From Anaeramoeba flamelloides (lineage: Eukaryota > Metamonada > Anaeramoebidae): 64,000 bases of DNA. Below, in pieces: positions 1 to 64,000 of the stretch. Under the pieces are notes generated by a model, which did not search any database, was not told where the DNA came from, and saw only the letters and a program-made list of their open reading frames with translations. Both the position numbers and the translations under genes were made by a program. Position 1 is the stretch's first letter, and each line of letters opens with the position of its first letter. The stretch is taken from contig JANTQA010000023.1 in the NCBI GenBank assembly GCA_027625915.1, positions 10,354,001 to 10,418,000 on the forward strand. Direction: 5' to 3'.

Positions 1-309
1 GTTCAAGAGCTTCAGAGGATCCTGTAGATGCACCAGATGGGGCGCTTGATCTGGCCATTAATTTGACTTCTCCATTAATTTTACAGTAGACGTCTACTTC
101 AACAGTTGGGTTACCTCTGGAGTCAAGGATTTGTCTTCCATGAAGATGATCAACAACTGGTGGTGGGGCTAATTCTAAAAGTTTGGCTGCAATGAATGAA
201 AATGGTTCTTCTGGAAGCTTATCAAGACATGAGTTTAAAGCGTCTTCAAGTTTTTCGGAAATTTTATGTTTTTCAACATAAGCTCGGAGTTGGTTTTTTT
301 TGCTTGACA
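1..309 (-). CDS. Enolase with N-terminal DPY30/RIIa-like extension (5' part; runs off the window)
   Basis: Enolase (2-phosphoglycerate to phosphoenolpyruvate, glycolysis). Reading leftward from about 309, the frame gives an amphipathic helical stretch ([20 protein letters not shown], then [13 protein letters not shown]), followed by the enolase N-terminal signature [18 protein letters not shown] and the mobile active-site loop SAPSGASTG; the rest lies beyond base 1. Ordinary enolases start only a few residues before the RxxxDSRGNPT motif. Here about 45 residues precede it and resemble the DPY30/RIIa dimerisation motif seen before the enolase domain in ENO4-type enolases, although the PSGASTG loop is canonical, unlike ENO4. 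No ATG lies in frame before an upstream TAA, so a first exon is missing. Possible 3' splice sites put this exon's start at 309 or 302. The product is sure; the exon boundary and start are not. Confidence 0.85.
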
Positions 310-466
310 CTTTTTTTGTTTTTAATTTGGGTTTTTTTGTTGAAAGAAAGGAGAAAAATTAAGGACAAACAAAAATTAAAGAATAAGTAATTTTTTCAAT
401 AACCATAAAAAAAAAAAAAAAAAAAGAAGAAAAGATTTTTTTTTTGTTCAAAATCATCAACAACAA

Positions 467-505
<39 letters not shown>

Positions 506-1011
506 GTACTTTAAATGTTTTTATAAGAGATGATAGATTAAAAAAAATGAAATGGTTTAATTGAATTTCTTGTTTTGATCCTATTTCCAATTGAATATTA
601 TAAGATAGATTTTGAAGCTTTCTTCACTTTCCAAGATTTAAAGTATCAAAAATTTTTCAGTGAGATGATTTATATTTTGATAACTATTCAGAAAAATAGA
701 GATTTGAAACAAAGCAAATCAAAAAGTAAATAAGGATATGAATCATTAATATTATTATTCAACAAACAAATTACTAGATCACCAATCTGAAAAGACATCC
801 TCTAAAAGAAGAAAAAAGAAAGACTTTCAACTCAAATAAAGTCGTTAAAAAATCTTTTATTAAAAGTAAAACCCATTTATTTCCTAATAATCCCAATTAA
901 TTTTAAAACCTAACAAACTACTTTTCATTCAAATAAGAAAGATTGTTTTTAATTGAATTGTGGTGTTTGCTAACAAATATACTAATTCAAAATTACTCTT
1001 CCCTTAAGGTA

Positions 1012-1310
1012 CTATTGTCAAAATAATGAGTACTGAAAAATTTAATTGTGTTTGAAAATAAAAAGTGTTTTTTTTTTGTTCAAGAAGACCTATATTCCAA
1101 CAATAAACCCTAAATAACTCTGTTAAAATATGGTGTTGGTTTCTTAAAGTTCTATTATTTATATAAAATTCTAAAAATATCAGATCATGTTGGAAAATTT
1201 ATCTCAAAAAAATGAAGTAAATTTTTGAGAGAATATTTTTATCATCAAAAAAAACAAAAAAATTCAAAAAAATTTAGAAAATTACGAAAATTTTTTTACT
1301 ATTTGCATTC
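1012..1310 (+). repeat. Dispersed repeat A, copy 1
   Basis: About 300 bp sharing ordered blocks with the tandem pair at 29.1-29.7 kb: AAAATAAAAAG near the left, AATAAACCCTAAA, AGTTCTATTATTTATATAAAAT, then AAAATTTATCTCAAAAAA and TTTTATCATCAAAAAAA towards the right. No coding potential. Nature unknown; it has no obvious inverted ends. Confidence 0.7.
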
Positions 1311-2137
1311 CCAATTTAATATTTATTTAAAACATCAAGTAGTTTACATTCAAAATTGATTTGAACTTGGGTATACTACCATTTAGCGAATTAGGTTTTG
1401 AATTGTAAAGAGAAGAAAACGAAGAATGTATTAAATTTTGATAAATAAAAAATAGTCTGTGTACACGAATTATTTTGATCACCTATTTAGTTTGAGGAAT
1501 TTTTTTTACTGGTTTTACAATTTGAAAATAAACTAGATTCCATCTTATCGAAGCCCTATAAGAGACTAAAGATTCAGGGCTTGGAACCGAAAAAAGATCT
1601 CATATTTTTAATAATAAATTCAATAAAAGTTACCACTTCTTTAAAATGAAAAATAAATAACAAACCTGATTACTAAAAAAGATAAACATTCTTAAAATAT
1701 TATTTTCAGAAATAGATTATTGTTTTCAAATTTTTGATCTGTTTTTTCTCATTTTTCCAAAGTACGTCATAAGTGGTGTAACTAGCCTTATTTTTGACAA
1801 CTACCCAACCAAAATTTAACTCAAACAATAAATATTTTCCAACAGAAGAAATAATTAAAACTAATTAATGGGATTGTAACAACACATAAACATAAAATAG
1901 GGTTCTTTAAATAAATACTAAAAAAGAATTATGAAGATATTGAAAGATTAAAATGAAATTTTTTAACAAAAAAATGAGAAAAAAGTTATTTTTTGAATTT
2001 TTGAGAAAAAAATCATTTTTTATCTCATTTTTTTTGAAAATATGACGAAAATTTTGAAACAAAAACATTTAATATTGTTGAACCCTTTCGATTAATCAAA
2101 GAATTAGTCACAAATTACAATTTAAAAATAGAACCAT

Positions 2138-2140
<3 letters not shown>

Positions 2141-2175
<35 letters not shown>
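2141..2175. repeat. (TA)n microsatellite
   Basis: Uninterrupted alternating TA for about 35 bases. Confidence 0.9.
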
Positions 2176-2178
<3 letters not shown>

Positions 2179-4254
2179 TGTTCCTATCTTCAAATTCCCA
2201 AACCTGTAAAAAAAAAAAGCTGAGTTAAAATAAAGGAATAGGTTAAAGGTTGTTAACATAAGGTTAATTACACCACTTGAAATTCAAAAAAATTTCAAAT
2301 TATTTCAAAAAAAATATTTTGTTTGAAGAAAAATAAAATCTTATTGTCTGCCAAAGAAGTATACAAAAATACACTTTAATAATAAAAATCACTTGGTTGT
2401 AAAATAACCGAGTATAAAAAAATATACTCAATTTCCAAAAAATTTCTAGAATTTTGTGAAAAGGTGAAAAAAAAATAATTTCTTTTCTCTAATTTCTTCT
2501 TGATTTTTTCTTTTTATTGAACTAAAAAAAAAAAATAAAATAAGAAAAAAAGAAACTATTAAATGAAAAATCCCCAGAATACTATTTGGAAAGCTTTAAA
2601 ATTCAACCCATAACATCAAGATATTCTTTTTAATTTGATAATTATTAACCAATAATTACGAATAAAATATTATACATTTGGATGAGTTTGCCACAGCTAA
2701 ATTAGAAATTTACTAATACACTTTATAGTGATTGTTAGGGTTTCTTAAATTTTTTCAAACAAATCAAATTAATTTCAATTAATAAAAAAAAAAAAAAAAA
2801 AGTATTTAAAGTTCGCAAAATAACTTATTAGAATACTATTAATTACAAAATAAAACAATCAAAAATTTCATTCATCTTTCCAAAAAAATAATTATATCTC
2901 ACAAATTATAACAAAAAATCAAAAGTGTTCAATTCTAAAAGGCAAATTAATAATTTAACCCGATTTGGAAGAATTAAAAAATTGAAAATTTACATAATTT
3001 TAAGGCCTTTTTTTTTGAAAGATGAATGATAATTTTATTACATTTATTTTATAACAGATAATAATAACATTTCACCATTTAAAAAATTCTGGAATTGATA
3101 AAGGAAATATTAAAAATGTTTTAATCTTTAAGCAATTTAACTAATTATTGCGAATACAATAAATAATAATTTTTTTCCTGAATCCATAAGGATTCAATAT
3201 TTTTATTTATTTTTTGTACTTTACAATTAAGATAAAACCACATAATGCTACCTATATACATCAACTATTGTACATTATCAAAAGTCATATTTTCATAGGT
3301 ATTTTGAAATCAATCTGAAAATATCGAAAAATCAAAAAATCGCAAAAAAAAATTTAAAAACCGCAAAAACTTTTCAAGAACTTTTAAAAAATCAAATATT
3401 ATGAGAAAATTTTTTAAGGTAAAAGAACAATTTTAATAGAAATAAAAATATTTATTTTTAGATCTTCTTCTATAACAACGCAGTGGAGTTTTGCCCACCC
3501 CCCTTAGATAAATTTTAGTAAGTTAGTCATTGTTAGGTTAAGTACATGTGTAAGTACATATGTATGTAATATATGTTTACGTTTGATAAGGATTGGGTTG
3601 GGTTGTGAATAAATCAATTTCGCTCCTAACTGGAAGTTGAATAAAGTTTTTATTTAAATATGGTATGTGCTTGCACATTTAGATATAATATAGTTATTTT
3701 TTGGTATTTTATTTAAGATAAAAAAATTATGAATAATGATACACAATTAGAAATAATCTTTATCTAAACATTTATCTCATATATTAATATTATTTATCAA
3801 TGATCAGAAACGTTACAAATATCTAAGATACCAATTCTTTTCACACAAAATGTTTTGAATACTATTCCCCAAAATTTTTTAATTTATGAATTTTATAGTT
3901 TCAGACTAAAAAACAAATATTCTTCAATTAAATAACAATTTTGCTGTTAAAATGAGTTTAATGGTGCTAGGGGTTCAGAGAAAATTTTCCAAAAGTTGAT
4001 ATTACTTTTTTATTATGATTTTCGATTTTCGGGAATTTTCGGAGGTATCTGATAGATTCAAAAAATTATTTTTTCAATGTTAATTGAAATAAAATAAGGT
4101 ATTTCCATGAAAAGTGGGACATTTTGTTTTGAAATTTCCGAGAAAATTCTCTTTGTATGTGGTTCGAATAGTAAATTGATTAATATTCATATAAATAAAA
4201 ATAATCTCCAATTTTTTTCATTTTCTAACCAAAAATTCATACAATTACACCCAC

Positions 4255-4687
4255 TTCAACCCCTGTGTGAATCGGAAACTTCTTATTCAACTTTTGGAAA
4301 CCGTCTCAACCCCATTTAAAACAATGTCAAATTATTTCACATCATTTAAAATTATATTAAAAATATTTTAGTTGTTAATGTTTGAATTTGAAATAATCAG
4401 TCAAAATTCTCTTCTTTTGTACATACACAGAATTAACAACTCTTGAATCTCATTACAAATTACTTTTCAATTCATAATTTTTGAAAAAATTGTTTTGATT
4501 TTGTAAGTTTCATTTCTTTAAGAATTCCAAACCAAAGAAGAGAATTTTGACTGATTATTTCAAATTCAAACATTAACAACTAAAATATTTTTAATATAAT
4601 TATAAATAATTTGAAATAATTTGAAATGAGGGTTTTCAACGGTTTCGAAAAGCCGAATGAGAAGTTGCTGATTCACACCTGAGTTGA
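4255..4687. repeat. Inverted duplication with coding-like arms (4255-4419 / 4532-4687)
   Basis: The plus-strand arm 4255-4419 matches the reverse complement of 4532-4687, with a spacer of about 112 bases. The inner ends are nearly identical (AGTCAAAATTCTCTTCTTT-type sequence). The outer ends are diverged in sequence but similar in translation: both arms encode FN..VN..LLI.L.ETV, which suggests a duplicated and inverted gene end rather than a simple MITE. The minus-strand arm forms the 3' end of the ORF at 4566-4934. Confidence 0.75.
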
Positions 4688-4934
4688 AAAGGCTGTATGG
4701 CACAAATCTTTTGAGATCGAAATCAAAAGGAAATAATGAATTCTTATAAGAATAATAACTTATTTCTATAAAGTTGATAAAGGGAGTTGGTTTATCAAGT
4801 TTAATTAAATCATTGACAATAAGTACTCTATTACATATTGTAAAAATAAAAATAATTGTTACTCTTCCCTTAAAAAAAAAAAATAAATCGAAAAAGTTGA
4901 AAAGACAAGCAAAATAAAGTAAAAATAAAAACAT
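4566..4934 (-). CDS. Unidentified ORF, possible 3' exon
   Basis: Open frame of 122 codons. The first third is poly-Phe/Leu and looks like translated spacer, but the last ~80 residues (from about VNDLIKLDKPTPFINF to the C-terminus) have a protein-like composition. The last ~45 residues recur, diverged, in the inverted arm at 4255-4419. No family recognised. It could be the last exon of a gene whose upstream exon is the ORF at 5065-5452, or a relic of a repeated gene. Confidence 0.3.
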   Translation of the reverse strand: MFLFLLYFACLFNFFDLFFFFKGRVTIIFIFTICNRVLIVNDLIKLDKPTPFINFIEISYYSYKNSLFPFDFDLKRFVPYSLFNSGVNQQLLIRLFETVENPHFKLFQIIYNYIKNILVVNV

Positions 4935-5064
4935 ATTATTATTTTATTAAAAAAAAATTATGATTTAATTAATCTTCAAAATCAAATCATAATATAGAAA
5001 TTTCAAAAAACAAAGCAAAAAAAGATATAAAGAATTTAATCTTTTAATCTGCAACCCAAATAAA

Positions 5065-5452
5065 TTAGCATTTTTTGAAAGAGGGGTGTAAAATTGGTTC
5101 GGAAATTTCTGATGCCTTATCACAAAAACACATCTGATTTGGGCATTGGTTGTCAACTTGTTGAGTTGGAGGCTGGTATTTCGATTTGAAAATACGCTTA
5201 TTCATCTTTCTCTTACAATCAAAATCCTTACTCAACCCAAATAAAAATTGGGGAACAAATGGCTCTGTTTCTTGAATTCGAATTTTTTGGTTTTTGGTTT
5301 GCAGTCTAATTTTTTGTGATCGCAATAAAATTTTCAAAAAATCGTCTTCGTTCTCAATATTTGATGTTTCGTTCTTGCTTGAGAACGAAAGTGTACCAGG
5401 CTCAAGTGAACTCTGGGTTGTTGTTTGGTGAAGTGGTGTTGGTATCATATGT
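5065..5452 (-). CDS. Unidentified ORF with upstream splice-acceptor-like site
   Basis: Open frame of 127 codons in a patch clearly richer in GC than its surroundings. The protein is hydrophilic, Gln/Pro/Ser-rich at the start, basic in the middle, and ends with a Cys-containing tail (CPNQMCFC...). A TTTTCTGCAG sequence lies directly upstream on the minus strand and would be a good 3' splice site, so the ATG at 5448 need not be the true start. No family recognised. Its composition argues for a real exon or a young pseudogene; function unknown. Confidence 0.35.
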
Positions 5453-5985
5453 CTGCAGAAAATTCATCTAGTATTTGAAAAAGAAAAATCGTACACAAAA
5501 AATTGTATGAAAAAAAAAAATAATCATATTTTTTGGAATCTTTTAAGATTTTAAAAAGTTAATTGTCATTTGTGAAAAAGTTTTGGATTTTAAAACAACA
5601 TTTTTCTGATTATTCGTTTTCTTTTTAATCTTCTAAATGATCAGATTAAAAATAAAATTGAAAATTAAATTATTTTTCAATAAATAGATTCATTTTATGA
5701 ATGATTTCTCGAAGACCCAAATAGCCAGTCTTAATTAAAGTAGATCACGTCACTAAAAATATCTTTTAAGGATTAATTTTTAAAAAATTAACTGTTTTTG
5801 AGTTGATTTTAAATTTTGACAAGGTAAAATTAATATCTCAAAGTAGAATAATAATTGAATGAATTTTGCAATATAGTTGTTCAATTTTTTCTCTTATGAC
5901 GTGTTTGAAATCAAATAAAAAAAATAATTATCTGACAACATTGAAAAAAGGTTGAGATTTTGAAGAATTTTGCAGAAATAGTGAT

Positions 5986-6145
5986 TTTTGAGGAGAACAG
6001 TTCCCTTACCATAGTTTAAGTTCAACAAACATTTTATTTTTTAGAGAAATTGTTAGGATTTTTTTGTGATGATGAGAGTTTCACGAAAAAATTAAATGTT
6101 TGTTGAACTTAGACTTTGGTTAGGGAACTGTTCTCATCAAAAATC
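5986..6145. repeat. Inverted repeat, ~50-bp arms
   Basis: Arms at about 5986-6036 and 6093-6145 match closely: GAACAGTTCCCT on the left, AGGGAACTGTTCTC on the right, continuing into AGTTCAACAAACATTT and its complement. The spacer is about 57 bases. Together about 160 bp, like a short MITE or foldback element. No second copy seen in the window. Confidence 0.8.
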
Positions 6146-6425
6146 AATATATCTATGATTTTATTAAAATAACAAAGTGACTATTCATTAAAAAAAATCA
6201 TCGCTCGTTCAAACCAAATTAATCATATGTAAAATTTATCTCCAAGTTCCAAAGGAAAAAACCTAATTGTGTTTCCATAAAGATCATTTCTATCTGGGTT
6301 TGTTAATCTCTTTGAGTTTTTTCAACTTCTAATTCTAAGAATTAATTGGATCTTGAAATCAATTAACTTTGTTTCTTAAATGATAATAACAGATAAAGAA
6401 AATAACCTATTAAGGTTTACAAACC

Positions 6426-6962
6426 CTGAAATTTGAAAACATATTCTCTTGTGTATCTGGTGTGGCTACTTGTTAATTTTCTACTTAGCTGATCGATCTT
6501 GTACTTGGTATGGGTTGTAATAGTTGTTCAAAATTGTAATTTTGGACTATTTATTTTTAATCTTTCTGAAATCAGGATTGAAGAATACAAGGTTAATAAA
6601 TTGGTAGGTGTTTAAGAATAAATTTATATTTTTGGGTTGTAGAAAAGAATCTTAATTTACTTTTTTGTAAATTAAGTTAATTAAAAAAAAACTTTTTTTT
6701 AAAAGATCCAAACAAAACCAAACCTAATTAAAAATTTCAACCAACAACATACAAATCACATTTCCATATAACTTTACTTCCAATCTAGTAATCTTACACT
6801 ATTCAAATCGGATTTCGGAAAGAAAAAAAATTAATAGTCCAAAATTACATTTTTTAACAACTATTACAATCCATATCAAGCACAAGATCGATCAGATAAG
6901 TACAAAATCAACAATTCACTACACCCAAAACAAGATAATCATTTTTCAAATTTCAGGCATTT
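6426..6962. repeat. Foldback repeat B, copy 1 (arms ~180 bp)
   Basis: Left arm about 6426-6605, right arm about 6778-6962, spacer about 170 bases. The best conserved part is CTGATCGATCTTG..CTTG.TATG followed by TTGTAATAGTTGTT and TTTTGGACTATT. Related arms occur at 59.2-59.8 kb (both arms) and 44.4-44.6 kb (one arm), so this is a dispersed foldback family. Confidence 0.8.
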
Positions 6963-9900
6963 TGAATCTTGTCAGTTGGTAAACACCTTTCAAAATCAAA
7001 ACCCTTTTCGAATTTTCTCAAAGTTAATTTGTAAAATAATATATTGAACAGTAATAGGATTTTTTTTTGTTTATAGGTTGGAAATGGAAATTATGAAATA
7101 GTAAATACAAAATTATAAAGATACAAGAAAGGTAAAATAAATTATAAACATATAGATTTTTTAGGTAGTTAACTTAAAAGAAATTATCAAAAAGAAGGGA
7201 AAAAGAGGAAATTATTCTGTGAAAAAATGGAGATATTTTTTAAAAAATATGAAAAAATAATAAATAATTTGTCTAAAATTAAACAATATTATATAATATT
7301 GAAAACAACATTTTATCCAAATTTCTTGGAATTATTTAAACTTTTTTATTATTTTATTTTTGTTTTTTATTCTACTTTTGTATTCTTTCAACTGTTAAAA
7401 TACAAAAAGGAAATTCATTTTTTTTTAAATTTTCAAATTTTCTATTTAGTTCAAACTTATGTTTAATTGTTTCTTGAATTTTTTTTGCTTGAAATACAAT
7501 AATTAATGAGAAAGTATGATTAAAATGATTAGTTTTACGAATATATCACTAATCCAAAATTGTCATCTTCTTGTAAAAAAAAATTCATAGCTTTTTCGAA
7601 AAAAAAAATATTTTAATAGCATTTTTAAGTATTATAGGAATTATATATTGAATTAATATAATTATTATTACATACAGAATTTTTTTTTGACCTTCTAGAA
7701 ACTTGAATCACTAGATACTGCTACCATTTATTTTTTTCCAACTTTAACATCTTTTATCAATTTCCAACATGTGCTATTAAACCACCCTAAAGAAAAAAAT
7801 ATAATTTATTTCTTTTTCTTACTTATGTTAAAGTGATTAAATCTGATTTTAAGTATTTAAATTTTCTTTTTACATGAATATTATTTCATAGGATGTTTAG
7901 AAGTAGAAAATTTTCTATTTTGTTTGTGAATTGTTCTTTTAGAAGACAAAACTTCACCTTTCCAATCTTAAATTGGGCGAGTCTGGATGGAAAAATCAAC
8001 TCTCAATTTTCTTTTTAAATTATTTTTTTTTGAATAAATTCCTAAAAAATAAAAATAAATGTTTTAACATAATAAAAAACTTGTATTTGTTTTTTTGATT
8101 TTTATTTTGAGTGTTCTGTTTCCTTTTATCATTTTGTGACTTGTTATGTAGCTTTTGTGGCTAGTAAATAATAAAGAAAATTTATCTAACCTTTTCAAAT
8201 TTTTTCCTAACAAATTATTACTCGAAAGAAAAGAATTATATTCAGAAAACAATATATTTTATGTGATCTGGGAAAAATTTAAAAAAAAATTCGTGTATTG
8301 TATCTTTAAAAAATGTTTTTTCAACCTAATAATAATAATTACACAAATACATCAGTGATAATTTTTTTAATATTGAAATTTCAAATTTCTAGAAACCTTA
8401 AAAAACATTTTTTTTTGGTAATCTTAATAGAAAAATCAAAAAAAAAATATTTCACATCAAGAAATTAAAAATTAAATTAAAATTTTTATTATTAACAATG
8501 ACTGGATTAACTTTAAAGTTATTTTCTGAAATTAATTATTGATTTTTTTAAAAATTTGATCCATTTTACTCATTTTTTCACTGTTCAAAATTCAACATAT
8601 ACCAGAATTATAACAATTTTTTTTTTTCTTTGATTAAAGAAAGATTTTTATTTTTAAAGTCTCAGTGAAATATACAAAAATTGATTTTAAAATATACCTG
8701 GATTTATAAATAGCCCAATATAAAAAATCTTCTTAAACTTTGTAAAAATAACACCAATTATTTTAACCTTGAAAAAAAATTAATTTTCTTGATTCAATCC
8801 ACATTTTATATCATAATTTCATCTTTGTTTGTTTAATAAAAAAAATACTTTTAGATAACAATAAAACCTAAAAAGTACATTTATAAATTCCTCAAAATAA
8901 TTTTTTAAAACCTGGAAAATTTAATTTAACACAAGTAAATACTTTTTTAATTTAATTATTTATAATCTATAATTAATAAACCTATCTTTGTTATTTCAAT
9001 GTCTTAGTAATTACATAGAAACAAAAAATTAAATATTTTTTTACTATTATTTTTAAAAATTAAAAATATTTTCCTTCTAATAAAGGGAATTCAAATTCAC
9101 AATTCTAATAAATATCAAAAAAAATATACCCAAATAACTGATTTGAATAATAAAAGTTTGTTATGTTTTCTTAAAGTAGGAAAAAAAAATTATAATGTTT
9201 TTAATTATAATCAAGTTAATATAAAAGAATTTCCAATCAAAGGTGACTAGTTGCGATGTATGGATTACATATTTTTAAAAGAGTTTTAATTGGTATTATA
9301 AGTAAAATTTTAATTTTGGAAATTTCAAAATTAAAATCATTTTTTCAAATTTTACTTTTTTTCTTTTTTTTTGAAACGTAATTCAATTGAAAAGAATTTT
9401 TTTTTATTCCAAGATCGATGGAAAAATGTTAAAAAACTGTTTTTTAAATGTCATTGAAACAGTAAAAACGATTATCGAGAAATCTTATAAGTTTATATTT
9501 GTATTTTATTCGGATCTTCAATTAGGGATCTAAATCAACATAGTTTTTTTTTCAATTTTTAAGAAAATTTATAGATTTATTAGTTTTTATAAGATATGAT
9601 ATCAACTATTCTCTAATTTATATATTTCCACTTATTTCTGATTTATATTTCAAAGGAAAATTATAAAAAAATAATGATAATTTAGAAATAATATTGATTA
9701 TCTTTGATAGAAAAATAGTTTACCATTGAAAATAATATCAATGATTAGCTTTTTTCTTGATCTTTGATGATTCAATAATTCTTTATTTTTCTTTTACTTT
9801 TTAAAAAAATCCAAGTTCACAATCTTATTGATTCCTAAAAGTGAACAGAGATAACTGAAAGTGATATTTCGGAAAATAAAAATATTTTTCAAATTTTCCT

Positions 9901-12205
9901 TTTTATTTTTCAATCTCAAAATCAAAGTAAAAAAAGATAAGATCTTCTTACTAAAAATTGAAATGGTAAAAAATTTAGTTAACTTGAAAAATGATAAGGT
10001 ATTATTTTAGTATGATAAATGATTTTTTTTCATCAGTTTCAATTATCCCCTTTCTGATAATAAGTTCTTTCATAGTTTTTAGTGGAAATCAAATCAGGTT
10101 TATTCACCCCCTTATGAAGATCCCTTATTTTTATATTTCTTTTTCCTATATAAAGATGATATAAACTATTGAGAGTTAACTCTTTTTTTGAAAAAATTGA
10201 AAAGACCTGACAAAAAAAGAAAGTTTAAATCTAGTCAATTCTAAAATAGAAGCATTATGGGTTAAAAATTTCATGAAAACAAGGTAAAATTTCAAAATTT
10301 ATTATTTTTGATATTCTCTACTTATACATTTTGAATATAACGAGCCTCAAAAAAATACTGATCCACTAAGAAACACTTTAAAAATTTTAGCAATGTGATC
10401 AAATTTTTTTTTCCATTTTTATGTATAAGAAAACTATTTATATTCCTTTTATTTTTCATTTTTAAAAATTTTTTACCATATTTATTGCCATTTCCATCAT
10501 TATTGCAGAATAGATTGTCTTTATTGCCAGGAATATAGAATAAAGATTTTTTTCTTTTTTAAGAAAATTCTTTTGGTTAACTAAAAAAAGATCTATTCTA
10601 CCCATTCATAGATATTTGTCGTGTTTTCAAAAGGGTAGTTATAACCTTTTAAATTTTTTGGTTATTTATAAAAAATTTTACTCTGGAATTTTGTTTTTAC
10701 ATCAATTTAAATTCTATTTTTCAAAATAAAAGTTTCTTGAAGATATTTGGGAATTTTGTAATTTTATCTACAAAATTCAAAATCAATTTTAACTCCGAAA
10801 CAATTTTATATTAAAAAATATGTTGAATTTTATAAAAAAAAACAAAGATATTTGGGAATAAAGTAATGTTATCCAAAAAATTTCAAAAACTTTTTTTTTA
10901 TTCAAAAAATAATTTTAAGTATTATAATAATTCTAGTGAACAAGGCCAAATAATTTGTTAAAAGTTTTTCAAAATTTGCAAATTTTTACCCAATTTTTTT
11001 TACATTTTTGAAAACTAAAAAAAATATTTTTATTAAAAAAAAAACAAAAACAATAAATACTATTTCAAAGGTAAACGTAAAAGAATTAAATAAAAGATTC
11101 AAAAAAAAAAAAAAAAAAAACAATTGCAGAACTCCACCTCAGGTAAAAAAAAATATGATTAAAAAAATGAAAGTGTGATTTGGAATTATTTTGAGTATTT
11201 ACTTGTAAAAAAATAATTTTTAAATAAACCAATTTACCCAATAAATCTGTATTCCTGAAGAGGAATTATAAAAAATCATTATTTTCTTTTACAAAATCCG
11301 AATTAGATTAATTAAAAGAAATTTGGAATTAATATTCTTATTGAAACAATTTTATAGAAATAATAAATGAATTTTTTTCTTGAAAATTTTCCAGAATAAA
11401 AGTTTTCCCATTAAAGAATTTATAGGAAATCTAGTAAAGAAGAACCAATTTTATCAAATACTACAGATAAAAGCAAGAAACAGATTATTTTTTTTGATTG
11501 TTTATTGATTAATTTTTTAATTATTTTGATATTCTTTTATAAATTTGTATGCATATATCTTATACTAGAATATATAACACTCTCTTATTTATTAAAGTAT
11601 TAATTTATTTGGCCAAAGAAATGATTTTAATAATTCAGTTTTGAATAAATCGTGGCACTCAAAATTGGACATATGTGCCTACCCCCTTAAGCAAAATTTG
11701 ATGGAAGAAAAATGATTTTTTGTTTATAATCCAAAAAAATGAAAATTTTCTACATTTTCTTGTCAAAAAATTGAATTTTAATCTTCCAGTATCTCCTTAA
11801 TTCCTTTTTTAAAATTTATTTTAAAGAACCCTATTTCTTGTTTGTGTGTTGACCCAAGATTATTGTCATGTTCCTTTTATCTCCCCCAATGAGTCAATAT
11901 TTTGATCATGGATTAATTTTTGGCTATGGGTAAACGTTTGTTGACAAGGGTTATTTGCACTTCCCAATGACAAAAAAGTTCTAAAAGAGTAACTAAATGT
12001 TCATAAAGGCTGAACAATCTTTTCTTGTCTTGTTTTACAAATATTGGCAATCAAGTTAGCACACATCTAAAATTAAAAATAAGTTCATTTGCCAAAGAAA
12101 GTTGTTTGTTGATAAAGATCTTTTCTGAGAGCTTGTACTTTTTGATGGTAATGTTGACACAATTATTGCTTGTTGATATATTTGATTTTATTCTTCCTTA
12201 ACGAT

Positions 12206-12907
12206 CTATTTTTCATTTTCTTTTTCATTTTCTTTTTTATTTTCAAATTCTTGTGTTTGAAGAATTGAAACGAGCCATTTGAAGCCCTCATAAAGGCCTT
12301 CCCCAAGAATGGCTTTACATGGTTGAATTAACCATTTTCGATCTCTGAATTTATTTAAATCAAACGTTTCAATTATTTCTTGTGGATTCATTGAGTTTGG
12401 TAGATCTTGTTTATTGGCAAAAATCAATATAGGAAGCGATTTCAATTTTTCCAAATTGAAAAAATAGTGTATTTGCTTTTTGTTCTCTTCAATTGAAAAA
12501 CTTTCATGATTCGCTGAATCAATTACATAAATTAATGAATTGATATTTCCAAAATGAGTCTCCAGTGGTGGATAAATTCTACCACTGCCACCAACCTTTT
12601 GCAGTTTTATTTGTATTATGGTTAGAGAGAAAGAGACAACTTTTTATTATTCCACAAAATTTAATTGGAATTAGCTTTTAAACAAAACAAAAACAAAATA
12701 CTTTACATCAAAACATGACAAACGTGTCTTCTTGTACCACAAAGTCTCAGCAGTCAGCCCAATTGTTGGGATCCATGTCCGAATTTCCCCAAGTTTAAGT
12801 TTGTATAAAATAGTTGTTTTTCCGGCTGAATCAAGACCAATCATCGGTGTATTTAGACCTTCCTCCCAAAGAACTTTAGAAAACAATTTTTGAAAAGGGT
12901 TACCCAT
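12206..12907 (-). CDS. ARF/ARL-family small GTPase, divergent (Q71S)
   Basis: Two exons: 12707-12907 and 12206-12595, joined across a 111-bp GTAAAG...AAAAG intron to give 196 residues. ARF-family GTPases recruit coats and effectors to membranes. Seen: Gly2 for myristoylation and an amphipathic N-terminal helix, P-loop GLDSAGKTT (24-32), switch I PTIG with Thr48, G3 FDVGG, NKQD, and the ARF-like ending GEGLYEGFKWL followed by a Glu/Lys/Asn-rich tail absent from ordinary ARFs. The numbering matches ARF1 without gaps through residue 71, where the catalytic glutamine is replaced by serine (DVGGS). Loss of Gln71 in ARF1 greatly slows GTP hydrolysis, so this protein may stay GTP-bound or need an unusual GAP. 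Family sure; exact ARL class not assigned. Confidence 0.93.
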
Positions 12908-14100
12908 CTACAAAGAAGTAAAAATATTGGAAAATGATTTGTAGAAAAATGAATTAAAAATTTAAATTTGTTCTTTTCTATTAATTTTAAAGACACGTTT
13001 CAGAAAATATTTTTTCCTTTCAAGGATAACCAGAATCAGAGAAATTCAGTTTGGTGTTTCTGAGGGAATAATATTTATCATAACAAATCTTTTTCAAACC
13101 TAAACTAAATTTCATAATAAATGGCCAAATATTTTAAAACTTTTTTTTATTTTATTTTTAGATGAAAAAAAGAATTTCTAGGTATAGAACTGAATATTAA
13201 AATAGTAATTTTTTGATTTTTATTGATAAATTCAATTTATAGAAATATTTATTTTCAAAATTTGTTTTTTAATGTACCTCTGATTTTGAAGTGGAGTTTA
13301 GTTTTGATTAAAATAAGTAATATTGAGGTATTTAAGAAGATTTAATTATGAACACCCTGACTGCAATATTCCAATATAATCTCAGATTTTATGGGTTGGT
13401 ATCGTTTTAAAAATGTAAAAAAATAGGAAAAAACATTTATAAACTTCTGGAATAATTGCCCAGAGTTATTTCTTTTATAATATATCTTTGTATTTTAAAA
13501 AATATGATTATAAAATAATAAAGTTAATTGAACCTTTTTCTTTTTCTTTGTAAAGGGTCTTGTCTCTTAGCATGGATTTACTGCCCATTCAAAGGGTGAT
13601 TTCCCTCCTAATATGACAAATTAAAATAGGACTTGTTTTGGTTTTTAAAATAAAAATAACAAAAAAACAATTTATAGGATCTCATTAACAAATAATAAAA
13701 TAAACAAAAAAAGTTACTCAAAAGGATATCGAAAAGAATAAAAAAATCAAAAAAATATAAAAATTTTCTGGTATCTCAAGAAAAAGATAAAATTATCCTA
13801 AAAATCAAGATTTACGATTTTTCCACGTTCAAATAATTCAAAGAATAAATATAAAAATTTTATAGAAGCACAATTTTAAAATTATCAATAAGTTAAAAAA
13901 TTCCAAGAATATAAATTTTGTTAATAAATAAAATTTTAATAAAAATATAAATTAAACAAAAAAAATTCAAAAGTTATCCCAATTCCGAAAAACCAATTTT
14001 AATAATTAAACTTATCTTATTGTTTGGGGAAAAGGGTGAAACGTGGTTTTTAATTGTGAATAGTACAGAAAATGAAAAGTAAGATCAATGAAAAAAGAAT

Positions 14101-14266
14101 ACTGGTATTTGAATTATAAATGGGAAAAGATTTTCACCCCTTTTTTCTAATCTTCCTTCAATACAAAGTGTTCCCAGAAGAATTGTGATGTAGTTTGCGA
14201 CTCTATTTGAAAAAGGAAATTCAAAATGAAGTGAAAATTATTCTCATATATAATTCAAATACCAAT
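14101..14266. mobile_element. MITE C, copy 1
   Basis: About 166 bp with terminal inverted repeats: CTGGTATTTGAATTATAAAT on the left, matched by ATAATTCAAATACCA on the right. TA flanks the ends. Inside each end GAAAATTTTCACTT-like sequence follows. Related copies lie at 33.3, 44.8 and 50.9 kb, with a half copy at 29.7 kb. Non-coding. Confidence 0.85.
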
Positions 14267-14689
14267 AAATAAATAGAGTCAAAATGGAGGATTCAACACA
14301 ATAACAATTCTTTTACTATTAACCTTTGGTATGTGGTTTTCTTTGGTTAATCAATTTATTAAAAATTTGTTCAAAAAATTAACTATTTTGGAGATCTCCA
14401 AAAACACTCTTACAATTTTGATAAGAAAGTAGAGTTAAATTAAGTTGTTTGGTTTGATTGAAAATAATATAATGGACAATTATTTGAAGGTAATTGTATT
14501 GTTATTTTAATTGGGTTTACTTTTCATTTTCAGTAATATTAATAATTTAAAAAAAATGTTTTGAAATTTTTTTCCCGAAAAGTTATTTTATAATTCCAAA
14601 TTCAACAATTTTTTTATTTTGAAGCAAATTATATTCATTAATTACAAAATCTGTTTTAATCAAATTCAAATCTCATTGCGAGACTGTCC

Positions 14690-14822
14690 CCTCTCTAAAT
14701 TTGAAAAAGTAAGGATTTTGTAGCGTTCTTTCGATAATAGTAACTCCGCTGAACCTTAAAAAATCATAAAAACAATCTTCGATAGCTCAAAAACTGCCAA
14801 ATAGTGTCACTTTCGTACTTAA
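14690..14822 (+). repeat. Dispersed repeat D, copy 1
   Basis: About 130 bp sharing AAATTTGAAAAAGTAAG near the left and a right end GCCAAATAGTGTCACTTT with the copy at 17690-17826 inside the CoA-transferase intron, in the same orientation. Confidence 0.6.
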
Positions 14823-15466
14823 AATAGTGGTATTTAATCAAATAATTTCATAATAAAATAATTTGGAATTAGAATGATTGTATTGGGAAATTTTTTCTCA
14901 AAATGTGTAGGTTGTTTATTGTTGATTTTTAATTACGTATCACACATCTTGTTTCATAAATATTGTTACTTTTTAATTGGTATTATACACTCAATTAAAA
15001 ATATTATTTTTTTTTTTTCCAAAAATAATTGTTCAATATAATGACAATACCCTTTAGGGATTAGTATCTACCATGAAGAAGTCAAAAATCAAACTATATT
15101 GTAATCAAGTTTAAAGCATGTTAATTTCACTTGATTCAAAGGAATCGGGAAATTCTATCTAGTCGAAAAGTATTCAAATTTTTGCATATATGAGTAAAAA
15201 GTTCAACAATTCAATAAAAAAAAAAGTTACATTTTGAGATTAATTTAAAGATCCAATCACAAATATTCAAATTTCAGATTTGATAAATACTTTTTTTAAA
15301 TTAACCTTAAATTTTCAATTATAATAAAAAAATTACTATTATAATATTCAGTTCGATATAGTAGAAATATTTGTTTTTCAACTAGAAATAAAATAAAAAA
15401 AAAGAAAAAAAAAATAGGGTAATTTATTAAAAAAGAATATGCGCCTTTCAAAAAATAAATCAATTC

Positions 15467-15498
<32 letters not shown>

Positions 15499-15662
15499 TA
15501 TATTAAAAAGTTGAAATTCTCAAATTTGTTTTAGGTTTTATTTTAAACAACGTTAAAATTTTGGAATAGGATTAAAATATTGAAACTATGGGTAAAGAAA
15601 ATAAGAAATATGATGGAGAACAAATTGGTAAATTTATTGATTAATGAAGATATCTTATAAAT

Positions 15663-18600
15663 TTATTTTTTTTCCCAATCAATGAAAGTTTGCCATCGTT
15701 CTGAAGCCTCTCTTGCAAGTCTTTCACGATGCATTGGATGTGCAATTGAAATGAGTAATCGTGCACGATCATGTAAATTTCTACCAAAAATGTCGACAAC
15801 ACCATATTCAGTACAAATATAATGAACAGTATGTCTTGAACAAGTAACTATAATAATTTAATTGAAAATTTGTTCAAAAAAAATTATAAATTGAATTGTA
15901 AGTATTAAAAAGCACAATAAAAAGAATTGAAGAAAAAAGAAAATTTAAAAAAATTTAAAATAGGGAAACGGAATAAAAAAAACTTACCACCAGCGCCTTC
16001 TTTTAACGCACTAGTGATTCTTGATTGTCCTCTTTTTGTGATTGAAGGAAGTGTGATAATTGGTTTACCACCTTCTGACATGGCTGCGCCTGCTTCAAAA
16101 TCTCTTTGACCACCAACACCGGAATACATTCTTAATCCAATTGAATCACCACAAACTTGTCCTGTAAGATCAACTTCAATAGCACTATTGATTGCAGTAA
16201 CTTTTGGATTCTGTGAAATGATTCTTGGATCATTCGTGATTAAACTTTCTTGCATATAAACAAGTGGATTATCATCCAAAAAGTTGTACATTCTATATTT
16301 AACATTAAATTAAAGATTTTAAAATTAAAAAAAATGAAAAAATTAGTAAATTTTTTTTTTTGGAATAAATATTAATATAAAATTTTTCATCCTTTTGTGG
16401 TAATTTATTAGTAATTTTTAAAAATCGGAACATAATTGCCGAATATCATAAGAAAATTACCTAATATTAAAAATTTTCATTGAAATTTTTTGAAAAAAAA
16501 ATTTGATTATAATTAAAAACTTTTTTAACTAGAAAAGCCTTTTGAAAAATTGTTAGAAGAAAATTTTTTCATAAAAAATTTAAAAAATAGATATTAAACT
16601 CTGTCTACTGTTTGTTGGATATTTTGAAAGATGTTTCTTCCTCACTTTTTTCAAATGTTTATATCTTGATCTTCTTGTTAATTAAATAATAAATTGAATT
16701 AAATTATTTGACTTCTACTTGTTCAAAAAAAGAGAATATCACCAATCCGATTTATTAAAAATAATATTCTTTACAAAGCTAATTAACATCTTTTTTTAAA
16801 AAGTACAGCCATTTTAAAAGGGAGAGGAATGTTATTTTTTAAAAAGTGTTAATCAATTTAAATAAAAGAGTTAACCAAATAGTTTGAGCAGCACTTTTTG
16901 AAAGCTTTGATTCCAAACTTTTTTAAGGATATTCATTAATTTCATATTTACCTTTTGTGTATGTTAGGTAGTACTTAAAAAATAAACTCTTTCTTCTAAG
17001 ACTTTAATAAATCTTGTAAAAAAAACAAAAAAAGATAAATGAGGGGCTTAGTAACTTACAGTTAATTTGCCCCCATAGTCAAGGAGTGGTTTGTAACCAC
17101 ATAAAATAACATGATGAAATTGCACTTCTTTCGATTGACTAAATTCAAATCAAAAAATAAATCATAGGACTCTCAATTAAAAAAAATGCATTCACAAAAA
17201 AAAGATCAAAGGATATCAAAGACAAAAATTCAAATCTAGAAAAAAAGTCTAAAAGGATCTCAAAGACAAAAATCAAATAAAATAAAAAAAATTCACAGAT
17301 CTCAATAGAAAAAATCACAATGAAAAAAAAAATTCAATTAAACAAAAAAAAGTTTCAAAGGGTACTCAATTTCAAACATTCATACAAAAAAGAATTTAAT
17401 ACAATCATAAATCTCTTGTCAAAAAATTAATAAAAAAAAATCACATCATTCTCAATTTCTAAAAAAATTCCAAGAATCTAAATGCCATTAAATTCAATTA
17501 ATAAAATTCTCAATTAGCAAACAAAAATTAAAAATAGATCTTTGTTTTTTCAAAAACTAGAATTTTAAAGAAAAAAAGATTAATCATTCTTGTTTTATAT
17601 TTCTAAATGGTGAAATTTCTTTAATTTAAAACAATTTGTTCTCTTTCAGGACAAAATCAATTTAATTGGATTTAATCTGATTTTTTAGTTATTATGTAAC
17701 CCTGTAAATTTGAAAAAGTAAGTATTTTCGGTTATTCTTTTGTTATAAATAACCTTTTTGAGAAATGAAGATAAGGAAAAAAAAAAATCTACAAGATCTC
17801 AAAAATAGCCAAAGAGTGACACTTTGAAATCAAGCGCGTGTGTTTTTAGCATTTTATATATTCGAATGAATTAAATTTAAAATTGAGTGTACTCTTGAGC
17901 TCTTTTTTCTCAAAAATATCCTCAATTTTGATTGTTGATTTTTGAAGTCCGATCTTACACCAAAAGTTGGTTAGTTTTTGATTCGTAGTAGGTACTAAAA
18001 AAAAAAAAAAATAACCAAAAATTTTTTTTCTTCCAAATAAATCTACCCCCAAAAGTAAATTTTTCGAAAAAGTATTCAAAAAAAACTTGAGAAAAAAAAT
18101 AAAAGAAAAAAGAGAAAAAAAAAAAAAAAGTTAATTTACTTTTTTCCTCCCATAACAAAAGTAGCAGAGATAAATCCAGGTTGGAACTTTTTATATTTAT
18201 TTGTGATTACACCCTCTTCGACCAAATCAATTACACCTTCAGCGAACATTTCAGTGTGTACACCAAGATCTTTATGGTTATGTAAGCAGTCAAGGACTGT
18301 ATCTGGGATCCCGCCGAATCCCATTTGTAAAGTAGCGCCATCTTCGATGATCTCTGCCAAATGCTTACCGATTTTTTTTTCTGTTTCACCAGGTTTGGAG
18401 CCGACGAATTCTGGTAAAGGATCATCAACTTCAACGATCATGTCGATATCTTCGATGTGGATGGAAGCGTTACCTAAGGATCTTGGCATGTGTGGATTAA
18501 TTTGTGCAATGACTTTTTTGGAAACTTTTGCTGCGGCAAGGGACATTGTTACGTCAACACCAAAGGTACAGAATCCATGTTTGTCTGGTGGCGACAAATT

Positions 18601-19032
18601 AAGGAAACACCAGTCGGGGTGGATTACCTTTTGGTAATACAATTTTGGTTGTTCGCTTAAAAATTGTGGGATGTATGATCCATATCCTTTGTCGACGTTT
18701 TTACGTGTTGCGTTAGCAATGAAATGGTTGTTGGAAAAAAATTTTCCTTTGTATTTGGGATCTGCATAAGGAACAGGTCCCTCGGGAAGAAGATGGAAGA
18801 TTTCAAGATGGGTAAAGTCTTCTTCTCGATCGGTCAGTGCTTGTGCAATCTGAAGTGGATGCGCAGCAATAGAGTGGAAAAAAATTGAATCGCCATCTTT
18901 GACGCCTGCAACTGCTTCTTTTGGGCTGACAATTGGTGGCATTTGAATGGTGTCACGAAAGATGTGCTTAAGTCTTACAATTCCGAGTGGTAATCGGTTT
19001 AAATTTGGTTGTAAAGAAACTACAGAGAACAT
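15663..19032 (-). CDS. Acetyl-CoA hydrolase / acetate:succinate CoA-transferase family enzyme
   Basis: Three exons: 18140-19032, 15988-16292 and 15663-15847, giving 460 residues. The enzyme transfers CoA between acetyl-CoA and an acid such as succinate, releasing acetate; in anaerobic eukaryotes it works in hydrogenosomes or related organelles with succinyl-CoA synthetase to make ATP. Seen: HGFCTFGVDV (152-161), GFGGIPDTV (238-246), HTEMFAEG with the expected catalytic Glu261, and after the first junction AINSAIEVDLTGQV, YSGVGGQRDF and a C-terminal VHYICTEYGVVDIFG block. The first ~30 residues (MFSVVSL..., basic, no acidic residue before about 27) look like an organelle presequence. Intron 1 is 1,847 bp, far longer than any other in the window; intron 2 is 140 bp. 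It is divergent from the thiolase gene 744 bp away. Whether it prefers succinate cannot be told from sequence. Confidence 0.95.
16293..18139 (-). other. Oversized intron of the CoA-transferase gene
   Basis: GTAAAT...ATAG intron of 1,847 bp; the other seven introns here are 111-335 bp. It contains repeat D copy 2 (about 17690-17826) and A-rich sequence with no ORF of interest, consistent with growth by repeat insertion. Confidence 0.85.
17690..17826 (+). repeat. Dispersed repeat D, copy 2 (intronic)
   Basis: Matches 14690-14822 in order and orientation: AAATTTGAAAAAGTAAG, ATTTT, a TCTCAAAAATAGCCAAA-like right part and a GTGACACTTT end. Lies inside intron 1 of the CoA-transferase gene. Confidence 0.6.
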
Positions 19033-19776
19033 GTTTTGAAAATTTGAAAAAGTAGGAAAAATAAAAAAAATATTTAGTATTTTCGAAAATCATTTTGTGA
19101 GAAAGTAGATTGAAAACAAAACAATATTCTAGTGGTTTTTAAACTTTACTTTCTATTACCACTTAAAAAAATTGATCAGAAAAAGAGAAAAAAACAAAAA
19201 TTGGAGTTCTTTGAAAAAACATTAACGAATTTCTTATTAGATGGTTAGAGAAAATTTTTTCTTCTTTTCTTTATTGATCGAAAATTAAAAAAAGAAAAAT
19301 TCCTAAAACATAAAAAAGTTGTTTGGGTTTCAACAAAAAAAACTTTTTTTTTGATTGGAAAGAGATGTTTTATGAATTCTGAGAACAGAAAAAAAAAAGC
19401 AAGTAACAAAACATATCCAATGGTTTGGGGAATGATTCTTTATTGACAAACAATGGTAAAAAAATATTTAACTAAAATTCAAAAGAGAAAAGCAATTATT
19501 TTCCCCCTTTCTCAAAACAAAAAAGAAATAGGAAAAAAAAACACAAAAAGTAAAAAAGAGAAGCAATTTGTGGGGAATTGGTCTTTTTTGTTAAAAAGAA
19601 GCAACAAAAAGAGAAAAAAAATTAAATTCATACAATTAACAAGCAGAGTGTTCTTTGAAAATAAAGTAAAAAAATTATAAAAAAGAGAGAGCGTTTCTCA
19701 CCAGTGTTTCATTAACAAAACAAACCAAATTTCAAAAACAAGGATTTATTTTTTTATTTTCTATTTTTCTAAAGTA
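19033..19776. promoter_or_regulatory. Shared divergent promoter region
   Basis: 744 bp between the start codons of two divergently transcribed acetyl-CoA enzymes. It is AT-rich and carries no ORF I would accept. The side next to the thiolase start has a G-poor, A/C-rich stretch (AACAAAACAAACC). No core promoter motif can be named. Co-regulation is inferred from the head-to-head layout and shared pathway. Confidence 0.45.
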
Positions 19777-21030
19777 ATGTTTTCCTTAACTTCCAAGAAC
19801 AAGTCTCTTGTTAGAATACCTAAAGGCGTTTCGAGGTTTAATACCTTTTCAAATGTTTATATTGCAAGTGCCGTAAGGACACCAATTGGCGCATTTGGAG
19901 GGAGCTTATCAAAATTGTCTTGTGTTGATTTAGCAAGCGCCGTAATGAAAGAAGCAATTTCCCGAGCCAACATCTCCAAGGATCAAGTCGACGAAGTATG
20001 CTTTGGCCACGTTTTAACAGCAGGCGCAGGACAGTGCCCTGTCCGACAAGCCTCGATCAAGTCTGGAATCCCAAAAAGCGTACCATGCACGGGTGTCAAC
20101 AAGGTCTGTTCTTCGGGGCTCAAGGCCATCCACTATGGATCACAGTCGATCCAATTAAACCAATCAGACATTGTCCTCTGTGGCGGGACTGAAAGTATGA
20201 GCAATGTGCCCTATTACATTGAAAAGGCAAGATTCAGCGGGATGAAATTTGGTGACAAAAAGCTCATTGACGGGATGATCAAAGACGGGCTTTGGGACAG
20301 CTTCAATGATTTCCATATGGGCTTCGCAGGGGATCTCTGCGCACAAAATGAGAAAATCTCGCGCCAAGAATTGGACGACTTTGCCGCAAGCAGCTACAAA
20401 AAAGCAATTAAAGCACAGGAAGAGGGGCTGTTTGACAACGAAATCGTTCCATTGGTTATCAAGGGAAGGAGAGGCAAGGAAACAGTTGTCTCCATGGATG
20501 AAGAACCAGGGAGATTTAATGAAAAAAAATTACGCGCACTGAAGCCTGCCTTTAACCGAAAAACTGGCTCGTGCACAGCAGGAAATTCAAGTTCCTTAAA
20601 TGACGGTGCAGCTGGTCTCTTATTGGTCAATGAGAAAACTCTGAAGAAATACTCGTTAAAGCCCTTGGCAAGAATTCTCGAATTTGCAGATTTTGCACAC
20701 GAGCCAGAAAAATTCACAACAGCCCCAACTGGTGCAATTAAGAACCTCTTAAAAAAAGCTAGACTCACCATTGAAGATATTGACTCTTGGGAAATCAACG
20801 AAGCATTTTCGGTTGTTTCACTAGCAGTCGCTAACCAATTAAAAATACCTTTAGAATTGATTAACCAATTTGGTGGTGCAGTTGCAATGGGACACCCAAT
20901 TGGCTGCTCAGGTGCCAGGATCTTGGTTACTCTATTGAGTGTTCTTAGCCATACAGGCGGTAAAAGAGGTGTTGCAGCAATTTGCAATGGTGGTGGTGGT
21001 GCAAGCTCCGTTTTAATTGAAAGACTTTAA
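19777..21030 (+). CDS. Acetyl-CoA C-acetyltransferase (thiolase)
   Basis: Single exon, 417 residues, normal length for acetoacetyl-CoA thiolase plus a short N-terminal extension. It condenses two acetyl-CoA to acetoacetyl-CoA or the reverse. Seen: start of the thiolase fold VYIASAVRTPIGAFGG (27-42), nucleophile Cys111 in NKVCSSG, NEAF motif, His373 in AMGHPIGCSG, and second catalytic Cys403 in CNGGGGASS. The first ~25 residues (MFSLTSKNKSLVRIPKGVSR) are basic, lack acidic residues and begin with MFS like the neighbouring CoA-transferase, suggesting import into the same organelle. The middle of the gene uses many C-ending codons and is clearly GC-richer than both its own ends and its neighbours, compatible with strong expression or with acquisition by transfer; the sequence alone does not decide. 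Confidence 0.97.
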   Translation: MFSLTSKNKSLVRIPKGVSRFNTFSNVYIASAVRTPIGAFGGSLSKLSCVDLASAVMKEAISRANISKDQVDEVCFGHVLTAGAGQCPVRQASIKSGIPKSVPCTGVNKVCSSGLKAIHYGSQSIQLNQSDIVLCGGTESMSNVPYYIEKARFSGMKFGDKKLIDGMIKDGLWDSFNDFHMGFAGDLCAQNEKISRQELDDFAASSYKKAIKAQEEGLFDNEIVPLVIKGRRGKETVVSMDEEPGRFNEKKLRALKPAFNRKTGSCTAGNSSSLNDGAAGLLLVNEKTLKKYSLKPLARILEFADFAHEPEKFTTAPTGAIKNLLKKARLTIEDIDSWEINEAFSVVSLAVANQLKIPLELINQFGGAVAMGHPIGCSGARILVTLLSVLSHTGGKRGVAAICNGGGGASSVLIERL

Positions 21031-24000
21031 ATTGTGTTCATTTGAGTATTTCATCAAATACTAATTTTTTTTTATTCTTCTTTATTTTTGTTTAATTTTT
21101 GATTAGTTGACTAGTTTATTGACTAACTAATAAATAAAGTTTTAGTACAAAAAAAGTCATCATAATTTGCTTTTGAATTCAAAGAAAATTTTTTATTTTA
21201 TTCTTTTTTAATAGCCTTTCTAGTAGAAATATAAAAAATATTTCCCTTTTGTTAAAGATAAGCTTAAGGACTACATTTTTGGGTGAAAACGCTGAAATTG
21301 TGGATAAAAACCGTCTTGAAATGGTTCTTAAATCTCAGTTTTATTTAATTATGAGAATTTCTTTTACAAAAAAATGTGAAATTTTCACAATTTTACCCTT
21401 TTCATAATTTTAACCTTAAATAGATCATCACAAAATTTGATTGTAAAAACTAATAATTTTCTTTTCAAATCGATAAACATAAATAAAAATTAACCTCATG
21501 CTGTTCAAAATATTGTTTTTAGTTACTCTTATAAGTTTGAAATGTTTTATAATTTGAACTTGTACTTGTAAATTCATTAAAATTAATTTTTTTTTAAAAT
21601 TTTTCATTCAAAAATCTATTTTGAAATTTTTTTTTTTTGTTTTTAATTAAGAAATGAGTAATTTTTTTTGTCCAATTTCTTTAGAATGAAAATTATTTTT
21701 GAGAATTTAAAGGAAAACAACATAATAACTAACCACCCACTGATAAGGGAAACATAACATTTAAAGTAAGAAAATTTAGACAAAGTAAAAAAAAAAAAAT
21801 ACAGATGAATTCAGCACAAAGATAAAAGTGAGATAACTCATGGCAACTGTAAAATTTTAGGTGGTTTTATCATCATTTGAATTTTTTTCAAAAAAGCTTT
21901 AACACTTGAAATTTATGAAAAGGTAGATACTTATGATTGGTGGATACTATTGCTGTGTGGATATTTACCTATGAATTTCAAGAAAAATAGTGTGAAATAG
22001 CAATTTTTTTTTTTGAAAATTGTGATCCGAGTCTTTTAGATTTTAATGTCAATTCTGTAAAGTTGAAGTAAAAGAAATTTTATTTAAATTTGAAAGTTTA
22101 AGAGAGAGTAGATCTTTGATTAATTGTAAATTTTTTTTATCATTTTTTTCAAAAACAATAAACAAATCCATAAACCAACCCAAATATTTTAGGAAATAAA
22201 AAACCGATTTTAAATTATCTAAAAATGTTTAAACAATTGAATATATGATATATTTTAACCACATTATTGGAATATATAACATAATTTATAATTTATGACG
22301 ATAGTATAAACGGACCTGAAATTTAAATTGAAATTTATTACGAGCCTAAAGTAATAAATATAATGTTATATCAAAAAAAGATTTTGACTATATTTTCATA
22401 CAAAGGATTAAAAAAATAAATATGTATAAATAAATTCAGGTATAAATCAAAAGTTTTTTTTTTTTTTTTTTACTGACCAATTTGATATTGGTGGAGTTTA
22501 TTTATTTTGTCAACCGAGAGAATGTATTTGTTTTTGAAAATTAACTTTGAAATGTAATATTAAAATAATCAAAAATTCATTTTTTAAGAACCACATAATA
22601 TAAGATTAATGATAAATAAGAGATACCATAAATTCCCATTTAAGTTTATCTATAGAAAATATACTATGTGAAATTATATTTTACAAAAAAAACGTTGTTA
22701 AAAAAAAATTTTTTTTTTTGGTACAATTTTTCAAAAAAAAATACTTACAAAAATTTCTAAATTTCTTTAGAAAATTTAAATTGTTAAAAATTATATTGAT
22801 TAAGAAAAAATGTCTTCATTTGAACGTATATTACATGTTCTCAATTTTCTCAAGTTTAATAATGTTTAAAGAGATATAAAAGATTACATTTTTCGATTTT
22901 TTTTAAGATTTATGAAATGAATATAAATATCGAAAATAATCCTATAAAATTTTTACAAAAACAAAAATATCTTAGTAAAGAAAAACAAGAAATTGAATTA
23001 ATGGAATTTACACCAAAAGAAACCCTGTCATCACAAATCAAACAAATTGAAGCAACTGGGATATAAAAAAAGAAAAAAAAAATTGATCATTTTTATAAAA
23101 CCTTTAATTTTCACCCATGGATTCCTTTATCACTATCACAACCAGTTCTGGAATTTAAATTTCATTTAATAAATTAATATTTTCATTTTTAACCCCCCTC
23201 CAAATATATATTAATTATCTGTTGATTATTGGTCTAAACTCCTATGAAGCCAATTATTTTACATATTGTATTCAATACGTTTATCCCCTATTACACAAGC
23301 GATAACAATAAACATTTATTTTCTAAGAATATACAAATACTTTTCAACTAAAGGTGTAAAAAACAACCATTCAAATATCAATTGTTTTGTAGATTTGAAA
23401 TTTGAAGAGTAAATAATAAATAAGCACATAATAGACATCAGAGAAAAGATGATTTCGCCAAGGTAGAAATGCATTCTGTATATATCTACATGTTTTTTTT
23501 TTTTTATTATTCTTCAAAGTTCAATTATATAAAACAATTGATATTTGTAACTATTTTGTTCCTCTTTGCCAGAAATAAAATTTATTAACATTCCTTTTTA
23601 ATTTACCTTTTTTTGAATTACTTTTCTTTTTTATCAACAAAATCTAAGAATTCCATTTTAAAAATATTGTTATTTAGAGAGTAGCTCACCCCTTTAATTT
23701 GGACTCAATAATTATATTGCCCGAATATCTTCAAATCCCCACAACTGAGAATAATTCAATTTAGCTGAATAATGTATATATTTAAAACTAATTTAGTATA
23801 AAAGCGATATTACTCAAAGAAAAACTTTATTAATAATTAGACTATTCAAAAAAATGACAAATTCACAATTGGTAACATCCATAACTTGAGTCTTGGGGTA
23901 AAATTATCATCTAGATTAAACCATGAATTATTTATATTTTCTGAATTATTGACTAAATCTTATCAAAAAAAACCCTATCTTTTGAAATTATCCGTTTTTT

Positions 24001-24410
24001 TTTTTTTTTTTTTTTCTTATTCTGATACTATTTTAATTCATTATCCATTAAGATACAAAAGATAAAACAAAATTTTACAGTCAAGTCCTTCTTATTTTAA
24101 GAGATATTTTAAAATTATGAATGAAATTAGTTTAAAAATTTTCATACCATTTTTAAAGGTGAAACTTAATTGTTTTTTTATTCAAATTTTTCTTATAAAA
24201 TTGAACTATTTTTTTTTGGAGGAAAATATTTTATTTTTGTTCATTTATTATTACAATTTCCCCTTTTAATAACTGGGCTTATAGAAACCATTGTTAGTTT
24301 TTGATTATTGTCCCTCTGTATGATTATTTGAATTTGTAAACCTTATAGAATACAATAAACACACTATAACTTCTAAATAATTGGCAACTATCTCTGCCGG
24401 ATGATTTTTC
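21031..24410. other. Intergenic region
   Basis: AT-rich sequence with several poly-T runs (22454-22471 and 23996-24015, approximately). The only coding-like item is the 49-codon ORF at 22917. No RNA gene recognised. Confidence 0.55.
22917..23066 (+). CDS. Small 49-residue ORF, unidentified
   Basis: ATG at 22917 to TAA at 23064-23066. The peptide is hydrophilic and helix-like (KQKYLSKEKQEIELMEF, then TPKETLSSQIKQIEATGI), unlike the Phe/Ile/Lys translations typical of spacer here, and its second half is locally GC-richer. It could be a small gene, a stray exon or a relic. No family recognised. Confidence 0.3.
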   Translation: MNINIENNPIKFLQKQKYLSKEKQEIELMEFTPKETLSSQIKQIEATGI

Positions 24411-24837
24411 AAAGGAAGTTATAAAATGAATCCACATTCGAGTAATATATAGCAAAACTATTGTTGAATTATTTTCTTTTTCTCTTGATATCGAGAAATA
24501 CTATTAAATATCCCAAATTGTATAAAAATGATATTTTTCTTGATCAGTTTCTTCATTGCAAGTTGGTAAGATTTTCCACAAATAAAACCATTTTGATAAA
24601 GTTTGGTTGTTTCATTGTTTTTTTTTCTTGAAAACTAAATAAAATTAAACTTTGAAGAAAAAATATTGGGTTATGGTTTTCGGTAACTACTTACAATTAA
24701 GAATCTGATCAAGAAAAATATCATTTTTATAAAAATTGGGATATTTAGTAGTCCTCAATATCAAGAGAAAAAGAAAATAATTCAACAATAGTTTTGCTAT
24801 ATATTACTGGAATGTGGATTCATTTTATAACTTCCTT
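24411..24837. repeat. Foldback repeat upstream of the first BTB gene
   Basis: Arms 24411-24548 and 24705-24837 are near-perfect inverted copies. The outer part carries GAAGTTATAAAATGAATCCA and its complement; the inner part carries TATCAAGAAAAA-like sequence. The spacer is about 156 bases. The right arm covers the start of the 79-codon ORF at 24794, which I therefore do not call a gene. It ends 384 bp before the BTB start codon. No second copy seen. Confidence 0.85.
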
Positions 24838-25221
24838 CATGATAATAATAAATTTTTTACAATCCAAAAGACATTTATCAACAATTAACTCAACCTTCAC
24901 CTCAGTTTCTGTTTTATTGTCTTTGCCACAACCCTTTTTATATTGTGTTTACATTTCGTTTAAAATTCTAAGAGCCATTTCTCTCACTAGTAAAGCAAAA
25001 ATAAGTTTTGAACCAAATAAACTTTTCAAATGAACATAATTGAATCATTACGATTAGGAAGAAAAGAAATTAAATTTTCGGAACGCTTAACTGTTGTCTA
25101 TCATTTCAAGAAAAATAAAAACAAGAATACTGTTCTGATTTTTTTTTTCTCATTTAGTCGGATAAAATCCTTTGCTTTCAATTTTCAAAGCAAATCATTT
25201 TTTTTTAATTATTCCACTGAC

Positions 25222-26952
25222 ATGTACCAAGAAATTAAACCACTAATTTCATTGACCAAACCATTATTAGAAAGTGGTTCAATGTCTGACGTCATCTTAA
25301 TTGCTGGAGAAGATGAAGAAGAGATCGCAAGCCATAAATTCTTATTGGCACTGTCATCCAAACTCTTTGAAGGGATGTTTTATTCGAGCCAATGGTTTGA
25401 AATGCAAGGGAAGACAAAGGAAGGAAACAAGGTGAGCAAAATCCGATTACCGGACATCGATCCAAAGGCGCTTCGGATTGTTTTACAGTTTTGCTATACG
25501 CGCGAAGTGACCTTAAATAAGGACGATTTATGGAATGTGTATTACACTGCACAAAAGTTTATGATCAAGCCTCTGTCGAATCTGTGTATTCAGTTTGCAA
25601 GCGAAAGGTTATCTCCAAAAAATTGCTTATCGACACTCAACATTTCACATGAGTTGAAATGTGAAGATCTTCGGTTAGAGTGCTTAATTTATTTGAGCAA
25701 ACACTCAAAGGCGATCCTAAGTACCAAAAATGTTCTTGTTGATCAGCCGTTTCGGGTAATCAAAGAAGTGCTGGAAAGCAAGCAATTAGAAATCAAGGAA
25801 GTTATACTATTCCAGCGTGTCGAAGAAGCTATAAAAGAATCGTCAAAACCCACAGAATTAGTACCATTGCTAGACCTCCTAAAATTTGATTTGATCGACA
25901 TCCAAGGCTTGCATCTTATCAAAAGCACAGGCCTGCTGAAATATAACCCCTTGAGAAAATATTCCGAAAAATCAAAAACATTCAATTACAGATATAAGCC
26001 AACAAAGAAAAGATTGAAAGTTTTGCTGTTGGCATCAGAAGACAGATCCGGCCCCTTTGAAGACATTTCAAACTCGATAAGATGCAATGGTATCGAGAAT
26101 ATTTCTTGGTTTGATTGCTCACGAGAAGCGCCAAATTACAAATTTTTAAAAGAACATGAAGCAATTTTTTTTTATTCTTCGATGGAATGTAATTTCAATT
26201 GCCCGGAAATAGTTGGAAATCTTTTAGGCAGATACGTAGAGGAAGGAAGGGGTGTTGTTATTTGTTCTGTAGCTTCGTTATTTAAAAATGAAAAAAAGAA
26301 ATATGATTCTAACCTATTAACTGAAAATGAAAATGAAAAGGAAAAGGAGAAAGAAAAGGAAAAAATTAATATCGAGAGTGAAAGTAGTGAAAACCGATCT
26401 GATAGTTATAGTGGAAGCAGTTCCAGCGGAACCGATAGTTATAGCGACAGTGATAGCGACAGTGATAGCGACAGTGATAGCGATAATGAAAAAGAAAAAA
26501 AAACAAAAAAAAGCAAAAAAAAGGATCAAAATATTAGAAAGGAATTTGTTTCAAAGACAAAACAACACCAATTAAAAGGAAAAATTGTCAGTGGCGGATT
26601 TCTTCCGATTAAGCCTTCAAGAGCTTTATATTTTGATCGAAGAGCCAAAATGGGAGTTGTAGTCGATAAAAATCATCCAATAATGAAAAATGTCAAAACC
26701 TTTGATGCAGGTGGCGACTCTTGGCATATCAAAGCGCGGGAAACAGAAAGGAATTCAAGAATAATTGCAAAATATGACGATAATGAAATTCTTATTGCTG
26801 AAAAGCAACGGAAAGAAAATATGGGAAGAGTTGTGGTTTTAAATATAAATCCTATTTCTAATAAATTTTATGGATCTTCAGGGTTTTGGAGCCCAAGAAC
26901 CGATGGCGCTAGAATTATTTCTAATTCAATAGAATATATTACAAACCATTAA
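25222..26952 (+). CDS. BTB-BACK protein with C-terminal Rossmann/GATase-like domain (paralogue 1)
   Basis: Single exon, 576 residues from the chosen ATG at 25222. The frame is open to 25030, but the extra 64 residues are Phe/Lys-rich spacer-like, while BTB domains normally sit near the N-terminus. Seen: BTB about 14-118 (MSDVILIAG, ASHKFLLALSS, LRIVLQFCYT), BACK-like helices about 120-255, then about 262-576 an alpha/beta region starting KRLKVLLLAS, with YVEEGRGVVICSVAS (Cys348) and ending with GRVVVLNINP and TDGARIISNSIEYI. A low-complexity insert (about 354-451) with Glu/Lys and Ser-Asp repeats splits this region. BTB proteins of this kind often act as Cullin-3 substrate adaptors; here the C-terminal domain would be the target- or ligand-binding part (inference). 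The fold assignment to a ThuA/class I glutamine-amidotransferase-like family is tentative. Paralogue at 45005-47554. Confidence 0.9.
   Translation: MYQEIKPLISLTKPLLESGSMSDVILIAGEDEEEIASHKFLLALSSKLFEGMFYSSQWFEMQGKTKEGNKVSKIRLPDIDPKALRIVLQFCYTREVTLNKDDLWNVYYTAQKFMIKPLSNLCIQFASERLSPKNCLSTLNISHELKCEDLRLECLIYLSKHSKAILSTKNVLVDQPFRVIKEVLESKQLEIKEVILFQRVEEAIKESSKPTELVPLLDLLKFDLIDIQGLHLIKSTGLLKYNPLRKYSEKSKTFNYRYKPTKKRLKVLLLASEDRSGPFEDISNSIRCNGIENISWFDCSREAPNYKFLKEHEAIFFYSSMECNFNCPEIVGNLLGRYVEEGRGVVICSVASLFKNEKKKYDSNLLTENENEKEKEKEKEKINIESESSENRSDSYSGSSSSGTDSYSDSDSDSDSDSDSDNEKEKKTKKSKKKDQNIRKEFVSKTKQHQLKGKIVSGGFLPIKPSRALYFDRRAKMGVVVDKNHPIMKNVKTFDAGGDSWHIKARETERNSRIIAKYDDNEILIAEKQRKENMGRVVVLNINPISNKFYGSSGFWSPRTDGARIISNSIEYITNH
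26428..26487 (+). repeat. 12-bp coding minisatellite GATAGCGACAGT
   Basis: About five tandem 12-bp units within the BTB gene, encoding alternating Ser-Asp. An unstable acidic spacer in the protein. Confidence 0.85.
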
Positions 26953-27385
26953 AACGGTATCATATATTAGAATTTATTATTATTCTTATTATAAATGAAT
27001 TTCAATCGATAAATAAATAATATTGAATATCATTATTTTACCAAAAGTATTGATTTTTTTTTTCCCTGATAAATTATTTAATAAAAAACCTTTTTTATTT
27101 TTATTTTTATTTAACAATAAACTTTATTTCTGTCCAAACTGTTCCTAATATTTTTTTCAAATATCAATTATTTTTTTATAATTGGCCTTTAAAGGACAAA
27201 GAAGTAATAAATAGAATAATATAAATTGGAGAACAGCTGATACCCATCTTGAAATAAATCTCATCAATTAATATATTTTTTGTTCAAAATTGAAAAGCAT
27301 TAAATTCTTTACAAAAAATTTAAAAAAAAATAATAATATTCATTTTAATCGCAAATTGATTAATTACAAAATAAAATCCTTTAAT

Positions 27386-27682
27386 ATGGAAGTAGAAAAA
27401 ATTAAGTGTAAAACATCTCAAAATCGCCCAATTCCTAGAAAAATTCACGAAAACCAACCTAAACTTGAAACCATAAAAAACTCTATTCAAACTAAAATTG
27501 ATCACAAATGGTATGAATAGAACTACAAATATTAGGGTAAATAGTGACAAAATATTCCCACTCTGGCTAAAGAAAAATTGATGATTAGACCATTTCATAC
27601 GGGGATTTAAACAATCTGAAATTACCCGACACCACTGGAAAAAGTAACTTGAAAAAATCAAGAAATATTAAATTCAAGTATT
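27386..27682 (+). pseudogene. Possible decayed or unresolved multi-exon ORF
   Basis: An ATG at 27386 opens 44 codons of protein-like composition (PIPRKIHENQPKLETIKNSI) ending at a GGTATG site that could be a splice donor. Farther on, about 27549-27630 in another frame reads KIFPLWLKKN, two TGA codons, then LDHFIRGFKQSEITRHHWKK, which looks coding apart from the stops. No set of splices I tried gives one clean frame. It may be a degraded gene; no family named. Confidence 0.22.
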
Positions 27683-29093
27683 ATTATCAAAGAAGTTATT
27701 GATGAATTACTGAGGAAATGGTTTATAAAAAACATCTATGGCATTACTATATAATACTTTTTGGCCAATATAACTCAATATGTTATGAGAAAAAAGAAAA
27801 ATAAATCCAAAGAACCCCGAACAATCACAAACACTTAACTTCAACTGGATGATCTAAATTTTAATTTTTACATATTATTTAATATTTAATTCTTGTTTGA
27901 TGTTTTATTTCTTCACTTTCTTTTTTCTTATTTTAGATATTTTTTTATTAGTTGATATTCTTTGTTTTTATTTTTCAAAACAAAACCGAATTTAAAATGT
28001 ACTAATTACCTTTTTTTTTTGACATATTAATTTTTTAGACACTCTTTTAATTAGAAGGCATAAAGTTATACATTTCAAAATTACCTCTTCAGCATATTAA
28101 TTTTCTTTTTAACATTATCCCTTATCACTAACTTCGAAACCCACTTAAAAAAATACCACCTATATTGACTTGAAAACCATTACAACCAATAAATATCAAT
28201 TAATATAAAAATCATCTTCATGAATAATAAATCTAAATAACCTTAAAAATGATAATAAATTGTGAAAAAAATTCAAATGAATTGAGTTAATTGGATAATA
28301 AATAGAGTAAAATTATCTTAAAATATTAAAACCATTATCACACAATTCATCAATTAAATCAAGCATTTAACACCTCATGCTTAAAATAGAAATTTATAAT
28401 ATTATTAATTTAAAATATTACAATATTTACTCGTTTTCTTAATAATTTTTTTTTAAAGGATACTTTCTCGAGGTAGGTTAAGTGTTAATTATTATATTCA
28501 AATAATTTCAACCTAAAGGATCACCCAAATTTTGGTTTATTTGTATGAATATTTATTATTAATTTTATCAGGATAACTCTAAACTTTCAAAAAAACAATA
28601 TGAATTTATTAGGATCCTTTTATAACTCAAAAAACTAACCCTTGATTTTTAATTTCTTTAAATTCATTATTCCTAGTTTAAATTTATTAATATGTTGTTA
28701 TTCATAAATTTTAGTACATTTTGTTGAGTTTTTAGAAATATACCTTTGTTTTTTCCATGTTTGATTTCTTTTCTTTTTTTTTTACTATTTTAAATTTTTA
28801 TTTCAATAGAAAAGAAATAAAGATCTCATAAGAACTTTTTTTAACATTATTTTGTTATATATAATTTTTCTATAGAAATTTTAATTGTGAACATTAGTCA
28901 AATAAAAAAATTTTATTTTTTTTTTTCGATAGTTTTTGAAGGTATCTGAACTTCAGAGATATAAATATAAGTTTCAATTAAGAACAACAACTTCGAATCT
29001 TGGTATGTGTAGCGGGTAGCCTAACTTATATACAATGGAGATTCAAGAATCTTGGATTATATTTACAGAAAGTTTACTAATATTTGAATTATA

Positions 29094-29405
29094 ATGTTGT
29101 AACAATAATGTGTGTAGAAAAATTTGATATATGTTTCAAAATAAAAAGTTTGTTTTTTTCTGTTATAGAAGACCTAGACATTAATCATTCAAAGAAACTG
29201 ATAATAAACCCTAAGCAAATATTTTATTGATTTCTAAAAGTTCTATTATTTATATAAAATTTCAAAAATGAAGGATCAAATGAGAAAATTTATCCCAAAA
29301 AATAAGAGTTAATTTCTGATGACAATTTTTATCATCAAAAAAACAAAATAAAATTGAAAAAAACTGATTTAATTACAAGACAATTTTCAAATAATTGTTT
29401 TACTT
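29094..29405 (+). repeat. Dispersed repeat A, copy 2 (tandem unit 1)
   Basis: About 312 bp matching the copy at 1012-1310 and the unit immediately downstream: AAAATAAAAAG, AGTTCTATTATTTATATAAAAT, GGATCAAATGAGAAAATTTATC and TTTTTATCATCAAAAAAACA in the same order. Confidence 0.75.
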
Positions 29406-29412
29406 ATATACA

Positions 29413-29715
29413 TTTTGTTAAAATAAAGCGTGTAGTAAAATTTAATCTGTGTTCAAAATAAAAAGGGTGTTATTTTGATATATAAGATTTATAAATCAAA
29501 AAATCAAAGAAACCAACAATAAACACCACTAAAACATCTTGTTGGTTTTATAAAGATCAATTATTTAAAAAGAAATTCTAAAAATAAAGGATCAAATAGG
29601 AAAATTTATCTCAAAAAAATAGAGTTAATTTTATCAAGAAAATTTTATCATCAAAAAAACAAAAAATTCAAAAAAACTGAGATTATTATAAAAAATTTTC
29701 ACTATTTTATCATTT
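29413..29715 (+). repeat. Dispersed repeat A, copy 3 (tandem unit 2)
   Basis: Directly follows copy 2 in the same orientation; same ordered blocks including AAGGATCAAATAGGAAAATT and TTTTATCATCAAAAAAAC. Together a head-to-tail dimer of a ~310-bp unit. Confidence 0.75.
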
Positions 29716-29727
29716 ACTTATTCAAAT

Positions 29728-29836
29728 AGAAGTTTAAATTACAACCTACAAACCTTCTTTGAGAACTCGGTTTATAAAAAAGATCTGCAAAATGAAGAAA
29801 TTGAATATTCTTCCCATTTATCATACAAATACCAGT
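29728..29836. mobile_element. MITE C, half copy
   Basis: Right half only: GAGAACTCGGTTTATAAAAA and, at the end, CATACAAATACCAGTA. It aligns with the right half of the copy at 44757-44939. It abuts the end of repeat A copy 3. Confidence 0.65.
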
Positions 29837-30218
29837 ATTGTCAATTTCCCAGATCCAATAGTGTTGAGGTGCTCTTATAAAAAGAAACATAGTTTTTAAT
29901 TTGAAACATAAGTTAAAAAAGAATGAATGGGATATTTGAACTCCAGTATAATGTTTGAAAACCAAATAGTTTGTTGAAAAAAATTGCTAAATTTGTTCTC
30001 TTTTCAACTGTTTTTTAAAAAAACTTATTTCACAATAAAAAGATTATTTTATTTTATTATTTAACGATAACTTAAAAAAATGTAAACCAACTAAATAAAA
30101 TTTACTAGGAGTTTAATAACAATTTTAGGTCTTTATTATATTATTTCTTCACAAATTACGAAAGCCATTTTTTTTTCAATTATTCACTTGTAATCTTGTT
30201 GTTAAAAAATTGAGAATT

Positions 30219-31865
30219 ATGTCTCAATTTTTAGTTGGAAAGCGATTTTATTTAGACTTATTAAATCAGAAATTAAAATCTGATACACAACAAAAACTTT
30301 GCGAATTTGGTGCAATAAACTGTATTGAATTGAACAAAAATGTAAATTATCTTATCACTGAACAAAGTAGAATGAAAAATTTGTCTAAAGGTAAAAGATC
30401 CTTTTTTTTTTTAAAAAAAAAAAACAACTTTGTGAGATTTTCTTTTTGAATTAAACAAAACTAAATGAATTTAAATTTGACTTTAATTTTTATGAAACAA
30501 ATAGATCAAAATTCGATTCTTTCAAAAGCGAGAAGGATGGGGATTAATATTCTTTTAATTTCACAAGTACGGTTATGGTTGTCCAGAAAAAGAAAGGGAA
30601 CAAGTCCTTCAAATTTGTTAACAAATTATATTCAATCCAAAGAAATTAGCACCAAACACAAAACACAACAAAACAAAAAAACCAAAGCTTCTCTTTGGAA
30701 CCAAAAAATAAAAAAGAAAAAACAAAAAATACAAAAAACCAAAATCAAAACAAAACCAAAAAAACAACAAAAATCTCCACTACCAAAAACAACGCAACCA
30801 AAAAAAGAATCAAAAACAATTGTCAAAAAATCTTTTTCAATCCAAAAATCCGAAAATTATTGTTTTCATTCCAAAAATCAACTTAAAATTCAACTTTCAA
30901 GTTCCAAAAATTCAAAAAGTTTAAAAACTATTAATAAAAAAGCAAATGTACTGAATCAAAGGACATCTTCCCCTTTCTTAGACAACTCTACGCCCTTTCT
31001 AATTATAGTAGATCGGTGTCGGGATTTTAAGCCAATCGCTAAGGAATTTAACAAGGGATCTTTTGTTACAACAGATTCTTTTTTGAAAAAAAAAAGCCAA
31101 AAAAGAAAAACAAAACAAAATTTCACAAAACTGAATCAAAAAAACGAATACTTCCAAACAAAATCTCGGCAATCAAAAATTGATTTAAAAAAATATCTAT
31201 TAAAAAAGAGGAAGAGCAATATGAGGATCAAAAAAAAGAGAAAAGAAACTGGGTATTGCGGAAATTGTATGCAATATTATAAAAATTACGATCTTCATAT
31301 TCTCAGTGAAAAACATCGGAAATTTGCAATAACAAGCAATAAATTTTCTGAAATTGATCAGTTCCTTCAAAACAATTTCTTAATAAACCCATTTCCTCAA
31401 AAAGAGAAAGAGAAAGAAAAAACAAAAAATCAAAGAATTCAAATCAGTACCAAGAAAATTTTGATAACTAATAATAATACTATTAATAATAAGAATAAGA
31501 ATAAGAATAATACGAATAATAATAATTCTAAAATTGCTTCTACAGCAATAACAACACCAACACCAACACCAACTATGTCTACCAATTGTTTTGAAAATTC
31601 TTCAAATATTCAAAACCAATCAATTGAAAATACCCCATTTTCCACTTTACCCATTTTTTCTGAACTAAGAGAAGAAAAAGCCAATTCTTTGATTAATAAT
31701 TTCAATTACAATGAAAATCTGGATCGGAAAAGAAAATTTCCGGCAAATAATTGGAAATTTTCAAATAGAGATTCTCTTGGTTCTCAACAAAACAATTTTT
31801 TTTCAATTATTAATAATACAGCAAAAAAAAATCGTTCGGATTCTTTTATCCCAGAGAAGATTTAA
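30219..31865 (+). CDS. Dbf4-like regulatory subunit of the Cdc7 (DDK) kinase
   Basis: Two exons, 30219-30390 and 30505-31865, with a 114-bp GTAAAA...ATAG intron; 510 residues. Dbf4 binds and activates Cdc7, which phosphorylates MCM at replication origins. Seen: N-terminal BRCT-like region (FLVGKRFYLDL, FGAINCIEL, YLITEQ and, after the splice, ARRMGINILLISQVRLWLSR), Lys-rich linker, motif M at about 212-242 (PFLIIVDRCRDFKPIAKEF), and the Dbf4 zinc finger, motif C, with Cys309, Cys312, His322 and His328 in exact CX2CX9HX5H spacing, ending SEKHRKFA. The C-terminal third is Asn/Thr-rich. The splice is supported by continuity of the BRCT-like region. Start chosen as the first ATG before the BRCT strand. 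Cdc7 is not in this window. Confidence 0.94.
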
Positions 31866-32738
31866 TTTGTATTTTATTTTATTAAACTGTATTATCCTAT
31901 TTTCCAAAATTCTTTTTTTTTTTTTTTTTTATCTTTTCTTTGTTCCTTTTTAACTCATAATTATTATAAATAAAGTTATCGACAAGAAAAGTATATTTTT
32001 TTAAAGAAGAAAAATTAATTACAATTTCAATTTAATTTTTTTGATATCATTTTATTTTTTTAATCGAAAATCATCAACACCTCCAAAAATTCCAACAATA
32101 AAACATCTTTTATTCATAGTTTCAATTAAAATTTTCATAGCATATGGGACGAATATGTTTTTTTTTTTTGAAATTGTTGTTTTATTGGAAATAAATATGT
32201 AAATTTGATGAAAATATACCTTAAATCAAATCTTGATTTATTACTCATGTTCCGATTAACCATAAGAATTTTAACTGAAAATTGGAAAAAAAAAATAAAA
32301 TTATTTTTAATTATTTTTAATTTTATAAGTTTAAAAAATAAAATATGGTAATATTAATTAAAAAATGGAGCGCTTAGTTTCTTTTCTGAAGAATTGAATG
32401 AAATATATTCAAAAAAAAAATATATTAATTACAAGATTACTTTACTAAAAAAAGAAAAAAAAAATAACAAATTTTATTTTGGATAGAGAAGATAACAGAC
32501 AAGTAATTTTGAACATTTTTATTTATTATTGTATTCAATCATTCTCCCATAGAGGAGATGAGAGTGAGTTTTATTTCCCTTTCTTTTGTTTTTTCAAATA
32601 GGGTTTCTTCACACAAACAAATAATAAACTTGAATTTCTTTGATATTTTACAAATAACACATTGAAAGCGGTTCCCAGTTATTCATTTAATAATCACCAT
32701 TTCTATTTTGTATCAAAATATATTAACAATATTATTTG

Positions 32739-32928
32739 CAGTCATTTCCACTTTTAAGATACCAATGTTCAACGGAATATACTACGAAAAAATAACCTTA
32801 AATTAAAGCACAAAATTCGTATTTTAGTAAAATAATTTGTACGAAATAAAATTCAAAAAATGTACCTTGATTTGAATTTTTGTGTGCCTCAAATTTTGTT
32901 GAAAGTTTGTGTCTTAAAAGAAGAACTG
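32739..32928. mobile_element. MITE E, copy 1
   Basis: About 190 bp. Left end CAGTCATTTCCACTTTTAAG, right end GTTTGTGTCTTAAAAGAAGAACTG; both match the copy at 36939-37126, diverged. Confidence 0.75.
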
Positions 32929-33302
32929 ACTCGAAGAATCGTTAATTATCCACTAAATACCCCTTTAACTTTATTTTTCTCTGAGGGAAGTTATGTTAAA
33001 AATATATAGATATAACGATCATTAATGTGAATAGAATAGCCAGATTATCTTTCAATTGTTTATTTTTTTATGTTTTTCAAAATGAAAAGAAAAAAGAAAA
33101 AGAAAAAGAAAGAAATTTAAAGAGGATTGAAAATAAAAAATGTTTAAAATTTCAAAAAAAAAAAAAAATCATTTCGTTAAATAAGTACACTGAAAAACCA
33201 TATATATGATCCTATTTGTTAATTTAAGATTGATTTGACAATTAATCAGAGATTTCCATTTGATGTTAGTTGTTTAATGTTTATAAATTTTAATTTTTTG
33301 AT

Positions 33303-33473
33303 ATACTGGTATTTGACTAATAAATGGGAAAATATTTTTGTTTCATTTTCCAAATTTTACTTTCCTAAAGATAGGTTTTTCAATCAAGTAGACTGAAATT
33401 TAAAAATTCTTTTTGAAAAAGGAATTGAAAATCAAGTGAAAATTTTTCCCATTTGCATTTAAAATGCCAGTAA
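33303..33473. mobile_element. MITE C, copy 2
   Basis: Left end TACTGGTATTTGACTAATAA, right end TTTAAAATGCCAGTA, with GTGAAAATTTTTCCCATTT inside the right end. TA on both sides. 171 bp. Confidence 0.85.
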
Positions 33474-34159
33474 ATTGCTCTAAATACTTAATATTTTACC
33501 CTTTACTTTTATATTGTTATTTTAAAGTTCCCCATACTTTCCTCTTTCAGTATCTCAATATTAATAAGTAACCACTTAATCTTTTCCTTTATCCCTTATC
33601 CCAATAAAAACAAAAAACAATAAAGAAAAAACAGAATAAAACAGAATATGAGTATTTACACTTAATCTGTAATTTGGAATGATTTTAACCTTAATTATAA
33701 TAATATTTTTTTGACTTTAACCAGATTTTTATTAATTGGGTAGTATCTAATCAAACAAATATATTTGTTATTTGTTACTTTTTTACTATTTTAATAATTG
33801 TTTAAATAGTTCAATTATCAATTTATAAGCAAGAATTCAATTATTTTAAATTATAATTCCCAATTTGTGATCCCAAATAAATATTTTTTCTGAATACTAA
33901 AAAATAATCAAGTTACCTATTTATGTTATATATAATAGATACATTATCACTTAAATATCACAATCTTTGAAGGAAAGTTAAGATATAAAAAATTCTAGTT
34001 TAATCTATATTTTTCAGTTTTGTATTTCACAAAAAAATTTACTATCATTTAGATTTTTATTTTTATTATTTAAATTTTTTGTCTAAAAAATTATATTGTT
34101 TCGATTAAAAGTTATATAAACTAAAAAATTCTAAATCTTATAAATATATATATATATTA

Positions 34160-35794
34160 CAGGTAATACGAGTTTTCGTTTCAAAAACGCGAAAGATTTA
34201 TAAAATCGTGTTTTTTCGATTTTTTTATATGTTTTTTTCGTTTCATTCTTGTTTTCGTTTTTTGTTTTTTGAAAAAGTCCTCGAAATAATTTGAAATCAT
34301 ACTTTTGGTTTCTGGGATATGAATAAACTCAAACGAAAAAACTTACAAACAATGAAATGAAAAATATATATACATAAAATGTGGACATGGTGTAATTCCT
34401 TGAAAAGTGTTGAAAAACAATGGAAATTCACGATTTCCAATTTATGTGGGAGTTTTTGCATTAATAACATCAAAATAGTTTGAATTTTGATTTTTGATTA
34501 CTCAAAAACAATAAAATTATATTTCTGTTTAAAACTCTTGAAAATTATAGATCCTTTAAAGACTGGAAAAAGAAATTATTTTTTGAAAAAATTACTATTT
34601 GAGAAATAAAATACGTCAATCTTTCACATTTTTTGTAATTCCATATTAGATCAGCTCGTCAAATTTTTTTGTATTGTGATTTTACCCCTTCTAAGTGAAT
34701 TTTTTATTGATCATAAAAAAATGTACAAAATTATTAACTTAAAACAATTTTTTTTTCACAATTCCTAATTTGTAAAAGATGATCAGTAATTTTTTCATCA
34801 TATTAATTCTCATTTAACTTATCAGCTCGGTAATACACTTATTTTATTTTTTTTTGATACTCTAAAACCTGTTTTACCCCTATTTTTTTAATAATTTATC
34901 ATGTTTTTCATTGTTTCTTAACATTTATTTCACAAGGAATCCTTGATTATCTTTTGTAGAATTATAATTTCATTTTTTATTATTTACCTTTTAATAATTG
35001 CTTTCAAAAAATTAATCTGTTACTTACTTTTTATAAAATGACGACTTTTTATATTTTTTAAAAAATATTTCATGTTTAAATGGTGGAAAAAAATCAAAGA
35101 ATATCACAAGTAATAAACCTTTCACTTTATAATTAATTTTTGAGAATTATAATATGATTTTGAATTAAATTTAAATATTCTATTCTTATTGTTCTTTACT
35201 ATAACATAACAAGGGGACTTTTCTGAACCAAAAATAGATAAAATAAAAATACTCAATACACACACAGAGAGTGATAAATTAAAGTGTCTGGTAAATATTA
35301 TTTAAATCATTAGTAATTGATGTGATTTACTTTTTTGTTTACACTTTTATTTTTTTTTATGATCGATCAAAAAAATTTTTTTTAAATGTGTTTACTTTCA
35401 CCAAAATAAATTTTAATTCAAAATTTTTCGATAATTTCTTATTCTTTATCAAGCTAAAATAAATATATACAATGAATTATTCTTCCCATTATTTTAATTA
35501 TTTGGATATTTAATTTATTATTTTTTTTTATTCGTTTTGATTATAATGTATTTTTGAGATATATTAAAAAAACTAAATACATCTTTAGTAAACAAAATTT
35601 TTCGAAAAAAATGTTTAGTCTACACGTTCGATATACAGGAATTTCATACTTTATTATTTTTCATGTAAACAAAATTTTACAATACACATTGATATAGATA
35701 TATCTGGTGATATAGATATCCGAGAAACGAATTTTACGCGTCGCTCACGCGTGCGCCAACGCGTTTCATTATATCAAAAAAATCGTCATACCTG
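34160..35794. mobile_element. Possible 1.6-kb inverted-repeat element
   Basis: Both ends lie against TA-rich tracts and read, inward, CAGGTAATACGA (left) and CAGGTATGACGA (right strand). Both are followed within about 15-30 bases by AAACGCG. No ORF of note inside. Ends this short could be chance, but the shared CG-rich motif beside them is rare in this sequence. Confidence 0.35.
35736..35764. promoter_or_regulatory. Triple ACGCGT cluster
   Basis: Three ACGCGT hexamers at 35736, 35747 and 35759, in a 29-base block with only two A/T base pairs between the hexamers. CG dinucleotides are otherwise very rare in these spacers. ACGCGT is the yeast MCB cell-cycle element, but no gene begins nearby. 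It may be the subterminal part of the surrounding element. Confidence 0.4.
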
Positions 35795-35796
35795 TG

Positions 35797-35827
<31 letters not shown>

Positions 35828-36938
35828 TTCGAAAAATATCATTTTCCTTTTCATGAAAATGTGAACTTCAGATATATTTTTTGATTGATTTAACTTTCAA
35901 CAACACTTGAAAAAAGTTTTTTTAATGTTTGAAAAATTCTTTTAATTTTCCGATACTAAATCAAAAATTTTAAATAATAATTTTATAAAGAATTATTCAC
36001 ACCTTGGGAAAATTAAGAGAGTAGCATATGTACTGAACTCTTAATGGTTGTTAAATCACTAAAAAACAATGAAATAAATGGTATATTTATTCTGAAATTT
36101 CAAAAAATCAAGTTTGTTTAATAGAATGTCACCAAGATCACATTTATTCTAGTATATAATATTTTTTAAAAATTGAAAAAAAAAAAAAAAAAATAATTTT
36201 AAATAAATCTAATATCAATATAAAACAACTTAACATGTTCTTTTCGATCGATTTCTAAAAATTAAAACTAAAAATTGATAATATTTTTCTTTAAAAATAG
36301 CCCAAAAATTGAATCCAATTTTCAATTTCTCGAATTTTTTGAATTATAATTTAGAAAAAAAATTTGTGATTTTTGAAGTATCTTAATTTCACACTTTTGG
36401 AGATCTTGAAGATTTTTTTTCATTTTTTTTTTTTTTTTTTCAAAAAGGTTATTTTTTTCTGAAAGAATAAATTAAAACACAAACTCTGTCAATTTTATAG
36501 TAATCAAAATTGATACTTATCCAATGACCATGAATTAAATTAATTTTTATCTACTTGAAAATTATTTGTTTTAAATTGTCGAACTCTAACAATTTGAAAA
36601 AAAAAAATAAAACAAGTAACAGTTTTTTTTCTATATTTTTTTTTCAGATTAGAAAAATATTCAAACTTTTTTTTTTATTTGTATTTTTTTTTGTATTGGG
36701 TTACATAGTAATTTTATTTATGTTATTTAAAATGTTCAAACTGAAAAAAATTCAATATTATATATTATTTTTGTGGTAAACCACTTCTTGGGTCTGGATC
36801 AACTTGTTGGAATTGAATATAAATATAAAAAAAAATAAATATATCTAAATTTGAATCAATAATATTTAGAAAAGTTTATAAAATGTAATTTTGAAAAATT
36901 ATAATTTGTATTTTTATCGAAATATTTTTGTATACCGT

Positions 36939-37126
36939 CAGTTCCACTTTTAAGTTACAAACTTTCAACAAAATTTAAGGTACAAAAAAATCTCAAATTA
37001 AGGCACAAAATTTGGAATTTTTTATATTACAATTTATTTTAATAGAATCTGAATTTTTTGCCTTAATTTGAGATTATTATGGTGCATTAAATTTCGTTGA
37101 AAGTTTGTGTCTTAAAAGTGGAACTG
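36939..37126. mobile_element. MITE E, copy 2 (best preserved)
   Basis: 188 bp with long inverted ends: CAGTTCCACTTTTAAG then ACAAACTTTCAACAAAATTT on the left, and GAAAGTTTGTGTCTTAAAAG then TGGAACTG on the right. TA dinucleotides sit 4-5 bases outside on each side. A degenerate end of the same family is at about 58330-58375. Confidence 0.88.
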
Positions 37127-38616
37127 AATGTAAAAGGAAAAAAACACAGTTTTTCAAAATAATTTATTTAAAAGTGTTTTTTTCAAGTATGAAAAAACAA
37201 TAATCCATGTTACTAAGCAAATTGATCAAAAATTCAGAGAATTAAAAATGGGAAAAAAATCAAAATTGCAAGATTTACTAATATTAGAATTTTTCAAACA
37301 CAATACAACACAAGAGGATGTTTTTTCTAAAAGAAAATAATAAAAAAGAAATTAAATTTCAAAAATGAAAAATTAAAGAACTATTTTTTTTGGCAACTGA
37401 ATTGAATGACACAAATTTATTTAGCTACTATAGTACTTGTAATAAAAAAAAAATTCTATAACAATTAGATATCAAAATTAAATCGAAAAAACTAAAATAA
37501 CAAAAGTGTGGAAAAATAATATTTTTTATTGTCTGGCTCAAGATCTAAAATAATTGGAATTTGAAATTTTTATAATCATATTTCAAGTAGCATTTGTTTT
37601 GTCATTAAGATCTTTCAATGCAATTTTTTTCTTTATTTATTTATTTATTTTTCCGAATTTTGTTTTGAAAAAATTGGAAAAGAACTTTTCAAAAAAAAAT
37701 GAAAGTTAAAAAAATCCAAAACTCCCAAGTTTTTGTTTTTATATTTACACAGGTGCTTTAAAACATTTCTTTTAGAAATAGAATGTTGTTTAAATATTTC
37801 AATAACATTAATATTAACTTGAAAAATATATACAAAAAGAGAATCTGTTTTTTCTGAGACTTGATAAAAAAATATGATTTTTTAAGTTGCTAAATTATCC
37901 ACATTTTTGTTGAGTATAATAATTTTTTAAAGATTTTTATATTATTACTTTTTTTAAAAAAAAAAAAGTCGAAAAAAAGTTCATCACATTTTTTAATAGG
38001 AAACACTTGTTGAAATGTCAAGTAAAATCAATTAAAAGAAGAAACCAATTTACTTAAAGAATAATTTATTTTATTATTATCAATTGAATCAACAATATAA
38101 CTTAATTTATATCTCCTTTTTTATATCAAAATCTAATAATTCGTTTTTGGAGATCCTCAAAAATAGTTAAATTTTTTCTACAATTTTTGTAATGGTAGAT
38201 CATTAAAATAAAAACCCCATATCTTAAAATTATATCAGAAAAACTATTGTTGTCTTTTACTTTTCATTTTGTCTATTATCCTAATTTGTTTTTTGATTAT
38301 TGGAGTTTACTTTTCATACCCAGTAAGGTGACCAAGTAAAAATCATCTTTAAATTGTTTTCCAATTTTGCCCTTTTATCCCAATAATCCTCTGTAACTGT
38401 GATTGCTTAATTTGTAAGTAATTTTTCATTTTTACATTTAAAATCCATGTTAATCTTAAAAATTACCTTAAAGAGTATAGGTTTATCAACACTTATGTTG
38501 TTTTATTGAAATCTAGATGTTGAAAACAACCTTAAAGAAATTTTTCATATTTTTTTTCTTTTTTTTTTCACCTTTTGTTCTTTTTTGGCCGTTATTGAAA
38601 TCTAAGCTCTAACGCC

Positions 38617-41304
38617 ATGGACAACTTTCAACAAAAACGGAGCAAATTCGAGGAAATAACAGACAACACAACTGAACCCGAAATCCAAATCCCAAAATTC
38701 ATTCGCTCAAAGCCAGCTAAATATGCAGGAATAGGCTTTGTCATTCTTGGAACGTGCTATTACATTTATCAGCAATACCTTCGTATTAGTTTATTGATCG
38801 AAGAAAATGATCTTGTTGTTCAAATGAATAGTTCCAAAGAAAGTGAGAGATATGATGCTATCCAGCTCCTCCTTCAGAAATGTAAAGAAAATGATCGCCA
38901 ACTATCGTTGTATACAGAAAAGTTTAAAACACAAATCTTTCCAATTTTGACCCAAGATCTTATTTCCAAAAATTTAAAGTTAGGGAGTGCTTCTTCAATG
39001 CTTCTTTCCATACTTATCACAAACAGTAAGAATTGATTTTTTTTTTTTTGCTTTTTTTTTTTTCTTTTTTTATTATTTCAATTTTTCTGGCATAACCAAA
39101 ACAGTGAATTTTAAAAAATTGCATCTGTGTTCTTCTATTTCTTCGAAAATAAATTAAACCGTTTTTTTCTTTTAGAACCGTTTTTTCATTTAACAAACCT
39201 TCATTAATACTTGGTTAAATTTACAAAAAAAAAACACATATCTTTTTTTGTTCCTTTTTTATTTTTCGAATTACAACCAATTAAAAATGTACAACAACCA
39301 AACAACTTTCACACCAAAAAACAACAATAACAACTCTACTCATAATAAAAACTAAAGAAGTATATTCTGATCATTTTTTAACTTTAAATGGGGCAGAGTC
39401 TTTAATTTTAGCAATCCAAATAAACGATCCAATGCAAAAGGGTGTTGAAGAGAATTTAATCTCACATTTAAAAGTCCTATTTCTTGTGGTCAATTATTCC
39501 AAAATAAATGCAGTAACAAAAATTAACAAGTCAAGCGGCGTTTCTTTGCTTTGTACCTTATTTTTGCTTCCAGAAACAACAATCAAAACCCGATCGCTTG
39601 TATTAAAATGTTTAACATGGAGTGCAGAGTATTCTTCAGATGTAATTTCGGTAATTTCTAGGGTTGAAATGTTTGATTCTTTAATTGCTTCAACAAAGTC
39701 AACAGATTATTTATTAGTCAAATATGCAACATCACTCATTTCCGATTGCTCAAACTCAAAAATTTTGATTCAAAAATGCAGTAATGAAATATTTGTTGAT
39801 CATTTAAAAAAATTATTAGTCGACTTACCACACAATTTAATCAATAAGAATAATAAAATCAAAAACGAAAATGAAAAAGAAAAAGAAAAAGAAAAAGAAA
39901 ATAAAAACGGAAACAAAAATAAAAATAAAAACCAAAAGATCCAAATTTTAAATGAAGAAAATGAAAATATTTATAATGAAACTTTAGGAAACATTTGTCT
40001 TATTTTATCTAATGTAACAGAATCAAATAAACAAATAGCAAAAAGCATTTGTTCGGATTATGAATTTCGTAAAAATTTAATAAACAAATGTCTAAAGTGC
40101 CAAGAAAGCAAAATAAAATATTGCTCATTAGAATTATTGTTGTCACTAGCAAGCGCCAGTAAAACAAATCGATTTATAATTAGAAAATCGCCAATACCTA
40201 CACAGTTAAAATTGTTACTTGCCAACGAAAAGAATAGTAATGTGATTTCATCCAGTATTTTATTAATAAAAATTTTGATATGCGAACAGCCTTTAAAACG
40301 CAGATTAATTCTTGACTTTAGCCCCTTGGGCATGATTAAAGAAATTCCACAACTTATAACCCGTTTTCAAAAGCATATACCAAATCTTGAAAATATCGTT
40401 TCAATAATAAACGCTTTTTCAAAAGGTGGTAAATTAATCAGACAACAATTATTAAAATATAATATTTTTAAAAAAATTATTTTAATGCTTAAGCAAACTT
40501 CTGATCCTCAACTACATCTTAAAATTATTCAAACTATTAACAATTATATTCATTCAAGTATGATATTCTATTTTTCAGATTACCTTTTACCATTTTTCAT
40601 TTTTCATTTTACTTTTTCTTTTTCTTTTTCTTTTTCTTTTTCTTTTTTTTCTGTTTCTTTTTCTTTTTTTTTTTTTTCTTTTGATTTTTCGATTTTTTTT
40701 AAAACTTTTTTGAAGTTTTCATTTTATTTTTTGCGATTTTTTTAATTTCCTTTTCCCTTTCTTTTTCTTATTAATGATTTAATCCTATTTCTTTTTAATT
40801 ATCTTATTGCTATTATTATTTTGAATTTTTATTGTCTATTAACAAAAAAATCAAATAGCTAAAATTCAAGACCAACTAATAAATAATGGGGGTATCCAAT
40901 TAATTATCCACCAAATCAAATCAAATCAAGAAATTACTTTGAATATAAGTTTACAAACTATTTTATCTTTTGTAACTATTAAAAAAAAGCATCAACAAAG
41001 AGTAATTATTAATTATTTTTTTATTTGAATCAAAATTTAATTCCCCCCTTTTTAAATTATTATTTTTGTATATATTATTTTGTTTATCTATTTATCTTGA
41101 TATCTATTTTTGATTTATGCTTTTTTCTTTAATCGTTTTTTTTATATTAAAAGTGGGAAAGAAATATAAACTACCTTCTTGAACAAAATACAATTCCAAT
41201 TTTAGTTACTCTTTTAAAGAATAACAAAAAATTTAGCAATCAAATTGTTGAAATTTTTACACAATTCTCTAAAGATCGTAAGAAAAGATATTTTATTAAT
41301 ATAA

Positions 41305-41336
<32 letters not shown>

Positions 41337-41478
41337 CTAACTTACTCACTTATTTACAACTATAAACTAATTCTTAACCATGTAACCATTAAATTTATTT
41401 GTTCTTTTTTATTAAATAAATAAATAAATAACAATAGCTAAAGCATTGGAAGAATTAAATAAATTTCAATTTATTTAA
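38617..41478 (+). CDS. Membrane-anchored ARM/HEAT-repeat-like protein
   Basis: Five exons: 38617-39025, 39361-40557, 40859-41001, 41154-41277 and 41438-41478, giving 637 residues with all phases consistent. Seen: hydrophilic N-terminus, one membrane segment at about 35-52 (KYAGIGFVILGTCYYIY), then leucine-rich alpha-helical repeats with ARM/HEAT character through exons 2-5 (for example LVVNYSKINAVTKIN, SLLCTLFLLPE, IPILVTLLKNN). One Lys/Glu/Asn-rich low-complexity loop lies between repeats. The single N-terminal anchor ahead of ARM repeats resembles ARMC10-like outer-mitochondrial or ER proteins, but I cannot name an orthologue. The exon 2 acceptor is a tandem AAGAAG, so 39358 is an alternative start. 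Introns are 335, 301, 152 and 160 bp; the second contains a TTTTTC hexamer repeat. Confidence 0.85.
40606..40650 (+). repeat. (TTTTTC)n intronic repeat
   Basis: Hexamer repeat inside intron 2 of the ARM-like gene. It keeps a frame open, so the exon appears to run on to 40745, but the coding sequence ends at the GTATGA donor at 40558. Confidence 0.8.
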
Positions 41479-41751
41479 AGAAATTTTTAATTATAATCAT
41501 CAGAAGATTTTTGTGGGTTTAAAATTATATAATATTGAATTTTGTTTTTTATTTTTTTTTCATTTCATTTTTTTTTATACCCAAAAAAAAAAAATTACAA
41601 ATATTAATTTAAAAAATATAAATATATACACACATATATAAATAAATATCGTTTTATAATTTTAAAAATTATTATAACAATAAAAATTAAGAGTTTTTTA
41701 TTTTTTTCAATATGACATTTTATACAATTAAAGAACATGTTTTTATGAAAA

Positions 41752-42374
41752 TAAACTCTTTTTCAGTCAAAGGGGCCCAGTTTTATTGAAGAAATGGAAG
41801 ACATTCTATGAGTTTAATTCATTACTCTTATCAAACTAAAATTTTCAATTTTTAGATCAAAATCATTTTTTCTCATTTTGTCAATTTTTTATTTTTTGTT
41901 TTTTGCTTTTTGCTTTTTGCTTTTTTTTTTTTTTTATTTTTTTTTTTTTCTTTTTCTTGTTTTTGGTGTGATTTTCTTTTTCTTTTTCTTTTTTTTTTTT
42001 TTATATATTTTTTTAAAATTTTGATTTAAAAAAAAAATGTTTGAAAAAACAAATAAACATTAAGAAAAGTGAGACTTTGTATGTTCTTTTAAAATTCATA
42101 CATTTACAAGTAAATAATCTTATTGTCAACAATTTTAATTTCCGAATAAATTGAGAATTTTGCACGAGACGTTCCAAGGAATGGTGACCAAAAAATTTTT
42201 TAACATTTTTTTTTTTAAAATTTATGTTTTATTCAGGGTTTTCTTTTATAATTATCGACTCTTATATGAAGTTTATTATTTCTTGTATTTCTAAACAATC
42301 TAAGTTTGGTTGATTCTTAAAAATAAAGTGACTTTTTCATTTTTGGCTGGGGTACTTTTGGTGATAGGAGTTTA
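41752..42374 (+). mobile_element. Element F1, copy 1
   Basis: Starts TAAACTCTTTTTCAGTCAAA then GGGGCCCAG; ends with the diverged inverse (GGCTGGGGTAC...GGAGTTTA). Alignable with 49489-50050 along its whole length; longer (623 bp) because of expanded poly-T tracts at about 41900-42000. Non-coding. Confidence 0.85.
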
Positions 42375-42793
42375 ATATTAAATATTTGGCTTCAGATTTA
42401 AAAATAAATTTCATTTATCAAGAGTATGAGTTTTTTGATTATTATGTAAAGTATTAAAAGTTGTACTGATGAAATTGCATACGGAATCAATCAAAGTTTA
42501 CATAATAAAGATAATATAATTTAATTCTGTAAAAAAAAAAATTATTAAATTTTATTATCAAATATAAGAATGTATTTATAAAATTTATTTTAATCTGATG
42601 ATATTTGTAGGATTTTTGTAAAAATTAAATATACTAAACCCCATTTTACTTAGACGATCATTTAAAAATACAATTTTATTTTTTTTTTCTTCAAATCAAA
42701 CAATATAACAGGAATTAGAAATAAGAAGAATACAGATAATCAGAGTGGAGTTGAAACTCACTAAAGTTATTCTCAGTTAAATTATTAACCCCC

Positions 42794-42828
<35 letters not shown>

Positions 42829-42879
42829 AAAATAATAAAAAAGGTAAAAAAAATTTGTGATGGATTTAAGGAAACATTT

Positions 42880-43240
42880 TATTCAAAATTTTAACTCCCT
42901 AAGGGATTAGCATCACCTAAGATTCGTCTTTAATCAAAGTATGTTGTAATTGGGTATAAATTATATTAGTTCTATATGATTCAAATAGTTCCTGCGACTC
43001 TAAAAATCTATTAGAAATCTTATTGCTCAACAAATTTTTACATTTTTTACTAATGATCAAAAATTAAAAATTTTCAGTTTAAAAATTATTTTTTAATTCC
43101 CTTTCCAAATCTAAAAATAGAACACCAAATAATAAAATTACGATATTTAATAATCCAGTTTATGAATCTCCCAAAAGTAATAATTTTATAATTTTTTAAT
43201 TTCAAAGATTAACTGATTAATCATCAAAATAAAAAACAAA
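42880..43240 (+). repeat. Dispersed repeat G, copy 1
   Basis: About 360 bp sharing ordered blocks with 54285-54640: AAGGGAT, ACATTTTTTACTAATGATCA, TTTTTTTAATTCC(C)TTTCCAA, and AATTTTTTAATTTC near the end. Confidence 0.65.
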
Positions 43241-44383
43241 ATGATTGATTTTGTTTTTTTCCTTTTGATAAAACTAATTTTATCACCAATATATTTTAAA
43301 TATTTCAGAAATAATTTGTCAAAAATTCTATTCGTAATTATTAAATTTATTTAATAAAATGAATTTTATAACTATTAATCTACATTTCGCCACAAATTTA
43401 AGAAAGAACTTTGCAACTTTGGAGTCCAAATATTGATAAATTAACCTTTAATTTGTGGAAAAATACATAGGTTATTCTGAAATTCTTGTTTTTTTTTACT
43501 AAATACAAAGATCATTTTTACTTGATGAGATCAACACATATTCCCACTTGACTACTTGATTTTTCGAGGTATTCGAACCATGTAGAACTAATTTAGTTAC
43601 GCCCAATAACAACTTATTTTGAACTTAGGTTTCTCCTTTGTTAATAGTAATTTTTTAAGGTGTTTTTGTTTTTTAAAAATTAGATTTTTTTATTATTTTT
43701 TCTGTTTTTTTTTTTGATTTATTTTTTTCTTTCTTAAAAATGATTTTTTTTTTATTTTTTTTTTAAATTAAAAAAGTGAAGAAGAAACATTAAATATTTA
43801 CATGATTCAAATTTAAGTGGTTAAAGCGTTGAAGAAGATGAATAGTGGTGAAATTTTAGCTTGTTTGTATATACTTACCGTTTTGTAAAAAAATTCGCTT
43901 CTGATTTCAATCTTTAACAATGAATTATACCGGGTTCAACTTTGGCTAAGTTCTGTAATACACAAACCGTTGATATCGAGGTGTATAACCTACATTTTCA
44001 ACAAAATTAACATAAAAGACAATAAAAAACAACCCGTCCAGCACCCAGGTATATAAAACAAAACTTCTGGGATACATTTTCTTTACTTTTTTTTTTTTTT
44101 TGAATTATTTTGGGAATTTCTAGAATCCCTTTTTTTTTTTTTTTCTTTTTTTTTTAATCTAATTGTATTTTCATTTGTTTAGGAAAAAATGAAAAATGAC
44201 ACATAATCTTATTCACTTTCGAGTAAGGATCAAAAATTCTCATTTAAAAATTTCAAATTTAAGTTATTGGTATTTGATTTTATTGAATATTTCCTCCTAA
44301 TTGAAAATAATTAAAAAATAACCAAATTTTTAAAAATTTTCAAATAAAGTCAAACCTAAATTAAAATATCAATTGAATACCTA

Positions 44384-44600
44384 CGTATCACATTTTTTTT
44401 AAACTCATAAACCAACCTCTAGGTTTTACACTCTTCAATTTGGTAATTAGAAAAAAAAAAAAAATTGATAAAAATAGCCTTTTTGAACCACTATTAAAAT
44501 CCTATATTAAGTTGTAGGACGATCAGTAAAAAACTAAAATAACAAGTGGTCGAAACAAATGATACACGATTATCGTTTTTCAAATTTCAAGGATTGTAAA
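44384..44600. repeat. Foldback repeat B, single arm
   Basis: Matches the right arms at 6778-6962 and 59565-59770: TTTTACACTCTTCAATT, ACTATTAAAATC, a diverged GATCAGTAAAAAACTAAAAT and TTTTTCAAATTTCAAGG. No matching left arm seen. Confidence 0.6.
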
Positions 44601-44756
44601 CCTTAAAATTTTAAAATATCTTACTAATTGTTATTCAAAAAACAAACTTTATGATCTTTACATAACCAGTTCAATAGGGTATTTTGATATATTGAAATTA
44701 ACATATTTTTTGAGCTTTGGGAATAGATTAGATTCATAAAAATAATTTTCACAATA

Positions 44757-44939
44757 TATTGGTATTTAAATTATAAATAGGATTATTTTTCACTCTATTT
44801 TCAATTTCTCTTTTTTAAGACAATATAGATTCAGTGCCTCAAATTGTAACCAACTTCTTTTGAGAACTCGATTTTTTAAAAAAAAAATATGGAAAAGGAA
44901 GTGAAAATTCTATCCAATTTAGAATTCAAATACCAGTAG
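44757..44939. mobile_element. MITE C, copy 3, 65 bp upstream of the second BTB gene
   Basis: 183 bp, ends ATTGGTATTTAAATTATAAA and GAATTCAAATACCAGTA. It lies where the promoter or 5' leader of the gene starting at 45005 must be. Confidence 0.85.
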
Positions 44940-45004
44940 AATAATTTTTCAAAATGTTCATTTTTTTGAAAGTATTTCCATTTTGAATTACTTTTTTAGA
45001 AAAA

Positions 45005-47554
45005 ATGACAAACCAATACGAACAACTAGAGAAAACTTTCCAACCTTCTTCAAATCTATGGGATGTGATCTTTCAAGTGCAAGAACAAAACAAAACCTTC
45101 AAAGGCCATAAGCTGTTATTTGCCTTAAAATCCAATTTCTTTCGGAGGGTCTTTTATCCTGATGGGTGGAAACTTAATAGTTTTCAAATTATTACTGTCC
45201 AGCTGCCACAGGTCTCTGAAAAACTATTTAGTCTGGTTCACAACTATATTTATACCGGGGAAGTTGATTTAACAATGGAGCTATTCTGCGGCGCCTATTT
45301 GTTAAGTGTTCATTTTGAAATCAAGCAGCTTGTTCAAGAGTGTATTAATTTCTTTCGATCCAAATTGGAAATCTCAAATTCAATGTTTTTCTATTCCCAT
45401 ATTACCCAATACCAAATCCAAGGAAACCTTCGTGAGTATATCAAAAAATTTATAGCCTTAAACTCGATCCAAATCTTTTCACAAAAGGGCGTTTTTAATG
45501 AAGTACCATCAGACATAATAATTGGGATTTTGAAATTCGAAAATTTGCTAATTAAGGAAATTGAGCTTGCTCGCCGTGTTTATGAAAGAGCAATATTTTT
45601 GTCTGAAAAATATTATCATTATTTAAGATCACAAAAAATGCAAAAGGAAACTGAAAACAAAAACAAGGATCAAGATTCAAAGATTTCCGAAACACGTACA
45701 CTTCAATTATTTGAAAGTGAAAATGAAAAAGTAATTGAAAAAGTAAAAGAAAATGAACAAAAGAATGAAAACGATGAGAAAGCACAAGAAAAAGAACAAG
45801 AGAAAGAAAATGAAAAAGAAGAAGAAAAAGTAATTGAGAATGGAAACGAAAATGAAAATCGAAAAGAAGAAGAAGAACAAGAAAAAGAAAAAAAAAATCA
45901 AATAGAAGAAGAAAAAGTAATTGAAAATGGAAACGAAAAAGAAAAAGAAAATGAAAATCAAAAAGAAAAAGAAAATGAAAAAGAAAAAGAAAATGAAAAA
46001 GAAGCAAAGAAGAAAAACTTTGAGAATGGAAACGAAAAAGAACAAAACGAAAAAAATCAAAAAGAAAAAGAATTGAAGAACAACTCTCAAATTACAAACA
46101 ATAATCCGAATAATGCAAGCAATCATAACGAAGGTAAAATTAACGAAGGGTTAGTCTTAAAAGATTATGTATCTGAAATTTTACCTTATTTAAGAATTGA
46201 TTTGATTGTAGCAAATTCTTTTGATGAGCTTATCAGCTTAAATTTGTTTGATAAAAATCAATTAATGGCGTCACTTCGTAAAGTGATCTTTAAAATTCAA
46301 ATGAAATATCAAATTATTATTTCTGAGCAAAGATCACAAATATTTTCTGTCATGCACCAAAATCAAGAATCTAATGTTAACAACAGTCCCCATCGTCACC
46401 TTAGTAATATGAGCAATTATCAAAACAATGATGATGATAATAATAACAATCATCATCGTCATCATCATCAAAATAATAATAAAGGCAATCGTCATCACCA
46501 AAATCATCATCGTCATCATCGAAATAATGATGATAATAATAATCGCCACCACCGTCATCAAAAAAATGATGATAATGACGATGATGATAACAATAAAGAA
46601 ATGAACGATTTTATGGTTAATGGAAATAATAATATATTGAATCAATTGAAAAAATATAAAAAATCAAAAAGTGCTTTAAATAGATATTCTATAAATGATA
46701 AAGATTATTCTAATCCACCCATTGGGGATTCCACTATTACCAGGGCACCAACGAGTTTTATCAGCAAAGAATTTTCAAAAATAAAGAAACCAAAATACCC
46801 GGTCCTAATTCTATCAACATCTGGCAATCTCTTTGTAAATCAGCATGTAGTGCAGTCACTGACTGGCATAGCTAACACCGGGAGGTGGAGCGACAATGAA
46901 TTCTTTATAGACATTAAACTATTTTGGGCAACAAAAAGCCAAGTAACAGCTTCCTTACTCGAGGGGTTCAAATGTGTCTTGGTGTGGACAACACCTTCAA
47001 GGCATTGGTACAACTCTCGGGATATTGGTAACACACTTCGCGCATTTGTTAAAAAAGGAGGGCATCTCATAATTTGTTGCCACTCCGCTTTAAAAAAGCC
47101 TGCAAAGTCAAGAAAAACTGGGACATGTTGCATCCTTGGGAAGCTTACATACACATCACTTTTACCTTGCAAATTGGGTTTAAAAAGCAAAAGAAAGGAA
47201 TCCTACTTGGGCAAAATATACAATAAAAAAAATCAAATAATTAATGATTTCTTAATCACCTCAACGTTTAACCATTTAATGCCAGTTACACGTATAGAAA
47301 CAAAATATAGTTATGATATTAATTCAACAATATGCGAACTCGTGGCAGAATATGACGATGGTGCTCCTTTATTAATGATCAAGCAAAAAAAAAAAACAAA
47401 CGGAGTTATTATATGCGCCAATATCGCCCCATTTACTAGGTCATTTCGTTCAAGACCTGGGAAAAAACGCGGTGGGAAATACGATAAAAATTTTATAGGC
47501 TTACGAATACTTGCAAACTCAATGTGTTATCTCGCAAATAAGATGTATTTATAG
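45005..47554 (+). CDS. BTB protein with C-terminal Rossmann/GATase-like domain (paralogue 2)
   Basis: Single exon, 849 residues. Seen: BTB about 13-115 (LWDVIFQVQ, FKGHKLLFALKS, YIYTGEVDL), start of a BACK-like helical domain (about 120-210), an insertion of about 165 residues made of Glu/Lys/Asn repeats (about 210-373), then the remaining helices (KDYVSEILPYLRIDLI) as if the BACK domain were interrupted. Next come a His/Asn/Asp-rich stretch (about 448-540) and an alpha/beta C-terminal region about 598-849: YPVLILSTSG, AFVKKGGHLIICCHSA (Cys691/692), GKL..SLLP, NGVIICANIAPF and LRILANSMCYL. That order matches the C-terminal region of the BTB protein at 25222-26952, so both share an unusual architecture. 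Likely a Cullin-3-type adaptor or scaffold by its BTB domain; the role of the C-terminal domain is unknown. Confidence 0.9.
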   Translation: MTNQYEQLEKTFQPSSNLWDVIFQVQEQNKTFKGHKLLFALKSNFFRRVFYPDGWKLNSFQIITVQLPQVSEKLFSLVHNYIYTGEVDLTMELFCGAYLLSVHFEIKQLVQECINFFRSKLEISNSMFFYSHITQYQIQGNLREYIKKFIALNSIQIFSQKGVFNEVPSDIIIGILKFENLLIKEIELARRVYERAIFLSEKYYHYLRSQKMQKETENKNKDQDSKISETRTLQLFESENEKVIEKVKENEQKNENDEKAQEKEQEKENEKEEEKVIENGNENENRKEEEEQEKEKKNQIEEEKVIENGNEKEKENENQKEKENEKEKENEKEAKKKNFENGNEKEQNEKNQKEKELKNNSQITNNNPNNASNHNEGKINEGLVLKDYVSEILPYLRIDLIVANSFDELISLNLFDKNQLMASLRKVIFKIQMKYQIIISEQRSQIFSVMHQNQESNVNNSPHRHLSNMSNYQNNDDDNNNNHHRHHHQNNNKGNRHHQNHHRHHRNNDDNNNRHHRHQKNDDNDDDDNNKEMNDFMVNGNNNILNQLKKYKKSKSALNRYSINDKDYSNPPIGDSTITRAPTSFISKEFSKIKKPKYPVLILSTSGNLFVNQHVVQSLTGIANTGRWSDNEFFIDIKLFWATKSQVTASLLEGFKCVLVWTTPSRHWYNSRDIGNTLRAFVKKGGHLIICCHSALKKPAKSRKTGTCCILGKLTYTSLLPCKLGLKSKRKESYLGKIYNKKNQIINDFLITSTFNHLMPVTRIETKYSYDINSTICELVAEYDDGAPLLMIKQKKKTNGVIICANIAPFTRSFRSRPGKKRGGKYDKNFIGLRILANSMCYLANKMYL

Positions 47555-48053
47555 ATTTCTTCAATTTTTTTATTTTTTTTTAATATTAATATTTAAATTC
47601 TTGATTAAAAATTGATTAATTGTCTTTTTTTTTTATTATTTTTTTTATAATTGTTTTTTATTTTAAAGAGAACAAAAATAATTTTTAATTATTTCCATTT
47701 ATATTTTGATTTTATTTTAATTTTTTTTTAAATTTTTTTTTTTTAAAAAAATAATTTGAAGAGTTCTAATTTGGTATTTGTTTCACTACTTTAATTTATT
47801 TAATAAAATTATTTTTAAAAAATTGAATTTTAATTTCATCATAAATTTTGAATTGAAGTTTATATAACAAAATATTGATCTTTAACTAATTGAACTGTTA
47901 ATAATTATTTGGTAATTTACATAACAAAAAAAAATTATCAATCAAAAATAAAAATAATTGAAATATTTCTCAAAAACTAAAATTATTTCATCTTTTAATG
48001 GAATTAGAATATTTTAATTCTTTTTCCTGGTGTAGATGTATCAAAAATTTTCA

Positions 48054-48074
48054 GGGGGGGGGGGGGGGGGGGGG
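48054..48074 (+). repeat. Poly-G tract (21 G)
   Basis: Twenty-one consecutive guanines in DNA that is otherwise almost all A/T. A shorter G run follows at about 48590. Could form quadruplex structure. Confidence 0.9.
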
Positions 48075-49000
48075 ATATTTATTGTCCAGGAACAAATGAT
48101 AAAAAACAATTAATCTTTTTTCCGAAAGAATTTTGAACTGATGAAATTTGTGTCTTCCAATTAATAGAGCTAATATACATTAGTGTCTAGAAATAGTTAT
48201 TATAAAAATTTAAATCCAATTTAGTTTTTGAAAACAATTTTGTCCATACAAAACAAAATAATAATAATGGTCAATTTGATGAAGAGACTAAAAAAAAATA
48301 TATCGATTGAAAAATAAAATGATATTCCACTTACAAATTTTGATCGATCAAATATTAAGAGGGCATTAACTTTTAATTTTGTTATATATTATTCTTTTTT
48401 AAAGTAACGTAACACTAAGCTAATTCCAATCATTCCAAATAATTTTTTTTTTGATTAAATGTAAAATATTTCACAATGAGAAAAATGTAATGAAAAGAAA
48501 AAAAAAAAAAAAAAGCAGAAGGTGAGAGAAAAGAAGTATAAATAAAAAAAGAGGTGAAAAGATTAAAGAAAGTGAAAACGTCAATATGGGGGGGGGGATC
48601 AAAAAAAATGTGGGAGTGAAAAAAAAGGGAGAAAGTGGAAGATCAAAGAAAAAAAAAAGATCTTGTAATAAAAAAAAGAATTTTATTTGTTTTGTTTCCT
48701 TTTATTTTGTCATATTCGTTTTTAGTTAAATAATTTTATGTTTTAAAGTGATTGAAAACCCGACTGAATAAAGGAAAATATAAATCATCAATTGATGTGT
48801 TCGTCTTTAAAATACCAGTGTACTAAAAATTGAAAATCTTAGTAATTATAATGGCAATATCTGGTCTCAAATTCAAATCATGATAACTTGAAGAAACTCC
48901 TGGGTAATATTCAAAAGATTCTTCAATCATTATAAAGATAATTATGATTTTTAATATACCCATTAAAAAATTATTTTAAAGAAATGCCACTTCCCCAGAG

Positions 49001-50100
49001 TAAAGTTTTTTTTGGTCAAAGGTGCCCAACATTTTGTTCAAATATGAATTAATTTTTATAAATGAAACTTGAAGAAAAAATCTATATTTTATAAAATAAT
49101 AAACACTATAGGATATTTGATATTCTGTAAAAAGTAAAAAATAATAAATTAATATATTTTATTTCTAATTGAAAAACTCCAAATTCTTAGGAACCTATTG
49201 AGTCAAACAAAAATATTGATTTTAATGTTCCAATTGAAGATCAAATAACATTCCAAGAGAAAACAATTTGATTTCTATACAATCATTTTAACTGATTCTA
49301 AACCATAGAATAACACCTTTTTACGTAGTGGCTATTGATCGTCTAATAAAAAAAAAAGTAATTGGATTAAATGTCAAAAGAAAATCAAAACAATAACAAA
49401 AAAAAATACAAAATTATGAAAAAATGATTGCATTTTTGGAAATTTTTGAAATTAATTTTTCTTCCAATATCAACTCAATCCCTTTAAATAAACTCTTTTT
49501 CAGTCAAATGGGCCAGTTTTATTGAATAAATAGAATAATTCTATGATTTTAATCCATTATTCTTCTTAAATTAAATTTTCAATTTTTAGATCAAAAAAAT
49601 TTTTTCTCATTTTTATAAAATTTTTTTGTATTTTGCATTTTACTTTTTTTTTTTTTTTCTTCTTTTCTTTTTCGATTTTTTTTTTAAAAATTAAATTTGA
49701 AAAAAAAATTTTTTGAAACTCCAAATTAACATTAAGAAAAGTTAGGCTTTGTATTTTCTTAAAAAATTCAAACATTTACTAGTAAAAAATATTATTGTCA
49801 ACAATTTTAATTTCCGAAAGAAATTGAGAAATTTTGCAGGAGACTTTCCAATGAAAAGGCCTAAAATTTTTTTTCCCTTTTATTTTTTTTTGAAATCTAT
49901 GGTTTTTTCAGGCTTTTATTTTATGATTATCGGCTCTAATACGGATTTTATTATTTCTCGTATTTCTAAACAATCTAAGTTTCGTTTTATTTGAAAAATA
50001 AAGTAACTTTTTCATTTTTGACTGGGACCCTTTGAGTGTAATGGAGTTTACAAGTAATTCACTCATAACAACTGAGAAACTTTGACACGAAAATGGTTTA
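49001..50100 (+). mobile_element. Element F2, copy 1, interrupted by F1
   Basis: Left part 49001-49488 (TAAAG...GGTCAAAGGTGCCCAAC start) and right part 50051-50100 (ending AACTTTGACACGAAAATGGT then TTA) align to the F2 copy at 50641-51333. The F1 element at 49489-50050 sits between them. Confidence 0.85.
49489..50050 (+). mobile_element. Element F1, copy 2, nested in F2
   Basis: 562 bp. Starts TAAACTCTTTTTCAGTCAAA and ends CTTTGAGTGTAATGGAGTTTA, an inverted match, with TA at both outer edges. Alignable over its length with 41752-42374 and, inverted, with 56203-56763. Non-coding. Confidence 0.9.
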
Positions 50101-50445
50101 TAATAAAAGATATTTAAAACAATGATCCAGTCAACAATTATAAAAAATTACCAAACTTGAATAAATTTTACCAATTGTTATTATTGAAACATAAAAACAT
50201 TGAACAGTTTTGCCAAAACATATAGATTTTGAATTTGTCATTTTTTCATAAAAAAATCATTTAATATTCATTTTATACGAATTATCGTATTTCCAGCAAT
50301 GCCTGTACATACGTATGTATGTATATTTATATATGGACAAAAGTGGAGAAAATATTGATATAAAATGTAAAATTTGATAATTTTAAAAATGGGTAATTTC
50401 ATTTTTTTATTTGAATAGCTTAAAGAATATTTCTTATATATTTAA

Positions 50446-50478
<33 letters not shown>

Positions 50479-50640
50479 TGAACATAGAGCAACGAAATTT
50501 TCACAAAAAGCTAGTTAAAATTTTATAAAAAAGCTATTTAACCTTGAAAAAAAAATGTATTATTTCGTACATATACCTATTTTATATAAAGTAAATTACA
50601 TAAGTTTCCATTTTTTTTTATGAATTATAAAGTCTTCATA

Positions 50641-51333
50641 TAAAATCTGGCTTAGTCAAAGGGGCCCAACGTTTTTTTTCAAATATCAATTATTTTATAT
50701 AATTGACTTTTGAAGAACAAATAGAAAAAAGTAGAATAATTAGCATCAAAGAAATGTTGATAGATGTCTGAAAGAAAACCAATTAATCAATAAATTTTCT
50801 TAAAAATTGATAAACTCAAATTTTTAGATCCCTATTGAGAAAAACAACAATGTTCATTTTGAACTTCTACTGGCATTTGAATAATAAATCGGAAACAATT
50901 TTCACTTCATTTTTCTATATTTTTCTTTTAGAAATCAAATCCCCAAAAGGAGTTTGTTGGTATTTGTTATCTCTATTTGAAAAAGGAAAGGAAAATGAAG
51001 TGAAAATTTTTCACATTTATTAAACAAATATCAAGATCAAAGATCAAATAGAATTGCAATAGAAATCAATTTGATTTCTCAACAATCATTTCCAGGGTTT
51101 CAATGACCTTAGAATAACATATTTTTACCAAGTGACTATTGATCTTGCAATAAAAACAATTTTTTCAACTGAATGACGTTTTAAAAAAAAAACAAAAATG
51201 TACAAAAATGTGAAAAAATGATTTCAATTTGAAAATTTTCAAAATAAAATTTTTCTTCTAATATCTATGCAACCCCTTTAAACACATGTATTTTACCCAT
51301 TACAACTAGACCCTTTGACTGAAAAATATTTTA
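50641..51333 (+). mobile_element. Element F2, copy 2, with MITE C inside
   Basis: Starts TAAAATCTGGCTTAGTCAAA then GGGGCCCAAC; ends CTAGACCCTTTGACTGAAAA then ATATTTTA. About 525 bp without the internal MITE at 50868-51034. TA at both ends. Confidence 0.85.
50868..51034. mobile_element. MITE C, copy 4, nested in F2
   Basis: Left end TACTGGCATTTGAATAATAA; inside the right end GAAGTGAAAATTTTTCACAT; right terminus AAACAAATATCAA. The corresponding place in F2 copy 1 (near 49228-49240) lacks it, giving an empty site. Confidence 0.85.
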
Positions 51334-52095
51334 GTTAAAGATCTTTCTCTTTAGTTCGGGTTGTTAAACTCTTTGGTTGATATTTCCCACAAAAACAACA
51401 ATATAAATTGAGATCTTTAATTATTTTATTCAAATAAGTTAATATTTAAAGGAAAAAAATTTTTGTAGTTTAAAAAATAAAGCTTCTAAAAAGTGAGAGA
51501 ATTTTGTCCTTATGTGATAAAACTCCATTTGATATTGGGTGTGTTGTTTCTGTAAATTTTTGCTGGAATATGACCAATTTTCAATTGGTTGCATTCTCAC
51601 GAAAATTTTCATTACTATTTGATGTCTTTTATGACTTATTTGAACTGCATTTTATTTTGAAAAATGATTATTTTGGAATAAAATAAAAAATAAAAAATAA
51701 AAAATAAAAAATAAAAAAATAAAAAAAAAAAAAAAAATCAAAAATAAAAATAGAAAAATTGTCCAAGCCAAAGAAAAATTAATCAAATTCAATATTTTTC
51801 GCTTTAAATTTTCTGAATTTCTCTGCAAATTGAGAAAGTTTATGAAATATATAAAAAAAAAAAATTAAAATTTAATTAATTTACTTTTATTTTTAATCAT
51901 AATAATAATGTGTTTTTTTCTGTCTGTCTGTCTTCTGTCTTTCTTTGGATTTTTTTTTTAAGAATTAATAAATCTTTTTGTAAAAAAATCAACATAAAGA
52001 CAAATTTTTCTAATGAAAAATTAAATGTGTTGTGATTTATTTTTATTTACTTGTTTGATTATTTCTTTTAAATCACAATTGTTATTCTTATAAAA

Positions 52096-53421
52096 TTATT
52101 TCCAATTCATATTGCCACGATTTTCATAAAAAATTTTAGTTGCATAACCACAAGCGACTGTTTTCCTCATATCCCTAATTGTAAATCGAGAAAGTTTAGG
52201 ATATTTGTCATTGGATTCAATATGCAAAGGCTTTGTTGGAAGAAGCTTTATCATTGCGCAATCGCCTGCTAATATAAATGTAGGTGACTCTTCAATGACT
52301 TCGTCTGTCACTTTATCAATTTTTGAGATCAATTGCGCGAATCTGCATGCGATATGTGCGCAATGCACATCTAAAACTGGCGTGTACCCAGCGCAAATCC
52401 GGCCTGGGTGATTTAAAATGACAACTTTAGCAAAAAAGTAATTCACTCGTTTGGGTGGATCCCTCGTGGAATGACAAGCAACATATCCACGTCTTATTTC
52501 ACGAACTGAAATATTTTGCACGTTGAACCCAATATTCAAACCAGACTCTGCAACTTCTAGTGGTACATGATTTGATTCAAGGTTTGGCACGTTGGCTGTG
52601 ATAAGTGGTGGTGCAATGGTTATGCTTTGCCCTTTGTGCAGCTTGCCATATGCAACTTTACCCAGGGGTACCGTACCAATTCCACCAATCTTGTAAATGT
52701 CCTGTAGCGGTATCCTTAAGGGCATGTTGTTTTCATTTTCATTCTCAGGGTTGCCAATTGAGTCAATCAACCCTAATAGATTATTTTCGTGATACCAGCC
52801 CATTTTTTCTTGATCGAGCTTGGTTAGATTGAGTCCTTGGTATGCTGAAATTGGAAGAAACGTCACAAAGCTCTTTTCAAATCCAATTTCAGAAAAGAAG
52901 AAATCGGAATAATATTTAACATAGTTTTGATATTTTTCTTGTGAATAATTGATACTCTCATGATCCATTTTATTAATGGGCGCAATCAAGTGTCGAACAC
53001 CTGAAATCTTGATGATAGAACACAGCTCTTCTAATTGTTCTTGGTGGACTTTGCTATTGTTCATAAGCGGATCAAGAACAAGAATGGCGATGTTCGCTTG
53101 GAAAATGCCATTAATGGTGTTTTTGACAAAATCTCTTCTACCTGGGGTGTCTGAAATTGAAACAGCATAATTTTGTGTTTCAAAGAAGTGAAACGTGAGG
53201 TCAATCGTGATTCCTCGTTCACGCTCAGCTCGGAGTTTGTCACAAACAAACGCATACAGATAGTCCTCCCTTTCCATTTGGCTGGACACTTTTCTCAGTT
53301 CGTCCATCTCTTTTTCTGAAACCTTTCCAAGTTCAACCATCATTTTTCCAACCAAAGTAGATTTACCAACATCAGGGCCCCCAATCGTAACAACTGAAAT
53401 TGGTATTTTTTTTTCTTCCAT
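52096..53421 (-). CDS. Divergent eEF1A-like translational GTPase lacking the catalytic histidine
   Basis: Single exon, 441 residues, colinear with eEF1A (about 450-460). eEF1A brings aminoacyl-tRNA to the ribosome. Seen: P-loop GGPDVGKST (14-22) in place of the usual GHVDSGKST, effector GITIDL (70-75), G3 DTPGRRD (91-97) in place of DAPGHRD, NKMD, a G5-like PISAYQG, then domains 2-3 with LPL/IPLQDIYKIGGIGTVP, GFNVQNISV, ILNHPG, AHIACRFA and RDMRKTVACG all recognisable. Arg95 replaces the histidine that activates water in eEF1A/EF-Tu, so GTP hydrolysis is probably weak or ribosome-independent. Gene content, not decay, is suggested by the intact frame and conserved core. It is therefore more likely a specialised paralogue than the cell's main eEF1A. 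Confidence 0.95.
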   Translation of the reverse strand: MEEKKIPISVVTIGGPDVGKSTLVGKMMVELGKVSEKEMDELRKVSSQMEREDYLYAFVCDKLRAERERGITIDLTFHFFETQNYAVSISDTPGRRDFVKNTINGIFQANIAILVLDPLMNNSKVHQEQLEELCSIIKISGVRHLIAPINKMDHESINYSQEKYQNYVKYYSDFFFSEIGFEKSFVTFLPISAYQGLNLTKLDQEKMGWYHENNLLGLIDSIGNPENENENNMPLRIPLQDIYKIGGIGTVPLGKVAYGKLHKGQSITIAPPLITANVPNLESNHVPLEVAESGLNIGFNVQNISVREIRRGYVACHSTRDPPKRVNYFFAKVVILNHPGRICAGYTPVLDVHCAHIACRFAQLISKIDKVTDEVIEESPTFILAGDCAMIKLLPTKPLHIESNDKYPKLSRFTIRDMRKTVACGYATKIFYENRGNMNWK

Positions 53422-54284
53422 TTTTTGTTTTTGACGTAAAGGGATTTGGTTTTGTTTAAAAAAAGTAAAACGAGAAAAAATAAATATTCTTAATTTTTAA
53501 TCATAAATGGGAAAAGTCTGGTTCAGAGGTTTGTTTTTTTAAATATTTTGTTGGCTTTTTGGAACCAAAATTCGAAATTTTTTGTTGGTGAGGTTTGTTT
53601 CTTTTATGATTAAGACAGGCGTTTAGAAATTTTTACTTTTACAGGATTTGATATTAGTTGTGAAGAAAAATCACAGGTAATTGTCTCGAATAAGTAAATT
53701 CTTTTTTTCTTTTTTTTTTAATATTAAAAAGGAGAGGGGATCAACCAAAATTAACTTCTGTTTGCAGTAAAGTTTTTCAAGAATCCAAAAGAATTGAGTA
53801 AAATCTTTGATTTTTCTCTATTCTTTTGAATTCTGGAAAAATAACGCACTCTACAACACTTTCTGAAACTCTAAGCCTATTTTAAGAGTTTTTTATGATG
53901 GATCTAATGTAGACAAGAATATAGCTGAGTTGAACACATTTCTTTTAAAAATTAAAAGAAAAACTTTTATTTTTGAAACAAAGCCAAGAAAAAAAGAGAG
54001 AAAAAACAAGAAAGTAAAAAAAATAACAAAAAAAGCTTCAAACTACAGTGAAAAGTTTTTTTTTTTTTTTTACAAACCCAAAGTGTTGAATAGACTGTTG
54101 GTTGTTTTCTTTTATGTTCCAAATTTCAGAGTCATCGTAATGTATTAATAAAGAGAGCTAAATATTTGACCAATATTAGATCTAAGGAAATTGGCTGCTA
54201 TAAAAAACAAGTCAAACATTTTTGTGGAAAAAGGTCTAAAAACTCCAAAAATTCTCTTTGATATATTTTTAGTAGAGAAAAAAT

Positions 54285-54640
54285 TTGAACTTATAAGGGA
54301 TCAAAATCAACTCAGATTTGTCCTTAGTCAAAATTTATTATAATTGAATTTAACCTCTTTTTGTTCTCTAAAGTTAAAAAGGTTCAAAAAATCTCTTTAT
54401 AAAAATTAAGGATCAAAATAATTATTACATTTTTTACTAATGATCAATATCAAAAATTATCATTTTTAAAATTTTTTTTAATTCCTTTTCCAATCTTAAT
54501 AATTGAAAGACAAAATAAGTTTGTATTTAGTCTTTAAAAAACAAATAGTTAGAACCACCAAAGGTAATTATTTTTTTAATTTTTTAATTTCTGGGTTTAC
54601 TCAATAAGTATCATCATAAAAAACTTAGAAGAGTGATTAT
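54285..54640 (+). repeat. Dispersed repeat G, copy 2
   Basis: Aligns in order with 42880-43240, including TTACATTTTTTACTAATGAT and TTTTAATTCCTTTTCCAATC. Confidence 0.65.
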
Positions 54641-55518
54641 TTTTAATTACTTTTTGTATGAAGATCATTGCTATTTTCTATATATTTTTAAAATTAGAAA
54701 ATAATTGTGAATTAAGAATGTAGTTAATTATTTAATTTTTAACATCAAGAAATTTTTATATATCATTTTTTTCAATTTTTTTTACTCACTGTATTTTCGG
54801 TATATTGTTAAAAAAAGTTTCAAACATAAAGATCAAATCTTTAAATGTTAATAATGTGACAGGTAGATACACAAAAAGTCCAATCAACTTGGAAAAAGAA
54901 AGAAAAAGCTAAAAAAAAAACCCCACGTGTTTAAAAAAGCCAAAATTGAAAAAATAAATAGTACAAATCAAACTACTACCCAACCCTCAAAATGAACCAA
55001 AATACTTTAATAAATAATTCATACATTATAAAAGTTATCATTTTATTCTGGGCTAGGCTAAAAAAATAACTTATTAAAAAAGATGATTTATTTAGATATA
55101 CTTCAGATTAACTTCTTGCCACTTGTATACTCTTTCAATTTTGTCTATTTTCAAATTGTGAATTGATATTTTTTGCTATTCAAAATAATTTTTTAGGATG
55201 GTGGTTTGAGTTACCAATTATTCAAATTAGAAGAGTTTTAGGGATAAATCAAATTAGTAAATTTTATATAGATCAAGTAAACAGCTTTTACTAATTTTCG
55301 AAAAAAGTGAAAATTAGAAGAGTATTTTTCATCATCTTATCCATCCAATTTGAATATTTTGAACAAATAATAATAATAATAATTATGAGTAGAAAATTTC
55401 TAGATCAAACTGATCAATTTTTTCGAGTTTGGTAATTTAAAGATGATTTTGGGAAATTATGTATGACTGAAAATTTTTTTACATTTTTTGGTTATTAATT
55501 ACCAAAATAAAATAGGAT

Positions 55519-55653
<135 letters not shown>

Positions 55654-56202
55654 TTGGTTAGAACTAGCACCTTTCAATTAATAACTCTTGCAATTTTGCT
55701 CATTTCTCAAAAATAAGCAATTCACAATTATCGTTTGGTGATATTAAAAATATCACCCCTCTATTATTATTATCAGCATATTTTTTCAAATTCACTAAAA
55801 TTAAGCCAGTTATTTTAACATTACAATTTCTTTAGAATGTAAAAACACAACATATTTATTTTCAATAATTTTTCAATTTTAAAGTATTTAGATTGATTAT
55901 TTACTATATAAATTTGTCTTGAATTTCAGATTTTTTTATCAATTTTTTGTGCCTTTTACAAATAAAAGGTAAAGTTTTAATTGATATTGTATCTAAGAAT
56001 TCAAATATTTGATTAAATTAAGACTTAAAACTGAGTTTTTAGAATATATTTGATTATCGTTATAATAATAATACGTTTCCATGAATTAACATATATTTTA
56101 TTGAAATATGAAGTTATTAAACCATTCAGTTATTCCATTTTAAAAATCGGCTGAAAACTTGTTTTATATATTGATTTCCATTCAATGTTAATTATATATA
56201 TA

Positions 56203-56763
56203 TACTCCATTTCAGTCAAAGTGTTACTGCGAAAATTAATATAGTACTTTATTTTTAAGAATCAACCAAACTTGTATTGTTTATAAATACAAACAATAAT
56301 AAATTTCTTATCGGTGTCAATAATCCTAGAAGAAAAGTCTGAACAAACCATATATTTCAAAAAAAAAATGTTAAAAAAATTTTTTGGCTCATTTTCTTGG
56401 AACATCTCCTGCAAAATTCTCAATTTATTGAGTAAATTAAAATTGTTCACAATAAGATTTTTTACTTGAAAATGCATGAATTTTAAAAGAATATTAAAAG
56501 CCTCACTTTTCTTAATGTTAATTTGGAGTTTCAAACATTTTTTTTTCAAATTTGATTTTAAAAAAATAACTAAAAAGAAATAAAAAAAGAAAGAAAAAAA
56601 AGGAAAAAGCAAAATACAAAAAAAAAAAAAATTTATAGAATGAGAAAAAATTTTTTTGATCTAAAAATTGAAAATTTAGTTTGAGAAGAATAATGGATTA
56701 AACTCATAGAATATGTTCTATTTCTTCAATAAAACTGTGCCCCTTTGAATAAAAAAGAGTTTA
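56203..56763 (-). mobile_element. Element F1, copy 3 (inverted)
   Basis: 561 bp, reverse-oriented relative to the copies at 41.8 and 49.5 kb. Starts ACTCCATTTCAGTCAAAGTG and ends GTGCCCCTTTGAATAAAAAA then GAGTTTA. Internal features such as AAAAGTGAGGCTTTT on the minus strand match the other copies. The 116-codon minus ORF inside is not a gene. Confidence 0.88.
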
Positions 56764-56795
56764 TATATATAAATTAAATTTGAAAAATAATATAA

Positions 56796-57987
56796 TAGAG
56801 GTTTTGATGATAACATATATTATCATGATATTAACAATAAAATCGCGATAATATTAAAAATCGTGATTAGTCCAACTTTATCGCGATATTCAACATTATC
56901 GCGAAAAAATGAAAAATTATTTTTTTGAGATTACCTTAAAAAAATCTCTTGACTTTTACAACACTTTCCCCTTTAATAAATGTTTGAAAGGGTTTGTACG
57001 GGTTGTGTGCTGTCTTCCAGTGTTTGAAAGTTTTGAAAGACATAAAGTTTTGGTAAAGACCATGACTTTGGTTTGTTCTGGAAAAAAAATTTTTTTCATT
57101 ATTTTTTTTAAAATATAAAATCTCAAACAAATTTTATGATCAAACTAATAATTACCCATTCTAACAATATAATTGAATATAAGATAGATGTGTTTTCTTA
57201 CAATGGAGTTGTTACATTCACAATTTTAAATAGCAAAAAAGAATAAAGAATAATTTTCCTTCTTATTGGTGATCGATCAAACAAAAACCTCTAAGCTCTA
57301 ATTGAGTTTTCTTTACAAAACAAAGATGCTCAAAGAAGAAAAAGAACAGGTTGACAAATCTATAAAAAATCTTATTAATTGGTGATCATCTGACAAGGAT
57401 TTCGTGAAAGCTAATGAAAAGTTACCAACTCCTTTTAGCTTTCTGAAAATATTGAAAATCTTTTAACCCAAGAACACATTCTTTAAAGAACGGACGAAGG
57501 GTTGGTTGTTCTAGAAGGTCTTTCATTCAACTCAATTTACAACACCACGATTAACTGAGAAAAAATTTATTTCTATTTATTTCTTATTGTTGTTGTTGAT
57601 CTTAAAGGATCAATAGGTTTGACAACCAAATAAAATGAAAATACAATAAAACTCTTTGATCTGATCCTTGATTGAATCAAGTATCGTTTTTGTTATTTTT
57701 TTAAAGAATAACTTTTAATCACATAATCTTTTTTTTTCGATCAAAAAAAATTTTTTTTTTAAAATATTTCTCAATTAACCCAAAAACCCATCAACTATTT
57801 TATCGCGATTACTTTTTAATCGCGATATTTTGGCATTTATCGCGATTTTATAGAATTATCACGATTTTTTATATTATCGCAATAATATTGAATATCGCGA
57901 TTTTCTGATATTATCGCGATTTGATTGAAATTATCGCTATTTTTATAACTTTATCGTGAATTATTCATGTTATCATCAAAACATCTA
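56796..57987. mobile_element. 1.2-kb DNA element with TATCGCGATA subterminal boxes
   Basis: Terminal inverted repeats TAGAGGTTTTGATGATAACA-T (56796-56816) and its complement (57967-57987), 20 of 21 matched. Inside each end lie clustered palindromic boxes TATCGCGATA and one-mismatch variants: three to four at 56841-56905, and nine at about 57800-57960, spaced roughly 16-20 bases. The interior (about 57300-57570) is GC-richer and looks like broken coding sequence. This is the layout of a DNA transposon with subterminal transposase-binding sites. Superfamily not assigned; a TA target duplication is possible. Confidence 0.8.
57302..57580 (+). pseudogene. Possible decayed ORF inside the TATCGCGATA element
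   Basis: The frame through 57327 gives hydrophilic protein-like runs (MLKEEKEQVDKSIKNLINW; SSDKDFVKANEKLPTPFSFL; PKNTFFKERTKGWLF) separated by single TGA, TAA and TAG codons. Fewer stops than expected for such AT-rich DNA, so it may be a transposase remnant. No family can be named. Confidence 0.25.
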
Positions 57988-58329
57988 ATAAAACAAGTTT
58001 TTTTTTTGCCTATTTTTTATTTTGGGCATGTCAAAAATTTTGGAATGGGGTTTATATATATGACACCAATAGAAAAAATATTATATATATATATATATAT
58101 AATCCAATGGTTCTCTATTTTAAAAATTTAAATAAAAAAAACGAACCTATAAGTAAAAATAAAATAAAAAGTCAAATAATATCAATTTGAAACATTTAAA
58201 TTAATAAATTGTACATTCAAAAGCTCCAAATTGTAAAATAATACGATTAGTGGAAAATAAAACAATTATAGTATAACAATTTTTGTAAAAAAATAATTCC
58301 AAAAAATTTGTATTAAATTTAGATTTTTT

Positions 58330-58375
58330 AAAACCTTAAATTTCATTCAAAGTTTGTGCATTTAAAGTGAAACTG
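58330..58375. mobile_element. MITE E, degenerate right end
   Basis: ACCTTAAATTTCATTCAAAG followed by TTTGTGCATTTAAAGTGAAACTG, matching the right end of 36939-37126. The left end was not found. Confidence 0.5.
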
Positions 58376-59189
58376 GCTCTATAATGCAAAATTCTTTTCA
58401 TATAAATTGTTTCTTCATTTGATTTCTTTTTTTTACGTTTAGGTTAATATTCCCAATTAAAAATTTTGTTTAAGGCTCTATTAATTTACAGTGAATTTGT
58501 TCCCTATTTATAATGTGACTTAAAAACAAAAGGGGTTTTATGAAATTAATTTACTTATCATTGGCAAAATTTTTTTAACAAAAAAAAAAAAATATCAAAT
58601 ACTCGAAATTAGAAAAAAAGAATTTGTAAAAAAAAAAATAATCAGTATTCTCAATCTTAAAAGATTAAAATCACAAAAAAAAATAATATATACTTATTTG
58701 ATATTTCGCAAAGGGTAGTTTTTGTTATTGAATACAAGATATATTCTTAAAGTTAAAAAATCGATTTTATTTGATTTAATCTATTTTTCTGTTAATTTAT
58801 AAACCACTAAATTGAGAAAGCAGTGTCGTGAGTTTATATTTATCTATCGAATAAAAAAAAATCTTTTAAAAAGTGAAAAAAACCAAAAAAAAATTCTTAA
58901 TTTATCTCAAAATATTATAAAGATTACACTTCAAAACTCTTAAAAAAATATGGTATATTCAAATTTTTTATTTATTAGAATTCAAATTAGTAATTGAGTG
59001 CCAATATTTGCCCCCCCTCTTTCCAGTAAAGTATCTGGTTTTTTTATTCATTTTTTTTAGAAATTTTTGGAACACTCTATTCCAATTGTTTTTAATTGAT
59101 AATAGATTGTAACATAAAAATTGACAAAATTATTTTTTTTTAAATTAAAAAAAAATAATTTTCCATGGAAAACAGATTATTTAAGGTTT

Positions 59190-59770
59190 ATACGAGCTGA
59201 AAAAGGAAAAAAGATTACAATTTATTTGGTGTAAGGTTATACAATAAGAATTCCTAGCTGATCGATCTTCAACTTGGTATAGGTTTTTATATTGATTCAA
59301 TAGTTGTTTAAAATGCCCATTTCGGACAATATAATAATTTTATTTTTTTTTTTGAGATCTGAATTGAAGATTCTAATGGTTATATGTTGAAAGGTAAGAT
59401 ATAAAAAAATATATATTTTTTTTGTGTTTTCAATTGAGGTGTTGATTTCATATGGATCTAATTACCTAAAAAATAAAAAAAAAAAAAAATTTAAAAGTTC
59501 AAATAAAATAGTTAATTTATTTTTTCAATTGAATAACCTTAAAAACATAATTTTTTTATAACTTACATCCCATCAATTAATCTTACACTCTTCAATTCAG
59601 TTATCTGAAAACAAAAAATCAAAGCCCTTATTAAATAACTATTAAAATTAATACCAAGTTGAAGATTGATCTGCTAAGAGCTAAAATAACATGACCTTAC
59701 ACATAATAAAAGACAATAATTTTTTTCATATTTGCTGGATTTTAAACCATAAACTTCATTTTTGAACATG
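59190..59770. repeat. Foldback repeat B, copy 2
   Basis: Left arm about 59190-59390 and right arm about 59565-59770. Shared core CTGATCGATCTTCAACTTGG on the left; on the right CCAAGTTGAAGATTGATCTG. Both related to the copy at 6426-6962. Confidence 0.78.
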
Positions 59771-60152
59771 AGTATAAAAGTTTAATTGAAAAAATTGTAT
59801 TTTTGAGCGTCTGAATAAGGGGATTTAAGGATACTTTGTATGGAATTTCTTAAAAAAAAAACCTATATCTAAAAATAGTATAATAAAGTTACTACTATAA
59901 AAAGGATAAACTTCCCTTATAAGAAAAAATCCAAAGAACATTTTCATTTTTTTCTCTTTTCTTAATTTTCAAATATTCATCCTTCTTTTTTTTTCACCGT
60001 TTGTATTGTTTGAAAACAAAAAGAAAACAGAACAAAAAAAAAAACAATCAAATTTAAATTCACACTAATTGCAATCACCACCAAAATTAATAAACAAACA
60101 CAATTAATAAACAAAAAAAAATAAATAAGCCAACTCACAAACAAAGAACAAA

Positions 60153-62207
60153 ATGGGACTAATCTCGAAAGCTATACCATTCAAAGAAATAACAAAAAAA
60201 TATTTATTACCTTATCTGTGGAAAATAGGATTCCTTTCGTTTCTTGTTGGGATCTTTCTTTTTGCGCAAGCACCAAATTTAGCAAAGAAAACTTATGTTT
60301 CTGAAAATGCATTACTTGTTGGAAGCTCAAAAGGCTCTGTGAGCAATCAAGATGTTGAATCTTTAATTAAACTTTATCACAACTTGTTCCGCAGCGAAAA
60401 TATTTTTGATGAATTCTATACACTTCTTTCTCAAAGGGACGACATCGAGCTATTTAAGCAAGACCTTAAAGTGCAAGCTGCAAATGGTGATGATATTAAT
60501 TCTTCCAAAAATAAATTGTTCCAGAATATTGTTTCAATCTCTTATTCCTCGCGTACGCAATGCAACGAAGCCATTTTAATTGTTGCAGGTATTCCCGATT
60601 CAAACAATCTTGAGAGCAATGAAATGATCTATTGTTTGAAACTATTAGACCTGTTAAAAAGAAATAATTGGATGACGAAAAATGCCATTTTTTTGTTTTA
60701 TCCAAAGTCCTATGGCAGCGATGCGATCAATCAATTCTTAAACGAATACCATCAATACAATTCCAAATCTCAAGTACTAACAAATTTCACAAGAGCAGGA
60801 GCAATACATTCAGGATTCGTCTTAGATTTCAATTCCATTGTACCAGATTTGTTTTATATAATACCAGAAGGCTTAACTGGGGAAGTGCCAAATTTGGATG
60901 TAATCAATTTAATGGTTCGAGAAATAGGTTCTGCTTGTGGGAGGGTGCTTTTGCATCAACAGACTAATGCCTTAATTAATCTTAAAAATCAAAATATGGA
61001 AAATGAGAACAAAAGCAATAATCGTTATGGGAAAATTACCTTAAAAGAAAAAATTTCAGATTTATTTCCTCAAGATCATAAAGCGTTAATCTATATGATG
61101 TTAAATTTGGCTTACAATGACGATCCAAAGGGACACGAATTTATGCAAAGATATAAAATTGATTCCGCAACTTTACAATTTTATTCAAAATCAGAAACCG
61201 ATCAAAATAATCAATATAATAGCAAAAGCAATATCAACCGTAACAATGATAATAACAGTGGCCGTGATGATAATATACAAGCTGTGTTTAGTGGAGGGGA
61301 CAAATCTAGAGCATCTTGTATTTTAAAATCTTTAGAAAATATTATTCGAGATTTGATGAAGGCTTCTGAGCACTTCCATCAATCCTTCACTTATTATTTA
61401 TTACCTGCTTCAAGGAAATTTATAACGAATGGCGATTATTTATTAGGATTCCTTTTTTGGATACTATGGCCAACCATTGGCCCCTTTATTAATGAATTGA
61501 TTTTTTCCGTTTTTCCAATGATCATCCAAACAAAAATTTTAATTTCAATTGGGAGTCTTTCATTAGTCGGCTTTGGGTTACTTTTAGCCTCTCAAATGAT
61601 TTCCATCCAGATTTGGTTAATAACGTTTATTATAACATTTTGTTGTTGCTCATTATCATTATGGATGTTTCAAAATTCAATTTATTCGTCTTTTAATCCT
61701 TCGCCAATTCTATTGTCACTCATTTTAAAAAAAAAATCACCAAGCTTTGATTGCATCTGGCTTTATCAAAAGACAATGTTCTTAATAATATTAGTTTTGT
61801 CTTTAGTTTATCTTGCTATTTTAAATATTTCTTTGTCTTTAATTCTATATATATTCACAGTTCCGTTGTTTATATTAATAGTAAAATATGAAAATCAATT
61901 CCTCAACTCTTTACAAATTATAGCTGTAATTTTATTTTCTCCCTTTTCAATTGCTTCAATAATTGCTTATTTTGAGAAAACTTCCTTGATATCAATAATA
62001 GAAAGGGGAATCCTTTCTTATCTTAAATATGGCAACCATATATTCCCCTTTTGCTGTTTGGTTTGGTTTCCAATTTCGGTGGGTACTTTAGTTTCTTTAT
62101 TTCGTTTTTTATTTATCAACAATAAGCAGAGTATTAATTTAAATGGAAATGACAAGAACACTGATACAAGAAATCAAAACAAAATTAAAGAAAGAAAAAA
62201 TAAATAA
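60153..62207 (+). CDS. GAA1: GPI transamidase complex subunit GAA1/GPAA1
   Basis: Single exon, 684 residues. GAA1 is the ER-membrane subunit of the GPI transamidase that helps bring the GPI lipid to the substrate protein. Seen: short cytosolic N-terminus, first membrane segment about 23-42 (WKIGFLSFLVGIFLFAQA), large luminal M28-peptidase-like domain (about 45-420) with EAILIVAGIPDS and the family's HEFMQRYKIDSATL, HQSFTYYLLPASRKFITNGDYL just before the membrane, then a C-terminal cluster of about six hydrophobic segments (430-660) and a basic, Asn-rich tail. An Asn/Ser-rich insert at about 355-380 makes it longer than usual (about 620). The A/C-rich leader directly upstream supports the ATG chosen. 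Confidence 0.95.
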   Translation: MGLISKAIPFKEITKKYLLPYLWKIGFLSFLVGIFLFAQAPNLAKKTYVSENALLVGSSKGSVSNQDVESLIKLYHNLFRSENIFDEFYTLLSQRDDIELFKQDLKVQAANGDDINSSKNKLFQNIVSISYSSRTQCNEAILIVAGIPDSNNLESNEMIYCLKLLDLLKRNNWMTKNAIFLFYPKSYGSDAINQFLNEYHQYNSKSQVLTNFTRAGAIHSGFVLDFNSIVPDLFYIIPEGLTGEVPNLDVINLMVREIGSACGRVLLHQQTNALINLKNQNMENENKSNNRYGKITLKEKISDLFPQDHKALIYMMLNLAYNDDPKGHEFMQRYKIDSATLQFYSKSETDQNNQYNSKSNINRNNDNNSGRDDNIQAVFSGGDKSRASCILKSLENIIRDLMKASEHFHQSFTYYLLPASRKFITNGDYLLGFLFWILWPTIGPFINELIFSVFPMIIQTKILISIGSLSLVGFGLLLASQMISIQIWLITFIITFCCCSLSLWMFQNSIYSSFNPSPILLSLILKKKSPSFDCIWLYQKTMFLIILVLSLVYLAILNISLSLILYIFTVPLFILIVKYENQFLNSLQIIAVILFSPFSIASIIAYFEKTSLISIIERGILSYLKYGNHIFPFCCLVWFPISVGTLVSLFRFLFINNKQSINLNGNDKNTDTRNQNKIKERKNK

Positions 62208-64000
62208 TTCATTTTTATTTTTCAATTTTTGTTTCTTATTTTTTTTTTTTTTTTTTATTAAATTTATAATTAATACTATTGTAAAGAATTGTGTAGAATG
62301 AATAGAGTTGTAGGTTGTTTGTATTTGAATTCATCATTTTTTTTTGGGGGGGTGGGGTGTGTGATGAATATTATAAAAAAATATCTATTTTTTAAAATCA
62401 TAATATTATTAAAAATAGTAATTAATAATTAATTGTGATAAAGAACATAAATAAAAATAATAAAGTGATATAAGATTCAAGTCATAATTAAAAAATTTAC
62501 AATATTTTTAATATAGAAAATTTTTTGTGATCAACAAACAGTTCTTGTAAAAAAAAAATTGTTTTTTTTTTTTTTTTTTGTATTAAAGAGTATAACCCAT
62601 TTGTAAAAAATGAATCTGAATTTTTAATCTTTTTTTGTTAAAATTATATTTTTTCCTTAATGATGATACTTTTCTTTTGTTACCCTTTATTTTCGGTTAG
62701 TAAATCCTTTTTTATTACATATAATCAATTTCTTAAAGATTTTCTAAATTTATTCTTTTTGTTTACTTTTTTTTTGTTGAGTATAACAAAAATATTGGTA
62801 GTCTTGTTTTGGTATTATTATCATTTCTTACTATTTATCAAGATTTATAAAATGGGTAATTGGCTTTTTGTTTTTTTCCTTTGTGATTTTAAACATATTA
62901 GTTTTTTAAACTTTTGTTATGTACATTAAAGAATTTTGATTTTTTTTTTTCTTAACTCTTTCAAAGTTTTTTTTTACAAAGTCTATTTTTTTTTTTTTTT
63001 TTAATTTTTTTATAATTTTTTTTGATATTAAATTTGAAAAAATATTTTTTTATAAAAAAAAAAAAAAACATATAATTTCATAAGTGAAATGATCCCAAAT
63101 TGCTATTTTGTTCAAAAAAAAATCTAAATTGTTTGTTATATTATAAGTGTAAATATTAAATGCTGTAAAAAATAGAATTTTTTTTATAATTTTAAAAATA
63201 AATAATGAGTTTGATGAATTTATCAAGATTTTAGTAATAACAAAAGAAACAGCTATTTTGATTATTAAACCTAATGTATTTTCAATAAAAATTCTTTAGT
63301 AAATACAATTTTTTTGTTTAAAAAAATGATTTATTTTTAACAATTGAAAGATTAATATTCACTGGAGAATTTTTGATTAAAATGATTCTTAGTTTATCAA
63401 AATAATCTGAAATTAAATTATTTACTATTCCCAAAATTTGGATAAATATATTAAACTATTTATTTATATCTAAAATTCAACAAAATGTATTTTCTACAAT
63501 ATTCAACTTTACTCTAATGGAGTAGTGTTAATTTTTTACATCTTATTTATTAATTAGTTATTATGTTTAAAAAAAAAATAAACTTAAAATTAAATACATA
63601 CTTTAGTGAATATTTGTCTTGAAAAATGAACTTTTTTGAAAAAATCTGAAAAAAATTTGAATTTAATAATGGAAAATATAAAGTTTTTGATATAATTTCC
63701 TTTTTTTTTATCAATTCAATAACTCATTTTTCCTAAATATTTTCCATATAAGACTGTTAATTGCAAAAAAATGAGAATATATATTTATCATTCAAATTTC
63801 GAAAAAAAAACATAAAATCAAAAATAAAAAAAAAACTCCAAAATACTCAATTCTTAAAAGTTGAAATTACTAATTTAAGGTTCTTTTAGGAATTAAAATT
63901 TGAAAAGATCACATCATTTATAAAATTTTTTTTTTGGAAAGTTGAATGAAAATTTTGTTTCTTGTATTTTGAAACAAATAATAAGATAAAATACCTATGA
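62208..64000. other. Intergenic region to the window edge
   Basis: Poly-T and poly-A rich, with a short G-rich patch at about 62346-62361. The Phe-rich 89-codon ORF at 62660 is not credible. No repeat family member identified with confidence. Confidence 0.55.

Follow-up and report, generated by a model that had tools for sequence, protein, structure and literature searches.

A high-copy non-autonomous transposon family with ANT target duplications and terminal palindrome arrays in Anaeramoeba flamelloides

Pangu transposons are described with an ANT target duplication and with ends of 11-40 bp that usually start with AG or GG (PMC4482050). In the same account they are placed next to IS5, which is given the same ANT site (PMC4482050). 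The element analysed here shares with Pangu a 3-bp ANT duplication, found in 26 of 30 copies and accompanied by clean empty sites, and an end starting AGAGG, whose 20 bp lie within the described 11-40 bp range (PMC4482050). The transposases of relatives resident in the same genome are IS5-related as well. There are also differences to Pangu. The Pangu candidates are about 3.5 kb long and mostly have two open frames (PMC4482050), whereas the resident families A and B measure 1.45 and 1.82 kb and show one transposase gene. The available part of the Pangu account describes no palindrome arrays, and metamonads are absent from the host list given there (PMC4482050). A further difference is that our element has no transposase.

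Several better known transposons resemble the element in single features. The likeness to Ac/Ds, En/Spm and Tol2 lies in the short motif arrays near both ends, since in these transposons repeated short motifs near both ends are transposase binding sites; their superfamilies have other duplications and motifs than our element. PIF/Harbinger transposons in the strict sense duplicate TWA, whereas the target here is ANT. The ends of TBE elements carry telomere-like repeats, unlike those of our element. Like non-autonomous MITE-like transposons in general, the element combines inverted repeats, a target duplication and many copies with the lack of any coding sign, although 1.2 kb is long for a MITE. 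Within IS5, the ANT site belongs to the ISL2 subgroup. The TV in Harbinger-4_TV stands for Trichomonas vaginalis, which is a metamonad like Anaeramoeba. As described, Harbinger-4_TV groups with bacterial IS5 and not with the eukaryotic groups, and no distinct target duplication was found for it; going by this description, the resident transposases found here show the same IS5 likeness (PMC4482050). Bacterial IS5 has the same ANT site as the element (PMC4482050). Tourist-type MITEs of PIF/Harbinger such as mPing are also non-autonomous, of high copy number and presumably moved by a PHIS-type enzyme (PMC2836001). The Oxytricha TBE elements, which belong to Tc1/mariner, are reported to be ANT-flanked and thus have this duplication in common with our element (PMC12242761); their transposase class would differ. 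An ANT target alone therefore does not decide the class.

With a probability of about 75%, we suggest that the element belongs to a non-autonomous family which is moved in trans by an IS5-related, ANT-targeting DDE transposase of the PHIS (Pangu/IS5-like) type. Having no transposase of its own, the element would fall into the IS5/PHIS-like class by its ANT target and its AGAG end. We place it with IS5-type relatives because these two features accompany IS5-type transposases in the resident families A and B.

Limits, copies and target site of the element

The window, by which we mean the whole 64-kb stretch that was analysed (C24:10354001-10418000), lies within the 254-Mb, 76-contig genome of A. 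flamelloides and has a G+C content of 18-34% when followed in 2-kb steps. A GAA1-like protein encoded in it shares 89% identity with an A. flamelloides protein. The element spans positions 56797-57986 (1,190 bp) and is flanked by AAT on each side. Its terminal inverted repeats are 20 bp long and identical at 19 of 20 positions, with AGAGGTTTTGATGATAACAT on the left and AGATGTTTTGATGATAACAT on the right (both read inward). The initial annotation had described a 21-bp repeat (20/21) bounding 1,192 bp; the inverted repeat itself stands, but those limits included one flanking base per side. The features are as follows.

56794..56796, no strand: left copy of the target duplication, AAT (by the ANT rule from 30 copies)
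56797..57986, plus strand: non-autonomous DNA transposon of 1,190 bp, interior without coding sign (from the ends and the family copies)
56797..56816, plus strand: left terminal inverted repeat, 20 bp, AGAGGTTTTGATGATAACAT (end comparison)
56821..56906, no strand: left box array, four boxes within two mismatches of TATCGCGATA (starts 56821, 56841, 56879, 56897)
57801..57941, no strand: right box array, eight boxes within two mismatches of TATCGCGATA (starts 57801, 57818, 57838, 57857, 57875, 57893, 57912, 57932)
57967..57986, minus strand: right terminal inverted repeat, 19/20 against the left (end comparison)
57987..57989, no strand: right copy of the target duplication, AAT (flank comparison)

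The surroundings of the element contain other repeats. Within the 500 bp searched on the left, positions 56297-56767 form a repeat that recurs at 41742-42278 and 49485-49953 of the window and at six other loci. Another short and frequent element, about 200 bp long and bounded by inverted ends that begin with ACAGTCAGTTCCACTTTTAAG, is found in the window at 36934-37131 and 32738-32931 and also in L056, L032, L033 and other loci, and there is a partial match to it at 58265-58382.

A genome search with the element end, which the initial annotation had proposed as a check, reveals many other copies. The 19-bp end pattern has 1,471 matches in the genome at up to two mismatches, against 3 for the reversed control, from which we infer a family of about 700 copies if most ends are paired. 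The 40 BLAST candidates scored, out of 2,484, are mostly full length and 85-91% identical to the window copy. The same family is present in all 20 ten-kb loci chosen at matches to the terminal repeat, with 70-89% identity and a few partial copies; these loci were mostly matches without a listed partner on C1 and therefore lean to older copies. At the young end, 21 close copies are 94.4-98.0% identical to their own majority. In a set of 32 copies, each has its closest neighbour at a distance of 0.026 to 0.25, and the older members mostly branch off a single backbone in succession. This looks like the long-lasting multiplication of one non-coding lineage of about 1.2 kb, young members included.

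Four of the ten-kb loci (L031, L036, L038 and L048) contain longer copies, which look like insertions or rearrangements. Their additional DNA was examined in L031, L038 and L048 and has no open frame above 101 aa. Family end pairs 2.2-2.5 kb apart at C13:11072154-11074638, C13:593457-595976 and C33:7670847-7673070 could be nested insertions or longer members. We additionally observed near-perfect left ends sharing the variant CGCAATAA (C51:1212826, C24:5653325, C30:627517, C37:12200596 and others), several of which have no right end among the matches listed (100 of 130). A viral origin was considered and rejected, as the 20-bp end AGAKGTTTTGATGATAACAT has no exact match in viral_contigs. One exact match in a Nitrosopumilaceae bin, where the second end and the boxes are absent, was taken as chance.

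The target duplication was read from 30 of 41 sources, the other 11 having no end pair (up to 3 mismatches, up to 3 kb) with flanks. Position -4 is A, -2 is T and +2 is A in all 30 copies, and 29 of them have T at +4. The left and right flanks show an identical ANT triplet in 26/30: their middle bases agree in 87%, against 45% expected, and no other pair of positions comes near. The middle bases differ in the remaining four copies (L013, L018, L032, L046). One pair is ACT/ACT, and in the row for L031 the two ends are separated by 2.2 kb. An outer T and an outer A, each present in 22/30 copies, are a target preference, not part of the duplication. A 5-bp duplication (TAWTA) was rejected because the outer pairs agree no more often than expected (-5/+1, 0.70 against 0.71; -1/+5, 0.67 against 0.69). 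A duplication of TA only would leave the -3/+3 agreement unexplained, and a 3-bp duplication is consistent with the clean empty sites.

These empty sites are paralogous. The insertion in L024 lies in a repeat that occurs in L029 without the element and with a single ATT (92.1% identity over 164 columns). For L017 there are two such counterparts with a single AAT, one in L031 (78.5%) and one in the window (76.1%). Three of 11 comparisons were clean, covering two of three insertions (L024 and L017), while four comparisons for L036 and four of the five for L024 had gapped junctions and were thus uninformative. The target duplications and the empty sites, both of which had been named as tests of the initial annotation, thereby speak for transposition.

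Palindrome arrays at the two ends

The picture of a DNA transposon with palindrome arrays at its two ends only is borne out by the boxes themselves as well as by the copies, duplications and empty sites. All nine boxes that match TATCGCGATA with at most one mismatch in the 64-kb window lie within the element, whereas shuffled sequences give a mean of 0.42 and a maximum of 4. When two mismatches are allowed the window contains 28 boxes (shuffle mean 10.1), of which 12 are inside the element, four at the left end, eight at the right end and none in the middle. Compared with the majority sequence of 21 copies, the window copy lacks one exact TATCGCGATA at the left. A scan of all 256 palindromic 8-mers over the two 300-bp ends gives ATCGCGAT as the strongest, with 12 matches at up to one mismatch against 0.61 expected (z 11.6; the largest z of any palindrome over 150 shuffles was 4.9), and with no match in the 590-bp middle. 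TCGCGA does not occur in the remaining 62.6 kb of the window, where mononucleotide shuffling would lead us to expect 2.1.

The arrangement of the boxes suggests that they may be transposase-binding sites. Their conservation is weak support at most for this, since most changes arose after insertion. Among 32 copies the substitutions per site amount to 0.075 for the inner eight box bases, 0.082 for the spacers and 0.078 for the interior, compared with 0.035 for the outer box bases and 0.030 for the terminal repeats. In per-letter counts, A and T vary less inside the boxes (0.038, 0.027) than elsewhere in the element (0.058, 0.062). The inner bases are no better conserved over all letters because the CpG letters vary like other C and G. 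The literature that mentions TATCGCGATA, in the parts available, concerns other matters.

Resident IS5-like families and the source of the transposase

The genome contains 26 matches to DDE_Tnp_4, and both of the IS5-like families with this domain that we read resemble the element in their AGAG ends and in duplicating ANT. Family A (L051-L053; on C70, C37 and C26) is 1.44-1.45 kb long, with a copy at 710-2151 of L051, and has a single open stretch of 266-301 aa and ends starting AGAGAT. Its flanks are AAT/AAT in L052 and L053 and AAT/AAA in L051. The protein matches the IS5 transposase model over residues 22-265 of 266 with E 3.8e-15 and 56 bits, which falls short of the cut-off of 140 for naming. 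DDE_Tnp_1 and DDE_Tnp_4 also match it, and it is 28% identical to plasmid-borne, IS5-like ISMae4 (97% covered, E 2e-20), whose ends (L058) are too weak for an end comparison. The transposase in L051 is 100% identical to the A. flamelloides protein M0812_27844 over 95% of its length. Boxes of the type TTACGTAA stand at both ends of family A (9-10 against 0.5-0.7 expected, z 7.9-8.8) and are absent from its middle.

Family B (L050, 1085-2905) is 1.82 kb long, again with ends starting AGAGAT, and the single copy read is flanked by AGT/AGT. This copy lies within another repeat, which elsewhere continues across the site, overlapping by 3 bp (C17:651414-652412 and 651218-651416 are an example). An intron-like gap divides the coding part of family B into two open stretches, of 229 and 164 aa. 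The most frequent enriched palindrome is TTCATGAA, whose z of 4.4 is below the shuffle maximum of 4.9, and CGAGCTCG reaches z 5.2 with two matches only. Family A resembles bacterial IS5 in its nearly full-length match to the IS5 model and its IS-like size, whereas the setting here differs in the eukaryote nuclear genome, the intron-like gap of family B, the subterminal arrays and a many-copy non-coding derivative. Also scattered over the genome are short stretches that match an IS5-type transposase in its C-terminal third (C26:8573458, C48:19754839, C57:1911438, C17:1479535, C70:11919406, C61:2271425, C33:251170, C24:20928745, C37:9327507), and these are perhaps internally deleted derivatives of other families.

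The partner transposase was looked for directly. In seven scanned loci of L050-L057 no transposase locus has the ends of the element at up to four mismatches, and in the eighth (L057, a 661-base flank of family C), read by eye, the element end was not seen. Boxes within two mismatches of TATCGCGATA were found in only one of the five loci L050, L051, L054, L055 and L056, namely two single ones in L051. The family A protein has 52 matches in the genome, P0018 has 76 and the second stretch of family B has 26, and each of the 11 matches to DDE_Tnp_1 falls at a DDE_Tnp_4 place. The reading covers L050-L057, with C13:15888315, C26:8277464, C24:15774452, C9:12686617, C34:6408658, C64:1897818, C68:44975, the 5' side of C17:2243732 and short C-terminal P0018 fragments outside it. 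When 50 places of DDE_Tnp_4 type and 150 of DDE_3 were compared with 340 listed ends or copies (40 BLAST places, together with listed ends numbering 100 of 1,471, 100 of 130 and 100 of 340), the nearest transposase places among the matches listed were on C32, at 1.3 kb, and on C64, at 3.3 kb, each next to a complete copy. The partner might be lost, might be unsampled, or might be a resident relative acting across families.

The last of these would mean that the element lacks a dedicated partner and depends for its mobilisation on the transposase of family B, or of family C. We regard this as possible, if doubtful. Family B is young, as six other full-length copies are 97-99% identical, it has its two open stretches, and among L050-L057 we saw no dedicated partner. 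The left end of family B agrees with the element in 11 of the first 14 bases. This is a modest excess, because its right end agrees in only 8, and the ends of family A, which also start with AGAG, in 8 and 9. The boxes of family B would moreover be TTCATGAA and not TATCGCGATA, and their enrichment is weak.

The arrays might have another role altogether, being bound by a host protein or serving as methylation targets. An exact TATCGCGATA box contains two CpG, and the C and G of box CpGs show 0.092 and 0.104 transitions per site, against 0.057 and 0.069 for non-CpG C and G outside the boxes. We nevertheless consider such a role unlikely, as the arrays are confined to the two ends and the boxes of family A, which have another palindrome, are just as terminal. 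That the terminal palindromes differ, TTACGTAA in A and TATCGCGATA here, suits a family-specific recognition.

It is a little less likely still that a transposase of the Tc1/mariner, TBE kind mobilises the element in place of an IS5-type enzyme. The ANT flanks reported for TBE would fit (PMC12242761), and DDE_3 has at least 150 matches in the genome (150 of 268 candidates scored). Yet both resident families that combine AGAG with ANT and whose ends were read are of IS5 type, and among the matches listed all 150 DDE_3 places are 3.3 kb or more away from the 340 ends or copies.

The interior shows no sign of coding, and the coding-like stretch noted in the initial annotation was not confirmed. 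Over 57200-57640, the substitution rates at the three codon positions are 0.033, 0.040 and 0.040 among 22 copies, which is no codon periodicity, and of the 28 indels in this stretch 22 have a length that three does not divide. In the 21 close copies no open frame exceeds 115 aa and the longest ones do not share a position, and the transposases of A and B find nothing above chance in 32 copies by tblastn (best E 0.94). The best reading of the open frames, the codon periodicity and the tblastn search is a non-autonomous, MITE-like element; the initial proposal of a decayed autonomous copy, for which the interior of about 900 bp might speak by its length, is highly improbable in view of the short frames, the frame-shifting indels and the chance-level tblastn result.

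Possible mechanism and meaning

Movement in trans by an IS5-related transposase would most likely proceed as follows. A dimer or multimer of the transposase would bind the 20-bp ends starting with AGAG together with the TATCGCGATA arrays, where each palindrome is probably occupied by a dimer. The bound transposase would then bring the ends together and cut the element out. Insertion at T-ANT-A with a 3-bp stagger would lead to the duplication of ANT.

The high-copy non-autonomous family, with its young and old members, is real and of a known kind. It adds an ANT-targeting group of apparently IS5/Pangu-like transposons, and a large non-autonomous family, to a metamonad genome. In the literature searched, including the available part of the genome paper (PMC11550330), we found no account of Anaeramoeba transposons. 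The families found here lead to a broader, still tentative hypothesis. They might form an IS5-sized lineage with a single transposase gene, in which each family has its own end-array palindrome (TTACGTAA in A, TATCGCGATA here and perhaps TTCATGAA in B) and the DNA-binding part of the transposase recognises this palindrome and co-evolves with it, and the TATCGCGATA family might have kept multiplying partnerless, with copies from about 25% to about 3% apart. To our knowledge, family-specific palindrome arrays at both ends are known from no IS5/PHIS element. Sister families with different palindromes would permit testing how a DDE transposase changes its binding site.
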